DNA of 64,000 nucleotides from Ctena decussata (taxonomy: Eukaryota > Mollusca > Bivalvia > Lucinida > Lucinidae), in assembly GCA_963989385.1 (NCBI GenBank), contig OZ022513.1, forward strand, positions 23,377,928-23,441,927, read 5' to 3'. The position numbers and the translations under genes are program-made. Below are positions 1 through 64,000 of this stretch, in pieces. Numbering within the stretch: the first letter of the stretch is position 1; every line of letters starts with the position of its first letter. The notes under the pieces were generated by a model, which saw only the letters and a list, made by a program, of their open reading frames with translations, was not told where the DNA came from and searched no databases.

Positions 1-505
1 TTATGCATAATTTCTTTTTCACAGGAATGAAATTCCTTTTTTCGAATCATTCCTTATGATTCCATTATCTTATTATCTGTTTCTATGTCTTAAAGTCGAA
101 AAAAAACTCCGTAATATTCAACGATTATCACAGGCACTATCGAGGGTGCCGCCATTTTGATGACGCTACCAAATGACGTTTGAATTCACCGTTTGACGTC
201 ACGTCACAATTAACGCCATACACGGGCTTGCTGTAGTCTTCTCAATACAAATTTTGTTCTTTATATGAATTTCAATTAGAAATTCCAAAAATGCAGATCT
301 GCCAAGAACCTAGTCGGAAGAGAAAGTCGCTTATGAATACAACATCGACAGGATGTCTGCATATGCTGTTAACCAAACCTTTGCTTGGAAACTGCGCTGA
401 GAATAGGATGTTGACATTATTACGATTTTCACACAGTTTCATACGACTTATGATTGTATGTGTGTATGTATTTATTGCTTTAAACGTATTCAAGATGCTG
501 TATAG

Positions 506-567
506 CAGTTCTTGTTAGTTTACTCAAGAAGCCATGCAGTTCTTGTTATTTTACTCAAGAAGCCATG
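506..567. repeat. Tandem duplication of 31 bp
   Basis: CAGTTCTTGTTAGTTTACTC...CCATG at 506-536 is repeated at 537-567 with one difference. Positions 1-505 show no recognisable feature beyond scattered TGACGT motifs at 170-210. Confidence 0.7.
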
Positions 568-647
568 TGGCTGACGCGGCTACCCCTGTTCGCATGAAAT
601 AATAGTTCCCCCTTCGTTTTGAAACAATTATTATCGTAGGTAAGAAA

Positions 648-803
648 AATTATCTATCATTGGTCTCCTATGCTCTCAGGGAAATCCCAACCCTCGGGCA
701 TACGGGGTGTGTTGGAAACTCGTCAAGCCTCGATTCCGACACATCCCGTATGCCCTCGGGTTAGGATTTCTCTGTCTGTATCGGAGACAAATGATAGATT
801 CTA
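648..803. mobile_element. Palindromic MITE
   Basis: Arms 648-716 and 737-803 are imperfect inverted repeats (ATCTATCATT..., CCCTCGGGCATACGGG) around a ~20-bp centre. Confidence 0.65.
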
Positions 804-1943
804 TTTAATTTCGGTGATCGAACGAGAATTGGTGTTTTCAAGGTAATATGGCGGTAGACAACAAATATTTCCAAAGTCTACTTTTGAGAGTTTGAGATCA
901 GTATATATATATTTAAAATTTAAAAATCCACAAATTCAATATCAACATAAAATTATGAAAAAAACAATCAAAACACTGAAGAAGAATTGAATTTTAAGAG
1001 CCTGTATGCATAAAAAGTCGGTGCTAATTAACAATTTTGTAATAGCGTATGAAACGTGTCTTTCCTATATAATTCAATACATTTTCCGCAAGTGATTGTG
1101 TTGATACGTGTTGAAGCGAATGATGAGATAAGATGCGATTGCATATTGGAAAACACAAGATTTTCTATATCTATTTATTTACTTATTTATTTTTCTATGG
1201 CTCGAGATCACGACCAATTTTCAAATATAGTCCATACTTTATAGTTTGTTTTCATCCAACAATGAAACATTTTCACAACATTCCTAACAGCTGATGCTCT
1301 CTTTTCTTCAAGTCTTTGAGACAAGTCTTTGAGACATGATAAACTATCATCTACGTCAATGCGACGTCACTGCGACATCATGTGCTCCCTGAGTAAGGGC
1401 ACCTACATGAAGAGTGAGATTCGGTTCTTCCAGTTACCTCTTGTGATGGGATTCTGAACTAATTATGTTACAGTTTCTAGAAGCCTATAAAAGACTCTTT
1501 TAATTTGCCGTAACAACCAGAATATTCATTCGAAGTGGCATTCTTGGAGACCAATGAACCAGGGAATTATTTGCGTTCAGAATATCTTGAAGGTGTTCAC
1601 AACCAATCGAGGAAATAACGATGGAATGATTGCTATTTCAGAACAATTTGCGAGAAAACAAGGCGCAGTCATATGAATCTGTTGGAAAGTGACTGAAATG
1701 ATAATAAGTCCCCTTTTTTCACTGCATTTTCATTCTCACTCGATGTTTATGATGGCTAGTTACGTCTTCTCATATGGAGTATCATCTGGTAGTGAGTGAA
1801 GATGGTAAACAAAGCCTGACAGACTAACTAAAGAGAATAGCTGAAAAAAAAATCATTTTCGCGCGAGAAATGCAACATTTCGGAGCGAAAAGTTCCGACT
1901 GTTTTAACATACAGCTCAGTAGTGCATTTTATAAAAAGTATCT
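804..1943. other. AT-rich spacer, no gene recognised
   Basis: No exon, tRNA or long repeat seen. A remnant of the GACGT-rich palindrome family may lie at 1340-1385 (CTACGTCAATGCGACGTCAC), and AAGTCTTTGAGAC is duplicated at about 1308-1335. Confidence 0.4.
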
Positions 1944-2052
1944 TCCCGGCAGGCACATGACGTCCACCAAATGACGTAATATTGACGTTGATGCGACATG
2001 ATGACGTCGTATCGATTTCAGTGATACGTCATTAGGACGTCTTGTGCCTGGT
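1944..2052. mobile_element. GACGT-rich palindromic MITE, copy 1
   Basis: Ends CCCGGCAGGCACATGACGT and GACGTCTTGTGCCTGG; the interior is repeated TGACGT motifs in both orientations. It belongs to a family with copies at 5204, 5327 and 59427. Confidence 0.7.
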
Positions 2053-2282
2053 TTTTTGGCTACGTCAAGGTTGAAGCATATTATTACTGGCGAATTAATC
2101 AATCTTATTGGTTTTAGTCTGAGTTTAGTTTGTTTAAGACTAGATAGCTTAAGGTGGTGATTTATGGTAAATGTAAATATCTGCATAAACCATAAATAAG
2201 AAGGTATCTTCCTGAAAGTTAGCAGACTTCTTATTTGTGTTGTTCTTTACAGTTTAGAGTACAAAATAGACGTTCATGCTGC

Positions 2283-2880
2283 TTAAAAAGTGTTTTTATA
2301 AGGAAAGATCAAAGGGTAGTTTCTGCGCAATAACAAAAAAAATTAACATCGTTATTGAAAATTTACGTAGTACTGAAGGTGCGTTATTGCATAAAGAAGA
2401 GCGTCCTAGCATTTTTTTATTCCAACTCTTTCTCAAATTGTAATTTAGACCAGATGAAAACGGTAGCTTTTTTCTCAAATGTTCAACCATGTACAAGGTA
2501 ATGTACACCGGATGCATTTATTAAAGATAGGGTAGGCAAGCATACCTATGTAACACCTACAGTATAAATATGCATTACTTACAAAATCACTGGTGTGTAG
2601 GTGAAATTGTTCAACCTTGTTAAAATAGTCTCACAGAGATACACATGATCAAAGAAAACTTGTTTAAGTTTGGTCAAAAATTTGGACACAGACCGAATCT
2701 TTTTTATCTGCTCAGCCTGATAATGTGTGAAAGAGTTTGAAAAAATAATTGCCAGGACGCTCTCCGTTATGCAACAAGAAACTCTCAGCACTAAGTATAT
2801 TTTCAAAAACAATATTTTGTTTTCAGATTATTGCGCACAAAATTACCCTTTGATCTTTCCTTATAAAAAACACTTTTTAA
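2283..2880. mobile_element. 598-bp inverted-repeat element flanked by TTAA
   Basis: Terminal inverted repeats of ~50 bp (2283-2333 and 2828-2880, with GGAAAGATCAAAGGGTA) begin and end in TTAA. There is no coding capacity. TTAA could be a target duplication, but the ends lack the usual piggyBac CCC. A second inverted pair, 2634-2668 with 3024-3058, crosses its right edge. Confidence 0.65.
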
Positions 2881-3112
2881 CATTAACAAATGCTGCATTT
2901 TGGGAGTCTGAATTGTGAGAAACAACATAAAGAAGGCATATGCTAAGTTTTGGAAAGATCAGTGGTATTTTGAGTGTTTTATGCAGATTTTTGTCTTTGC
3001 CTCAAATCAGTGATTATCACTACCTTAAACAAGTTTTCTTTGATCATGTGTATCTCTGTTTGTATGTTTATTTGAATACCTTTGTTGTGTGTCTGTCTCT
3101 TTGTTTTTTGTT

Positions 3113-3284
3113 GGGAGCCCCGGTAGGTCAGTGGGTTCAGCACTGGCCTACTGATCTAGCGGACCAGGTTCGAGTCGCGCTTGAGGCGAAAATATCTCCT
3201 ACCAGAAACGGGGTTACATAGCACATATCCTTTCATTATCGACCTGATATAACTGAAATACGGTTGAAAAGGACGTAAAATCGC
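3113..3284 (+). mobile_element. tRNA-derived SINE, family A
   Basis: A tRNA-like head (GCCCCGGTAGGTCAGTGGGT as A box, GGTTCGAGTC as B box) is followed by a body with AACGGGGTTAC, CTTTCATTATC, CCTGATATAACTG and GTTGAAAAGGACGTAAAATC. The same body recurs six more times in the window. Confidence 0.8.
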
Positions 3285-3456
3285 GCCATCAAACCACCAT
3301 TTGTCTTTGGTATGGTTAATTCAGTTAATGTTTACTATTCGACAGATTTCCCAGCCGGGTGATGCTCTAAATATATATGGTGTTTGTTAGCCAAATTGTT
3401 GCTTACAACGCAAAAAGAATAAATTCTTTTTTTGTAATATTCATTCGCATTCTTTA

Positions 3457-4264
3457 AGAGCCGCACCGTCGGAAAATTGCCACATGCGACGAGAAGAATC
3501 AGCCCAGTCTGTGGTAACATTTATGCGTTCAAAACATGTATAAACAATCTTGAGCATCATACACTGGAGCTCCGTAAAGTGTGCGGAAGGAATTGAAACT
3601 AATCGGACTGCATTCGATTTTACCAAGATGGGGTGAAGCACATACCTCGTGTCGTGATAAAACCAGTCCTATGTCATGCGCAAAACATGCGAGGTCAAAG
3701 AGAGTGAGTGAGTGAACTCGGGTTTAACGTCCCACCAACAACGAAGTCATATGGAGACGGGACCTCAGTTTAAAGTCTCATCCGAAAGACCGGAGAAGCG
3801 GGGGATCGATCTTGCGACCCCTGGATTGGTAGTCTGGAGTGTTATCCACTACACTACAGCCACTCCTGCGGGGTCAGAACAGGGTAGACTTCACATAGGA
3901 AAGACATCTTGGCACTTCCTGGTTGCGTAAACATACATATTTTGCTTCAAACATTATGGGCTGAACACACATTTTCCTGGCGCAGAGTCGTATCGTGATA
4001 AAATCAGCCTTATCGTATATATGCAAAACGCCTATGTCCAGACTAGTCTGAGCACTAGCACAATCAGAACAGGGTAGTGCACTGCACTTACTCTGACAGA
4101 GTACGCAGTTCCATAGACTTATGTTGATACCCACTGTTTTCGTAGAGCGTCAAACATATTTTGCCCGCACAAGGCTCTTAGCGTTAAACAGAAGAGATGA
4201 GCATAAACTGCACGTGCAAATATGACCGACCCTTGATTAGCTTGATTATCAATGATGTAACCCA
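3457..4264. repeat. Direct duplication, unit 1 (contains a SINE)
   Basis: About 630 bp of this unit match 4265-4970 at roughly 85% identity in the same order and orientation. A family B SINE (3700-3872) interrupts unit 1 only. No coding potential recognised. Confidence 0.75.
3700..3872 (-). mobile_element. tRNA-derived SINE, family B
   Basis: On the minus strand: head with TAGTGTAGTGGATAACACT (A box-like) and GGTCGCAAGATCGATCC (B box-like), body ending in GTTGGTGGGACGTTAAACCC and a CACT-rich tail. Copies also lie at 9950 and 12766. Confidence 0.75.
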
Positions 4265-4970
4265 AGAACCGCACCCTCGGAAAATTGCCCCATGCGACGG
4301 GAGAATCAGCCCAGTCTGGGGTAACAGCTGTGCGTTCACAATATGTATAAACAATCTTGAGCATCATACACTGGATCGCCATAAAGTGTGCGAAAGGAAT
4401 TGACACTAATCGAACTGCATTCGCTTTTACCAAGATGGGGTGGAACACATTTTTCCTTGCGCATACCTCGTGTCGTGGTAAAACCAGTCCTATGTCATAC
4501 GCAAAACACGCGTATCTAGACTAGATGCATGCGTAAACAGAACAGGGTAGACTACACATAGTCTAGACATATCTTGGTACCTCCTGGTTACGTATACTTA
4601 CATATTTCGCCGCAAACATTATGGGCTTAACACACATTTTCCTTGCGCAGGCCAAATGAGTCGTGTCGCGATAAAATCAGCCTTATGGTATTTGCAAAAC
4701 ACCTAAGTCCAGACTAGTCTTTGCGCTAGCACAATCCGAACAGGGTAGGCGCAATAACTATGCCTTCTGGGAATCAAACGGTGCACTGCACTTACTCTGA
4801 CAGACTACATAGTTGCATAGACTTATCTTGGTACCCGCTGTTTGCGTATAGCGTCAAACATATTTTGCCCGGACAAGGTTCATAACGTTTAACACAAGAG
4901 GTGAGCATAAAATGCACGTGCAAATATGACCGACCCTTGATTATCAATGATGTAACACAAGAGCTGCTAG
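4265..4970. repeat. Direct duplication, unit 2
   Basis: Second copy of the 3457-4264 unit, without the SINE. Shared landmarks are AATCTTGAGCATCATACACT, ATTTTACCAAGATGGGGTG-like and GACCGACCCTTGATTA. Confidence 0.75.
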
Positions 4971-5203
4971 ATTAACAAACAATTGCCGCAGTAATCCTAA
5001 ATTTTGGGATAGATGTATCTGAGAAATCAGTTAAGAATCAGAGCAAGATGTGCAATGCGTCATGTCCTATCAGTATTTTTGACAAACTGTCGGCTAGTAT
5101 AAGCACCTGTTCAAATTTTAGAATAATTACTGTAGTTGTAAGGTGTCCAAATAGAAAGGGTACATTAAAACGATGCAAACTGTTTGAACAGCATTACATG
5201 ACG

Positions 5204-5311
5204 CCCAGCAGGCACATGACGTCGTAATGATGTCGAAATGGGGTCGATGCGATGCCCCCATGCCGCATCGACGTCAATACTACGTCATTATGACGTCTTG
5301 TACTTACTGGG
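5204..5311. mobile_element. GACGT-rich palindromic MITE, copy 2
   Basis: Ends CCCAGCAGGCACATGACGTC and GACGTCTTGTACTTACTGGG with multiple GACGTC motifs between. Confidence 0.75.
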
Positions 5312-5326
5312 CAGTAAAGTATATTT

Positions 5327-5423
5327 CCCAGCGGGCACATGATGTCAGAATGACGTCGATACAATGTAATCTGGTTGCGTCGACGTCAATGCGACGTCAT
5401 TATAACGTTGTATGCCAGCTGGG
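5327..5423. mobile_element. GACGT-rich palindromic MITE, copy 3
   Basis: Starts CCCAGCGGGCACATGATGTC and ends GTTGTATGCCAGCTGGG. It lies only 15 bp from copy 2. Confidence 0.75.
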
Positions 5424-5707
5424 TAGTATGTATCAATGTGAAGACTTGATCCGTTTCTTTGGGCTTTCCATAAGGTATCAGAAAAAAAATGATATTGGAA
5501 GTCTGTCCACAGTCACAACTAAGTATTCTAGGTCCACGTTTCATTAACATCGATCTTCAGACGAAGAAAGCAATTCGATAGGGAAAAAAAATAATGCCAA
5601 AACTTGTACATATTGCCAAAATTTATAAATTCAGCATTTCGATCATACAAAACTGAAATTGACAAGAAAAATGTCATAACTGCCTTTTTAATTTATCTAT
5701 TATATTT

Positions 5708-6480
5708 AGCTCACCTGAGCCTGTAGGCTCATAGGTGAGCTTATAGTATAGCCAGGCATCCGTCCGTCCGTCCGTCGACCGTCCGTCGTCAACATTTTCA
5801 AATATCTTCTCCTCTGAAACCACTAGGCCGATTGAAGCCATATTTTATATAGGCCTAACTAGGTCGGCAGAACGAAAGTTTGTTCGGGGTATCTGGGTCA
5901 CATGACCAAGATGGCCGCAACGCCCATATATGGTAAAAACCCTTCAAATCTCTTCTTCTCCAGAACCGAACGGCCTATGACCTTGAAACCTATTATGTAG
6001 CAACGGGCATACGAGCCCATCATAGTTTATACAAATGATGACCGTAGGTTAACATTGACCTAATTTACGGCACTGTCAACTTTGGTACGTTAGGTTTTTT
6101 ATGGAAAAATGCTTAAACAGCGGATTTCTCTGAAACTATTTAAGTTTAAGGTATAATATTTTGTATATCTGGTTAACTAAATGACCGAATGAAGAAATTA
6201 TGTCGAATAAAGTCAAGGTCATTCATTGACTTTTGTTCAAGGACATTTAGATTCTGTCTCCGCTCAACATTTTCAATCATCTTCTCCTCTGAAACCACTG
6301 AGCCGATTGAAGCTTTATTTCATATGGAGCCTACCTAGGTCGGGGGTACAAAGGTTTGTTCGGGGTATCTGAATCACATGACCAAGATGGCCACCAAACC
6401 CATATATGGTAAAAACCCTTCAAAACTTTAATTTAATTTTTCGAAAAAGGGGCATAATTCTATAAGTACATGGCAGATGG
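5708..6480 (+). mobile_element. Truncated element of the AGCTCACCTGAGCC family
   Basis: It starts with a hairpin (GCTCACCTGAGCCTGTAGGC/TCATAGGTGAGC), then GTCCGTCCGTCC, CTTCTCCTCTGAAACCACT, GACCAAGATGGCCGCAAC and CCATATATGGTAAAAACCC. About 1.5 tandem units, in reverse orientation to the large array at 52.7-55.6 kb. Confidence 0.75.
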
Positions 6481-7184
6481 AAAAGAAAAAAAAGACGGGT
6501 CTGCTTGTTTTTCATGCTCTATCCACCTTTTAAATATCACGGCCTCAGCAGTTATTGTCCTTGAGAAACAGACTACCCATAATTATGTTTTATACAGATG
6601 GAAAAGGGAAATAACTCAGCATAGCAACCACTTAAGTCATTTTATAAATACGCCCCCAGCTGACGTCAAACGAGTGACCGCCCATCTGAAATCAAGGAGA
6701 ATGGAAAATGAAAAAAAAGGAAATGACCTTATGCCGTCATGTAAAAAAGAAAGAATGTAACGGTTGTTCACACTGATCGGGAAAGCCAGATACTTTTGCA
6801 TCAGAAGCCAAATCTGTTAAGGATTGCAATTCAAGGTCGACATGTCACGTCTAAAGCATATCGTGAATCCAATCGTTCCAATAGTGTTACTGCAAATAAA
6901 GGGCAGGGGTTCAGGTTGTGAGTGTAGGTTCACATATGGCATGTATGATACGGTATCTAGGGTTTACAAGGGTGTCAATAGGATCCTGTGGTGAAAAATA
7001 CTGGGGCGAGTATTTGCAGCAATGTTCCTGAGCATAGGTGCAGCAATAGTTCCTGGGGTTCTAGACGATTCTGAGAACGACAGCGTCGCAAGGTTGGCGG
7101 AAGAGCAATTGTTAATAAAAAAATCAGCAACTGTTTGAAAGGTGAAAAACTGTATTGCTATTAGGGTTCCATCTGAATTATTTC
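6481..7184. other. No gene recognised
   Basis: A 96-codon open frame at 6470-6760 has no recognisable domain and begins inside the preceding repeat. Nothing else stands out. Confidence 0.3.
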
Positions 7185-7279
7185 ACTACCTACTGGCCAT
7201 GCAACGTGGAATCAAAACTGATTCAACTTCATGGCGTTGAATCAATGTTGATTCATCGTTGTTAGCCTGCTGGGTAGTG
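7185..7279. mobile_element. Short palindromic MITE (TTGAATCAA type)
   Basis: Ends CACTACCTACTGGC and GCCTGCTGGGTAGTG are inverted; interior GATTCAAC/GTTGAATC repeats. The tips (CCCAGCAGGC) resemble those of the GACGT-rich family. Confidence 0.65.
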
Positions 7280-7406
7280 CTGATATGCACTATGAATAAA
7301 AGATTCAACTGTAAGTCAGAGACACGGCTGCAGTAATACCAATGTCGACGAAAGCCTTCCAGAATTGGATCAACTCATAAAAGTAAGCAAATTCTTTTTT
7401 TTTTCA

Positions 7407-7610
7407 GATGGCTGGATGGATGACTCGCGATTTTACGTCCTTTTCAACAGTATTTCAGTCATATTAGAATGATTGGATGGTGATATAAAATTAAAGAATA
7501 TGTGCAAAAAGAACCCCGTTTATGGTTGAAAAGATTTCCACCCCGGGCATCGAACGCGGGACTGCTAGACCAGTAGGCCAGCGCTTAACCTACTGAGCTA
7601 CTGGGGCTCT
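7407..7610 (-). mobile_element. SINE family A copy
   Basis: On the minus strand it starts AGAGCCCCAGTAGCTCAGTA and ends in a GGAT/CATC-type tail. Next to its 5' end lies a run of about 22 T. Confidence 0.85.
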
Positions 7611-8030
7611 TTTTTTTTTTTTTTTTTTTTTTGAGAGTCGATTCCTATTTAGAAAAAGGGGGTGAGGGGGGGGTAAAAATGAAAATGTCTGAGTGTTTCT
7701 CCTGAAATTGAACCCATTCATTTTTAAGTAATAAAATAATTATTCTAATGTGTTTATTCTAAAACGACTTCTTTAAGAAGTCGCAGTGCAGTTTTGATAA
7801 ATAATTAACGTTGTGATTTTCCGGCCCACTTATTTATCACTGGTGCTGACCGCTAATTAGTCTAGCTAAATTTTCTCTGATGTCAATGACGATGAATTAA
7901 TTTAACAGAGCTGCAAAAGCCCGCAAGTCCCCAATTTGCTGGTCATAAAATACAGTCAACAACAAGGTAACAGTTTTTGCTCGTGTACTTTGTCGTTGAG
8001 AGCCGTGTTTTTACAGCTTCTGACTCTATT

Positions 8031-8240
8031 GGATGGATGGGAGGATAGATGGACGACGCGAATTTACGTCTTTCTGACAGTATTTCAGTCATATCAGGAC
8101 GATGGTAGGTGATAATGAAATGCTGTGTGCAATGGAACCTCGTTTACTGTTGGAACGATTTCCACTTTCAGCGAGTCTCGGAACGCGGACCCGCTAGACC
8201 AGAAGGCCAGCGCTTAACCTACTGAGCTACCGGGGCTCTT
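8031..8240 (-). mobile_element. SINE family A copy
   Basis: Minus strand; AGAGCCCCGGTAGCTCAGTA head, body with TCAGTCATATCAGGACGATG on the plus strand, GGATGGATGG tail at 8031. Between 7611 and 8030 there is G-rich sequence (7660-7675) but nothing else. Confidence 0.85.
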
Positions 8241-8552
8241 GAATCTACTGGAATATCTACACCAGTTTCATTCTGAATACTCCCGCGTTCGCAGCTTTTC
8301 CGCTCTTGAACCGACAATTGTATAAACTGGGGCTGAACTAGTTTTTTTGCACGTAATCTCACATTCTCTTCTGATGTCTGATGCACTTACACAAAGAAGT
8401 AATGTTCGGTGTGCGTAAGGCCTCCTAACTGTCTGTAAGACATCATAGAAAAAACATAAAAAAATCATCAGAAACATTTGATGAAACAAAGTTTGAGCAC
8501 GATGCGCCTCATCAAAGACATTGGTGGTCAGACTTTTAGTATCAATAATTAA

Positions 8553-8729
8553 TAGCGACACGACAAAGTAATCAAAGTGGCATGTGCGCTCAGCGAAGAC
8601 TCAAATCAGCCTGGGCATCTGCCCTGTCTAATCAGAGGCTTTGCTGTCGGCATTAATGTGAGTAGACTCTTAGTTATCCTTTAAGCGTACGTCAGACTCT
8701 GATCAGACTCTTTTGTCGTGTCGCGGTTC
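8553..8729. mobile_element. MITE family C (GAGCCGCGACACGA), degenerate
   Basis: AGCGACACGAC at the left, GTCGTGTCGCGGTTCA at the right, and ACTCTGATCAGACT in the interior. Full-length copies lie at 26.4, 30.5, 34.8 and 36.2 kb. Confidence 0.65.
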
Positions 8730-8954
8730 AAATAACTTTTCAATATGTTCTTTGAAGATGCCAATATCGTCAAAGATTGGCTAGATTAAGAAATCTTCTT
8801 TTTTTTCTGACAGAACGTCAGAGAGAAACGATTTTAATCTGTAGAAAATGAGGTCCACATTTAACCATTTTTCAGTGATTGATCATGCATGCCAGTGACG
8901 CTTCACCATGGTCAAGAAACCAATATATGTACCTATGATCAAACCAATATGGTA

Positions 8955-9497
8955 TTAATGGGCATTTCCAAGTTAATCAGAATCAGAATCGGACACTGTT
9001 ACTGACAAATTTACCTATACATCTGGAAGGGGCGGGGGGTGGGGGGGGGGGGGGTTTCAAGCTTATTTACCGATGCTAATTGCAGGGCCGATTCATAGTA
9101 AAACTTTGTTTAATTTAAACAACCAAAAGGCGTAACTTTGGCTAGCATATTAAAATCACACCGCCTGTCTGTCATTGTGTCAGTGCGTTACAAAGCGTAA
9201 GGTGGCATAACTGTAAAAGTGCCGAAGCTTTATTCAACCAAACTTCACATATAAGTAAACCATAATTGGAAGGCGTGTCGGGCACATGATTTAGGTTCCC
9301 ATACCCAGGGTCAAGGTCACAGGTAAAGGTCGAAGGTCAAATCCTTTATCTGTAATTACTTAAAAGGATATTTAAGGTAAATAAGAGGTAACGGTTTCCC
9401 ATAGCCTAATGGCCGTAGGGGTAGTGGAGGCTAGAGGCGGAAAGGCGGAGTTATCCCTACCTTTCGCTGCCTTATCATTTCCTGATTCGAAACAGGC
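8955..9497. repeat. Left arm of a diverged 5-kb inverted repeat
   Basis: It matches 13411-13987 in reverse: AAGTTAATCAGAATCAGAAT, a G run (C run on the other side), GGTCAAGGTCACAGG, TAAATAAGAGGTAACGG and CTTATCATTTCCTGATTCGA. Identity is perhaps 75-85%. Confidence 0.65.
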
Positions 9498-9616
9498 ACT
9501 ATGCTGTGTCGACCGAGAAATATTTCCAGTCGCGAGTTGACCGAAACCGGAAATCAAACTCACGACCCTCTGCAGCGTAACCTAGAGTTTATAACCACTC
9601 GACCTTGGCGCCTCTT
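9395..9616 (-). mobile_element. tRNA-derived SINE, family D
   Basis: Minus-strand head GGCGCCAAGGTCGAGTGGTT (A box like tRNA-Leu/Ser); body ending ACGGCCATTAGGCTATGGG. Other copies at 40768 and 55733. A truncated copy is in the right inverted arm (13411-13540). Confidence 0.6.
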
Positions 9617-9949
9617 TATTGAAGATCAAAAATCATAAATAAATCAGTTTTTAAACTTGGTTTTATTAATGAAATCGGCCAACCGTGGATCTGCCAGGGT
9701 ATGACATGTACACTAATTATGTTTACCGTAAAGATCCTAAGTTTTTGGGCAGATAGGTCTACACAAACAGCGGAAACTGAGATCAGACTGCTCCCTAGGT
9801 ACCTGTCTGCTCAGGGTCTACAACGATGCCATCCAATTTATGCATCTTTGTAGGCATTAATCTGCGCATCTTTATAGGCATTTCTTTATAGTAGAACCAG
9901 AGTAACAGGGGGATAAAGAGTAGGGCTAGGGCTGGCTGTGCTTGCAGCA

Positions 9950-10127
9950 GGCAGGAGTGACGGTAGGGTATTGGATAACCCGCTGGACCAGCTGGACTAC
10001 CCATCCAGGGGTTGCAAGATCGATCTCTCACTCCTCCGCTCTTTTGGATGAGACCTCAAAGCAAGGCCCCGTCTCTGTATGACCTATTTGTAGTTGGACG
10101 TTAAGCCCGAGTACACTCACTCACTCG
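9950..10127 (+). mobile_element. SINE family B copy
   Basis: GCAGGAGTGACGGTAGGGTA head, GGGGTTGCAAGATCGATCTC B-box region, ending GTTGGACGTTAAGCCCGAGT and CACTCACTCACTC. Confidence 0.75.
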
Positions 10128-10165
10128 CTTGCAACAAGTACAGAATGGAGTTTGTCTGTCATTTT

Positions 10166-12397
10166 TATGCCCCCAATTTAACTGTGGGGACATATTGGTT
10201 TGGGCCTGTCCGTCTGTCAGTCCGTCTGTCCGCTATCTGTAAGTCAAGAACTGTAAGAGCTAGGAGCTTCGAACTTTATACACATGATCAGTATGAAAAA
10301 TAAGCGAACACGTGTTTCTTTTTCGGGGATCACATATTTTCAGTGTTATGCCCCTTTTTCGACTTAGCCTGTGGAACCTTGTGAACAAAATATCTCAAGG
10401 ACCCCTGATGCTAGGATCATGACGTTTTGCAGGATGACAATGCCAAAGGTGTAGATGACCTGATTAACTTTTGATAAAAAATGTGAATTTTTGACCGAGT
10501 TAAGCCCCTTTTCGACTTAATGCATTGTAAGCCTATGTAACCTTGTGAACAAAATATCTCAAGAACCCCTGATGCTAGGAGCATGATTTTTTGCAGGGAA
10601 ATACTGCCTAAGGTGTTGATGACCTGATTAACTTTTGAAAAAAAATATACATTTTTGACCGAGTTATGCCCCTTTTCGACTTGCATTAAAGCCTATGGTA
10701 CAAAGGTACCCTTACATACAGTCAAGAACAGTAAGAGCTAGGAACTTGAAACTTCATACACATGATAAGTATGGAAAATAAACAGACCCGTATTTTTTTT
10801 ATTTTTCTGCCTGTCATGTATTTCCAGAGTAATGCCCCTTTTTCGACTTCAACTTTGGAACCTTGTGAAATATCTCAAGAACCCCTGATGCTATGATCAT
10901 GAGATTTTGCAGGATGACAATGCTCAAGGTGTAGATGACCTGAATAACTTTTGAAACAAAATCGTGAATTTTGACCAAGGTATGCCCTTTTTCGACTTAA
11001 AGCATTGTAAGCCAATGGAACCTTGTGAACAAAATATCTGGAATCCCTGATGCTAGGATCATGATTTTTGCAGGAAGATACTGCCTGTGGTGTAGATGAC
11101 TAGATAAACTTTTGAAAAAAAATCGTAAATTTTTGACTGAGTTAAGCCCCTTTTACGACTTAGTGCATTGAAGCCTATGGTACAAAGGTACCTTTACATG
11201 CAGTCAAGAACCGTAAGAGCTAGGAACTTGAAACTTCATAATCAGTATCAAAAATAAGCGAATACATGTTGTTGTTTTTTTCCGCGGGTCACATATTTCC
11301 AGAGTTATGCCCCTTTTTCGACTTAGCCTGTGGAACCTTGTGAACAAAATATCTCAAGTACCCCTGATGCTAGGATCATGAGGTTTTGCAGGTTGACAAT
11401 GCCCGAGGTGTAGATGACCTGATTAACTTTTGAGAAAGAAAAGTTCGTGAATTTTTGACCGAGTTATGCCCCCTTTTCGACTTAAAGCATTGTAAGCCTA
11501 TGGAACCTTGTGAACAAAATATCTGGAGAACCCCTGATGCTAGGATCATGATTTTTAGCAGGAAGATTCTGCCTGTGGTGTAGATGACCTAATTAACTTT
11601 TGAAAAAAAAATCATAAATTTTTGACCGAGTAAAGCCCCTTTTACAACTTAGTGCATTGAAGCCTATGGTACAAAGGTAACTTCACATACAGTCAAGAAT
11701 CGTAAGAGCTAGGAACTTGAAACTTTATACACATGATCAGTTTGAAAAAATAAGCGAACACTTTTTTTTCTTTTTTTCTTCGTGGGTCATATATTTCCAG
11801 AGTTATGCCCCTTTTGTAACTTAGCCAGTGGAACCTTGTGAAAAAAATATCTCAAGAACCCCTGATGCTAGGATCATGTGGTTTTGCAGGATGACAATGC
11901 CAAAGGTGTAGATGACCTTATTAATTTTTTGGGGAAAAAATGTGAATTTTTGACCGAGTTATGCCCCTTTTTCGACTTAATGCATTGTTAGCCTATGGAA
12001 CCTTGTGAACAAAATATCTGGAGAACCCCTGATGCTAGGATCATGATTTTTTTTTGCAGGAAGATACCGCCTATGGTGTAGATGACCTGATTAACTTTTG
12101 AAAAAAAATCGTGAATGTTTGATCGAGTTATGCCCATTTTTCAACTTAGTGCATTATTTGCCTATGAAACCTTGTGAACAAAATATCTGGAGAACTCCTG
12201 ATGCTAGGATCATGATCTTTTGCAGGAAGATATTGCCTAAGGTTTAGATGACCTGATAAACTTTCGAAAACAATTCGTAAATTTTTGACTGAGTTAAGCC
12301 CCTTTTTCGACTTAGTGCATTGAAGCTATGGCACAAAGGTATAAGCATTATTGGATGAACCTTCTTTAGAGGCAAGCATATGGTAGGGGGCATATTG
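10166..12397. mobile_element. 2.2-kb element with tandem core, TATGCCCCC/GGGGGCATA ends
   Basis: It opens TATGCCCCCAATTTAACTGT and closes GGTAGGGGGCATA. The core repeats CCCTGATGCTAGGATCATGA about nine times at alternating spacings of ~165 and ~320 bp, giving a ~480-bp higher unit with GACCGAGTTATGCCCCTTTT. No coding capacity; the mobilisation mechanism is unknown (possibly Helitron-like). Confidence 0.7.
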
Positions 12398-12593
12398 TTT
12401 CATAAACACATTTTCTAGTTATTATTTTGTTGTTGTTTTTATTTTATTTTTATTTATTTTATTTTATTTTTATTGTTTGTTTTTTGTTTTTTGTCTCCTC
12501 TATCCTCGATCTATCTTTTCCTTTTCTTTCGGGGATGGCTCGATATAGACTGAAAATGCTCAAAGAGCCATTAAATCCAAGCAAACAGCCTAG

Positions 12594-12767
12594 GAGTCCC
12601 GGTAGTTCAATAGGTTAAGCGCTAGCCTGCTGATCTAGCGTTCCGGGTTTGAGAACCGCTCGAGGCGAAAATCTTTCCAACTGTAAACGGGGTTCCAGAG
12701 CACACACCCTTTCATTATCACCCTTCCATCGTCCTGATATGACTAAATAATGTTGAAAAGGAATGAG
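12594..12767 (+). mobile_element. SINE family A copy
   Basis: AGTCCCGGTAGTTCAATAGG head, GGGTTTGAGAACC B-box region, body with AACGGGGTTCCAGAGCACAC. It is joined directly to a family B SINE. An A/T-rich low-complexity stretch precedes it (12424-12500). Confidence 0.8.
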
Positions 12768-12906
12768 GAGCGGCGGTAATGTAGTGGATAACACTCTGGA
12801 CTACCAATCAAGGGGTCGCAAGATAGATCCCCTGCTTCCCCGAGGTCCTGTCTCCGTGTAACCTAGTTGTTGGTGGGATGATAATTCCGAGTTCACTTAC
12901 TCACTG
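12766..12906 (+). mobile_element. SINE family B copy
   Basis: AGGAGCGGCGGTAATGTAGT head, GGGTCGCAAGATAGATCCCC, ending TTGTTGGTGGGATGATAATT. Confidence 0.75.
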
Positions 12907-12989
12907 ACTAGCTATTCCTGGGAATTAACTCAAACATTAACAGATCTGCAAACTTTAACATTTTTTCTTTGGTCTTATTCTGTAAAATA

Positions 12990-13165
12990 CAATGTTGGTC
13001 GGTAGTTTTGGGGTTAGCGGCCCTTTGAGACAGTATTTCAGTCTGTATATCGGGCCGTTTTCCAAAGAGAGGGAGAAAGTAGAGAGAAATGATAGACGAA
13101 AGAAAAAGGTCCAAACAGCCACTGTACTGCAAGTACAGTAGGCCTTTGCCCTAATATCATCCAAA
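12990..13165. mobile_element. SINE-like family E copy
   Basis: It has GCGGCCCTTTGAGACAGTAT, ATATCGGGCCG and AAGTACAGTAGGCCTTTGCC, shared with 27028-27190 (reverse) and 55780-56026. The family origin was not identified. Confidence 0.6.
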
Positions 13166-13410
13166 ATACAGTTATTTTACTGAAATAATATGCATAAGCA
13201 TGCCGCATCTATTACATATTTTTTTCTTGATTTTTTTCCTAAAATTTCATTTTCTTGCATTTTAAAAGAATTGAAAAAACAACAACAACAATTCTGCATT
13301 TAAAAAAGGAAAAATATATACTTATTATCAAGATAACTGCATTTTTTTACCTCTTTGTTTTAAATAGACAGAAAATATTTATAAATATAAGCAGAAAATG
13401 GGTACCTCTT

Positions 13411-13987
13411 TCGAATCAGGAAATGATAAAGCAGCGGAAGATAGGTATGGCTCCGCTTTTCATATGCTAGCTGTGTCTACTTTACAGTGCCTCTAATCCC
13501 CCACTGCCCCTACGGCCATTAGGCAATGGGAAACCTGTACCTCTTATTTACCTTAAAAATAAAGCCTTTTTAGTAAATTATAGATACATGATTTGACCTT
13601 CGACCTTTAACCGTGACCGTGACCCTGGGCATGGGAACCTAATTTTTGTGCCCGACACACTTTCTAATCATGTTTTATTTATCTGTGAAGTTTGGTTTAA
13701 TAAGCTTCGACAGTTTTAGAGTTATGCCACCTCACGCTTTGTATTGCACAGACACAATGACAGAGAGACAGTGCGATTTTAATATGCCAGCCGAAGTTCC
13801 TTCGGTTGCACAAAACTGTTCTGGTTGTTTACATTTAAACAAAGTTCTGCTATACATTGGCTCTGAAATTAGCATCGGTAGATCAGCTTGAGAACACCCC
13901 CCCCCCCCCCACCAGATTTACCCGTAAATTTGTCAGTAACAGTGCCGTATTCTGATTCTGATTAACTTGGAAATGTCCATTAGCAAA
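13411..13987. repeat. Right arm of the diverged 5-kb inverted repeat
   Basis: Reverse complement of 8955-9497, including a C run at 13896-13910 that mirrors the G run near 9040. The arms enclose about 3.9 kb. Confidence 0.65.
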
Positions 13988-14159
13988 TCGTCATGCATAG
14001 TAGTAATTCACGTTTTACTGAATTTTAAGCATTGAACAAAAGAACAAATATACACCAGGCTCCAACCAGGTGATTAAAGATTTTGACTGTCGGGGACTAG
14101 GCATTGTTTTTGCAATTAAACTGAAAAGCATAACTACCTAAGATGATCCTCTAATAAAG

Positions 14160-14330
14160 GCCCGTCGGAAAGAAATTCTGATCGGCCCATGGCGAGCGGC
14201 GGTGTCGCGAAGCTAAGTTATGGGGGTCCGGGGGCATGCTCCGCCGGGAAAAAAATGAAAATTAGATGCTCTCTGGTGCGATCCGAAGCCATTTTGGCTA
14301 TTAAAATGGCAATGAAGCCACGGCAGTGTG
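14160..14330. repeat. GGGTCCGGGGGCATGCTCC-type repeat fragment
   Basis: A GC-rich block with this motif followed by GATGCTCTCTGGTGCGATC resembles an interspersed repeat from marine invertebrates that I recall. Only one copy is visible here, so the call is weak. Confidence 0.3.
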
Positions 14331-14677
14331 GCTGTTTATTACATGGGCCTCTTTACTTGATGGCCTGTTAACCTCTGTGACTGTCATAGAAACCGTTTTG
14401 ACAAATACAAGCATAAAGAGAGCAATTTCATTCTGATTTAAATAATCAGCCCTTTTGTAGCATTCTGAATCAGCTTTTTATATTGCTAAAACGCGCTGGA
14501 TAAACTTTTTGCTTTCTTAATGCTTTCTTTAGTCTGTTCTGTGAAAAAGAGAGAAAGTTATTTGTATTTTTATGTTGCAACCATGAAAACACAACAGCAG
14601 GTCAATATATTTCTTTATATGAAAACACACGATCTTTTTAGCATAATTTCATTGACAATCTCGGTGCAACTTTAAAT

Positions 14678-14832
14678 CCTGGTCCCGAGGTTATAAAACT
14701 TGAGAACATTCTCAAACTCATAATAAAGCACACTAATTGGCTACTTCCGAGCACATGCTCGGAAGCAGCCAATCAGTGTGCTCTATTTTGAGTTTGAGAA
14801 TGTACTCAAGTTTTATAACCTTGAACCCTGGA
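14678..14832. mobile_element. Palindromic MITE (GGTTATAAAACTTGAG)
   Basis: Arms CCTGGTCCCGAGGTTATAAA and its inverse close on CCGAGCACATGCTCGG. The TIR is shared with the element at 35373. Confidence 0.75.
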
Positions 14833-14884
14833 CTTGTTAACGTGACGCTGTTTGGTCATTTGCACGACACATAGGCATTTCTGT

Positions 14885-14885
<1 letters not shown>

Positions 14886-14917
<32 letters not shown>
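14886..14917. repeat. (GA)n microsatellite
   Basis: About 16 GA units. Confidence 0.9.
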
Positions 14918-14918
<1 letters not shown>

Positions 14919-15497
14919 CCAGATAAGTTGTCCAAAATTGACAGTGGACTCATATGCCCAGTCCGGTTTGAAAGTTCACATGGCATCCTGTATTTGTTAA
15001 TGTCAGCTATTATAATTATACCCGAAAGATAAAACACTACTAATTAAAATTTCCCAGAAATGGTCGCCCGTCTTTCCATTCCTGATACAATGGTAAATAA
15101 TAAAATTCTCAGGAACTGACATATTTCAATCCCAGACCCCACTCAAGACACAACGTGGGAAAAAGACATCACAAGTTATTTTCCACACGGGATATATCCA
15201 ACTTATCAGTACTATCCTTATGTACATGTAATAGCATAATTTAAGAGATGGGCTATAATTGCGTCATGGCAGTTCTAAGATACGATTTCACTCTACGTAG
15301 AACAGAAAATGTTTGTTCACTCGTTGCATTAGTAGCTGGCATCGCAAGTATCAGTTTTACCAGTGTGATAACCTCAGAGTGCATACATCTCATAGGTTTA
15401 GTAGTCCTCGAAAAAATTCAAACACACCAGACAGTGTAGGTTCCGACCCCAAACTGTTATATGCTGAATTGAGAATTTCAAGTCAAGTTGCACCTTA

Positions 15498-15576
15498 AGA
15501 CTTTGTTGTGGACTGCTGTCGCAATGACTTGCAGAAGTTCTGCAAGTCATTGCGACAGCAGTCCACAACAAAGTCT
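15498..15576. repeat. Perfect 79-bp palindrome
   Basis: 39-bp arms match perfectly around one G; ends AGACTTTGTTGTGG and CCACAACAAAGTCT, centre GCAGAAGTTCTGC. No related copy seen. Between 15577 and 16498 there is only a T/C-rich tract (15640-15735) and AT-rich sequence. Confidence 0.9.
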
Positions 15577-16498
15577 AGTTCATCCTGATACATTGCAGGC
15601 GCTGATGGCAAAGCCTTGAGAAGCAGTTCCTGGAGATTTTTCTCTTTTTTTTTTTATTTTTCCTTATTTTCATTTTTTTCCCTTGCCATTTTTTTTTCTT
15701 CGGTTTTTTTTTTTTTTTTTTTTTTTTTTTTGGCATGGTCAGCTTTCTTGGCCGAAAATTTGGGGCGGCCATGGCCGCATCGGCCGCGGTGCTTCCGACG
15801 GCCTTGCAATACTTTTCTGTCTTCAGCTTACTTCAAAGTAAAAGAACTTAACTTATCAGAAAACTCCTGAAATCGGCCGAACCGAAATTTCGGTAAACTG
15901 GCAAAGCCATATTCTTGAGTTTTGTTAAAATCGTAACTGAGTCGGAGACAAAAACAAGGTCGTGCAATTTAAAAATAAACAGATAACTATCAAAGGCGAT
16001 GCTCCAATACTCTCCCTATCTAGATATTGCTTCTAAGCCGAACTGTTATCACAAAATCCTTAAAGTGACTAAGTCTGCCATTATGACCATTTTCCGAGAA
16101 TTTTTGTTTTCTTTTTAAATCAGTGGTAAAAGTAGAATTAAGTTATGTTTCCAAAATAAATCTGTTCAAAACAGCTGAAAACTGCATGGAAACGTGAATA
16201 ATCTTTATACAAACAGGTGTTTTTCTCTTGTTGGTAATTATTTACATCCCTCCAGAATTTCTATAAAAAAAACAGTTGATTTTTAACATAAATGCTGTTG
16301 TTTTGATAGTGATAATTTGTTAATGTTTACGATCTGGTGAAATGTATACCCAAATTTTAGCTATATTACTCTTGAAAATTAGAAGCATTAATTCAAAAAA
16401 TAAAAGATCAAAATTTACAGACTTTGCAGCTTTAAATAGGACGACCCGAAATTTCAAGTATTGGTATAATCCACCAGTTTATGTTTTACAAAGCTAAA

Positions 16499-17008
16499 AC
16501 CATAAAGGAGGGGTGTCTATAAGGCTGTTTTCATGGCCACTACCGATTTCCTTTAAACTTTGTAAACTCAGACTACTATGTGCTGGCTTTAATGTCATGC
16601 AAAATAAAATCATTTGGTGAAGGTTTCTATGGTGTGTACAAGATGAAAGTGGGTGGGGTAATTCTGACCCGAAGAGGGTTCTGTTACGAAAATGCATATA
16701 TTTTTATTGCTACTTAGGACTGGAAGTCTACCATTTCATGACTCCTTATGCAATGCCAGATATAACAAATGATTATAATACTTTTGTTTAATCTCTACAT
16801 GCAATGCGTTTATACTCACTTGTATGACATACCTAAATTTTAGCCTTTTTTATTCTCCAACTTTACGCAAAACCACAACAGCTTTTCACACTAAAAGCTA
16901 TTCCAATGATATTTTTCAGTTATACAGTATATTAGATTGTTGTTCCAAAATTATGTCGATAATTTTCTACAATGAATATTTTCTGAGTTATCTCCCCTTA
17001 AAACCGCT

Positions 17009-17043
<35 letters not shown>

Positions 17044-18040
17044 CAAAATTATTACTCAGATTTTATACCCCGCCACATGTTAGTGGCGGAATATTTATAC
17101 CCCAACATGCGAAGTATGTCAGGGGGTCTATAGTTTTTTGTCATTCCGACTGTTCGTCCGTTCGTCAACTTTACGTCAAAGTTTTGCGTTAAACCTTTTG
17201 TGGATGCTCATTTCTTTAACCTTATATCAGATTCTCTTCATATATACTTTGTTATATCTCTATAGCTTTACCTTTGATCTGAAATATCAAGGCACCTGGG
17301 TCAGGCCCCTGGGAGGAGGTCACGGGTCAATAATTATGACTTTGGCATTTTCATTATGTCATAGTTTTGTGTTAAACCTTTTTTAATTGTTCATATTTCA
17401 TTAACCACAGGTCAGATTCTTTTCATATTTGGTTCATGATATCTCATGAACATTACCTTTGATGTGAAGAGTCTTTGTCCCTGGGTCAGGTCCCTGGGTG
17501 GGACCAAGGGTCAATAATTAGGACTTTTGCCTTTTCATTATGTCAAAGTTTTGGATTAAACCTTTTTTAAATGCATGTATCTCTGTAAATGCATTGCAAA
17601 TATCTTCCATATTTTATTCATGATATCTCTATAGCACTGCTTTTGATAGGGACTTCAGGGTCAGGCTCATGGGTTGGGCCAGGGGTCAATAACTAGGACT
17701 CAGCCATTTGTTGTATTTTTTGCTTGTTCTGAAATATTTAAATGAAGTCTAGTGATGCATGACTAATTCTATTTTATACTAGATTACCGTTTACATGGAT
17801 GCTGCTGCTGACCTAAGGTCAAGGTCACAGACTTTGAATTTGTTCCACTAACATTTGCATTTAACTTTTGTGTTAAAATGTTGCTTTCATTTGACGGCGG
17901 CACTGGTCGGGGGTATCGTGAGCCCCTGCTTACATGCTCTAGTTTGTTTTCTGCTGTATGTATTTCTGTTCATCTGTTGTACGTACATTTATCTGCCTGT
18001 CTGTTTGTCCGTATGTCAGTCTATCTATCCGTGAGGCTTC
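16499..18040. repeat. Left arm of a 3.3-kb palindrome
   Basis: 1.54 kb, inverted match to 18248-19776 at about 95% in the outer part. It contains a T run (17011-17043), the CCCCGCCACATGTTAGTGGC element start, GTTCGTCCGTTCGTC and about four ~175-bp tandem units with GGGTCAATAATTA. Confidence 0.85.
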
Positions 18041-18247
18041 GTAATATTTAAAATAAAATAAAACTAATGCCCTCTGTCAAACGTCTTTGCTTATTCTCTC
18101 AGAATTGTATCATGTCCTTTCCAGTGTCTCTTCTTATTACACATACTCTAAGTAACGTATTTTGCAGCTTGTAAAGACCCAAGACAAGTGCACATGCCAA
18201 GTTTGAAGAAAATCCATTAAAAATACTCAAGGTATCGAAAGGAATCA
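18041..18247. other. Spacer of the large palindrome
   Basis: 207 bp of unique AT-rich sequence between the arms. It includes ACATGCCAAGTTTGAAGAAAA, a phrase common in such tandem-core repeats. Confidence 0.7.
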
Positions 18248-19776
18248 AAGTCTCACGAATAGACAGACTGACATACGGACAAACAGACAGGCAGACAAAT
18301 GTACGTACAACAGATGAACAGAAATACAAACAGCACAAGTGAGCAGGTGCTCACGTATACCCCCGACCAGTGCCACCGCCTAATGAAAGCAAACTTTTAA
18401 CACAAAAAATAAATGGAAATGGAAATGTAAATGAAACAAATTCAAAGTCTGTGACTTGACCATAGGGCAGCAGCAGCATCCATGTAAAGTAAACTAGTAT
18501 AAAATAGAATTAATCATGCATCACTAGACTCCATTAAAATATATCAGAACAAGCAAAAAAATACAAATGGCTGAGTCCTAGTTATTGACCTCTGGCCCCA
18601 CCCATGAGGCTGACCCTGAGGTCCCTATCAAAAGCAATGCTATAAAGATATCATGAATACAATATGGAAGATATTTGCAATGCATTTACAGAGATATATG
18701 CAATCAAAATGGTTTAACCCAAAACTTGACATAATGAAAAGGTGTAAGTCGTAATTATTGACCCTTGGCCCCATTCAGGGGCCTGAACCAGGGGCAAAGA
18801 CTCTTCACATCAAAGGTAATGCTCAAGAGATATCATGAACCAAATATGAAAAGAATCTGACTTGTGGTTACAGAAATATGAACAATTAGAAAAGGGATTA
18901 CACAAAACTTTGACATAATGAAAATGCCAGAGTCATGATTATTGACCCCTGACCTCCTCCCAGGGGCCTGACCCAGGTGCCTTGATATTTCAGATCAAAG
19001 GTAAAGCTATAGAAATATAACAAAGTAAATATGAAGATAATCTGATATAAAGTTAAAGAAATATAAACATTCACAAAAGGTTTAACGCAAAACTTTGACG
19101 TAAAGTTGACGGACGGACGGACGGGCGAACGGACGAACAGACGGAATGACAAAAACTATATACCCCCTGACATACTTCGCCTGACGAGGGTATAAATATC
19201 CCGCTACTAACATGTGGCGGGGTATAAAATCTGAGTAATAATTTTGAAAAAAAAAAAAAAAATAAAAGAAGCGGTTTTAAGGGGAGATAACTCAGAAAAT
19301 ATCTATTGTAGAAAATTATCGGCATAATTTTGAAACAACCATCTAATATACTGTATAACTGCAAAATATCATTGGAATAGCTTTGAGTGTGAAAAGCTGT
19401 TGTGGTTTTGCGTAAAGTTGGAGAATAAAAAAGGCTAAAATTTAGGTACGTCATACAAGTGAGTATAAACGCACTGCATGCAGAAATTTCATAAAAGTAT
19501 TATAATCATATGTTATATCTGGCATTACTTAAGGAGTTATGAAATGGTAGACTTCCAGTTCTAAGCAGCAATAAAAATATTAGCATTTTTGTAACAGAAC
19601 CCTCTTCGGGTCAGAATTACCCCACCCACTTTCATCTTGTACACACCAAAGAAACCTTCACCAAATGATTTAATATTTCATGACATTACAGCCAACACAT
19701 AGTAGTCTGAGTTTACAAAGTTTAAAGAAAATCGGTAGTGGCCATGAAAACAGCCTTATAGACACCCCTCCTTTGG
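18248..19776. repeat. Right arm of the 3.3-kb palindrome
   Basis: 1.53 kb, reverse complement of the left arm with scattered substitutions and a shorter A run (~17 against ~33 T). The differences speak against an assembly echo. Confidence 0.85.
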
Positions 19777-20469
19777 TACAAATATACTTTGAATGTGTTT
19801 TCTGCTCCTACAGGAACCCTTGAGGTTTTAATTTTACAAGCATACAAGTTTTTTAGCGTCGTTATACATGTGTGTTGGCAAAATATTTGCTGGAGTTTGA
19901 GGGTTTTTTTTTTTTGTTTTTTTTTTTTTTTTTTGGGGGGGGGGGGGGAGGGGAGGGGGGGTCAAATTGAAATTAGCATATTCTACACTACATAACCACG
20001 GACATGGCATAGAAAGGGTCTAAACATAAGTGTAAATTTATTAAATGTACATGTCCCTAGATCGGATCAATATTTCTTTTTGCAATAGTTCTTGTTAGAT
20101 ACAAGTTTCTGTATTTTATTGTCTTTCGTTTCCTATCACCCCTGTTATATTTACTAACCATCTTGATCGTCGAAAGGGTTAAAATTCTGATTTTCAATAT
20201 TTCAGATTTATTTTTATTTTATTTATTTATTCAGTCGAATCACTAAGAGAAACAGCCCGGTTCCGGAGCGAGTCAATGGTCCAGAAATGATTAAATGAAT
20301 TTAAGTAATCAAATAATTATCTTTTTCGCACAACAGGCGATTAAGACAATATTTGCAATTGTTTTATCGGCTGCTATATATTCGCAGCCTTCCAAAAAAC
20401 ATTTTACGCATTTCAGCGGTTAATTTTCAGCAAAGTCCCATAGAAAACCACTAACTGTCGCTATCTTTT

Positions 20470-20940
20470 TGCCAACCAATCTACCCACGTGATCATCCGA
20501 TGACGTCACTCCGGGGATTCCCGTTTTCTCCTATAAGAATTCAAATTTGATTGATTTTTCAGCGTTCATAGTGTGATGAAGCCAGCTGGCACAGCTAAGT
20601 TTCTTGTAGAATTTTAACGACGACAAACGCTGTGTGCCCATGAGAGTTATTCAGGTTAAGAACGAATTATCCTTGAATTTACTTTGCGATGCCAGATAAT
20701 GAAACAAAAAGACAAGGCGGCTTAGAACCGTATTCAAATACATCATTGAAGAAAAAAGGAAAGCGATCATTCATAAAGGATCTGAAGCGCGGAAAGAAAA
20801 GCGTGATTTTTCTCAGACAAAAACAAAATATTGAACTGCATGCTTCAAACAAACATGACCCCTCCGTCAACCCGACACAATTATATAGAATAGAAACTTA
20901 TTGTCTCATTGAAACAACTAAAATCAGACTATTCTTCTGA
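20470..20940 (+). other. Possible promoter and 5' exon, unproven
   Basis: A full CRE palindrome TGACGTCA (~20500) and TATAAG lie upstream of an 83-codon open frame (20689-20940) starting MPDNETKRQGGLEPYSNTSL, then very Lys/Arg-rich (KKKGKRSFIKDLKRGKK). I recognise no family and no convincing donor site. It may be chance or a first exon. Confidence 0.2.
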
Positions 20941-22151
20941 GTTAAAAGCCTGCAAAAGATGTAAAGCTCTGTTCTCCCACATACGATCAGTGAGACGAAG
21001 AATCTAAAGATATGAAAAGTATTTTTAAAGGGCTTAGCTTAAAAAAATCACACGGCTTATCACAAATGTCACAGGGTATAGGCTAGGTATATAATACACT
21101 TGTACTGCCTTGGCTCTATAGCGGCTTGGTAGAGAGTTCGCCTTTTGATTGAAGGGTACCCGGTTCGTCGGCTGAGGAATTGAGATTTTCAAAGAGTCCG
21201 TGACAATTAATGTCGTCGGGCGTATATTTGGGGTTTACTTATGTGTGAAGCCCCACTCACGCACCGCGGGTTCTCATTCCAAGGGCTCAGACGTGTCTGG
21301 GAATATATTACAGAAATATATACTGAACAAAAGTGAAAACGCTACACGTGATTTGTTTTTTCTTTATTCTTTTTTCCAATTTTTCTTGTTTTATGGAGCC
21401 AGCAAAATTAAGAAGAATGCATGTTTAAGTTGAATGCATATGTCAGGCAAAGATACTAGTAGAAAACTGTAAAAGCCGATTCAGATAAAGCAAATACATT
21501 TCAAAGAGGTCCGAGCGTTGCAAATAAATGAAGCCTATCTGACATTTTAAACTTGATGAAAACAACACATAACATGGGACAATCATTCTTATTTTGGCCT
21601 AGACCAACAATCAGTGTACCAAAAATATCAAAAAAGAAGCACTCGTCCATATGCATTTTCATGCCTTTGAAAATCAGTGTTGAAATGTCGCTTTTTCTTT
21701 GAAAAGACAATAAGTAACCGTGAACAATGGACTTTCCCATAAAAAATAAATTTGAGATTACCTCACATATTGTCTCAGTTTTCCTTGAGACTAACGATAA
21801 ATAACACTTACGATTTACCGCACTATAACAACGAGAAGGAAGTTAAAAAAGTGATAAGCCAAAGAATAATCGAAAACTTAAAATCCCTACATGCCTAATG
21901 CAAAGGGAGATAGTTTGTTATTTCGAAAAACAAAACTTTTATTTCCGAGTTTTCTGGGTACCAACTAATCATTTTGCTTTTTCTATTAATATACGGCTGT
22001 ATAAGCTTTAGATCAACAAAGAAATGTGCATCTGCGCATGAGTATATTAGTGTTTGACAAAATATAAATATGATAAAATCGTATAAGTTGGGATTACTCT
22101 GTTACAAAGAGTATAAGAAGTCATATGTTAAACCCATTCTTGTGCTCATTG
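20941..22151. other. No gene recognised
   Basis: AT-rich sequence without convincing exons. GTGTGAAGCCCCACTCACGC recurs at about 21243 and 22761, a short dispersed repeat. Confidence 0.35.
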
Positions 22152-22163
22152 CCTTGCATGACT

Positions 22164-22325
22164 TAGCGGTCGCGGGTTCGAGCCCCGCTGGAGGCGGAGT
22201 TCTTTCCATCGTAAACGGGGTTCCATTGCACACAGCCTTTCATTATCACAAGCCCATCGTCCTGATATGACTGAAATACTGTTGAAAAGGACGTAAAATC
22301 GCAAGTCATCCATCCATCCATCCAT
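22164..22325 (+). mobile_element. 5'-truncated SINE A with 12-bp target duplication
   Basis: It lacks the A box, keeps the B box GGTTCGAGCCC and the full body, and ends in (CATC)n. CCTTGCATGACT flanks it at 22152-22163 and 22326-22337, showing insertion by target-primed retroposition. Confidence 0.9.
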
Positions 22326-22945
22326 CCTTGCATGACTAACAGATATATACCCAGGGCTTAAAAGTATCATCGTGTTAAGTTTGAAACTGTCATCTATAAT
22401 GCAGCGTTTTCACTTTGCTCAGTATATTTAGGGTGAGTTACATGTGCAAGTTACATGAAAGATGTATGCAATTCAAAGATACAATGGCAAAGTTCAGGAA
22501 AATACCCTGAAATAGAAAACAAGAGAACAGGTGAACATAGGATAGATAAGTTAGATAAGGTGGATTGAATATACATAATGACCTAGTTACCCTACCTTGC
22601 TTACAGATATGATATGGCAATGCTCTTCTATCCAAACCACTCATGTCATGACAATTAATGCTGTTTTACCCAAATTGCTTTCATTAGTCCAATACAGTCA
22701 CTTTGGGATGACCGTAAAGCCCAACAAGCAAATAGAAATAACATGATTCATGCCTATCTAATGTGTGAAGCCCCACTCACGCACCCGTCCACGGGTTCTC
22801 ATACCAAAGACCAGCTTGGAATTATGTTAATATATTATATATTATATTTCCAGGCTCATGCCTTTTATCGAAAACTCCATCAACACCACCCTCTTTAGAG
22901 CACTCATATTATTTATCTTATCTAGGTGTTATTTTTTTATTTATT

Positions 22946-22947
<2 letters not shown>

Positions 22948-22979
<32 letters not shown>

Positions 22980-23020
22980 GGGGGGGGGGTGGGGTGGTGG
23001 GGGTGGAGGGGGGAGAGGGT
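22948..23020. repeat. (GT)n followed by G-rich tract
   Basis: About 14 GT units run into G13, GGGGTGG and GGAGGGGGG; a candidate for G-quadruplex formation on the plus strand. Confidence 0.85.
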
Positions 23021-23236
23021 AGTTTTATCATCTTTCTTGTTTCCATTTGTTTTACTGAACGAGCATTTCTTTATTTCGAATTTCCAAATTAAATTCAGAC
23101 GTTATTGCCATAACGATTGGCCTACTTAAAGTTACGGGTTTCTCTATGAAGGCGTGTACTAGTGTGCGTTAGGTTTGAAGAAGGCTCTGATGATAGCACT
23201 GGAAAACCTTTGAGCCAGACGTACCTGAAGGATAAT

Positions 23237-23428
23237 CAGAGCTTCAGATAACGAGGGGTAACAAGTATAATTCAGAGATAGTGTTTTCTTATTTCTCAAT
23301 GAAAACATATGCTGTAACCATTCTCGGCGAGACGCTTCCAATGAGGGGTCGCAACATATAATTTTACAGACGAATAATGAAAATTATCTCTAAATTATCC
23401 TGATACCCATTCTTATCTGGTACACTGG
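23237..23428. mobile_element. MITE family B (CAGAGCTCTAGATAAG), diverged
   Basis: Ends CAGAGCTTCAGATAACGAGG and TTCTTATCTGGTACACTG; centre TTCTCGGCGAGACGCTTCC has lost perfect symmetry. Confidence 0.7.
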
Positions 23429-23504
23429 TAAAAAAGGTCAATCCTTACCGGAAGTAAGGTAGGCTGGTTACTAAGGTTGCACTGATAGCTCGCAATCGGA
23501 ACAC

Positions 23505-23548
23505 CGCTCAGCCAATTCCGTGAATCTCACGGAATTGGCCGAGCGTGC
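23505..23548. repeat. 44-bp hairpin
   Basis: CGCTCAGCCAATTCCGTGA and TCACGGAATTGGCCGAGCG are inverted with one mismatch. Confidence 0.7.
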
Positions 23549-23687
23549 TACAGTTGTGATAGCTCGGTGCACCGCAGCCGAATGACTAAAAGTGACATTC
23601 CAGTCTTTAGAATAAATTCATCATTCCCTCGTCTGTTTGAATGTGCTGTACGTATGTTTAAATATTCTTGAATGTCGTGCAGTGGTT

Positions 23688-23956
23688 GATTGGTTGATTT
23701 GATGCTTAACGTCCACGGTAAACAACTAAGGTCATGTCGGGACGGTCAGTTAACCTAACCACACTATTCCTGGGCAGGCTTAGACCTCCTAAGCGGTTAA
23801 CCAGTACTAAGTGCACATACTTTCGCCAGTAACTGACAACTGCCCTTCTTGAATCAGCGAAAGGAGAAACGAAAGTATGTGGCCAGACCGGGATTCGAAC
23901 CCAGGACCTCTGACTTACGAGTCAGGTGCCCTACCGATTGCGCTACGCGGCCCGGC
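23688..23956 (-). mobile_element. tRNA-derived SINE, family C, 14-bp target duplication
   Basis: The minus-strand head (about 23879-23955) is an almost intact tRNA: GGGCCGCGTAGCGCAATCGG, anticodon region CTGACTCGTAAGTCAG (Thr-CGT-like, but a six-base loop) and GGTTCGAATCC. The 190-bp body ends GGACGTTAAGCATCAAATC. GTCGTGCAGTGGTT flanks it at 23674-23687 and 23957-23970. Confidence 0.9.
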
Positions 23957-24026
23957 GTCGTGCAGTGGTTCTTTTCGCCGAAATGAAAGAGGAGGCTCCA
24001 AAAAGGTCGAGAATGTTTTAGCGTGT

Positions 24027-24078
24027 TTTTTTTTTTTTCTTTTTTTTTTATTTATTTATTTATTTATTTATTTATTTT
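24027..24078. repeat. T-rich tract and (TTTA)n
   Basis: Poly-T then about eight TTTA units. From 24080 to 24920 no gene is visible. Confidence 0.85.
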
Positions 24079-25284
24079 GAGTATACGATCTGTGCAAGAG
24101 GCTATACGGACAGTTTGGTGCACGAAAGAATGTTCGAGAACTGTTCAGTTTTTTGCTGGTCGAGGAATGGGCATATGTTTCGAAAGTGCAATACCAATTC
24201 CTTCCTGAGTCTGATTGTTTACGAAAGGTCACAGAAGAAAGTCGTTTCCGACAAATAAGTTACAATTAAGCCAATTTGTATTCTTAGCTAAAGCCATAAG
24301 ATTTGTAATTCCTTACTTTGTCCTTTCCTATCAAATCAAGTGTTTTAGCAGATGCGGAAACTGAAAGAGTTCATTTGTCGCTATACTAAAAGAAAATAAG
24401 CTAATTAACAATAAACAAACTTTCGTTCGATCTTCTGTGAATTATTTATTATATAGTATTACCCTTTGATTGTGTTTTTCCGATACAGCCAACCCCGGGG
24501 CGTCACAGAATGAAAAACACCTGTTTAAGCTATCATTGCAAACTATTAAAGTACAACCTTATTATGGCATTGTCAGTTGTATTTAGACACTGGTGACAGT
24601 GCAGCCCACAACTCCGCAAGGGGCTTCTCCCTTGATGTCGGAATCCCACAAGAAACAGTAACAGTATGTCATTTAACAGCTTCTATTCAGATCATTAATT
24701 TTCTCTAAAAACATAGGTGATTAATGAGTAGTAAGATTTTGACAATTTCCATTATTTGAAACAATAATGCAGTTAGGCAGGAATTAAAAAAAGTTAGCTA
24801 TCAATATCTGCTGGCCGTCCTAAGGCGGTAGTCCCGATGTTATTCTTATTTCTATGTTGCTTTGTGGTTTATACCACGAGGCACTTTATGTTTTAAAGTC
24901 CTCTTTTGCTTTTTATCCTCGTTTTTTTTTTTTTTTTTTTTTTTTTTTTGTTTTGTTTTGTTTTAGCATTCTGATCACCTCATTTCGGGAAGAGAGAGCT
25001 GGTTTATCTGCTTCTCGAGCATTTGTTTGTTTGTGCGTGTGTGTTTATTTGTCCTATTTCTCTTCCTTTTGATGATATGGGTTGGCTGCGGTTTGTGATT
25101 GTGGCATATCCTGGACCTTTCTATTAACATTTTTCTCTCAAACCTAATACGGCGTATGCAAATGGAACAAGGGAACAAGGCAATGTTCTGGCTTTCAAAC
25201 TGCATTTATGTTAGGTTCTTTAACACATTGCCTCTCCTATACTCCCATCCTTTCCTGTCTTCACCTGTTTTGGTAAAATACATT

Positions 25285-25502
25285 TGACTCTCGTTATCTC
25301 GAAGACTGATATCTCAAAGTATCCGCTTATATCAAAGAATATAGTTTGAAGGCATCTCCTATTATTCTTTACAATGCAACTTCGGATATCTCAAACTACT
25401 GGTATCTCAAAAATTCTAGACCAGAAAATTTACTTTCAGATATCAGCAGTTTGACATGCAAGTTCGACATCGAGATAGCGGAAGTTGGCTATATCGTAAA
25501 GG
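25285..25502. mobile_element. Element with TATCTC-repeat termini (pogo/Tigger-like ends)
   Basis: TTGACTCTCGTTATCTCGAA at the left, then repeated (G/T)ATCTCAAA motifs and CGAGATAGCGGAAGTTGGC at the right. Such termini are known from pogo/Tigger elements; no transposase is present. A sibling lies at 32194. Confidence 0.5.
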
Positions 25503-26383
25503 ATTTTTCATACGTTTTGTATGAAGACCCCAAAAAATGCGAGGAGGAAGTGCAAAAGCTCCTAACATTTAGTTGGCAAAAAAGTATCAGGACACTATAT
25601 TTATTGGTACTAGAAGATTTAAGCTAACGATGTTTGAAACAGCTGGTCCCAGATATTTAAAAAGAGACCACAGGTTGAAATTTTACATCATGATTGTTCT
25701 AGTTTTCTGTATTTAAGTAACAAAAAAGGATTAAAAAAGTAACTGTTACCAACAAGATGAACATCCAAAGTAAAAACTACGGCATCATAGATCAAAGGGG
25801 TTTATGATTCTACATTAAAGTCTCCAGTCTAATCATGCTAATAAGTGGTAAATTGCCTAAACACAAATTACTAAGAAAAGCGGTTCAATAATAACGTTTG
25901 GTTAAAAAAAAACTTGGGTTTACATGTACATAACCTATGTCAGAAAACTGGCAAAAATTATAAAAAATGTCAAATTGCTCAATAAAACACAATTTCTGTT
26001 CCTGGTTTCCCGTCCAGCAATGCAAAATAAACAAATACAAAACAGTGAATGGGGTTCCAGGCTTGCACATTATATTTTTACCTGTTTATTCACGCTAATG
26101 AAACCGAAAGTAGGTCATTTTAGTTGCCAACTAAAATGACCCAAATAATTTTTCAAACCTTTTTATGTGAAACTAAAGGATGTTATATTAGTGTTAAGCT
26201 GTCTAATCACGGTTATTTGCAATGACGAAACTTTGGTGAGAAGCTCGCAGCGATACCACACGACAAAATAGTTCATACCGATAGAGAAATGGAGCCTTAA
26301 ACTCGTTCATTTCTGTCACCGAACTGTGGTGTTGTATGAATAAACCAGACACATCCTTATCCGCTGAAATAATCTTTTCAATA
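25503..26383. other. No gene recognised
   Basis: AT-rich. TTTTAGTTGCCAACTAAAAT at about 26119 is a small palindrome. Confidence 0.35.
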
Positions 26384-26621
26384 TGAGCCACAACACGAGA
26401 AAACCGTTAAAGTGGCTGTGCGCCCAGCGCATACTCAGATCAGCCTGGGCATCCTCCCAGTCTGATCAGACTCTTCGCTAAGTGCTTGAAGGGTAGCTAA
26501 GGGTCTAAGCTACCTCCATGCGGACAGCGAAGACTCTGATCAGACTGGGCGGATGCCCAGCCTGATCTGAATCTTAACTGGACGCACAGCCACTTTGTTG
26601 GTTTTCTCGTGTCGCGGCTCA
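26384..26621. mobile_element. MITE family C, full-length copy
   Basis: GAGCCACAACACGAGAAAAC ... GTTTTCTCGTGTCGCGGCTC, interior CCTCCATGCGGACAGCGAAG and ACTCTGATCAGACTGGGC. It interrupts sequence (26361-26383 plus 26622-26728) that is uninterrupted at 8733-8852. Confidence 0.85.
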
Positions 26622-27027
26622 ATTATGTTCTTTGAAGATGTCAATATCGTCTACGATTGGCTGGAATATGAAATCTTTTTACTGACAGAACGTCAGAGAG
26701 AACAGATTTTAATCTGTAGAAAATGAGGTTAAACGCCATTATAAGCGTTGATGCGCTAAAATGTTGTCTGCCAGTATAAGTGACTGGTTTTGCCCGGAGA
26801 CAGTTGAAGCAGAAAAATGAATTAAAATACAGTCACAATTCAAACTCAAAGCTTAGCGGCAAACTGTCCGTTCTTATGTGTTAAGTGTAAAGCGTGAAAA
26901 TGAAACTCAACTTAGAAAGGAGCATGACAAGCGGTCGATTTGTATTTCCGGGGCGGTAGGGTCATGCGAATATGTCGTTCTCTTTTTCATCGGTGCATTC
27001 CATATTGGCCTAAAGTATGGCAAGAGT

Positions 27028-27190
27028 TTACTGTGCTTCCACTAGGTGCCGGTGGGGGTTGCTTCTGCCTTTCGCATCTCTCTTACAGTCTCTATCTCCC
27101 TCTCTATGGCAAATGGCTCGCGTTTGACTGACATATATACACATGTACTGTCTCAAACGGCCTTTAAACCCAAATCAACCAACCAACCAG
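27028..27190. mobile_element. SINE-like family E copy (reverse)
   Basis: GTACTGTCTCAAACGGCCTT and TTAAACCCAAATCAACCAAC match the inverse of the copies at 12990 and 55780. Confidence 0.55.
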
Positions 27191-27492
27191 ATTGGTTCAT
27201 CTTTCGATGGTTTATTAGAATATCGCTGCTTCTTTTAAGTAGACTGCATAAGAAAGCCTTTCAAACACTATGTAATTAAACCTATCTTTTGAGAAATCAA
27301 CTTGAAAGAAGATATTCATTACTTTCTCAGAAATTGTCAGTCTCATGGAAACTCATCGGAGTTTGCATATTGTATTGCTTATTTTCAGACTTAAACCATT
27401 TTAATTTGCATAAATTTCTCTCTGATGCCTTCACCTACATATTATTTTCTTCAGCTTGAAATGGTGCAGAGTAATAATGGTATCTATTGGGA

Positions 27493-27680
27493 GGTCTTAA
27501 GGTGAACAGATTCAACTCCATATTTTCTGCCTTTTTTACGAATGGGAACAACATTTGTAATTTTCTGTTTGCTTCTTTGGTAGATAAAATGCTTCCAAAT
27601 AGAGGTCAGCTCTTACAAGAAAGAATTTGCTCCTGTAGGAGCAAATTCTTTTCTTTTAAGAGTGTCCCATATAAAAAGCG
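27493..27680. mobile_element. MITE family G (TTAAGGTGTATGGGTACACC) copy
   Basis: CTTAAGGTGAACAGATTC start and a hairpin AAAGAATTTGCTCCTGTAGG/AGCAAATTCTTTTC. Related copies lie at about 30250-30515, 33890-34110, 38530-38660, 43075-43175, 44292-44435, 58793-59010, 59683-59995 and 61802-61985. Confidence 0.6.
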
Positions 27681-27820
27681 GAGATGCATTGCTTCCCCTG
27701 AAAGTGTACACATTTAAGTCCTTATCAACTTATCATAATTGACTTTCTGTATGTATGCCTCGACAAGTCTTTTTTTTTCTTCTTGTTAGGGGGTGTTTTA
27801 TAAAGCTGTGCAAAAATGGC

Positions 27821-27886
27821 GAGCAGTGCTGACCTTGATTAGTCTGCTCCCTTAGGAGCAGTGTGATTAGGCTCTACACTGCGTGC
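27821..27886. repeat. ~70-bp hairpin family F, copy 1
   Basis: GAGCAGTGCTGACC ... GGCTCTACACTGCGTGC with core CTGCTCCCTTAGGAGCAGTG. Diverged compared with other copies. Confidence 0.55.
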
Positions 27887-28500
27887 AGTGGAACTTATGT
27901 TCTAACACTGAGAAAATTAACCTAATACAGATGCTAAAATTTTTCCACAAAATGAAAGGAAATAAACTAAACTTTACTTACTTCTACACAGACGGACGGA
28001 CACATGGCACCAAGTGTTTGCAACTATGGTTACGTACCGCTGAGCCACTTGGGGAGCGTCGTTAGGAGAATTGAACTGAACTGAACGGAAGTTCTAAACT
28101 GACATTCGATTTAATTTCAAAGCACGACCAGGCTTCCTTGTCACTGTCAAAAACTTTTCTTGCACACCGGATAGAAAATGCCAATCTTTTCACCTGGGAT
28201 AGAAAATCTTATCTTACCCGGTGTTCTGACCCAGGACTGGAAAAATCACGAGATATCAATACATTGGTTGTATAGGAGCTCACGTACCTGCGTCGTCATG
28301 TGACGCTGGCTTTCTAGATGATGACGTCACGAAGACAGTAAAAATGACGTCAGTTTATGCACGCCAGTCGTTGACGTAAAGAGCCGAATGGCGGTCGTTG
28401 AAAGGAACGCCTTCTTTCGAAATCAAATTGAAACCTCTCAAGCACTAAAATTACGCAATTTAACAAGTTCTAACGTTAAAACAAAACATGCAAGAAAAAG

Positions 28501-28676
28501 TATATATCATGGGTGTGAGGTGTGGATAGAAAAATCCGTCACCCGGGATCACCGTTCGGCATCTCGAATCCGTCACCCAGGATCACCGTTCGGCATCTCG
28601 AGGCAAGCTTCGAGATGCCGAACGGTGATCCCGGGTGACGGATTTTTCTATCCACACCTCACACCCATGATAGATA
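28501..28676. repeat. 176-bp palindrome with duplicated arm segment
   Basis: 67-bp arms (28501-28567, 28610-28676) match almost perfectly. 34 bp of the left arm (ATCCGTCACCC(G/A)GGATCACC...) are repeated in tandem next to the centre. Confidence 0.85.
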
Positions 28677-28716
28677 CTTATATTATTGCAGTACCAGAGT
28701 TCTTCTATTCATCTGC

Positions 28717-28945
28717 TGCAGTTGTTCAAACCAAAGGTAGCTTTATGAAATCTGGTTTGTCAAGGATTCATTAAGTCATCTGGTACACAGAAAATCACGT
28801 ATGCTTTTACTTTTTGCTGCAAAAATGCTCTGAAAAAACTCCTCATATTTTTTCAGCAAAAAATGGCAGTGTTTTTGCATATAATATGTTTGAAAATTTA
28901 ATGTCTTCTCGACTAATGCCATTGTTGGTTTTGAACAACTTGGCC
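28717..28945. mobile_element. MITE family D (CAGTTGTTCAAA) copy
   Basis: GCAGTTGTTCAAACC ... GGTTTTGAACAACTTGGCC with interior GGCAGTGTTTTTGCATATAA, as in the 35619 copy. Confidence 0.65.
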
Positions 28946-28984
28946 AAGATGATTTTGTTAAGTACGGTGTTTCAATTTAGAAAA

Positions 28985-29830
28985 CTAGAAAATTATGTCT
29001 GTAAGACACTAATGATGCCCCCATGCAGCACCTGTCATAGGACGTGCACATCCCTAAAGTATCTTTTAAGCATAAACACTGTCTACAAAGAATCCATTGA
29101 AAACATATCACAAACTTCACACCTTACAGTGCACAAATGCTGCCCAAAAAAGTTTAATAGGCCACTATTCTGTCAAAATTCTGTGGGAGGATTACACAAA
29201 CTCCATAACCCATAATGCAAAAAATTGCCTTAAATGACTAAGTTCAAAGGCCATAATTCTGTCAAAATTAGTTCTAGCTCCTATGAAAACCCATATGCAC
29301 ATCTTCAATATGTCTACAGCATGTATGCAAGGTTTGAAAACGATCCAATAAAAACTGTGGAAGCAGTTGATTACACAAACTCCATACCCAACAATGCTAA
29401 AATTTGCCTAAAATGACTAAGTTTAAAAGACCGTAATTCAGTAAAAATTAATTCTAGTCCCAACAAAAACACACATGCACATCTGCAGTATGTTCACAGC
29501 ATGTATGCAAGGTTTGAAAAAGCTCCACTGAAAACTATGGGAGGAGTAGATTACACAAACTCCATACCATACAATGCTAAAATTTGCCTAACATGAATAA
29601 GTTCAAAAGGCCATAATTCTGTCATAATTAATTCTAGCTTCATCAAAAATCCACATGTATATCTTCAATATGTCCACAACATGTATGCAAAGTTTGAAAA
29701 AGATCCATTGATAACTGTGAGAAGAGTTGAATACACAAACTCTGTACCGTAAAGCGTGACAAACAGACGGACAGACAGGAGCAAATCTTAATGCCCCTCA
29801 GACTATCGTCACAGGGTCATAATGTGGATG
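28985..29830. repeat. Tandem-core element, ~180-bp unit
   Basis: Units begin near 29234, 29413 and 29595 (TGACTAAGTTCAAA, GGCCATAATTCTGTCA, CATGTATGCAAGGTTTGAAA, GATTACACAAACTCCATACC). It ends ACAAACAGACGGACAGACAG then TAATGCCCCTCAG; AATGATGCCCCC opens it. The 28814-29215 open frame is chance. Confidence 0.7.
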
Positions 29831-30540
29831 GGATGTCAAAATACCCTGACATTCTTCCTATGTTGAGGATACAGCTACTGTCTTTCTGGACAGTAACTTC
29901 ATGGAAGATAGGAATAAAAACAATAATCACAAAATGTGTGTTTTTGTTTTATTTTCTTGGAAAATAGTAAAAAGATAAACAACCTGTAAAACTGTACAAT
30001 TCTAAAGCCTAAGCCATTCTTTTTTTTTTCTTCTTTTTTATGCTATTGCATGCCATTACCTACATCAGTATGATATGTGCTGCCATCACCACTGATCAGG
30101 GTTGCCAATTTATTCTGAAGGCGAACTTTTTTTTTAAGAACAAACCTCAGGTAAATATTTCTGTGGATGGATTGTCTTCCCTTATAGTATATCCTTGCCC
30201 TTGCAGCGCTAGGATGGAATCTCTGACAATTCCCTGAAGAGGAAATCCTTCAAAACTTTGGTCTATGCTTAAAGGTAGAAGGAGCAAATTCATTCTTACC
30301 TTTAAGGCATGAACCCCACTGAAAAAGAATACAACAAGACCTGTTCGCATACTAGATAGCTTGGTTGACAGCATCTAGCCCTTCGAATTTGGCTACCACT
30401 GACACCATCACCAATGTCCCTGCAATGGGTAGTGCAAAAGCATTTGTACAGGTGAGCTTAAAAATGAAAATGGCAGAGTTACTTCCGTGAAGGTGTACCC
30501 ATACACCTTAAAGATATGCAATTTCTTTGCTGACAATATA
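29831..30540. other. AT-rich sequence with MITE G remnants
   Basis: A MITE G remnant (CTTAAAGGTAGAAGGAGC, GAAGGTGTACCCATACACC) spans about 30250-30515. Nothing else recognised. Confidence 0.35.
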
Positions 30541-30774
30541 TGAGCCGCAACATGAGAAAACCAACAATGTGGTTGTGCACCCAGTGCAGACTCAGATCAA
30601 TCTGGGCTTCCGCCCAGTCTGATCAGAGTCTTCGCTGTCTGCAAGGAGGTAGCTTAGACCCTTAGATACCCTTTAAGCGTTTAGCGAAAAGTCTGAGCGG
30701 ATTAGGCGGATGTCCAGGATGATCTGAGTCTGCGCTGGGCGCACCACATTGTTGGTTTTCTCGTGTCGCTGCTC
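30541..30774. mobile_element. MITE family C copy
   Basis: TGAGCCGCAACATGAGAAAA ... TCGTGTCGCTGCTCA, flanked by ATAT on both sides. Confidence 0.8.
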
Positions 30775-31170
30775 ATATATATTTAGCAAAAGAAGAAACT
30801 TGGTAGTTGAAAGCTTGTCATTGTTTTTGAAACACCAACGTTCTTTGAAATCTCAGGTTCACACCAATATTTTGCGGTTTAAAACTGATCAAATATTCTT
30901 TCCTTTCAATTCTGGTAAAGCATTTAGTCACTTGACTAAAACAGGGTTTTCAGAAAAAGGAAAACTTGAAAACAGGAACAAATTTTGGTTTAAAAGGAAA
31001 CGTACCAATTTTATCTGATAGCCCACGAGCAAAACATGCAATTTCACATGTTCACTTGAGTGGAAAATAAGTGCACAGCACATATCATATGTCTGATTTC
31101 TCAAAACCCAAGACATGACAGAAAAATAAAAACTGTCAAGTTTCTTGTTTTGCTAAGTATGTGTTGCTTG

Positions 31171-31897
31171 GTGCTCGGGCATTTCGGCCAGACATTTCAG
31201 CCTTGCACATTTTGGCCTTGGACAGTTCGGCCATGGACAGTTCGGCCACGGACATTTCTGCCACAGAAATTGTCAAGGGTGGACATTGCGGCCTTTAACC
31301 AAAAATTACTTACTTTTTATAATTAAATTAAGTACTCATATGAGTAACTTAAAGCTAGTCTTAATGAAGTCCTATGATTTGTTGTTGTTCTCTTGATGTG
31401 TTATGAACCTTCAACATCTTAAAGGTCATTTTGAGCATTTCAAGGCAAAAACACGGTGAAGAACTATTTCAACTACTTGAACTAGGGCCTTATATGATAT
31501 TTGGTTAAGTGTTTTGTTAGTTTATAGCCCTGAAATACTTTTAAAGTCATTTTGAGCATTATCTGGCACACATGCCATCCCCACACATGGGCCAGTGTGG
31601 CCTTTATAATTCATGTGATGCCTATAACTTTATATGCAATCATATGGCTGATGAATCTGTGGTGCACCCATTTTTGACTTTAAGAGATATGACTGGAGTT
31701 ATTATGAGCCCAATCACACATTTTTGTGCCATTTGAGCAGAAAACCATCTATGTAACTTTAAATGGTTTACAGTAGCATATTTTCATTTCCCTATATTTC
31801 TCAGATTTGGCCGAAACGTCCATGGCCGGAATGTCCATGGCCGAACTGTCCTAGGCCAAAATGCCTAGGCCAAAACGTCAGTGGCCTTGGTGTCCTA
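31171..31897. mobile_element. Foldback element with short-repeat termini (GGACA-TTCGGCC)
   Basis: The left end has about six ~15-bp repeats such as TTCGGCCATGGACAG; the right end has their inverse (GTCCATGGCCGAACTGTCC). The interior is 500 bp AT-rich and non-coding. Confidence 0.65.
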
Positions 31898-31906
31898 CAT
31901 TGGTGT

Positions 31907-31950
31907 TACTACAGAGAGTAGGACACCTACACTGGTGTCCTACTCTCTGT
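31907..31950. repeat. Short hairpin
   Basis: ACAGAGAGTAGGACACC and GGTGTCCTACTCTCTGT around a short loop, just outside the foldback element. Confidence 0.7.
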
Positions 31951-32193
31951 ATTATAGCTAAAACAGGAGCATAATAATATGGTAAAAAATTTACAACATA
32001 AACTCTTTAAATTGTACTTCAAAATAGTTGAAAACCTGCAGCATCGTACAGTAAAATTTACACATAAAATTCTAGAATAGTTGCTTTTTATTATTATATT
32101 TATGGTCCATCATTAGAACTGCCTCAGCTATAAAGGTGATTCTAATGATAACTAGCAATACATTTTTTCCATACACCCATTACCCCCAAATAC

Positions 32194-32435
32194 AGTCAAC
32201 TCTCGATATCTCAAATCTCAAATGACTGATATCTCAAAGTAAATTTTCTAACTACCGGTATCTCAGAGTAAATTTTCTGGTACCAGAAATTTACTCTGAG
32301 ATACCAGTAGTTTGAGATAACAGGAGTTGAAATGTAAACAGGGATAGGAAATGTGTCCAAACTATATTCTCTAATATAAAAGGGTACTTTGAAATATCAG
32401 TGTTTGAAATAAAGAAGGTCAGCTATATTGGTTTT
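32194..32435. mobile_element. Palindromic element with TATCTCAAA termini
   Basis: CAACTCTCGATATCTCAAA pairs with TTTGAGATAACAGGAGTTG; the centre TTTCTGGTACCAGAAA is palindromic. Pogo/Tigger-like ends, no transposase. Confidence 0.55.
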
Positions 32436-32857
32436 AAGTAAGAATCTAATGCAGATAAAGAAGGCCACCTCAAAAAATTCCTTGTTTGCTGTCAGAGCTT
32501 TTACCCATGAATTTCAGAATGGGTAGTGGATTAATGTCTAATCATAAGGTAATAGATCTAAAGTAAATGTTAAAGGGCAGCAACTGCCATTCACAAAGAC
32601 GGAATATTTTAAATGAAAGTATACACATTATTGTCTGCAATTTAAATTCATGTAGAACAATGGAATTTGACCAGGACTTTAAAAAATATCTTTTCCTCAG
32701 AATGGCACATTTTTTGGGCCAGGGCCAATTTCGGAGGGTAGGTAGGTTTTTGTTTGGCTAAAAACATATGGCATCATTTAAAACTTTCTATCGAACATAT
32801 GTATCACACGTACAATAATAACAAAAGAAGTGTTGATTAAAATTACAAAATAACAGC

Positions 32858-33797
32858 ATACCGTATAATGGAAAATTTTCGCGTTGCCAAATTTTTGCAA
32901 ATTTGCCCCAAAAACATGAGGTTTTATTTTCACGGTTTTTAATTTTCGCGGACATGAATATCGACAAAAATAAATATTGTGTTTGTCCTGTAAAATATTG
33001 GCTTGACTGAAAAATCAAGACGTACAAGGAACGAGAAACGTAAAGAAACTGTAATCACTTTGTAATGAACACATTTGTTTTGACAGAATCGGCTCATTTT
33101 GAGTTTGGTAGGATACCAATCCTTTTTTCACAAGAAAAAAATGTAAGATAAACATTTGCAGAAATCAATGCTTAATACACAGAAACAGTCAACTGAAATA
33201 TGCGAGCAATTGATAGAATGGCTATTGTTCAGGATAAAAGTAATTAAATTAGGTGTATGTGTACACCCGATAGTGTTTAGTTTTAGTTATATGTATTTTA
33301 ATTTGTATATTGTCTAAATGCTGTATTTTATATGTTTAATTAGTGTCTCGTATGCCTTATTAGGCATGGTCTCACATATTTTATGTCTTATTACTATGAC
33401 GATAGATGTTTGTATATACGAGATGTGACGCTTTAATAAACTATTACTTACTTATTTACTTATTAAAACTCACAGTCAATTAAAAGTAATTCAGTTGTAC
33501 TTGCATAATCAGGTACAAGGGACCGTTAATCAAGCGGAAAAAAGACATCCTGTTCAAATTGTAATTACCAGTTAACATAATTGCGCCGAAAATAATAGCT
33601 CCTAGCTACCTACTTTTAAGGTTTTGTGGGGCGCTTTGAATACCGCAAACCATATGTTTGGACGATTCAAATTTCCTATTACTATTTTTGTACAAACTTG
33701 GAAAATATTTCGCGGAGTTTAATTTTTGCGGATCACTGCCGACTACAAAATTCCGCGAAAATTAGGCGATGCAAAAATTTCCCATTATATGGTATAT
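32858..33797. mobile_element. ~940-bp TIR element (ATACCGTATAATGG)
   Basis: CATACCGTATAATGGAAAAT at the left and AATTTCCCATTATATGGTAT at the right are inverted; AATTTTCGCGG-like motifs recur near both ends. Non-coding. Confidence 0.6.
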
Positions 33798-34162
33798 TCT
33801 TTACAACACAATGACAAATTATTAGGATAATTATGTCCATATTAAATTTCAAGGCTCAATGTAAGGAAATATTTTCTCAAGATGTATGGGTTAATCTCCA
33901 TCTTTCCATTTTTAGAAAGGGAGACAATTTTTGTGACAACCTGTTTGCTTCCCTGAACAACACAGTCTCACCCAAATAGTGTCTGTTCTTAAACCAAAGA
34001 AACTCTTCTAAGGAAGCAAATTCTATTCGTTAAGACTGACCCCATTGGGAAAGGCAGCAAAAATGAAAATGGTAGAGTTGCTGCCCTTGGAGGTATCATT
34101 CACCATAATTTTTATAGAAACTTATGATGCACATCTCAATGATGCAGTTCTAAGGACAGACC

Positions 34163-34366
34163 CAGAGCTCTAGATAAGAGGGTGTATTTGATGATAATTA
34201 AGGATAATTTTTTTTTATTTCTCATCGAAACCATATGTTGTGACCCCTCATCTGAACCGTCTCGTCGAGACGGTTCAGATGAGGGGTAACAACATATGTT
34301 TCTATGCAGATTTATCAAAAATTATCCCTAATTATCACCAAATACTCCCTCTTATCTAGAGCTCTG
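34163..34366. mobile_element. MITE family B copy
   Basis: CAGAGCTCTAGATAAGAGGG ... TTATCTAGAGCTCTG. The centre CCGTCTCGTCGAGACGG lies in a near-perfect palindrome. AGACC flanks both sides. Confidence 0.85.
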
Positions 34367-34848
34367 AGACCACCATATTAAATCTAATAAATTCTTCTGC
34401 TCTAATATACAACCCTTCCTCTTTTTCCAAAAATCATTATCTCAGCTTCCCAAAACTGCAAAATCCTGGGCATAAATTTTTTTTATCCTCTCTTATAATT
34501 GTTTTTTATTAATAACTGTATTTTCACCTACTCATGGAAAATGACTTATTTCAGTGATGACACAATGCAGGTATAATTCTTACAAGGTTAAAATCACATA
34601 TTGTGTATTGGACGCACTTGGCCAGCAAGTGGCTAACTTGTTACTCTACATGCTCTATATACTGCCCCCGGTGTGTTTAACTGGACTAATACCAAAAACA
34701 GAACTTATCTCATAATTATTAGCTAATACTCTCCATACTTGGAGATCTGAAATTAAATGGCGTTAAAATTCAAATATATGAAGGTTCTGTCAATAATGAG
34801 ATCATACAGGACCAGTCACATATTAAAGAAATCTTCCCTTTTGTCAAT

Positions 34849-35088
34849 TGAGCCATGACACGGCAAAACCAGCAAAGTGGCATGTGTGCTGAGCAAAGAC
34901 TAAGATCAGCCTGGGCGTCCACCCAGTCTGATCAGAGTTTTTAGCTGTGCACTTAAAGGATAGCTGAGGGCCAAAGCTAGCTTCATGCGGACAGTGAAGA
35001 CTCTGATCAGACTGAGAGGGTGCCCAGGTTGACCTGAGTTTTGCCAGGTGCACATGCAACTTTGTTAATTTTGTTGCGTCACAGCTCA
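34849..35088. mobile_element. MITE family C copy
   Basis: TGAGCCATGACACGGCAAAA ... TTGCGTCACAGCTCA, interior CTTCATGCGGACAGTGAAGA. Confidence 0.8.
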
Positions 35089-35125
35089 TTTATTGTCAGT
35101 GAAGAGCTTGAGACAAGTCAACAAG

Positions 35126-35300
35126 CAGAGCTCTAGATAAGAGGGAGTATTTGGTGATAATTAGGGATAATTTTTGATAAATCTGGACAAAAACATATGT
35201 TGTGACGGTTCAGATGAGGGGTCATAACATATGGTTTTGATGAGAAATAAGAAAAATTATCCTTGATTATCATCAGATACCCCTCTTATCTAGAGCTCTG
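35126..35300. mobile_element. MITE family B copy
   Basis: CAGAGCTCTAGATAAGAGGG ... TCTTATCTAGAGCTCTG; part of one central arm is lost. ACAAGTCAACAAG occurs on both sides. Confidence 0.8.
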
Positions 35301-35372
35301 TGAATACAAGTCAACAAGGCCAACACTGACCCTGACATGGAACTGAAAGCAACAGCTCTTCTTGTACTTCAG

Positions 35373-35621
35373 CCTGGCCCCAAGGTTATAAAACTTTTTT
35401 CATGCTCAACTCAGCTGAGCATGAAATTTAAAATGCCCATTAATATAAAAATACCAAGAAATTCAGCATTTTTCAGGTTCAGATAAGCCAAGAATGCTAT
35501 TTTTTCTGCTCATAAATATTAAAATGCCAACAATTGTTGGCATTTTAAAATTTATGAGCAGAAAAAATTTCATGCTCAGCTGAGTTGAGCATGAAATAAG
35601 TTTTATAACCTCGGGGCCAGG
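35373..35621. mobile_element. Palindromic MITE (GGTTATAAAACTT), 249 bp
   Basis: CCTGGCCCCAAGGTTATAAA and its inverse at the ends; sub-palindromes CATGCTCAACTCAGCTGAGC and ATGCCAACAATTGTTGGCAT inside. Same TIR as 14678-14832. Confidence 0.75.
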
Positions 35622-35869
35622 CCCAGTTGTTTGAAGCCTTGTTAGCTTAACAAAGTCATTCGTCCAGGGTTGGTTAAGTCTTACAGTACTCACAAAATCA
35701 ACTGTGTGAAAAATTTTCCTGAAAAATTAGAGAAGCTTTTGCAGTGCAAAAGCTCCTCACATTTTTTGGGGGCAAAAAATGGCAGTGTTTTTTACACATA
35801 CATGTAATATGTTTTAAAATTTAATGTCTTGTTAACTAACAGCATCATTAGTTTTGAACAACTGGGCCC
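35619..35869. mobile_element. MITE family D copy
   Basis: GGCCCAGTTGTTTGAAGC ... GTTTTGAACAACTGGGCCC, centre AGCTTTTGCAGTGCAAAAGC. It lies just downstream of the receptor-like gene's stop. Confidence 0.8.
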
Positions 35870-35954
35870 CGTTCTTTCATACAGGCAAGCTAAAAGGTTA
35901 AAATGTTCACCCTCAGATCTTTGGCTCATCTGAAGGGTCTGAGACTATTCAAGT

Positions 35955-36132
35955 TTAACCTGTCTGTTTCAGCTGACACAATGAACCTGCCAAGTTCTGT
36001 AGACTAGAAATAAACACAGACACTACACTATCCAATCTTTCACTGTCATTTGTCAATTTATATTTGTCTATGGCACTGTTAAAGACTTCTAAATATGCAG
36101 AGTCTCTTTCTGGAGATAAAAAATAACTTCCC
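35955..36132 (-). CDS. Exon 8: terminal exon with stop codon
   Basis: Acceptor CTTTTTCAG. It encodes [18 protein letters not shown] through [17 protein letters not shown] and a TAA stop at 35955-35957. The helix pattern matches the last 50-60 residues of the family. A MITE of the GGGCCCAGTTGTTC family lies about 80 bp downstream, in or just after the 3' UTR. No clear poly(A) signal was assigned. Confidence 0.8.
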
Positions 36133-39100
36133 CTGAAAAAGAAGCAATAAAACATGAAATGAGCCGCGACACGATAAAACCAACAATGTGGTTGTGCGCC
36201 CAGCGCCGACTCAGATCAGCCTGGACATCCGCCCAGTCTGATCAGAGTCTTGGCTGTCCGCATGAAGGTAGCTTAGACCCTTAGCTACCCTTTGAGCGCA
36301 AAGCGGAGAGTCTGATCAGACTGGGCGGATGCCCAGGCTTATCTGAGTCTGCGCTGGGCGCACAACCACATTGTTGGTTTTGTCGTGTCGCGGCTCAAAT
36401 ATTTTGTTTTTAGATACAGACAGTACAATTACTGAACACATTTCTGCATGTACAATGTATAGAGAAATGTGTCAAGCTACTGTAGTGGTATTATTTTTGC
36501 TGTTTTTGACAAAATCTATAGTTACAGAGTTTGACTACAAGACCTTAATAAAGAGTACATCAAATTGCATTTTGATGCAACACAACCTTGGCGGATACTG
36601 AATTTTGGTTAAGGCAAAGAGCGTTAAAATTTAAGTCTGCTGATATTTAGTTTTTCAATACATTTACATATGAGACAATTCTAATGGATGCCACAATGTA
36701 TATTTCAATAGAACAGTGAGAAAAAATCACTTATTCCCATTAAATTTTGTTTACTATCTGAAGCACTTTGATATATCATGAATGCCAAAATTAATCTGGG
36801 CCAATAAGTCATTTTCGGTTAACCACAAAATTTGATACCGCTGATATTAACTGTTTAACAGCATTATTATTTTATGTTAGTCAACTGCTGTCAAAGACAA
36901 AGCCAAATTTTCTCCTCTCAAAAAGTAGTTCTATCCAATCTGACATTCCAACATGCACTGACTGTGCAATATATGTATGACTGCTCTAATGTAAAGTGAG
37001 TGGTTGAGAAAAATTATCTGCACTGCTTGTATAATTACAAAGAAATCATGTACAGTTTTTAGCAGCTATAAGATGGCGATTTCCTCTTCCTAAATTATCC
37101 AAATATGTAACTCAATCTTGTACAGAGCTCCAGATAAGAGGGGGTATTGAGGATAATTCGAAGATAATTTTTCTTATTTCTCAATGAAATCATATGTTGT
37201 GACCCCTCATTAGAACCGTCTCAACGAGACGGTTCTAATGATGGGTCACAAAATATTTTTTTATGGAGAAATATGGATAATTATCCCTAAATTATCTCTG
37301 TTACCCCTTCTTATCTGGAGCACTGCTTGTATAATTCAGACATAAGAGCTGCAACACGAGAAAACCAACTAAGTGGTTGTGCTCCCAGCGCAGACTCAGA
37401 TCAGCCTTGGCATCTGACCAGTCTGATCAGACTCTTCCCTAAGTGCATAAAGGGTAGCTAAAGGTTTAAGCTACCTCCACATGGACAGCGAAGACTCTGG
37501 GGTGATGCCACAGCTGATCTCTGTCTGTGCTTATCTTATAAGCTACTAAATACAGTATCTGCTATGTTACTGTTGCAGTTTTTAACTGTTTACCTGCTAC
37601 TGGGCAGTTCCCTTACAAAGTGACCATCAAGTCCTTGTAAAATATTGTTGACCTTCCTCCTATCTAGTTCACTCTGACATGTCCGAGGATAATGTATGGC
37701 TGATCCCCAATTTTTGCTACATTTACTCACTTCTGTGGCTGCCTTTAGCAAGGTGTCTGAAAACACAAGAATTCTGTGGAACACAGTGTCTCATCTGTCT
37801 ACACATTGTCACAAAAGAGAGGTAAACCAGAAAACAGACACATTTTACACACCTGGGCCCAGTTGTTCAAAACTAACGACCTCGTTAGTTAACATGACGT
37901 TAAAATTTCAAACGTTAATATCACAAATATGCCAATATTTTTTGTTGCAAAAATGTGAGTAGCTTTTGCATTGCAAAAGCTTCTCACATATTTTCAACAT
38001 AAAATATAAGTGTATTTGGCTATAAAGTCACAAAACACTTAAGGAGTTGACCTCTTAACGAGCTCATTTGGCTAACGATGCTTTGAACAACTGAGCCCTA
38101 GTAAACTATGTATATACAAGAACTGTTACGAAACGAAAAAGAGCTGTTACAAAACCAAAAAGAGTCATAGTTACCAAACGACCTGGTCATCAGGTCGTTT
38201 GGTAACTATGACTCTTTTTGGTTTTGTAACAGCTCTTTTCGTTTTGTAACAGCCCTTGTATATACATAGTTAACCAGGTGTGGTTTACACCTCTGCTGAC
38301 TACAATGGAAAAGTACAAATGAGCCGGGCTGTCCGCATGGAGGTAGCTTAGACCCTAAGCTACCCTTTAAGCACTTACCGAAGGGTCTGATCAAACTGCC
38401 CAGGCTGATTTGAGTCTGCGCAGGGTGCACAACCACTTTGTTGGTTTTGTCGTGTCGCGGCTCAAATGTAATACCCATGTATCGCTTCTGCTTGTCATGA
38501 GGCAAGACAATGAAAATGCTGTGATACACAAATAGGTGCATAAATGTGTATGGGTACACATCCATTCTGCCTTTCACAAAGAGGGAATAACTTCTGTGAC
38601 CTCCAGTTTGCACATTGGAGCAACTCTAACAGGGAAGAATTTGCTCCCTTTAATAAACGAACCCCATTCAGATTGATTGATTTGATGCTTAACGTCCATG
38701 GTAAACAACTATGGTCATGTCGGGACGTCAGTTAACCTAAGTACACTATTCCTGGGCAGGCTTAGACCTCTTAAGCTGTTAACCAGTACTTAGTGCACAT
38801 ACCTTCGCCAGTGACTGACAACTGCCCTTCTTGAATCAGCGGAAAGAGAAACGAAAGTATGTGGCCAGACAGGGTTTCGAACACAGGACCTCTGACTTAT
38901 GAATCAGGTGCCCTGCCGATTGCGCTAAACGGCCCTGCGAGCCCCATTCAGAAGGGAGGCAACAAGATCTCTCTGCTTACAGGAGAGCTCATCTGACAGC
39001 GCCTTGCCCATCACATAGAAAAAGTTTAATCTAAAACTTTAACATTTTGCTAACACCAACACATACGCCGGGGTAGTGCAACAGCTCTTCCTGGACGTAT

Positions 39101-42100
39101 AAACAGTCACCTTGATGCATAATTATGCCAATATCAAAGACTCAAATCAGCCAACACAGCCAGAGTTTGATGAAAGCAAACAGCATGCATGGATCCTGAG
39201 GAATCTACAGGCATAAAAAGAAGGTTTTAGCTAGACTGGTTTGCGTTTTTGTTGTATACAAATACACTTTGCCATCTTTTTTTGTATTTCTGGCTTGTAC
39301 ATAGCACCAGATTAAAGCCAAAACTTTGGGAGTTTTTTTTCAAGCCTCGGTGCACCAGGCACATCTCTGTGGCAAAGCAACCCCTGTATGCCAAGAGAGG
39401 GAGTGAAAGTATTTTTTTATTTCTTTTCACTCTTTTGATTTGAATTAATTTACACAGATTTCTCTACCCTGAAATCTTTAAATACTGCATACTTGCCTGT
39501 ATCGGCATTGCGCAAGGCATTCAAGGTAAAATATCAAAATTAACAAATAAGAACTTGATAAAACTGATTGCTTTTGAATCATCAGTTGTTAAAGATAATA
39601 AGTTAAAAAGAAAGAATTTCTACTAACCTGTATGGTTTTTGGACAAATAATGTTTTAAATACTTTGATGATTGTTCTACAAGCCTCTCTGTATATTCTGC
39701 ATACATTTTTACTGAGAAAGGCAGAACTGGACGGTCGACAAGAACAGAGAGCAGAAGGGAAATAACTCTTGCATGACTAAGCAGGTATATGTGATTTCTC
39801 TCACTTGTATACACTGATTTCTGAAAATGAGAAAAACAAAAGTTAGATAGTCTACAAATAAAATACTCAAAATCACATTCTACAACTAGGCTCTTCAAAA
39901 TCAATGTAATGCTTAAGAAAAGTACTTATAAACATTGCATTTCTTCAAAAGGGCGTTCAGGAAATAAGGGTCCATGTTAAGTTATTAGAATACTGAAATA
40001 TTTTCAAAGGCTTTCACTTCATCAACAGAGTAATATAGTAGGTAAACATCTAAACCAAAACAGCTGTGGTTATACTATTACATGTTTTCATTCTTAACCT
40101 TCTTCAGACAGTCTGTATAAGAGAAGGTTTAATCACAATTCTGATGTATTTTAATAAGAGGATAAAACATTCTTTTCCGTGTTTTTATTGCCCAAGCCCT
40201 CGTGTATTAACATGTTGGGCTGCAACATGTTAATATACGAGGGCTTGGGCAAATGTTAAAACAGGAAAAGAATGTTTTATCGTCATTGTTATATACCTTC
40301 TTACGGACGCCATCTTGATTCCAGAGCTCTGCAGACGGCACAAAAGAGGGCTTTAATGGTGTTAAAATCCTGGCAAATCCGGGTTTTGCCAGGATTTTGT
40401 CGCAATGCGAGAATAAAATCTAAAAGGAAACGCTGTTGATTACAACATGGCTGTTTTCTATAGTACAGTCTCATTAGGTATATAACAATGCCTATTTCAG
40501 GTGGTGTACAGTGGAATAGAAGCAAACAGAATATGATAGATATTTACCACTTGGATGGAAGGTACTCTCAGTGATGCAAGGGAAGGGAAACTATCTGAAC
40601 TGACATCTCTGTAAACCCTCAATGAAGAGTTGTCCTTCACAAGCTCGTCTATCGATAGAGGTGGCCAGCTGTCTCCTATAGAGTTCTCCCCATTCAATGG
40701 ATCTGGTACCTACAAATAATAAGACTTCTTTCGCAATTCTATTTACCTATTATCCTAAATTTAACTATAGCCTTGTACCCGTTGGGGCAGTGGGGGTTTG
40801 AGGCCCACTGTGTCTTGGGCAAAGCATATGTAAGGCGGAGCCCATCCCTCTCCTTTCTCTGCTTCATCCTATGCTGATTTGAAGCCGGTCCCCATTTACT
40901 GCTGGGTTGACAGAGTTTTCCAGACGTCAAATGGCAAAGCCCAGGTTCAATCTCACAACATTCTGGCAACTTTCTGCACTTTAACCGAGTGTCTCTAACC
41001 ACTTGACCATGGCATCTCTCTACTAGCTGCAATTATCTTAAATTCTCGCATAGATACCTAAACGCAAAGTTGTTTGAGGTCATGTTCGAAAGAAACAAGT
41101 GGTTTTAATCATGGAATTCTTGTGCTGTTTGAACACAGTCGTTTAGGCTTGCTTGTTCGCTATCCTAGTCACAACTAATATACATGACATTTCTATATGT
41201 TACATAGCAGCTCTTTGTTTTTACTCTTGTTAGCTTCCAATCATTCTCTTTTTCATGGATCACACAAAACACTATGAATGATAATTTTATAATTTTACAG
41301 GCACTTTCACCCAGCTTTGCAATGAAATTGTACTCCAAACTGCAAGAATAGTGATCATACATATTTGTTTCAATGCATTACAATTTGCTGGGTCCCTCAG
41401 GCACAGCGGAAAACTTCGCTTAAGCCTCATGTGAAACAACATCCTCTGGGCCTAGCAAATGTTACTGCATGAAAGAATATCTATGATCCCTTTATCTGAA
41501 CATGATGACTTTACAATGCAACAAAAATAGCTGGTAGATTGCAAATCGTAAGACCCTGATCAGGTCTGCGCTTACATAGCTTGCTAAACACATCTGTGAC
41601 ATCTTTAAATTTAGGGTCACTATTCACATTTTAACAGAAAAGCCTTAAATTCAACACGAACTATAAATGTCTCCAAAGTATACTGATGCCCTCATCTTGT
41701 GCAGGGCAAATATTTTTTTGATGTATATAGCAGGTCATTATCAATACAAGCTTTCTCTCAGACCTTTTTTCACCCACCAAAACATGTATGCTGAGGTCCC
41801 TCATAACTCAATAAATTACCTTACCATTTGTACTACATTCTTGACTAGATTAGCTAATCCTGGACTGGTTATGATCTTCATATAACCTTCTGATACATGT
41901 GAATCAATATCTATACTGGTGACAGTACTGTGTTCAATATCTTCTCTGGTAGTCTGCAATATAATTGGTAAACCAGAGCTCAAGATAACAAGGGGTAACA
42001 GGTATAATTTATTGATAATTTTCCACATTTCTAAAAAAAACAAAAACATATGTTGTGACCCCTCATTAGAACCGTCTTGGCAAGACGGTTCTAATGAGGG

Positions 42101-45100
42101 GTCACAACATATGTTTTCATTGAGAAATAAGAAAAATTATCTTTGAATTATCTTCAATACCCCCTCTTATCTGCAGCCCTGTGGTAAACTTCAAAATAAA
42201 TGTAAATGCAAATTCATCCTCCTCACACATATTTTCAGAATACATCTCAGTTTGCAAATTCTAGAAAAAAATTTAATTTTCAATTTCAATAGCTGTATTG
42301 ATCAGAAATTTCAATATTACAGTTCTGAAACTATTCACACAAGTTTTTTTTTTTCTGATATTTGTCAATGCAATGTGAAAATGGATGGATGGATGGATGG
42401 ATGGATGGATGGATGGATGGATGGATTGCAACTCAACATCCTTTTAAACAGTATTTCAGTCATATCAGGAAAATGGGAGGGTGATAATATCAGGAAAATG
42501 GGAGGGTGATAATGAAAGGCTGTATGCAACAGAACCCCGTTTACGGTTGAAAAGATTTCCGCCTCTAGCGAGAATCGAACCAGAGACGGCTAGATCAGCA
42601 GGCCAGCCCTAAACCCACTGACCTACCAGGCCTCATGAAAATGGAACTATCATAAAGTGATTAATGCCATTATCAATGCAAAGAATCCCATATTAAAAGA
42701 GTGTGTTTTCTAACTTCTCAAACTTAAATATTGCGTTGTATTTTATTGTACAACACTAAACTATCTGGTATCAAATTTTGGTGGATTTTAAGGATGCCAT
42801 ATAAACCCAATTTAATTTTGGCAATCTCACAATTTTAGATACATGTCTAGCAAAGTAAATCTACTGGCAAATGAATATTTTGGTCTCTATCGTTTTCACT
42901 GCCAGGAGAACCAAAATTAAGCTGCCACCAACTATTAATTTTTTACAATCCAATTTATTAAACTTGTGAACAATCCAATTTATTAAACTTGTGAACCTAA
43001 TAAGTCTCAAAGTTTTCACAGTTTATAGTAATTTTGAGAATATGCGAAAATTGCAAGATAAAATGTATTGTGTCTTAAGGTGAATGGGTAACACTTCAAG
43101 TTTTTTGGCCATCTTTACAAAGGGAAACAACATTTGTTGATTTCCAATTTACTTCCCTGGAATCTGTTACAAAGGTGAAAAAGACAACTCACCTGTATGT
43201 GTTTCATAATTCCCACATTAGACAAAGCTGCACCTCCCCATGAACAAATTTTGACACCCCTGCGGGGGACCCAGCCCTCAGTATTTTTTATATATGCAAG
43301 ACTTCTGGCTATCTCAAGTAACACTGCTGTACCGCTGAAACTTGCTGTTGAATTAAATGGTTCTAGGCTTCTATGAGCTCCTAGCATCACATAGCGATCT
43401 GAAACATCAAACAATACATCTTTTATACAGGTAGTTGTGCCAGGAAAGGGACCATGATGATCCTGTATTGTTCCGTTCAACAGCCTTATCATAAAAAATT
43501 CAATATTGGCACAGAGAGGTTGAAGCATACAGTGCAGGCCCAGATCAGTCAGAGAACTCTGAACAGGGACTATACTGTCTGCTACTCCATTTGCATTTGT
43601 GAACATATGCATCCGCTCAGTCAGAGCAGAGTTTTCACTGTTGGCATGGAAGTAGCTTGGACCTTCAGCTACCCTTTCAGCACACAGCAAAGACTCTGAT
43701 CAGCTGGGCAGATGCCCAGCCTGACCTGAGTCTTGGCTAGGAATACATACTACTCTGTTGGTTTTGTTGGATCACTGCTTATTTTTTATTTAGTGCCCAT
43801 ATTTTGTCTGAAGAATACCATCTATAATTCTTGTAAATTGCAAGGCCGCAATTAGTTTAATAGAAGAAATATGGTAGGGTAGAGTCAGGTAACTTCGGAC
43901 AGCGGGTAAATTCGGACACTGACATTGTTTTCTTTATATGTCAGTTGTTTGGAACTAAAACAAAAATAACTGGCCAAACAGTGAAAATCCTGATGAGACG
44001 GCTCATTATGAGCCGTCTCACCTGGATTTTCACTGTTTGCAATGGTATGTCCGAATTTACCCCAATGTTCGATGTTACCCGACTTTCCCCTATGCAACAA
44101 ACACTTACCAGATTCTGTTCCTCCCTGCATTGTTCCAATAACATTTTTTATAACAAATGTTGATTTGACAGTGTTCGCTGTTAATCTCAACTGTATGCCT
44201 GTGCCACTTTGTTTTACTGAAAAAGAAAAGAACATGGTTAGTTGACTTTTTTGTGTGTTTTTTTTTATTTTTATTTTTTTGTACCTGCATTAAGGTAAAT
44301 TGGTTACTTTAAAATCGAAGCAACTCTGCCATTTACAGTTTTGTCTTCCTTCTAAATGGGTGTCAACTCTGTGGGAGCAAATTCTTTCCTTTAAAAATTG
44401 ATCCATCCTGGTAGGGCTTTGTCATCCAGGAAAGCAAACAGATAGTCGCGAAAGTTTAGTCGCGAAAGTTGTCCCTCTTCACAAAACGAAGTTCACAGAA
44501 TGCTGTGTCTCACTGTCATGAAACAGAGCTTTATCATGCATCTGCTGCAAAACTCACCTGATAACAGGGGTATGATAACATGATGTGATATCATGGCACT
44601 GCAGATCTGCGCATGCGCGAATGTTATCAGGTGATGCCGTTACAAGCGATCTCAGAAGACAATTGGCTATATACTGACGTTGACAGTCATAACAACGTTC
44701 GATTGGTTAAATGATGTCACCTACTCATGTCATAACGCATTCGCGACGTCAACATATCTGCATTTTCTTTTTATTTGACTCTGTTTACACCTTACAATCT
44801 TCTAATGATGCAAGATAAATAGAAAACCATGTAAGTGTCTTCTGATATCAAGTTCATCAGGCTCGACCAGAAAAACGTCGGACTGGCTCCGCAAGCCTCA
44901 CCATTCCTACGCTGTTTCTGGTCTCGCCGATAAACTTGATATCAAAAGACACTAACATGGTATTCTCTCTAAACCAGAAAGTCTGCCAAAAGATAACGTT
45001 GCAAATGCTGACAACACTTTAAAAGCAATACCTGCGGCTTGCTTCTTCTTGTCACAATCAAGACGAAACTAATGGAAAAACATGGAAGTGCACCTACACA

Positions 45101-46073
45101 CCTTAATTATATGTTTGTTATATGACAAACTTTTCACAATAAGAATTAGTTCCAACGTGACTACCATTTACACTGATCATGTATAATACTATAACAGGGT
45201 GTACTATAATATTGGATGGATGACTTTTAATTTTATGGTCCTTTCAACAGTATTTAAGTCATATCTAGCCGATGAAAAGGTAATGTGCAACAGAACCCTG
45301 TAACAGAGTTCACAATGATATTGCATGGCCACTTACTTTTATGGTCCTTTCAATAGTATTTAAGTCATATCTAGCCAATGCAAAGGTGATGTGCAACTGA
45401 ACCTTGCCTATGGTGTGAAAGAGATCTGCATCTAAGGGGATTTAAACCCATACCCCATATTTACAGGCCAATGCTTAACCCACTGAACTACCAGGGCTCC
45501 TAATGATATTGCATGGTTGCCACTCATCCTCCACTTCTAAACTCCCTGATTTTCCTACATGTTTCTAATGTTCCATGCCCTTTTACAGATCCACAAGCTG
45601 ACCATAATTTTTGCTTTTCTCTTTAAGCCCCAGACATGAAAATACAATGTAACTGACTTTGCAAACAGTGTAGATCCTTATGAGATGGTTTGTAATGAAC
45701 CACCTCATCTAGATTTACACTGTGTGCCCTGTAGTCTATGAATTCTCATTATAACTTGGACAAAACTTTTTTTGAAATTTTGCAGACAAAAATTTTGTTG
45801 TCTGCTTTTTTTTGGCACTTAAAGATTAAACAGTGACAAAGGTATCACTTGAAAATTGTGTGGCTACTCTTAAAGGAAATGTTTGCACTGTATAATGCAG
45901 AACAATAAACATACTTGTATTATTTTGAGCTTTATCTCCCTTCTCTAATAGACTTCTGATACTTGGTAGCCATGCTGATGGTAGACTGGTTGTAGAAATA
46001 TTTCTCAGAAGTCTTGAAGCAACAGTCTGTGACACAGTTTGAACTGGGATGGCTGGGTAATATGGTTCACCAT
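35955..46073 (-). CDS. Transferrin receptor / glutamate carboxypeptidase II-like protein (M28B), 3' eight exons
   Basis: Eight exons on the minus strand (46073-45915, 44216-44109, 43398-43193, 41953-41825, 40709-40548, 39820-39628, 37756-37594, 36132-35955) join in one frame of about 430 codons. All junctions have AG acceptors and GT donors and all phases agree. The order of segments matches the family: GDGEPYYP...IPVQTVSQ (end of the PA-domain region), [21 protein letters not shown]...[24 protein letters not shown] (M28 fold), then a helical C-terminal dimerisation domain containing [12 protein letters not shown] and ending [12 protein letters not shown]. In glutamate carboxypeptidase II these segments hold two zinc ions. 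Here the HxR histidine remains, but the Asp of the GGIDP segment is replaced by Ala, the Glu-Glu pair after SW(D/G) by Ala-Ala, and Lys precedes SVY where the last His is expected. It is therefore probably a non-peptidase receptor-like protein, as in vertebrate transferrin receptor. The membrane anchor and most of the PA domain were not found; they should lie above 46 kb. Confidence 0.85.
36160..36397. mobile_element. MITE family C copy, best preserved
   Basis: TGAGCCGCGACACGATAAAA ... TTTTGTCGTGTCGCGGCTCA in the last intron of the receptor-like gene, 28 bp upstream of exon 8. AAAT flanks both sides. Confidence 0.85.
37123..37325. mobile_element. MITE family B copy
   Basis: CAGAGCTCCAGATAAGAGGG ... 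TTCTTATCTGGAGCACTG, centre CCGTCTCAACGAGACGG; CTTGTA flanks both sides. Intron 7. Confidence 0.85.
37345..37530. mobile_element. MITE family C, truncated
   Basis: AGAGCTGCAACACGAGAAAA start and interior present; the right end is lost. Confidence 0.7.
37594..37756 (-). CDS. Exon 7: dimerisation domain
   Basis: Acceptor TTGTGTTTTCAG, donor CAG|GTAAAC. It encodes [20 protein letters not shown] through [17 protein letters not shown] and ends RELPSS plus two bases of Arg. It resembles the RFVMKKLNDRVMRVE helix region of transferrin receptor. Confidence 0.8.
37855..38098. mobile_element. MITE family D copy
   Basis: GGGCCCAGTTGTTCAAAAC ... CTTTGAACAACTGAGCCC, centre AGCTTTTGCATTGCAAAAGC. Intron of the receptor-like gene. 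Confidence 0.85.
38102..38273. repeat. 172-bp near-perfect palindrome
   Basis: Arms of about 85 bp (TAAACTATGTATATACAAG..., CAAAAAGAGTCATAGTTACC) close on CCTGGTCATCAGG. It follows the MITE D copy directly. Confidence 0.85.
38320..38464. mobile_element. MITE family C, internally deleted
   Basis: GAGCCG is joined directly to GGCTGTCCGCATGGAGGTAG, losing ~85 bp of the left arm; the right end GTCGTGTCGCGGCTCA is intact and AAAT flanks both sides. Confidence 0.75.
38673..38941 (-). mobile_element. SINE family C copy, 11-bp target duplication
   Basis: Same body as 23688-23956 with a decayed tRNA head (GGGCCGTTTAGCGCAATCGG). CCCCATTCAGA flanks it at 38662-38672 and 38942-38952. Intron 6, inside a MITE G remnant. 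Confidence 0.9.
39628..39820 (-). CDS. Exon 6: start of TfR-like dimerisation domain
   Basis: Acceptor CATTTTCAG, donor CAG|GTTAGT. It begins [10 protein letters not shown], aligning with the YHSVYETYE segment of glutamate carboxypeptidase II with Lys in place of the zinc His, then [20 protein letters not shown], typical of the C-terminal helical domain. Confidence 0.8.
40161..40281. repeat. 121-bp hairpin
   Basis: GATAAAACATTCTTTTCC ... GGAAAAGAATGTTTTATC with inner CCCAAGCCCTCGTGTATTAA; intron 5. A smaller hairpin AAAATCCTGGCAAA/TTTTGCCAGGATTTT lies at 40362-40399. Confidence 0.8.
40548..40709 (-). CDS. Exon 5 of receptor-like M28B gene
   Basis: Acceptor TATTTGTAG, donor GTG|GTAAAT; 54 codons, [19 protein letters not shown] through SLRVPSIQV. 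It corresponds to the region where family members have a variable loop followed by the (S)GIPAV strand. Confidence 0.75.
40768..41020 (-). mobile_element. SINE family D copy
   Basis: Minus-strand head GCCATGGTCAAGTGGTTAGA; body with TTTACTGCTGGGTTGACAGA (plus strand). Intron 4. Confidence 0.7.
41825..41953 (-). CDS. Exon 4 of receptor-like M28B gene
   Basis: Acceptor ATATTGCAG, donor ATG|GTAAGG; exactly 43 codons. [20 protein letters not shown] aligns with the INADSSIEGNYTLRV segment of glutamate carboxypeptidase II, and the Asp at that metal position is kept. Confidence 0.8.
41974..42181. mobile_element. MITE family B copy with 8-bp target duplication
   Basis: CAGAGCTCAAGATAACAAGG ... CTTATCTGCAGCCCTG, centre CCGTCTTGGCAAGACGG in a 100-bp palindrome. 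TGGTAAAC flanks it at 41966-41973 and 42182-42189. It lies 21 bp upstream of exon 4 (intron side). Confidence 0.9.
42386..42635 (-). mobile_element. SINE family A copy with (GGAT)n tail and 10-bp target duplication
   Basis: TGAAAATGGA flanks at 42376-42385 and 42636-42645. The tail is about ten GGAT units, and TATCAGGAAAATGGGAGGGT is duplicated within the body. Intron 3. Confidence 0.85.
43193..43398 (-). CDS. Exon 3: M28 core with lost metal ligands
   Basis: Acceptor GATGTTTCAG, donor CAG|GTGAGT. It encodes [15 protein letters not shown]... [15 protein letters not shown] ... [20 protein letters not shown]. This is the strongest family match in the gene. The open frame continues upstream to 43690, but that part is intronic MITE sequence. 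Confidence 0.9.
43525..43782. mobile_element. MITE family C, degenerate
   Basis: GCCCAGATCAGTCAGAG, AGTAGCTTGGACCTTCAGCT and GTTGGTTTTGTTGGATCACT; limits uncertain. Intron 2. Confidence 0.5.
43875..44098. mobile_element. TIR element with nested ~70-bp hairpin
   Basis: GGGTAGAGTCAGGTAACTTC and GGTAAATTCGGACA at the left mirror TGTCCGAATTTACCC and GATGTTACCCGACTTTCCCC at the right. A family F hairpin (43974-44040) sits near the middle. Ends 10 bp from exon 2. Confidence 0.75.
43974..44040. repeat. Hairpin family F copy
   Basis: CCAAACAGTGAAAATCC ... GGATTTTCACTGTTTGC with core GACGGCTCATTATGAGCCGTC. Confidence 0.8.
44109..44216 (-). CDS. Exon 2 of receptor-like M28B gene
   Basis: Acceptor CTTTTTCAG, donor CTG|GTAAGTG. 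It encodes [17 protein letters not shown] through [11 protein letters not shown], the beta-strand segment just before the M28 core. 108 bp; both flanking phases agree with the neighbours. Confidence 0.85.
44825..44963. mobile_element. Palindromic MITE
   Basis: ACCATGTAAGTGTCTTCTGA and its near inverse at the ends; inner GATATCAAGTT/AACTTGATATC. A hairpin TCACCTGATAACA/TGTTATCAGGTGA lies nearby (44555-44632). Confidence 0.65.
45214..45305 (-). mobile_element. SINE family A, 3' fragment
   Basis: TGGATGACTTTTAATTTTAT and TTAAGTCATATCTAGCCGAT; the tRNA head is missing. Confidence 0.7.
45329..45501 (-). mobile_element. SINE family A copy, 15-bp target duplication
   Basis: AATGATATTGCATGG flanks it at 45314-45328 and 45502-45516. 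Minus-strand head GAGCCCTGGTAGTTCAGTGG. Intron 1. Confidence 0.9.
45661..45727. repeat. Hairpin family F copy
   Basis: GCAAACAGTGTAGATCC ... AGATTTACACTGTGTGC, core GATGGTTTGTAATGAACCACC. Confidence 0.75.
45915..46073 (-). CDS. Exon 1 of those visible (PA-domain end)
   Basis: Acceptor TTTATTTCAG, donor CAA|GTATGT. It needs one G from the previous exon and then reads [20 protein letters not shown] and onward to QNNT, matching the GDPYTPG...IPVQTIS segment of transferrin receptors. The preceding exon was not found. Confidence 0.85.
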
Positions 46074-46179
46074 CTGAAATAAACAAATACACCATAAAAT
46101 AACAAAGGTACATAAATGATACAAGAATTCCAGGGAATGCTATGTCACACCTGCATTGCACTTCCACAGTAGCAGAGGT

Positions 46180-46756
46180 CATGGCCCACTGATGTTCAAT
46201 GCAATATTTCAACCAAATGTACCAAGTGGTTCTGAAATAGCTGGTTTTGTTGTTTTTGCCATTTTTAAAAATGGCAGCATTCTTGGATTTTCGACCTGGC
46301 TGTATTTTACCATTCTGAAGTGTTGCACTCTGTTCATGCTTTATATGAAATTTGAGAACTATGGGTGCAATGGTTTTGGAGAAATCAATCAAACAGACTT
46401 TAACACCAGGGTTAATGTAAATGTGATCTTTTTTTGTGCAATGGCCAACATCTTGGATTCTCGACCTGGCTGAAGCACTGCAGTCTGGTCATGCTCCATA
46501 TGAAATTTAAGAACCATGGGTGCAGTGACTTGGGAGAAATTAATTAAATAGACTTTAATGCCAGGGTTAACGTAAATGTGAGCGCTTTTTTGTTGCAATG
46601 GCAAACATCTTGGATTCTAGACCTGACTGAATTTTACCATTCTGAAGTGTTGCAGTCTGGTCATGCTCCATATAAAATTTGAGAACCATGGGTGCTGTGG
46701 TTTTAGAGAAATCAATTAAATAGACTTTAACGCCAGGGTTAATGTTATGTAAATGT
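46180..46756. repeat. Tandem array (~165-bp unit) split by the LTR element
   Basis: Units with CTTGGATT(C/T)TCGACCTGGCTG recur at about 46282, 46451 and 46612. The next unit (51813-51930) lies on the other side of the retroelement. It is an intron or upstream part of the minus-strand gene. Confidence 0.75.
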
Positions 46757-47004
46757 TGTAGTGACGCATCGTCTTGGCCTGACTACCGGGTCCGGATTTA
46801 AGTACCGGGGATTAGTAGCACTAGAAGCAAATCAAAGGGTGATAATTATCTACTTCCCCCAGACATGCGCAGTTAGGTGAATTACAGCTGAGCGCCTTGC
46901 ACGAATCCAAAGCGGTGACAGACAGCGGTCTATATTTCCATCCCTCTTGCCTTGCTTCTAATCTACAAGGGAATTGTATAGTTTATAAGGGGTAAAAACA
47001 CAAT
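46757..47004 (+). repeat. 5' LTR
   Basis: 248 bp, starting TGTAGTGACGCATCG and ending AAAAACACAAT. Compared with the 3' LTR by eye there are seven substitutions and no indels (about 97.2% identity), so the insertion is fairly recent. The short length is usual for small gypsy-type elements. Confidence 0.93.
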
Positions 47005-47006
47005 AA

Positions 47007-47024
47007 TGGCGACGAGGTAAACTT
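47007..47024 (+). promoter_or_regulatory. Primer-binding site
   Basis: TGGCGACGAGGTAAACTT begins two bases after the 5' LTR. TGG complements a tRNA CCA end, and TGGCGAC starts are known in Mag/SURL-like gypsy elements. The tRNA was not identified. Confidence 0.75.
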
Positions 47025-47306
47025 GGCAGAAGCATTTGTATTTTGTTATTTTTCGCCTTTTCCCCCATTGACATTCGTCCTGTGTTTTTTCGAACACAAA
47101 CTTTGACAAAGGAGGGAATAGGTCGCCAGTTCTAGAATAACAAATTAACAACATTGCAAGCTTCTACGCTATACACACAGAGCCCTTGAAAGTCTCGACC
47201 TATAAATTCTAAATTTATCCAGTTTTGGTCGAAATTAGAAAGCAGGCGTAAGGTTAACATAGAGGGTCAGTTTTACTTGGGAATATTACAGGGAATTTTA
47301 CTTCTT

Positions 47307-47423
47307 GTGGAGTCTTACAGACACACAATAATAGTCAAATAAGATTTCTTGTGGAGTCTTGTAGACACATGAGTGATTTATTTGACTAAAACGTTATTGC
47401 TTGTGGAGTCTTGTAGACACACT
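47307..47423 (+). promoter_or_regulatory. Three leader hairpins of the TTGTA-loop family
   Basis: Hairpins at 47307-47326, 47351-47370 and 47404-47423. Each reads GTG-GA-GTC-loop-GAC-A-CAC (last base T in the second) with loop TTGTA, or TTACA in the first. They are spaced 44 and 53 bp in the leader between PBS and first ORF, a usual place for packaging signals. Confidence 0.75.
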
Positions 47424-47521
47424 GGATTGTTCAAATAAGACATATAGGTGATTCATTTGCCATTACCCCACCACAATCCTAATAGCAATAAAGTCAGTAT
47501 TATCCCTGTACGTCTGTCACC

Positions 47522-47692
47522 ATGTCGATAAACGTCAACACGGCAACTACAGAGGAACTGAAACAGATTCCAGGAGTGGGTGAAAAAGTTGCTCAGCTTC
47601 TTATTCAGTTCAGAGAAGTTTATGGAGTTATAAAAAGAGAGGCTTTGAATTTGGCTCTTCGGCGACACCTGTCAGATGAAGTCCTGAGATGA
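47522..47692 (+). CDS. Helix-hairpin-helix mini-protein (56 aa) of the retroelement
   Basis: ATG at 47522, TGA at 47690-47692, 56 residues. NVNTATTEELKQIPGVGEKV is a clear helix-hairpin-helix motif of the ComEA type (N-T-A-T-x-x-E-L then a GVGEK hairpin), a fold that binds the DNA or RNA backbone without sequence preference. The rest is basic and helical (REALNLALRRHLSDEVLR). It lies between the leader hairpins and gag, and its stop overlaps the gag ATG as ATGA. This could allow termination-reinitiation, a -1 shift, or mark a broken ancestral fusion. Its role in the element, such as genome binding, is inference. Confidence 0.85.
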   Translation: MSINVNTATTEELKQIPGVGEKVAQLLIQFREVYGVIKREALNLALRRHLSDEVLR

Positions 47693-50139
47693 TAGACTTC
47701 TCAGTGCCAAAGCTAGATGATCCATTCGATATTGATCTAAGCTGTCTCCCATCAGTGCCGAAGAATGATTCATGGGAACCCTTGGTGAGCTTTGCCTACC
47801 AGACAACAGCAAGAAGGTCAAGGTCACCACATGGACCAGAGTCAGAAGTTTGGCATCCACTGACATTGCCATCAGCATTTGAGCCAAGAAAAGAGTCAAT
47901 GTCACCAGTTCGAGAGAGTTTCTCCATGTTGGCATCAAAGTTGACAGATCAGGAAGCATCCGCTATGCTAGCAACAGCTTCGAGTATCCATGAGCCAGAA
48001 GAATCAAGTTCTTGTAGAACTGATTCCAGGGCGGTATCTCATGGTGATCAAGATGATACGAAACACGCTGAAAGGAAGACACCAGAGCCATCCATGTCAA
48101 GAGGGTCAGAGGGAGGTATTGGGTCTTGTAGATCCAGATCTTTTAGGGCACACAGATCTTCCTCAAGGTCATCGTCTAGTCAGAGACGTTCAAGAAAACA
48201 CTCCCCTAAACATACAAGGACGCATAGGCGTCATGGTAAAAGGTCAAGGTCACACTCTGGGTCACTGTCAGTGTCAAGGTCAAACTCAGGGTCAGTGTCA
48301 AGGTCAAGGTCACAGTCAAAACGGTCGAAGTCAAAGTGCAGAAGACCAAAGAAAAGACCATCGAGGTCAAGATCAAGGTCAGCTTCTGGGTCACGATCCA
48401 CTTTAAGGTCAAGGTCAAAACAGAGTCATTCTAAAAAATCAGATTCCAGCAATGTCAAGAAAAAGGATAAGAGCTCCTCAAAGAAAACAGACTCTGAAGT
48501 TAAGAAGAAAGAGGACAGAAGTAGATCAAGGTCATCTTCAAGTTCAAAGTCAGCTCATTACCATTCAAGGAAATCAGACTCTAAAGTTGTGAAGAAAAGG
48601 GAAAGAAGTTCCTCTAGGTCATCTTCAAGGTCAAAGTCAGTTGAGCGTCGTTCAAGAAATTCTGACGATAAAAATATGAAAAAGAAACATTATTCTTCAA
48701 GGTCAAGGTCAGTTGAACGCCACTCGAGAAAATCTGACACAAAGGTTAAAAAGAAAAAGAAGCATGATTCTTCAAGGTCAACTTCACGGTCCAAGTCAGT
48801 GAGACGAAGTTCAAGAAAACACGGCTCTAAGAAAAATAAGTCGCCGAAAATGATACACAAACACTCCAGATCAAGTTCGAGATCAACTTCTAGATCATCG
48901 TCGAGGTCAGCCTCAAGGTCATCAAGTTCACATTCCAAATCTCATAAGAGAAGGGTTAAATTAAAAACAAAACATGATAGATCAAGGATGGTGTACAAAC
49001 ATAAACGTCGATCGTCATCTAGTTCAAGGTCAACGTCAAGGTCATCATCAAGGTCACATTCTAGATCTTCCCATAAAAGGAGAGTTAAGACAAGGCGTGC
49101 TAAATCAAAGATACATAAACGTCATACATCATCTAGTTCAGAATCACAATCAAGATCTCCTTCAAGGTCAAGGTCACGTAAATCAAAAGGAAGATCAAGG
49201 TCACAGAAAACAAAAAGAAGATCAAGAAAACATCATCACTTATCATGTTCAAAGTCAGATACAGATTCTTCGGTGGATAGATATTGTTCAAAGCATGGAG
49301 ATCCCCGAAAACACCCTAAAGCTTTGCGTTTTGATGGAAAGTCAAATTGGTTATCTTTTAAAAAGAAGTTTGATAGCTACAGAAAAGTGATGAAATGGTC
49401 AGAGGCAGAGAGCAAAGATTATCTGATGTGGAGTTTGGAAGGAAAAGCCCTTGATTTTTTCACCATAACAACATCTGATATGGAAAAATATTCTTTTCGA
49501 AAAATAATGAAGAAGTTAGAGGCTAGGTTTGGCGTAAAAGAGTTGACAGAAACCTCGAAGGCAAGATTTCGTCAAGCTTTTCAGAAGCAGGATGAATCAT
49601 TAGAAGACTGGGCGGACCGTGTAATGACTCTTGCTACTCCAGCGTTTGTAGATTTGCCAGAAGAGCACCTGAAACAAGAAGCCATTGCTAGATTTTGCCA
49701 GGGTTGTATTGACAGGGATGCAGCTAAACATGCTTGTTTCGAACATCCTAAAACCATGGAAGAGGCATTAAATTTGGTAAAACACCATCAATATATTTCT
49801 CAAGCCGTTGATGGAAAGAAAGCGAAGAAAGAAAATGAAGCTTCAGTCAATGCTGTGCAATCCCCATCAGAAGCTAGGATTGAACAACTTATTACTTCAG
49901 CATTAAAAGATTTCGCAGAAAAACTACAGACAAGCTCTCAATCCAGTTGTCAATCTTCTTCAGACACAGAACGGAATTCAGACAGTAAGAAGAAAAGTTC
50001 CATTCAGTGCTTTTTCTGTAAGAAATTCGGACATATGAAGAAAGATTGCAGAGTCTATCAAGCATGGCTTAGAAAAAAGCAGGAGAGCAAGTCAGAAGAT
50101 TCAGAGGACCAAGTTCGGGATAGGAATCCCACACAGTAG
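47689..50139 (+). CDS. gag: Gag with N-terminal RS domain and CCHC zinc knuckle
   Basis: 816 residues, starting at the ATG overlapping the previous stop; an in-frame TGA lies 12 bases upstream. Residues 1-145 are acidic and mixed. Residues about 147-525 are an exceptionally long Arg/Ser domain (RSRSRS, SRSSSRS, Lys/Arg runs) like those of SR splicing factors. Residues about 547-700 (RFDGKSNWLSFKKKFDSY..., LEARFGVKE, RFRQAFQKQDESLEDWADRV) look like the capsid region of gypsy-type Gag. A single CX2CX4HX4C knuckle uses Cys774, Cys777, His782 and Cys787. The frame ends at TAG before any protease. Intact coding capacity and near-identical LTRs suggest recent activity. Gag would normally coat and package element RNA; the RS domain suggests a nuclear or splicing-factor-linked step (inference). 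Confidence 0.92.
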   Translation: MIDFSVPKLDDPFDIDLSCLPSVPKNDSWEPLVSFAYQTTARRSRSPHGPESEVWHPLTLPSAFEPRKESMSPVRESFSMLASKLTDQEASAMLATASSIHEPEESSSCRTDSRAVSHGDQDDTKHAERKTPEPSMSRGSEGGIGSCRSRSFRAHRSSSRSSSSQRRSRKHSPKHTRTHRRHGKRSRSHSGSLSVSRSNSGSVSRSRSQSKRSKSKCRRPKKRPSRSRSRSASGSRSTLRSRSKQSHSKKSDSSNVKKKDKSSSKKTDSEVKKKEDRSRSRSSSSSKSAHYHSRKSDSKVVKKRERSSSRSSSRSKSVERRSRNSDDKNMKKKHYSSRSRSVERHSRKSDTKVKKKKKHDSSRSTSRSKSVRRSSRKHGSKKNKSPKMIHKHSRSSSRSTSRSSSRSASRSSSSHSKSHKRRVKLKTKHDRSRMVYKHKRRSSSSSRSTSRSSSRSHSRSSHKRRVKTRRAKSKIHKRHTSSSSESQSRSPSRSRSRKSKGRSRSQKTKRRSRKHHHLSCSKSDTDSSVDRYCSKHGDPRKHPKALRFDGKSNWLSFKKKFDSYRKVMKWSEAESKDYLMWSLEGKALDFFTITTSDMEKYSFRKIMKKLEARFGVKELTETSKARFRQAFQKQDESLEDWADRVMTLATPAFVDLPEEHLKQEAIARFCQGCIDRDAAKHACFEHPKTMEEALNLVKHHQYISQAVDGKKAKKENEASVNAVQSPSEARIEQLITSALKDFAEKLQTSSQSSCQSSSDTERNSDSKKKSSIQCFFCKKFGHMKKDCRVYQAWLRKKQESKSEDSEDQVRDRNPTQ
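48001..48026 (+). promoter_or_regulatory. TTGTA-loop hairpin inside gag
   Basis: GAATC-A-AGTTC-TTGTA-GAACT-GATTC: a ten-pair perfect stem with one bulged A and the same TTGTA loop as the untranslated hairpins, embedded in gag codons. A second, GGGTC-TTGTA-GATCC, lies at 48121-48135. Confidence 0.6.
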
Positions 50140-50279
50140 AGGAAAGGCCTTTAAAGTAAACAGGGGAGGAAAGAGTACAGGTACATCAGGTGAAAACTGT
50201 TGAGTTGAATCTTCACAGTTCAGCCAGATCACTCAAGTTTAACTGAGTTGTTGAAGTACAGGAAACAGGAAAGGTTATC

Positions 50280-50452
50280 GGTGTCAGGAAATACCTTCAG
50301 TGGTTACCAGTGTTAGGAATTACCTTTGGAACCTGTCCAAGAATCATCCAAAGACTTCAACCAGGGTGATGAGACTGTGATGTCAGAAGTACAGAAAGAA
50401 GGTTATCGGTGTCAGGAAATACCTTCAGAGGTCACCGGTGTCAGGAATCACC
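50280..50452 (+). promoter_or_regulatory. Four short AGGAA-loop hairpins
   Basis: At 50280-50295, 50310-50323, 50408-50423 and 50437-50452 the sequence GGTGT-CAGGAA-ATACC or a variant recurs. Stem bases change (GGTG/CACC, GGTGT/ATACC) while AGGAA stays in the loop. The stems are 3-5 pairs, so the case is weaker than for the TTGTA set. Confidence 0.4.
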
Positions 50453-50525
50453 TGTGGAGCCTGCGCAGACTGCTACATCCGGATTTCACGACTACTCTGT
50501 CATGATGGATGAATGGATGCTCGCT

Positions 50526-51440
50526 CCCAGACTTGTAGTCAGGTAAAGAGATCCTCAAGAAAAGAACCTCGAAGGTTACGACAGATGGATGCTTGCTCCT
50601 GGACTTGTAGTCAGGGAAAGAGATCCCCACAGAGCGAGGTTACTCTGCTTTCCACCAGATCTGTCCGAGCCGAGACTTGTAGTCAGGCGAGGAAGTTTTA
50701 AAAGAAAGCTTCGTGGACGGCAGTAATCCAATCCAGTTGAGTTGGGCTTGTAGCTCGCTCAAGAGAGTAGTCATGTCAACATCCAGGTGAGCTGGGGGTG
50801 TAGCTCGCTCATGTCAAGTTCCAGTTGAGGTGGGCTTGTAGCTCGCTCATGTCAAATTCCAGTTGAGTTGGGCTTGTAGCTCACTCATGTCAAGATCCAG
50901 TCGAGTGGGGCTTGTAGCTCTAAGCTCACTCATGCGTTTCATGTGGCGGTTATGTCACCATCCAGTCAACAAAGCAATCCGGATGTCAACAGTTTGAGCG
51001 GACATGTTGTCTGCTCAGAAGTCAGTGACAGACTTGTAGTTTGTCGTTTGGCCAGTTTCAGCAGAGAATCCAGATGGCATGTCTTGTAGTCGGTCATCTG
51101 TCAGCTTCAACAGAGAATCCAGATGATATGTCTTGTAGTCTGTCATCTGTCAGCTTCAACAGAGAACCCAGATGATATGTCTTGTAGTCTGTCATCTGTC
51201 AGCTTCAACAGAGAACCCGAATGATATGTCTTGTAGTCTGTCATCTGTCTAGTATCAACAGATATCCAGAATTCCAGATGATATGTCTTGTAGTCTGTCA
51301 TCTGTCCAGTATAAACAGATATCCAGTGACAGACTTGTAGTTTGTCAAAAGAAGTCAACGACAGACTTGTAGTTTGTCAACAGAAGTCATCGACGAGCCT
51401 ATGGTTTGTCAAGAAGATTCCTGTGGACTTGTAGTTCACA
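50526..51440 (+). promoter_or_regulatory. Array of ~17 hairpins with conserved TTGTA loop in the 3' UTR
   Basis: CTTGTAG occurs 16 times here, each with flanks that can pair: 50526, 50597, 50669, 50739, 50827, 50865, 50903, 51027, 51071, 51120, 51169, 51221, 51275, 51328, 51360, 51422 (starts), plus a GTGTA-loop copy at 50789. Examples are GACAGAC-TTGTA-GTTTGTC, TGTGGAC-TTGTA-GTTCACA, GCC-GA-GAC-TTGTA-GTC-A-GGC and GAG-TTG-GGC-TTGTA-GCT-CG-CTC; CAGATGA/TCATCTG closes several. The loop stays constant while stems differ and compensate, so RNA structure appears to be under selection. Part of the array (51060-51310) is a recent ~50-bp tandem amplification. Confidence 0.75.
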
Positions 51441-51556
51441 ACAGAGTCCTGGTTGATGTAAGCTACACCAAAGAGGTAAGGTATTGTGTGTGGACCTATG
51501 GCTAGCACATCTCTTTTCGGCTTCCCAGCCTGGGTGGAACCTTTCATCATAAAGTT

Positions 51557-51564
51557 GGGAGGAG
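51557..51564 (+). promoter_or_regulatory. Polypurine tract
   Basis: GGGAGGAG lies directly before the TGTAGTG start of the 3' LTR, the expected place for the plus-strand primer. Confidence 0.75.
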
Positions 51565-51812
51565 TGTAGTGACGCATCGTCTTGGCCTGACTACCGGGTC
51601 CGGATGTAAGTACCGGGGATTAGTAGCACTAGAAGCAAATCAAAGGGTGATAATTATCTACTTCCGCCAGACATGCGCAGTTAGGTGAATTACAGCTGAG
51701 CGCCTTGTACAAATCCAAAGCGGTGACAGACAGCGGTCTCAATTTCCATCCCTCTTGCCTTGCTTCTAAGCTACAAGGGAATTGTATAGTTTATAAGGGG
51801 TAAAAACACAAT
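51565..51812 (+). repeat. 3' LTR
   Basis: 248 bp, same ends as the 5' copy; followed by the AATGT target duplication. Confidence 0.93.
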
Positions 51813-51992
51813 AATGTTAACGGGACTGTTTTGCAATGGTGGCCATCTTGGCTTCTCGACCTGGCTAAATTTTATCATTCTGAAGAGTTGCAGTCTAGTC
51901 ATGCTCCATATGAAATTTGAGCACACCTTGCTAAAGCAGGTGCAACAAAAACACTGTCACTTGCCGACACCACATAAGGAAACCTTTCAATG

Positions 51993-52554
51993 GGGTGAGT
52001 CTAATTACCACAGACCACCACAGACCAGTACAGTCCACCACAGACTTCACCACAGACCTCAATACAGATTATCATAGACCCTAAAATGACATTTAAATGA
52101 TTAGAACATAAGAAATATATAAAATTTGGATTTTTTTTAGAAAACTTTGGGTATAATTTTTTGTTATAAAAAAAATATATTATGTACCACAGACTAGCAC
52201 AGACCTCAATACAGATTATCATTCATCTTCAAAAATAACAATGTTGAGCATACAGAAAAATATAATATTTAATTTGACCTTTTTTTTGAAAATTTTGTGT
52301 TAAGTATTAAATTTTATGTACATGTATAATGAATATGTAGACTGGATTAACAATAACATGATTTTTACTGTCTTTCAAAAAAGTTTTTGGATCCTTTAAT
52401 ATGGCAGTTTTACATTTTGTTCTTAAAACTGTTATTTTAGAGGGTGTATGATAATCTGCATTTAAATGTCAGTGGTAGTCTGTGGTGAAGTCTGTGGTCA
52501 TCTGTGGTGCTCTGTGGTGGTAGTCTGTGGTGATCTGTGGTATTTAGACTCACC
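51993..52554. mobile_element. Foldback element with CCACAGAC-repeat termini
   Basis: GGGTGAGTCTAATTACCACA at the left and TGTGGTATTTAGACTCACCC at the right. Inside each end ACCACAGAC (or its inverse) repeats 5-7 times; the AT-rich middle is non-coding. TTTCAATG / TTTCAACA flank it, a possible 8-bp duplication. Confidence 0.75.
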
Positions 52555-52674
52555 CTTTCAACATAAGAATAATGCAAAAAGGTGGTTTCTTGCCTATCTT
52601 CACATTGTCACAGAACAGAGCTAGGCAAAATAAGAAAACTGAATAAAAAACTAAAACCAGAGGACCAATGGTCC

Positions 52675-55583
52675 TGTAGCTCACCTGACACTTGGTCCTG
52701 GTATATATTTTAATGCTTTTATACATGTATATAGCACCAGGGCAGGGGCAGATAACCCCCTTCCCTTAGGGATTAATGTTGAGTCCTAATTCTATATACC
52801 AAGCCACAAGGTCATTGGGCCTTTGGTTCTGGACAAAGATTTCTGAAGGGTTTTTATCATATATGGGTGTGGCCACCATGTTCATGTGACCATGACCATC
52901 TGAACAAACTTTGATTCCTTTGACCCAGTATTAAAGCTCCATATGAAATACAGTAATCATTTGTATAAACTATGATGGGCCTGAGTGCCCAATGCTACAT
53001 ACTGGTACCAAGTTTCAAGGTTATAGGCCTTTCAGTTTTCGAGAAAAAGACGTTTGAAGAGTTTTTACCATATATGGGCATGGTGCCAATCTCGGTCAAG
53101 TGACCAAGACCATCTGAACAAACTATGGTTCCTCTAAGCCGGTGAAGCTCCATATGAAATATGGCTTCAATTGACCCAAGTGGCCGCTGAGAAGATGTTT
53201 GAAAATGTTGACGGGTGACAGAATCTCAATGACCTTGTACAAAAGTCAAAGAATGACCTTGACCTTTAACGACAAAATATCTTCATCTGGTCATTCAGTT
53301 AACCATATATACCAAATATTGTACCTTAGACTTAAATAGTTTCTGAAAAATCCACTGTTTTAGCATTTTCCCATATAAAAGCCTACATAACGTACCAAAG
53401 CTGACAGTGTCATAAATTAGGTCAAGGTCAATGCACGATCATTTGTATAAACTATGATGGGCCTGAGTGCCCTAAGCTACATACCAAGTTTCAAGGTCAT
53501 ACGCCTTTTGGTTCTGGAGAAGAAGACTTTGAAGGGTTTTTACCATATACGGGCATGGCGGCCATCTTGGTCAAGACCCCCGAGAACAAACTTTTACTCC
53601 CCTATCACACTTAGACTCCGTATGAAATTTTGATTCAATCAGACCAGTGGTTTCAGAGGAGAAGATGTTTTGAAAATCTTGATGACGGACAGATTGGCAA
53701 AATGACCTTGACCTTCAGTGACACAATATCTTCATCTGGACATTTAGTTGACCATATATACCACGTATTGTACCTAAGACTTAAATAGTTTCTGAGAAAT
53801 CCTCTGTATAAGCGTTTTCCCATATAAAAGCCTAACGTACCAAAGTTGACCATGTCGTAAATTAGGTTAAGGTCAACGCAAGGTCATCATTTGTATAAAC
53901 TATGATGGGCCCGCATGCCCGATGCTACATACCAAGTTGTAAGGTCATAGGCCTTTTGGTTCTGGAGAAGAAGATTTTCGAAGGTCTTTACCATATATGG
54001 GCATGGCAGCCATCTTGGTCATGTGATCCAACCCGGGTATTAACTTTAGTTCTCCCATCCCACTGAGACACCATATGAAATTTGGCTTCAATCTCCCCTG
54101 TGGTTTCAGAGGAGAAGATGTTTGAAAATCTTGACGACGGATGGTCCGACGGAACAACCTTGACCTTTAGTATCATATCTTCATCTGGTAATTAGTCGAC
54201 CATGTATACAACATATTGTACCTTAGACTTAAATAGTTTCTGAGAAATCCACTGTTTAAGCGTTTTCCCATGTAAATGCCTAACGTACCAAAGTTGACCA
54301 TGCCGTAAATTAGGTCAAGGTCAACGCAAGGTCATGATTTGTACAAACTATGATGGGCCCGCATGCCCGATGCTACATACCAAGTTTCAAGGTCATAGGT
54401 CTTTTGGTTCTGGAGAAGAAAATTTTTGAAGGGTTTTAACCATATATGGGCGTGGCGGCCATCTTGGTCATGTGACCCAGATACCCGGAACAAACTTTCG
54501 TTCCCCCAACCCATGGAGGCTCTATATGAAATTTGGCTTCAATCGACCCAGTGGTTTCAGAGGAGAAGATGTTTGAAAATCTTGAAGATGGATGGTCGGA
54601 CGAAATGACCTTGACCTTGATTGACATAATATCTTCATCTGGTCATTTAGTTGACCATGTATACCAAGTATTAAACCTTAGACTTAAATAGTTTCCGAGA
54701 AATCCACTGTTTAAGCGTTTTTCCATATAAAAGCCTAACGTACCAAAGTTGACCATGCCGTAAATTAGGTCAAAGTCAACGCAAGGTCATGATTTGTACA
54801 AACAATGATGGGCCCGCATGCCCGATGCTACATACCAAGTTTCAAGGTTATAGGCCTTTTGGTTCTGGAGAAGAAAATTTTTGAAGGGTTTTAACCATAT
54901 ATGGGCGTGGCGGCCATCTTGGTTATGTGACCCAGATACCCGGAACAAACTTTCGTTCCCCCAACCCATGGAGACTCTTTATGAAATTTGGCTTCAATCG
55001 GCCCAGTGGTTTCAGAGGAGAAGATGTTTGAAAATCTTGAAGACGGATGGTGTGACGGAATGACCTTGACCTTGATTGACATAATATCTTCATCTGGTCA
55101 TTTAGTCGACCATGTATACCAAGTATTAAACCTTAGACTTAAATAGTTTCCGAGAAATCCACTGTTTAAGCGTTTTTCCATATAAAAGCCTAACATACCA
55201 AAGTTGACCATGCCGTAAATTAGGTCAAGGTCAACGCAAGGTCATGATTTGTATAAACTACGATGGGCCCGCATGCCCAATGCTACATACCAAGTTTCAA
55301 GGTCATAGGCCTTTTGGTTCTGGAGAAGAAGATTTTTGAAGGGTTTTTACCATATATGGGCGTGGCGGCCATCTTGGTCATGTGACCCAGATACCCGGAA
55401 CAAACTTTCGTTCCCCCGACCTAGGTAGGCTCCATATGAAATATGGCTTCAATAGGCCCAGTGGTTTCAGAGAAGAAGATGTTTGAAAATGTTGACGACG
55501 GACGACGGACGGACGGACGGACGACGGATGCCTGGCTATACTATAAGCTCACCTATGGGCCTAAAGGCTCAGGCGAGCTAAAA
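52675..55583 (-). mobile_element. 2.9-kb element with ~455-bp tandem units, AGCTCACCTGA ends
   Basis: Units start near 53440, 53885, 54330, 54785 and 55240 with TTGTACAAACTATGATGGGC, CAAGTTTCAAGGTCATAGGC, GGCGGCCATCTTGGTCATGT and AGGTCAAGGTCAACGCAAGG. Left end TAGCTCACCTGA, right end a hairpin and TCAGGCGAGCTA. The inverse family member is at 5708. Small open frames inside repeat once per unit and are not genes. Confidence 0.8.
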
Positions 55584-55779
55584 AGATGAGAAACAATTCC
55601 CTCCAAAAAGAACCTAAAAAAATCTTGATCCATTTTATATGATGGATCTAGATTTGAGCATTGTTTGAAAAATTACTTAAGACTGATACAGATATTTGGG
55701 ATCATTTTAGGTAAAAAAAATAGTAAAGGCTGAGCCATTGCCTAGTGGCCATAGGGGCAGTGAGGGTTTGAGGCTGCTA

Positions 55780-56026
55780 GTATTGATTGATTGATTGTTT
55801 TGGGTTTAACGGCCCTTTGAGACAGTATTTCAGTATATATCGGGCCGTCTCCCAGAGAGGGAGAAAGAGGAGAAACGATAGATGAGAGAAAAATGTCCAA
55901 ACAACCCCCACCCGCACCTACTGCAAGCACAGTAGGTCCTTGCCTTACAATGTTCCAAATCAGTAGGACGCAACAGAGCTGGAAGTTACATACAGCACCA
56001 TCCCACCACCCGACCGCCCCCAGGTT
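55780..56026. mobile_element. SINE-like family E, nested
   Basis: GGGTTTAACGGCCCTTTGAG, ATATCGGGCCG and CTGCAAGCACAGTAGGTCCT; flanked by GCTAGTA (55776-55782, 56027-56033). Confidence 0.75.
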
Positions 56027-56199
56027 GCTAGTAGCTGTGTATCTTGGTCAAAGCATATAAAAGGCAGAGCCCAGTCCTCTTTTTTTCACACAGTTATAAT
56101 ACCTTATCTTTTCCTGATTTGAAAAACGTATACCCATTTACTGCTGGGTCAACAGAGAAAGAGTTTTCCAGTAGCCAGTTGGCCGAGCGCAGACTACTC

Positions 56200-56400
56200 C
56201 AGAGCTCTAGATAAGAGGGAGTATTTGATGATAATTAAGGATAATTTTTTATTTCTCATCAAAAACATATGTTGTGACCCCTCATCTGAACCGTCTCGTC
56301 GAGACGGTTCAGATGAGGGGTTACAACATATGTTATTATGCAGAATTAACAAAAATTATCCCTAATTATCACCAAATACTCCTTCTTATCTAGAGCTCTG
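56200..56400. mobile_element. MITE family B, nested
   Basis: CAGAGCTCTAGATAAGAGGG ... CTTATCTAGAGCTCTG, centre CCGTCTCGTCGAGACGG. Confidence 0.9.
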
Positions 56401-56949
56401 CTACTCACTGTCAAACCCTCGATCTGCCTCATAAGAGTCACTCTAACCACTCAACCATGGCACCTCTCATTTTAGAGGTGGGGAGTGGGGAATACTGTCA
56501 TCCCCATCCCCATTTTATCCCATTCTTTTTTCATACTGCTGAATGCCAAGATGCATTATGTTGTATTAAAATAATTTTCAGTTTCCTTAAGTTGTGCATT
56601 TTCAAAGAGCTGTCAGGCTGTACAGGAAAATCGATTAAATAACCTCAATTTTTCAAATTGTGGTAATATCAATTCTTCAAATGTCATGATTGAATAATTT
56701 GTATTACTGCGAAGTTGTAATATCTATAATCAGAAACTGATCATGACTAATCAGATGCTAATTCAACATATATCTATGCTAATTTGCATACAGCTGTAAC
56801 AGTTTCATTAAGCGTCGTTTCCATTACTAATACAGATCAAACGGACCATCAAACATTTACTTAGAGATGTTCAGATAAATATAACACTTTCTTTATATCT
56901 ACGCTGCCGCACCATAAAATATTCTAAATATTGAGACAGATAGGTCTGA

Positions 56950-57017
56950 GCAAACAGTGCAGACCCAGATGAGACTGCTCCCCAGGGAGCAGCCTAATCT
57001 GGTTATACACTGTATGC
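56950..57017. repeat. Hairpin family F copy
   Basis: GCAAACAGTGCAGACCC ... GGTTATACACTGTATGC, core CTGCTCCCCAGGGAGCAG. Confidence 0.8.
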
Positions 57018-57243
57018 CATTCATTATGCATTGTTACTCGCAGTGCTGCATTCAAAATCTGATGTTTAATTTTGAGTACAGGTATGGTACATTGTAATTA
57101 TCATAAATGTCCCAATTTTTATGATTTTCATATTCATAACTCTATGTATAAGGACACTTAAAGCATTACCCTAATATTCAATCTTTGAATTCAGAAAGGA
57201 TTTTTTTTTATTTCAGCATTTGTGTTAGAACTGTTAGCAGAAT

Positions 57244-57313
57244 GACAAACAGTACAGACCCTGATCAGACTGCTCCTCTAGGAGCAGTCTGAACTGAGTC
57301 TATACTGTTTGCC
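57244..57313. repeat. Hairpin family F copy
   Basis: GACAAACAGTACAGACCC ... GAGTCTATACTGTTTGC, core GACTGCTCCTCTAGGAGCAGTC. From 57314 to 58077 nothing is recognised. Confidence 0.8.
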
Positions 57314-58077
57314 CATGCATGCCTGACCCAATGCTTTGGATTTTTTTTTAAATTTGTTTACAGCTGCAAATGTATATATATTTATGTATTTAAAGTATAC
57401 AGCAGGTGAAAATATATAAGGACTGATAATGATCTAGTGGAAAATACAGATTTTTTTTTCTTTATTGTTAAATTTGTATTTGGCTGAAGTAGTTGTCCTA
57501 AGGCTTCTCAATGAGATGATCATGCAAAGGCTATGAACTAATTGACAAAATTAATTTTTCCCCCTTTTCAATTTGGCCAATTGCCTTTCAAAAAATTCAA
57601 TAGTGAATGCTGCTGGTAATTATTTGATTTTCTTCAAACATTCTCAGGCTGCTGCTTTTCATACAAAAAGAACAAGCAAATATACTTTCTTAACGTTCTT
57701 TAAATTATTATGCTTAATCAGTTAATTAAAGAATTCCTACAATATTTACTTTAACTCACAGATTTGTTCAATGTCAAGCTTATGGACAGTCACTGTAGTT
57801 TTAGTTTCATTTAAATTCCACATTTAAATTTATCTGGTCTTAATGACCCTGTTTGTCCACCCTAAGACATAACAGGACAAGTTTATGAGTGCGGCAATGA
57901 AAGGCAAGGAAAGATAATTATCATGAATTATGTGTAAATTTCCCCAGGTTATCAGTTTTATTGTGTGATAACAAGAACCCATAGCTCCAAATTAAGCCAA
58001 AATATTTTTGTCAATTTTTTTTTTTTTTTTTTTTTTTTTAATTCCTTATTTAAAATAATTTTGCCAGACCATGAACA

Positions 58078-58318
58078 CACCGGATAGGCGGCAATCAAAA
58101 ACGCTCATACAGTCAACGAATGCGGATCAAAAACCATTAGAAACAGCATTTTTGATTGCAAATTTGCAATCAAAAACGCTGTTTCTAATGGGTTTTTGAT
58201 CCATTAGAAACAGCGTTTTTGATTGCAAATATGCAATCGAAAACACTGTTTCTAACGGGTTTTTGATCCCCGTTAATCACTCTTTAAGATCGTTTTCGAT
58301 TGCCGCCTATCCAGTGTG
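58078..58318. mobile_element. MITE made of two tandem perfect hairpins
   Basis: TIR ACCGGATAGGCGGCAATC. Inside are two ~58-bp palindromes (CCATTAGAAACAGC(A/G)TTTTTG...) separated by GTTTTTGATCC. A run of about 22 T precedes it (58018-58039). Confidence 0.8.
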
Positions 58319-58792
58319 ATGAATCAAGCCTTTTATCCATGAAGTGTATTTTGGACTGTTTTGGTGCCCTTCCTGTGCTTTCATAATCCACTGTCTTGCT
58401 GTGATGCTTTTACGATGGATGCGGACAAAGCATCAGTAGTTTGGGTGCCAAAACCCTTCTAATGATCCGCTCCATGAAAACTGACGTCATCATGATCAAC
58501 AAATCCGATGCTGTTGTCAACCATACGAAAAAAATTTTGCATCTGACCACCAACCATCTTTGTTAGTAATTATTAAAAATCAGGGTATGGGAAGTTATGT
58601 ATGTATTTTTAAGGAGACATATGAAAAATTGTAAATTTTCATCCTCAAAATTTTGACCAACCTAGCGCTCTAAGATCTGGAGTAAAATCAGTTCATAATG
58701 TGCCTGAGGTCAAGTCATATCATTTTATTGCACTTTACAGAAAAGGCAGGAAATCAAAACATAGACAAAGACCTCTCTCATCCAATGTCATG

Positions 58793-59010
58793 AAATGGTA
58801 ACATCTCCATGTTTTTCCACTGTTTTTACAAACACAAACAACTTCTGTGACTTCCTCTTTTCTTTCCTGGAATCACCCTTCTAAACTGGGGTCTACTCTT
58901 AAAGGAAAGAATTTGCTGCTATGGCAGCAAATTCTTTTCCTTTAAGAGTTGACCCCCATTGAGGTGGGAGGGAAAAAATGGATATTTACCCAGAAAGAAT
59001 ACCCATTTAT
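58793..59010. mobile_element. MITE family G copy
   Basis: GGGGTCTACTCTTAAAGGAA and the inverse TTCCTTTAAGAGTTGACCCC around GAATTTGCTGCTATGGCAGC. An A run (59028-59047) follows. Confidence 0.75.
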
Positions 59011-59426
59011 CATGCATCATTTGGATAAAAAAAAAAAAAAAAAAAAATCCACCATGATTAAACATATTTTACTGAAATCGTGAAATAACAGGGATATTTT
59101 TTTCTTTTCATTATACTGTGAACAATCATTGTAAATGTCTTTCTTGAAACTTAGAGAAGTGTGAAATATCAGATAAATTATGCACATTATTGTAAAGAAT
59201 GGTATTTAATGGTCGAGGTAAAGTGAACAAAACTGCACAACTGATTTTGATCATTTCCCTGTATTTTACTTACCACTATAACTATACTTAGAGGATTTAA
59301 AAATTTCCATCCCTTTTTTGCAGGCTGATATTGGTTAAGTCATGACAGTGTTTAATATATATGACAAAGTCAGATTTTGAGATTATGCAGTTTACATGCA
59401 ACATATTTTTAAATGGTGTCAGCAGA

Positions 59427-59534
59427 CCCAGCAGGCACATGACGTTGAAATGACGTTGTACTGACGTCAATGCGACGTAATGACGTCGCATTGATGACAG
59501 TACGACATCATTTCGATGTCGTGTGCCTGCTGGG
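59427..59534. mobile_element. GACGT-rich palindromic MITE, copy 4
   Basis: CCCAGCAGGCACATGACGTT ... GATGTCGTGTGCCTGCTGGG, the best preserved ends of the family. Confidence 0.85.
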
Positions 59535-59682
59535 AAGAGTGTTACGACATCTGACATGCAAAACATGATAATCTTGTTCCAGAATCAGTCTGTATGGCCT
59601 ACAGTATACTCTTTTACATGATTTCCCCATCTGTTCTGGTATTTCTGTGCAAATACTTATGAATTTTATGGTATAACATTAT

Positions 59683-59995
59683 TGATGTGAATGGATTAAC
59701 AATCAGGGGAAGCAACTCCGCCATTTCTTTCCAATACTTCAAGAATTCCTTCCTTCGTGGTGATGGTTACATTTTCTGGGGAAGCAACTCTGCCATTTTC
59801 ATTTTTGCCTCCCTTTTTAATGGGTTTACTCTTAAAGGAAAGAATTTTCTCTCAAGAGAGAAAATTCTTTCCTTTATCAGTAAACCCTATTTTGGAAGGG
59901 ATAAACCATCCTGCATGCAGTGACACAAACAGGAAGTCAAAAAAGTTGTTTACCTTTGCAAAAAAAAACTTGGTGTACACATACACCTTAAAATT
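59683..59995. mobile_element. MITE family G copy
   Basis: GTTTACTCTTAAAGGAAAGA and its inverse around TTTTCTCTCAAGAGAGAAAA; TTGGTGTACACATACACCTT at the right. Confidence 0.75.
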
Positions 59996-60144
59996 TGCTA
60001 TCATAAGTTTTTATGACATTTCTAAAAACAGCAATAAATCTGACTCCGACTGTTTAACCCTTAATGCGGCAAAATTTACATCTGCAGAAATTTAAAAAAA
60101 ATTTTGTCCAAGCTATATCATATTGAGAATTCAAAGACTATAGG

Positions 60145-60211
60145 GCAAACAGTGTAAATCTAGATGAGGTGGCTCATCTTGAGCCACCTCAACTGGATCT
60201 ACACTGTTTGC
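60145..60211. repeat. Hairpin family F copy
   Basis: GCAAACAGTGTAAATCTAG ... TGGATCTACACTGTTTGC, core GAGGTGGCTCATCTTGAGCC. TTGAGAATTCAAAGACTA precedes it, as at 63.4 and 63.75 kb. Confidence 0.85.
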
Positions 60212-60816
60212 AAATTCAACAATTTTTCATTTTTGGCGCTTTAAGGGTAAGAAGTGGGTTAACAAACAGGAACTCAAACAGCCATAAAAACATGAACACT
60301 GCAATAAATTCTTTACAGAAATGACAAAAATCTACACCAGGTGAAAGCCCTAAACCAACATTACAGTTGGAACAGTTACTGAGGCATTCTTTTCTGGACT
60401 GTTATGAAATATATTAATGTGCCTGAGCATTTACAATTTACCATGTTCAAGCTTTAGAAACAGATGCTTTCCAAAAATTAGAAAAGTTGCATAACTGCAG
60501 TGTTCTCCCCAGAAATTTAAGAAGGCATGTCGCTTTTAACACAAAAGTCAGACTTTCAATTGTTGAGTAATTTTTAAAATTCTTAATACAGCATTGTTTT
60601 ATCAAAATTAGCCAAGATTTACATTATAAATACTTAACTGGTGGTCCAACATAGATTTAAAACAACTTTACTGGCTAAAAAATGAAAATAATAGCATTTT
60701 TGTAAATTTTCATTGGAAATTAAGGCATGTTGCAAAGGTAATTTGAAGATGAAGACATGTTGCATGCGACGTGCCTTAACCCTTTTTAGACCGGATACCC
60801 GTTTTGGGGACATTAT

Positions 60817-60883
60817 GCAAACAGTGCAGACCCAGTTCAGACGCCGCAAAACGCGGCGTCTGATCAGGGCCTACATTGTTTGC
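60817..60883. repeat. Hairpin family F copy with a different core
   Basis: GCAAACAGTGCAGACCC ... GGGCCTACATTGTTTGC, core AGACGCCGCAAAACGCGGCG. Confidence 0.8.
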
Positions 60884-61801
60884 TTGCAGGAATTTCTATG
60901 CAAAGTACAATAAAAGTGAAAATATTCACCAGAAACCCCTAAAACTAGAAATGGGATTGTCTGCATGATAAGAATGGACAAGTCCACAGGTCAAAAAAGG
61001 GTTAATGGTCTTGTGAGATCCCTGAACTGCTCTGTTTTCAACTTGAATCTAACAGGATTTTTACTTGTGGTGCAATTTGAAGTTTACGCATAAATCCTTT
61101 TCTTAATTGTGTGCAAAGCTCAAAATTTTCATTTGTTTCAAGTTTTTCTTTCCAAAAATAAGAGAAGTATAAGCGTTTCATCAGTAAGCCTTAGGACAGT
61201 TCAAAATTTAAGTACTGTCATAGGTGTATTTCTGGTGTAAATAATTTTAAACATGTTAAATTTACTAAAATTAAAATCATTTAAATTCTGCTACCCTGTG
61301 ATTTATGGTACATTGTCAGTGGTATTCAATTTCTTTGTATGGTATACTATTACTTGTACAATGAGTGACACTTATCCTCATATCAGAGGTATCATCATTG
61401 CGTGACTTGGTAATACAGGAATTCATTTTTCATTTCAATGACTTCTTATTAGAGCTAATTTATCGGCTAACTTGAGTCAGTGGCTCGTGTGAGCAATTTC
61501 GGTATTTATTTTTGCATATCTTGTGGAATGTCTCAAGCAAAGTCAGACTGATAGAACATAAATATTTTTAGGTCTGTTGTAAGGATCATAAACACTTGAA
61601 CTGCGGACCCTGAGCAGACTGAGTAGAGAGACCCACATCCCAAGGGGTGGGAGGGGCTACTTATATCTGAAAGCGACATTTTTGTGTCACTGTGTTTCAA
61701 AAAATAGGCAGCTTAGAGAGAGGCCCCACTGAAAATGAAGGGCTTTCAAAATGGCTCCTCACTGAGAAAACAGAGAGTTTACAACAAAACACAACAAAGA
61801 A
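60884..61801. other. No gene recognised
   Basis: AT-rich; no exon or repeat structure identified. A weak MITE G remnant follows at 61802-61985. Confidence 0.35.
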
Positions 61802-62094
61802 AGATAATATTCTTTTTTTTCTAAAAAAAGGGGGTCTTTGGAGCTACCCATAGTGAAAAAGATGAGCCACACTGAAAAAAGGAACAAATTTGTTCCTTTA
61901 AGTGCTGACCCTTCTGAGCAGCGGGCAAACTTGCAGACTGCAGAGTTACATCCCCTGAAAAAATATCCATTCACCTTAAGCCAGTTTTTCTCAATTAGCT
62001 GCTGATATATCACTGAGGTTTTAAGGCACTGCCCTTTATTAACTCTTTAAGCACCAAACAGCAGACGACAAAATTTACGTCTGCAAAAAATAAA

Positions 62095-63436
62095 CAAGAG
62101 CTGTCGCCTGACAGCATAGCTCGCCTGAATTGGTGCTTGCCCATCACAAAGCCGCTATGGTGGTGTGGACTGCTATGCATAAAACTTCATGCAAGCATGT
62201 CCATAATGAAAACACATTTATAAACAAAAGCTATCTCAGAATTAAGTCTTAAAATAAAATTAAAATAAAAAAACTGAAATGAAATTTCAAAGTCCATGAG
62301 CTTGAGGTAAAAAAAAACTGACGGGTGGGGGGTGGGGGGGTGGGGGGGGGGGGCTATGTGGACTGCTATGCATAAAACTTCATGCAAGCATGTCCATAAT
62401 GAAAACACAAAAGCTATCTCAGAAATAAGTCTTAAAATAAAATTAAAATAAAAAAAATGAAATGAAATTTCAAAGTGCATGAGCTTTAGGTAAAAGAACT
62501 GACGGGTAGGGGGGAGAGGGGGGGGGGGACTAGTATGTATCAAAACCCTGAACCATTATCTAACATCAGCCCAAGTATTAGTATCAACTGAGTCCATCAT
62601 CGTGGCACTGTGAAATTATGTCTTCATAAATATAAAACTTTAACCAAAATCTTTAAAACACAATTCTAAGTCGTTGACCTTGACTTCAAGGTCACCCAGT
62701 GGGGTAAGTATAAGATGTTTTGTAAAAACTCAAAAAAGAGTCTGACATCAGTTCAAGTATAAACTAAATCTCTGCAAAGCATTATGAATCAGTATGCAAT
62801 TACAAAACTTTAAAAAAGACAAAAATTTCTTAATTCCCTGACCTTGACATCAAGATCACTGAGCGGGGTTGGGGTAGTACTCTGTAGATCTAACTACAGT
62901 GCAAATATAAAAAGAATTCATCTCTGGGTTCAGGAGATATGTGTCTTTAAAAAACTTTAACCAAAACATCCAATCAATAAAAAGACAATATTCCAAGTCC
63001 ATGACCTTGACATCAAGGTCACAGAGGGGGGTGGGGGTAGTACCTTCGAAAACTTTAGACCAATATCTAACTTTAGTGCAAGTATCAAAGGAATCCATCC
63101 ATGGGTTCAGGAGATATTGGGCTTTATAAAACTTTAACCAAAACATCCAGTCCAAAAAAAACACCAATTTTCTAAGTCCATGACCTTGACTTCAAGGTCA
63201 CAGAGTGGGGTGGGGGTGGTACCCTGTTAAACCTTAGACCAATATCTAGCTACAGTGCAAGTATCAAAAGAATCCATTCATGGGTTAAGGAGATATAGGT
63301 CTTTAAAAAACTTTAACCAAAACATCCAATTCGAACGCCGACGCTGACGCGGACGCGGACGCGGACGCTGACGCGGACGCCGACGCCGTGGTGACAACAA
63401 TAGCTCTTCCTGAACTTTCGTTCAGGCGAGCTAAAA
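62095..63436. mobile_element. Tandem-core element with AGCTCGCCTGA ends
   Basis: AGCATAGCTCGCCTGAA at the left, TTCAGGCGAGCTA at the right. A ~180-bp duplication (62164-62345 and 62350-62528) ends in G runs, and ~178-bp units carry CCATGACCTTGAC(A/T)TCAAGG at about 62676, 62840, 63000 and 63179. A GACGCG hexanucleotide repeat follows (63337-63388). Confidence 0.75.
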
Positions 63437-63471
63437 AGGACATTTTATACTGAGAATTCAAAGACTAGAGG

Positions 63472-63539
63472 GCAAAGAGTGTAGATCTACATGAGGCGGC
63501 TCGCTATGAGCCGCCTCATCAGGATCTACACTGTTTTCA
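63472..63539. repeat. Hairpin family F copy
   Basis: GCAAAGAGTGTAGATCTAC ... AGGATCTACACTGTTTTC, core GGCGGCTCGCTATGAGCCGC. Confidence 0.8.
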
Positions 63540-63766
63540 AATTATGTTATTTTCGTCACTGGTGCTTCAAGTGTTAAACATACAGATTATGTTAGCTTAG
63601 TGGAAGATTAAAATTTATGGGGTCCCAAGATGATAAAAAATCTCTTTAAGGAACACTTTATCCATTAACATGCCAAAAAGCAGACAAGAAAATTTACTTA
63701 GAACTGCAAAATTAAAAAAAAAAAATGGTCAAAACTATATCATATTGAGAATTCAAAGACTAAAGG

Positions 63767-63834
63767 GCAAACAATTCAGATCTAGATGAGGTGGCTCATG
63801 ATGAGCCACCTCATCCGGATCTACACTGTTTTGC
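63767..63834. repeat. Hairpin family F copy
   Basis: GCAAACAATTCAGATCTAG ... CGGATCTACACTGTTTTGC, core GGTGGCTCATGATGAGCCACC. Confidence 0.8.
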
Positions 63835-63950
63835 AAATTCATCTATTTTTGTTTTTAACGGCATACCCTAAATATTGAAACACCTTAACCAATGACTATT
63901 TTTCCTAAACTGTGAACACTTAATTTCAAAATATGGCAATGTGTTGTTGA

Positions 63951-64000
63951 ACAAGAGCTGTTAGAGGAGACACTGCCCGCCCCAAGGCTCAGTGCCTTGC
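63951..64000 (+). mobile_element. Start of another tandem-core element, cut by the window edge
   Basis: ACAAGAGCTGTTAGAGGAGA resembles the opening ACAAGAGCTGTCGCCTGACA of the 62.1-kb element; the rest lies outside. Confidence 0.4.

Follow-up and report, generated by a model that had tools for sequence, protein, structure and literature searches.

The window, a stretch of 64,000 nucleotides of Ctena decussata DNA, contains an LTR retrotransposon in which TTGTA recurs between short complementary flanks, raising the question of whether these sites form a true array of RNA hairpins and, if so, what reads them. An earlier note had described about twenty such hairpins, with one constant loop and compensating stems, spread through a gag-only RNA, and had suggested that a protein recognises them.

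The window element is an LTR element of 5.06 kb on the + strand, with LTRs, a primer binding site (PBS) and gag, and without pol (Table 1). The PBS presumably matches the 3′ end of tRNA-Ser(GCT). The target duplication of the window copy is of 4 bp (ATGT, 46753-46756 and 51814-51817), and an exact 4-bp duplication was found for 28 of 37 copies, the window included. These copies were obtained by searching the source genome (1.66 Gb) with an LTR-plus-PBS query and scoring the best 40 of 181 candidates; 39 stretches were read, 36 with two LTRs were kept (L026, L030 and L040 were dropped), and the window copy brought the set to 37. The LTR pairs of the 36 copies are 0.964-1.0 identical, with a value of 1.0 in 12 of them; the sampled copies are young, the sample being the best-scored places. 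Between the Gag ORF and the 3′ LTR, the window copy shows ~1.4 kb without a long ORF, and for the 20 of 37 copies whose gag end could be located, the longest + strand stop-free stretch beyond it measures 69-172 aa, which makes the family gag-only and TR-GAG-like. Elsewhere in the window, an inverted repeat at 51993-52555, with arms of 33 nt that are 94% complementary and 497 nt apart, looks like a small DNA transposon, and two tandem arrays are present at 53252-55502 (unit of ~455 nt, 5.0 copies) and 10242-12155 (unit of ~498 nt, 3.9 copies).

The PF14893 match of the Gag ORF lies above its cut-off, and the zf-CCHC match (E 0.0016) lies below its own. Among solved structures, the best sequence match of Gag is PNMA2 (E 7e-5), and a fold search with the predicted capsid region (mean pLDDT 70.6, pTM 0.38) placed the PNMA2 and Arc capsids on top, with low TM-scores. 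A Gag with a PNMA/Arc-like capsid is in keeping with the Ty3/gypsy (Metaviridae) lineage. In the window copy, the helix-hairpin-helix (HhH) and Gag ORFs are in two frames and share an ATGA overlap (47689-47692). HhH and CCHC were found within one ORF in 16 of the 36 other copies by regular expression, and PF12836 and PF14893 occur in one protein in many of the relatives listed, indicating that the separate HhH protein of the earlier note exists in the window copy but is not general. The named protein relatives come from the bivalves Pecten, Dreissena and Ruditapes, and no relative of the window Gag was found in viral contigs.

CTTGTAG occurs at 21 sites on the + strand of the window, 20 of them inside the LTR element, and CTACAAG at four, two of them in the LTRs. 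Our counts agree with those given before: three leader hairpins, one with a TTACA loop, two in gag, 16 CTTGTAG sites 3′ of gag and one GTGTA variant. The statement that all are closed by C-G holds for the CTTGTAG sites but not for the GTGTA copy near 50798. At least two further contiguous pairs lie below the C-G at 15 of the 20 CTTGTAG sites of the window element, and the inner mismatch announced for the CAGATGA-type copies was recovered as a T.T directly below the C-G in five copies. Hairpins F and G are two additional to the earlier inventory. Tandem amplification, visible in array spacings of 38, 49 and 72 nt, accounts for part of the hairpin count; the argument rests on distinct hairpin classes.

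Table 1. Positions of the element, its ORFs and its hairpins in the window, and of Gag matches followed by a protease
Feature	Position	Strand	Remarks
5′ LTR (TGTAG...ACAATA)	46757..47005	+	252-nt direct repeat, 97%; LTR pair identity 0.972
PBS, begins TGGCGACGAGG	47007..47017	+	Identical 18 nt after LTR in 34/37 copies
Three leader hairpins, TGTG-GA-GTC [loop] GAC-A-CACA or near	47306..47423	+	Cores 47314 (TTACA), 47358, 47410 (TTGTA)
HhH ORF	47522..47692	+	PF12836 E 9.3e-10; other frame than Gag in window copy
Gag ORF: RS-rich region, PNMA/Arc-type capsid, CCHC knuckle	47689..50139	+	PF14893 E 4.7e-9
gag hairpin 1, encodes SCR	48002..48025, core 48011	+	AATCA-AGTTC/GAACT-GATT, one extra 5′ A; aligned site in C7
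gag hairpin 2, encodes SCR	48112..48144, core 48125	+	Aligned site in C4
Class A hairpins, n=3	50524..50689, cores 50532, 50604, 50676	+	Homologous copies 3′ of pol in C7
Class B hairpins	50741..50925, cores 50747, 50835, 50873, 50911	+	Plus degenerate GTGTA copy near 50798
Class C hairpins	Within 51027..51378, cores 51033, 51334, 51366	+	
Class D hairpins	Within 51027..51378, cores 51083, 51132, 51181, 51230, 51287	+	T.T mismatch below C-G
Hairpin F	51392..51410, core CCTATGG at 51398	+	7-bp stem
Hairpin E	51422..51440	+	TGTGGAC[TTGTA]GTTCACA
Hairpin G	51487..51510, core CCTATGG at 51495	+	Mismatch directly below core in window copy
3′ LTR	51565..51813	+	Same 252-nt direct repeat, 97%
Gag matches with protease 3′	C14:30913336-30916041; C7:37520841-37523675; C14:15603338-15604210; C4:15627394-15629787		

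Hairpins F and G carry C and G at loop positions 1 and 5, where the others carry T and A, suggesting that the pentaloop is probably a triloop. The TTGTA loop first described thus stands as a near-constant tip, but a Y-R-Y triloop describes it better; its three nucleotides are mostly UGU or UAU, and U-A or C-G probably closes them on top of a C-G pair. A fuzzy search that left the loop free was run on the 37 copies; of the 446 sites it found, 440 have C...G and 444 a Y-R-Y triloop. The third loop nucleotide is either G or A, CTTATAG accounting for 20 of the 40 leader sites and 20 of the 95 sites of class B. Over the 37 copies, F-type loops read CTATG (35), TTATG (1) and CTACG (1), and G-type loops CTATG (21), CTGTG (10) and CTGCG (1), the latter type not being found in five copies; of nine C/G-type sites that the fuzzy search grouped with class C, two are F-type and seven F-like. 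When 20 classes were compared, the triloop was UGU in 17, UAU in two and UAC in one, and the closing pair U-A in 18 and C-G in two; the C-G below it, found in 20 of 20, is partly a matter of selection since the sites were picked by their core. The third pair is variable (UA 6, UU 6, AU 4, GU 2, GC 1, AC 1), the fourth is GC in eight, GU in seven, UA in four and AU in one, and a T.T mismatch adjoins the C-G pair in six of the 20 classes. Going down from the tip, the first asymmetric interruption of the stem, loop or bulge, has more nucleotides 5′ than 3′ in 14 of 19 classes. In four others (W_B, W_C, W_E and W_F) the excess is 3′ and follows seven contiguous pairs; the remaining class has none.

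TTGTA pentaloops with a stem of at least four pairs number ten in the element and zero in the rest of the window, and 300 dinucleotide shuffles yielded a mean of 0.11 and a maximum of 2. Among all pentaloops with a stem of at least five pairs in the 37 copies, TTGTA ranks first (289) and TTGAG second (71). The internal regions of the 37 copies contain CTT[GA]TAG 799 times on the + strand and three times on the minus strand, for a base-composition expectation of 21.1 per strand. As a control, at least 120 viral-contig stretches were chosen by their triple-core spacing pattern, and 930 CTTGTAG sites were counted among the matches listed. At least two pairs lie below the C-G in 80% of the sites of element copies (n=722) vs 15% of these control sites, and at least four pairs in 40% vs 4%. 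The best listed viral stretches, which look like repeats, form a counter-case with eight (L129), seven and six such sites; the exact leader hairpin was found in none of the viral contigs. Rfam gave no match at E≤1 over 46500-52000, and six matches at E≤10 over 50100-51560, all sub-threshold and on the minus strand. The hairpin array is real, and it is wider than first described.

To what extent are the stems maintained as stems? For eight window classes, the summed pairing energy with their own 3′ flanks is the best of all 40,320 permutations, and with 19 classes drawn from the window element, C4, C7 and C14, none of 100,000 random permutations came up to the observed sum. These 19 classes are not fully independent, since the C4 leader classes are alike, and in just eight of them does the own 3′ flank outrank every other partner (worst rank, 5 of 19). 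In an alignment of 11 window hairpins (10 distinct), whose structure was drawn from those same sequences, 95% of the cells are paired vs 76.7% after shuffling, and covariation is 0.650 vs 0.268, a value reached by 0 of 500 shuffles. Moreover, when each of 230 unique sites was compared with 20 versions carrying a shuffled 3′ flank, 229 folded better than the median version and 139 better than every one of them. The folding check proposed in the earlier note gave a mixed answer: when the leader plus the final 1425 nt were folded freely in 16 copies, the closing C-G had a probability above 0.5 at 34% of 305 sites vs 5% of 1190 control C.....G, yet its median probability was 0.25, which points to competing pairings at many sites. 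The two gag sites do not stand out in 7-mer conservation, 41% and 29% of windows, respectively, reaching as high a score; the copies being young, within-family conservation adds little. Permutations and alignment shuffles support a near-constant tip with covarying stems, as had been claimed, in the element and its relatives. Stems kept merely as repeat sequence, the outcome named beforehand as counting against the claim, were not seen between classes; within the family, the copies are young. Dispersed stem-loops, a common tip and stem changes compensated in relatives, all observed here, are among the features of a packaging-signal system.

A query with the whole of P0061, a protein relative, gave just Gag matches among 34 scored candidates, and the four best matches of its protease piece sit 0.5-0.9 kb 3′ of Gag matches (Table 1). 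The protease search identified pieces L168, L169, L172 and L173 of C4, C7 and C14 as gag-pol junction and pol start. In C7, which belongs to the same genome as the window element, Pfam analysis of stop-free stretches revealed PR and RT (piece L168) and RNase H and integrase (separate piece L176); from these two separate pieces, the order is PR-RT-RNase H-IN, as in Ty3/gypsy (Metaviridae). C7 is 74% identical to the window element in the LTR and 72-90%, in pieces, in the leader, and it shares the class A region, there 3′ of pol (70-91% in pieces). Within the 9.0 kb read, C7 has 18 CTT[GA]TAG sites on the + strand and two on the minus strand; the 18 are distributed over the leader (5), gag (1), linker (1), pol frame (4) and further 3′ (7), with none in the last 800 nt. 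C7 was read in part, C7:37521801-37523599 lying outside the 9.0 kb, and its 3′ LTR was not found up to 37530800. One C7 pol hairpin combines a 10-bp perfect stem with a TGT triloop and is the sole triloop stem of at least seven Watson-Crick pairs in five pieces. Since C7 encodes PR, RT, RNase H and integrase and carries the hairpins, these are not confined to gag-only elements: the term gag-only is right for the window family but does not extend to the hairpins.

ORF-internal hairpins encode SCR, ACS, SCS, AYS or LVV. A CTTATAG hairpin in pol at C7:37526211 (L176) overlaps the codons of IAYSS, which we take to be a conserved RNase H motif; because of this overlap, this hairpin may be a coincidence. 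The SCR tripeptide is in no relative listed with PF13975; protease-bearing C7 has one. In 53 selected protein relatives, the surroundings of SCR are equally conserved. C4 is a more distant relative with a separate linker array. In the 3.95 kb read, it has 13 CTT[GA]TAG sites on the + strand and one on the minus strand, with four hairpins in the leader, two in gag, which encode SCR, and seven in a 57-nt array in the gag-pro linker; the second gag hairpin is the site aligned to window gag hairpin 2. The C4 leader and linker hairpin stretches gave no blastn match to the window element. TGGCGACGAG is found upstream of the leader in C7 and C4 too; in the C14 piece, the initial 400 nt did not yield it. 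The C4 linker array (L169, minus strand, about 15626757-15627099) encodes a 19-aa repeat. P0061 has peptide repeats of its own, of similar size, between CCHC and protease, and these perhaps encode an RNA array too.

The hairpins are thus a structure seen by covariation, specific to the + strand and shared with pol-bearing relatives. A near-constant tip on variable stems suggests a protein reading the tip and the helix shape, and it is fair to infer such a reader, the array being a candidate set of dispersed protein-binding sites on the genomic RNA. One reader for both element types would imply either similar Gags or a host protein, and a host RNA-binding protein explains the same data as Gag. 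The element's own Gag appears to be the most likely option. It is favoured by the spread of the sites along the RNA, by their number (about twenty in the window element, no fewer than 18 in C7, which was read in part) and by their multiplication in non-coding sequence of the pol-less element. We propose, with a probability of roughly 0.52, that the hairpins are binding sites for Gag dispersed along the RNA, that they serve packaging or assembly in the manner of the packaging signals of RNA viruses, and that a pol-less relative has kept and multiplied them. More tentatively, and at somewhat less than even odds, they could constitute a packaging code along the whole RNA, in which about twenty hairpins with the same tip, in UTRs, gag and pol, would be read by a PNMA/Arc-like Gag and be common to a pol-bearing element and to a gag-only relative multiplying them to compete for particles.

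On this reading, the sites lie on the genomic RNA of a lineage of Ty3/gypsy-type retrotransposons with PNMA/Arc-like Gag, and the unit is a short stem with a UGU or UAU triloop and a U-A or C-G over a C-G, often with an extra nucleotide on the 5′ side below. Gag might read the tips through its CCHC knuckle or its basic RS region, and about twenty sites per RNA would mark this RNA for packaging and nucleate assembly. The window element would be a pol-less relative of a pol-bearing element in which the sites were kept and multiplied, and the multiplied sites may let the gag-only RNA compete for particles with pol from that relative. Both the packaging role and the supply of pol in trans are what we infer from the array and its distribution.

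Could a Roquin- or Regnase-1-like host protein that binds hairpins be the reader instead, leading to decay, granule recruitment or sequestration of that protein? The constitutive decay element (CDE) of Roquin, as defined in the passages available from PMC6294493 and PMC5603727, has the same Y-R-Y triloop and Y-R closing pair, and Regnase-1 sites have a Y-R-Y triloop on a stem of 3-7 nt (same passages of PMC5603727), in agreement with the Y-R-Y at 444 of 446 fuzzy sites and the Y-R closing pair in 20 of 20 core-picked classes. However, a passage of PMC6294493 reports the absence of a stem sequence preference for Roquin, whereas the hairpins here retain C...G at 440 of 446 fuzzy sites and show G-C or G-U as their fourth pair in 15 of 20 classes. 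The relaxed CDE consensus given there calls for a Watson-Crick stem of 6-8 bp, and just three of the 20 classes have at least six Watson-Crick pairs with YRN. The window hairpins further differ from the CDE by their C-G second pair, G-U and T.T in the stems, 5′ excess and site number; wobble and mismatched stems and so many sites fit a Roquin-type reader poorly, and about twenty decay elements would seemingly harm the element, so that we regard such a reader as unlikely. Another host RNA-binding protein, acting in export, localisation or translation, would account for the same structural data, and the RS-rich Gag may hint at nuclear steps; we nevertheless consider it quite unlikely, with no known motif recovered by Rfam at E≤1 and only sub-threshold minus-strand matches at E≤10. 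No paper mentioning UUGUA together with a pentaloop was found in the open-licence PMC literature.

It is improbable that the hairpins are functionless, plain tandem-repeat sequence with inverted symmetry. The 38, 49 and 72 nt arrays do supply many copies, the gag sites are unremarkable in 7-mer conservation and the listed viral control stretches hold up to eight such sites, but this reading is at odds with single, non-tandem hairpins in leader, gag and pol whose stems and codons differ, with covariation between classes and families, and with a minus strand nearly devoid of sites. Contacts between RNAs, the loops pairing with CTACAAG of the LTR or serving as kissing dimer sites, seem very improbable. 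This exact complement of the core lies at 46963 and 51771 of the window, and all 37 copies have it in the 5′ LTR. It is absent, however, from upstream stretches of C7 (270 nt), C4 (420 nt) and C14 (260 nt), elements whose hairpins have the same tip, and LTR-loop pairing is disfavoured.

Recognition of the array by Gag would resemble packaging signal-mediated assembly as known for MS2, STNV, parechovirus and HBV pregenomic RNA, with dispersed stem-loops, a common tip and variable stems. The MS2 recognition motif includes an A in a 5′ bulge, according to a passage of PMC6281560, and an extra 5′-side nucleotide is frequent here. Unlike in those viruses, the system is that of an LTR retrotransposon; its capsid is of the Gag type, and a pol-less relative shares the candidate binding sites. 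For Gag-like proteins, PMC6281560 does no more than suggest packaging-signal assembly. Ty1 and Ty3 also rely on cis-acting RNA with Gag selecting it, as proposed here, but in the available part of PMC4974528 their packaging sequences have no precise definition yet, multiple scattered sites being likely, and no comparable array is described. Nor was such an array in LTR elements found in print in the open-licence PMC literature. The window element is like the TR-GAG elements, which are gag-only LTR retrotransposons, in having LTRs, a PBS and gag without pol; the TR-GAG papers found concern plants, and the window element differs by its PNMA-like Gag and its hairpin array.

The means by which LTR retrotransposons single out their own RNA are poorly defined (PMC4974528), and the animal PNMA and Arc capsids are related to such Gags. 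A near-constant 7-nt core, young copies and two element types lend themselves to a direct binding test, and the array opens an approach to the possible use of another element's particles by a pol-less one.
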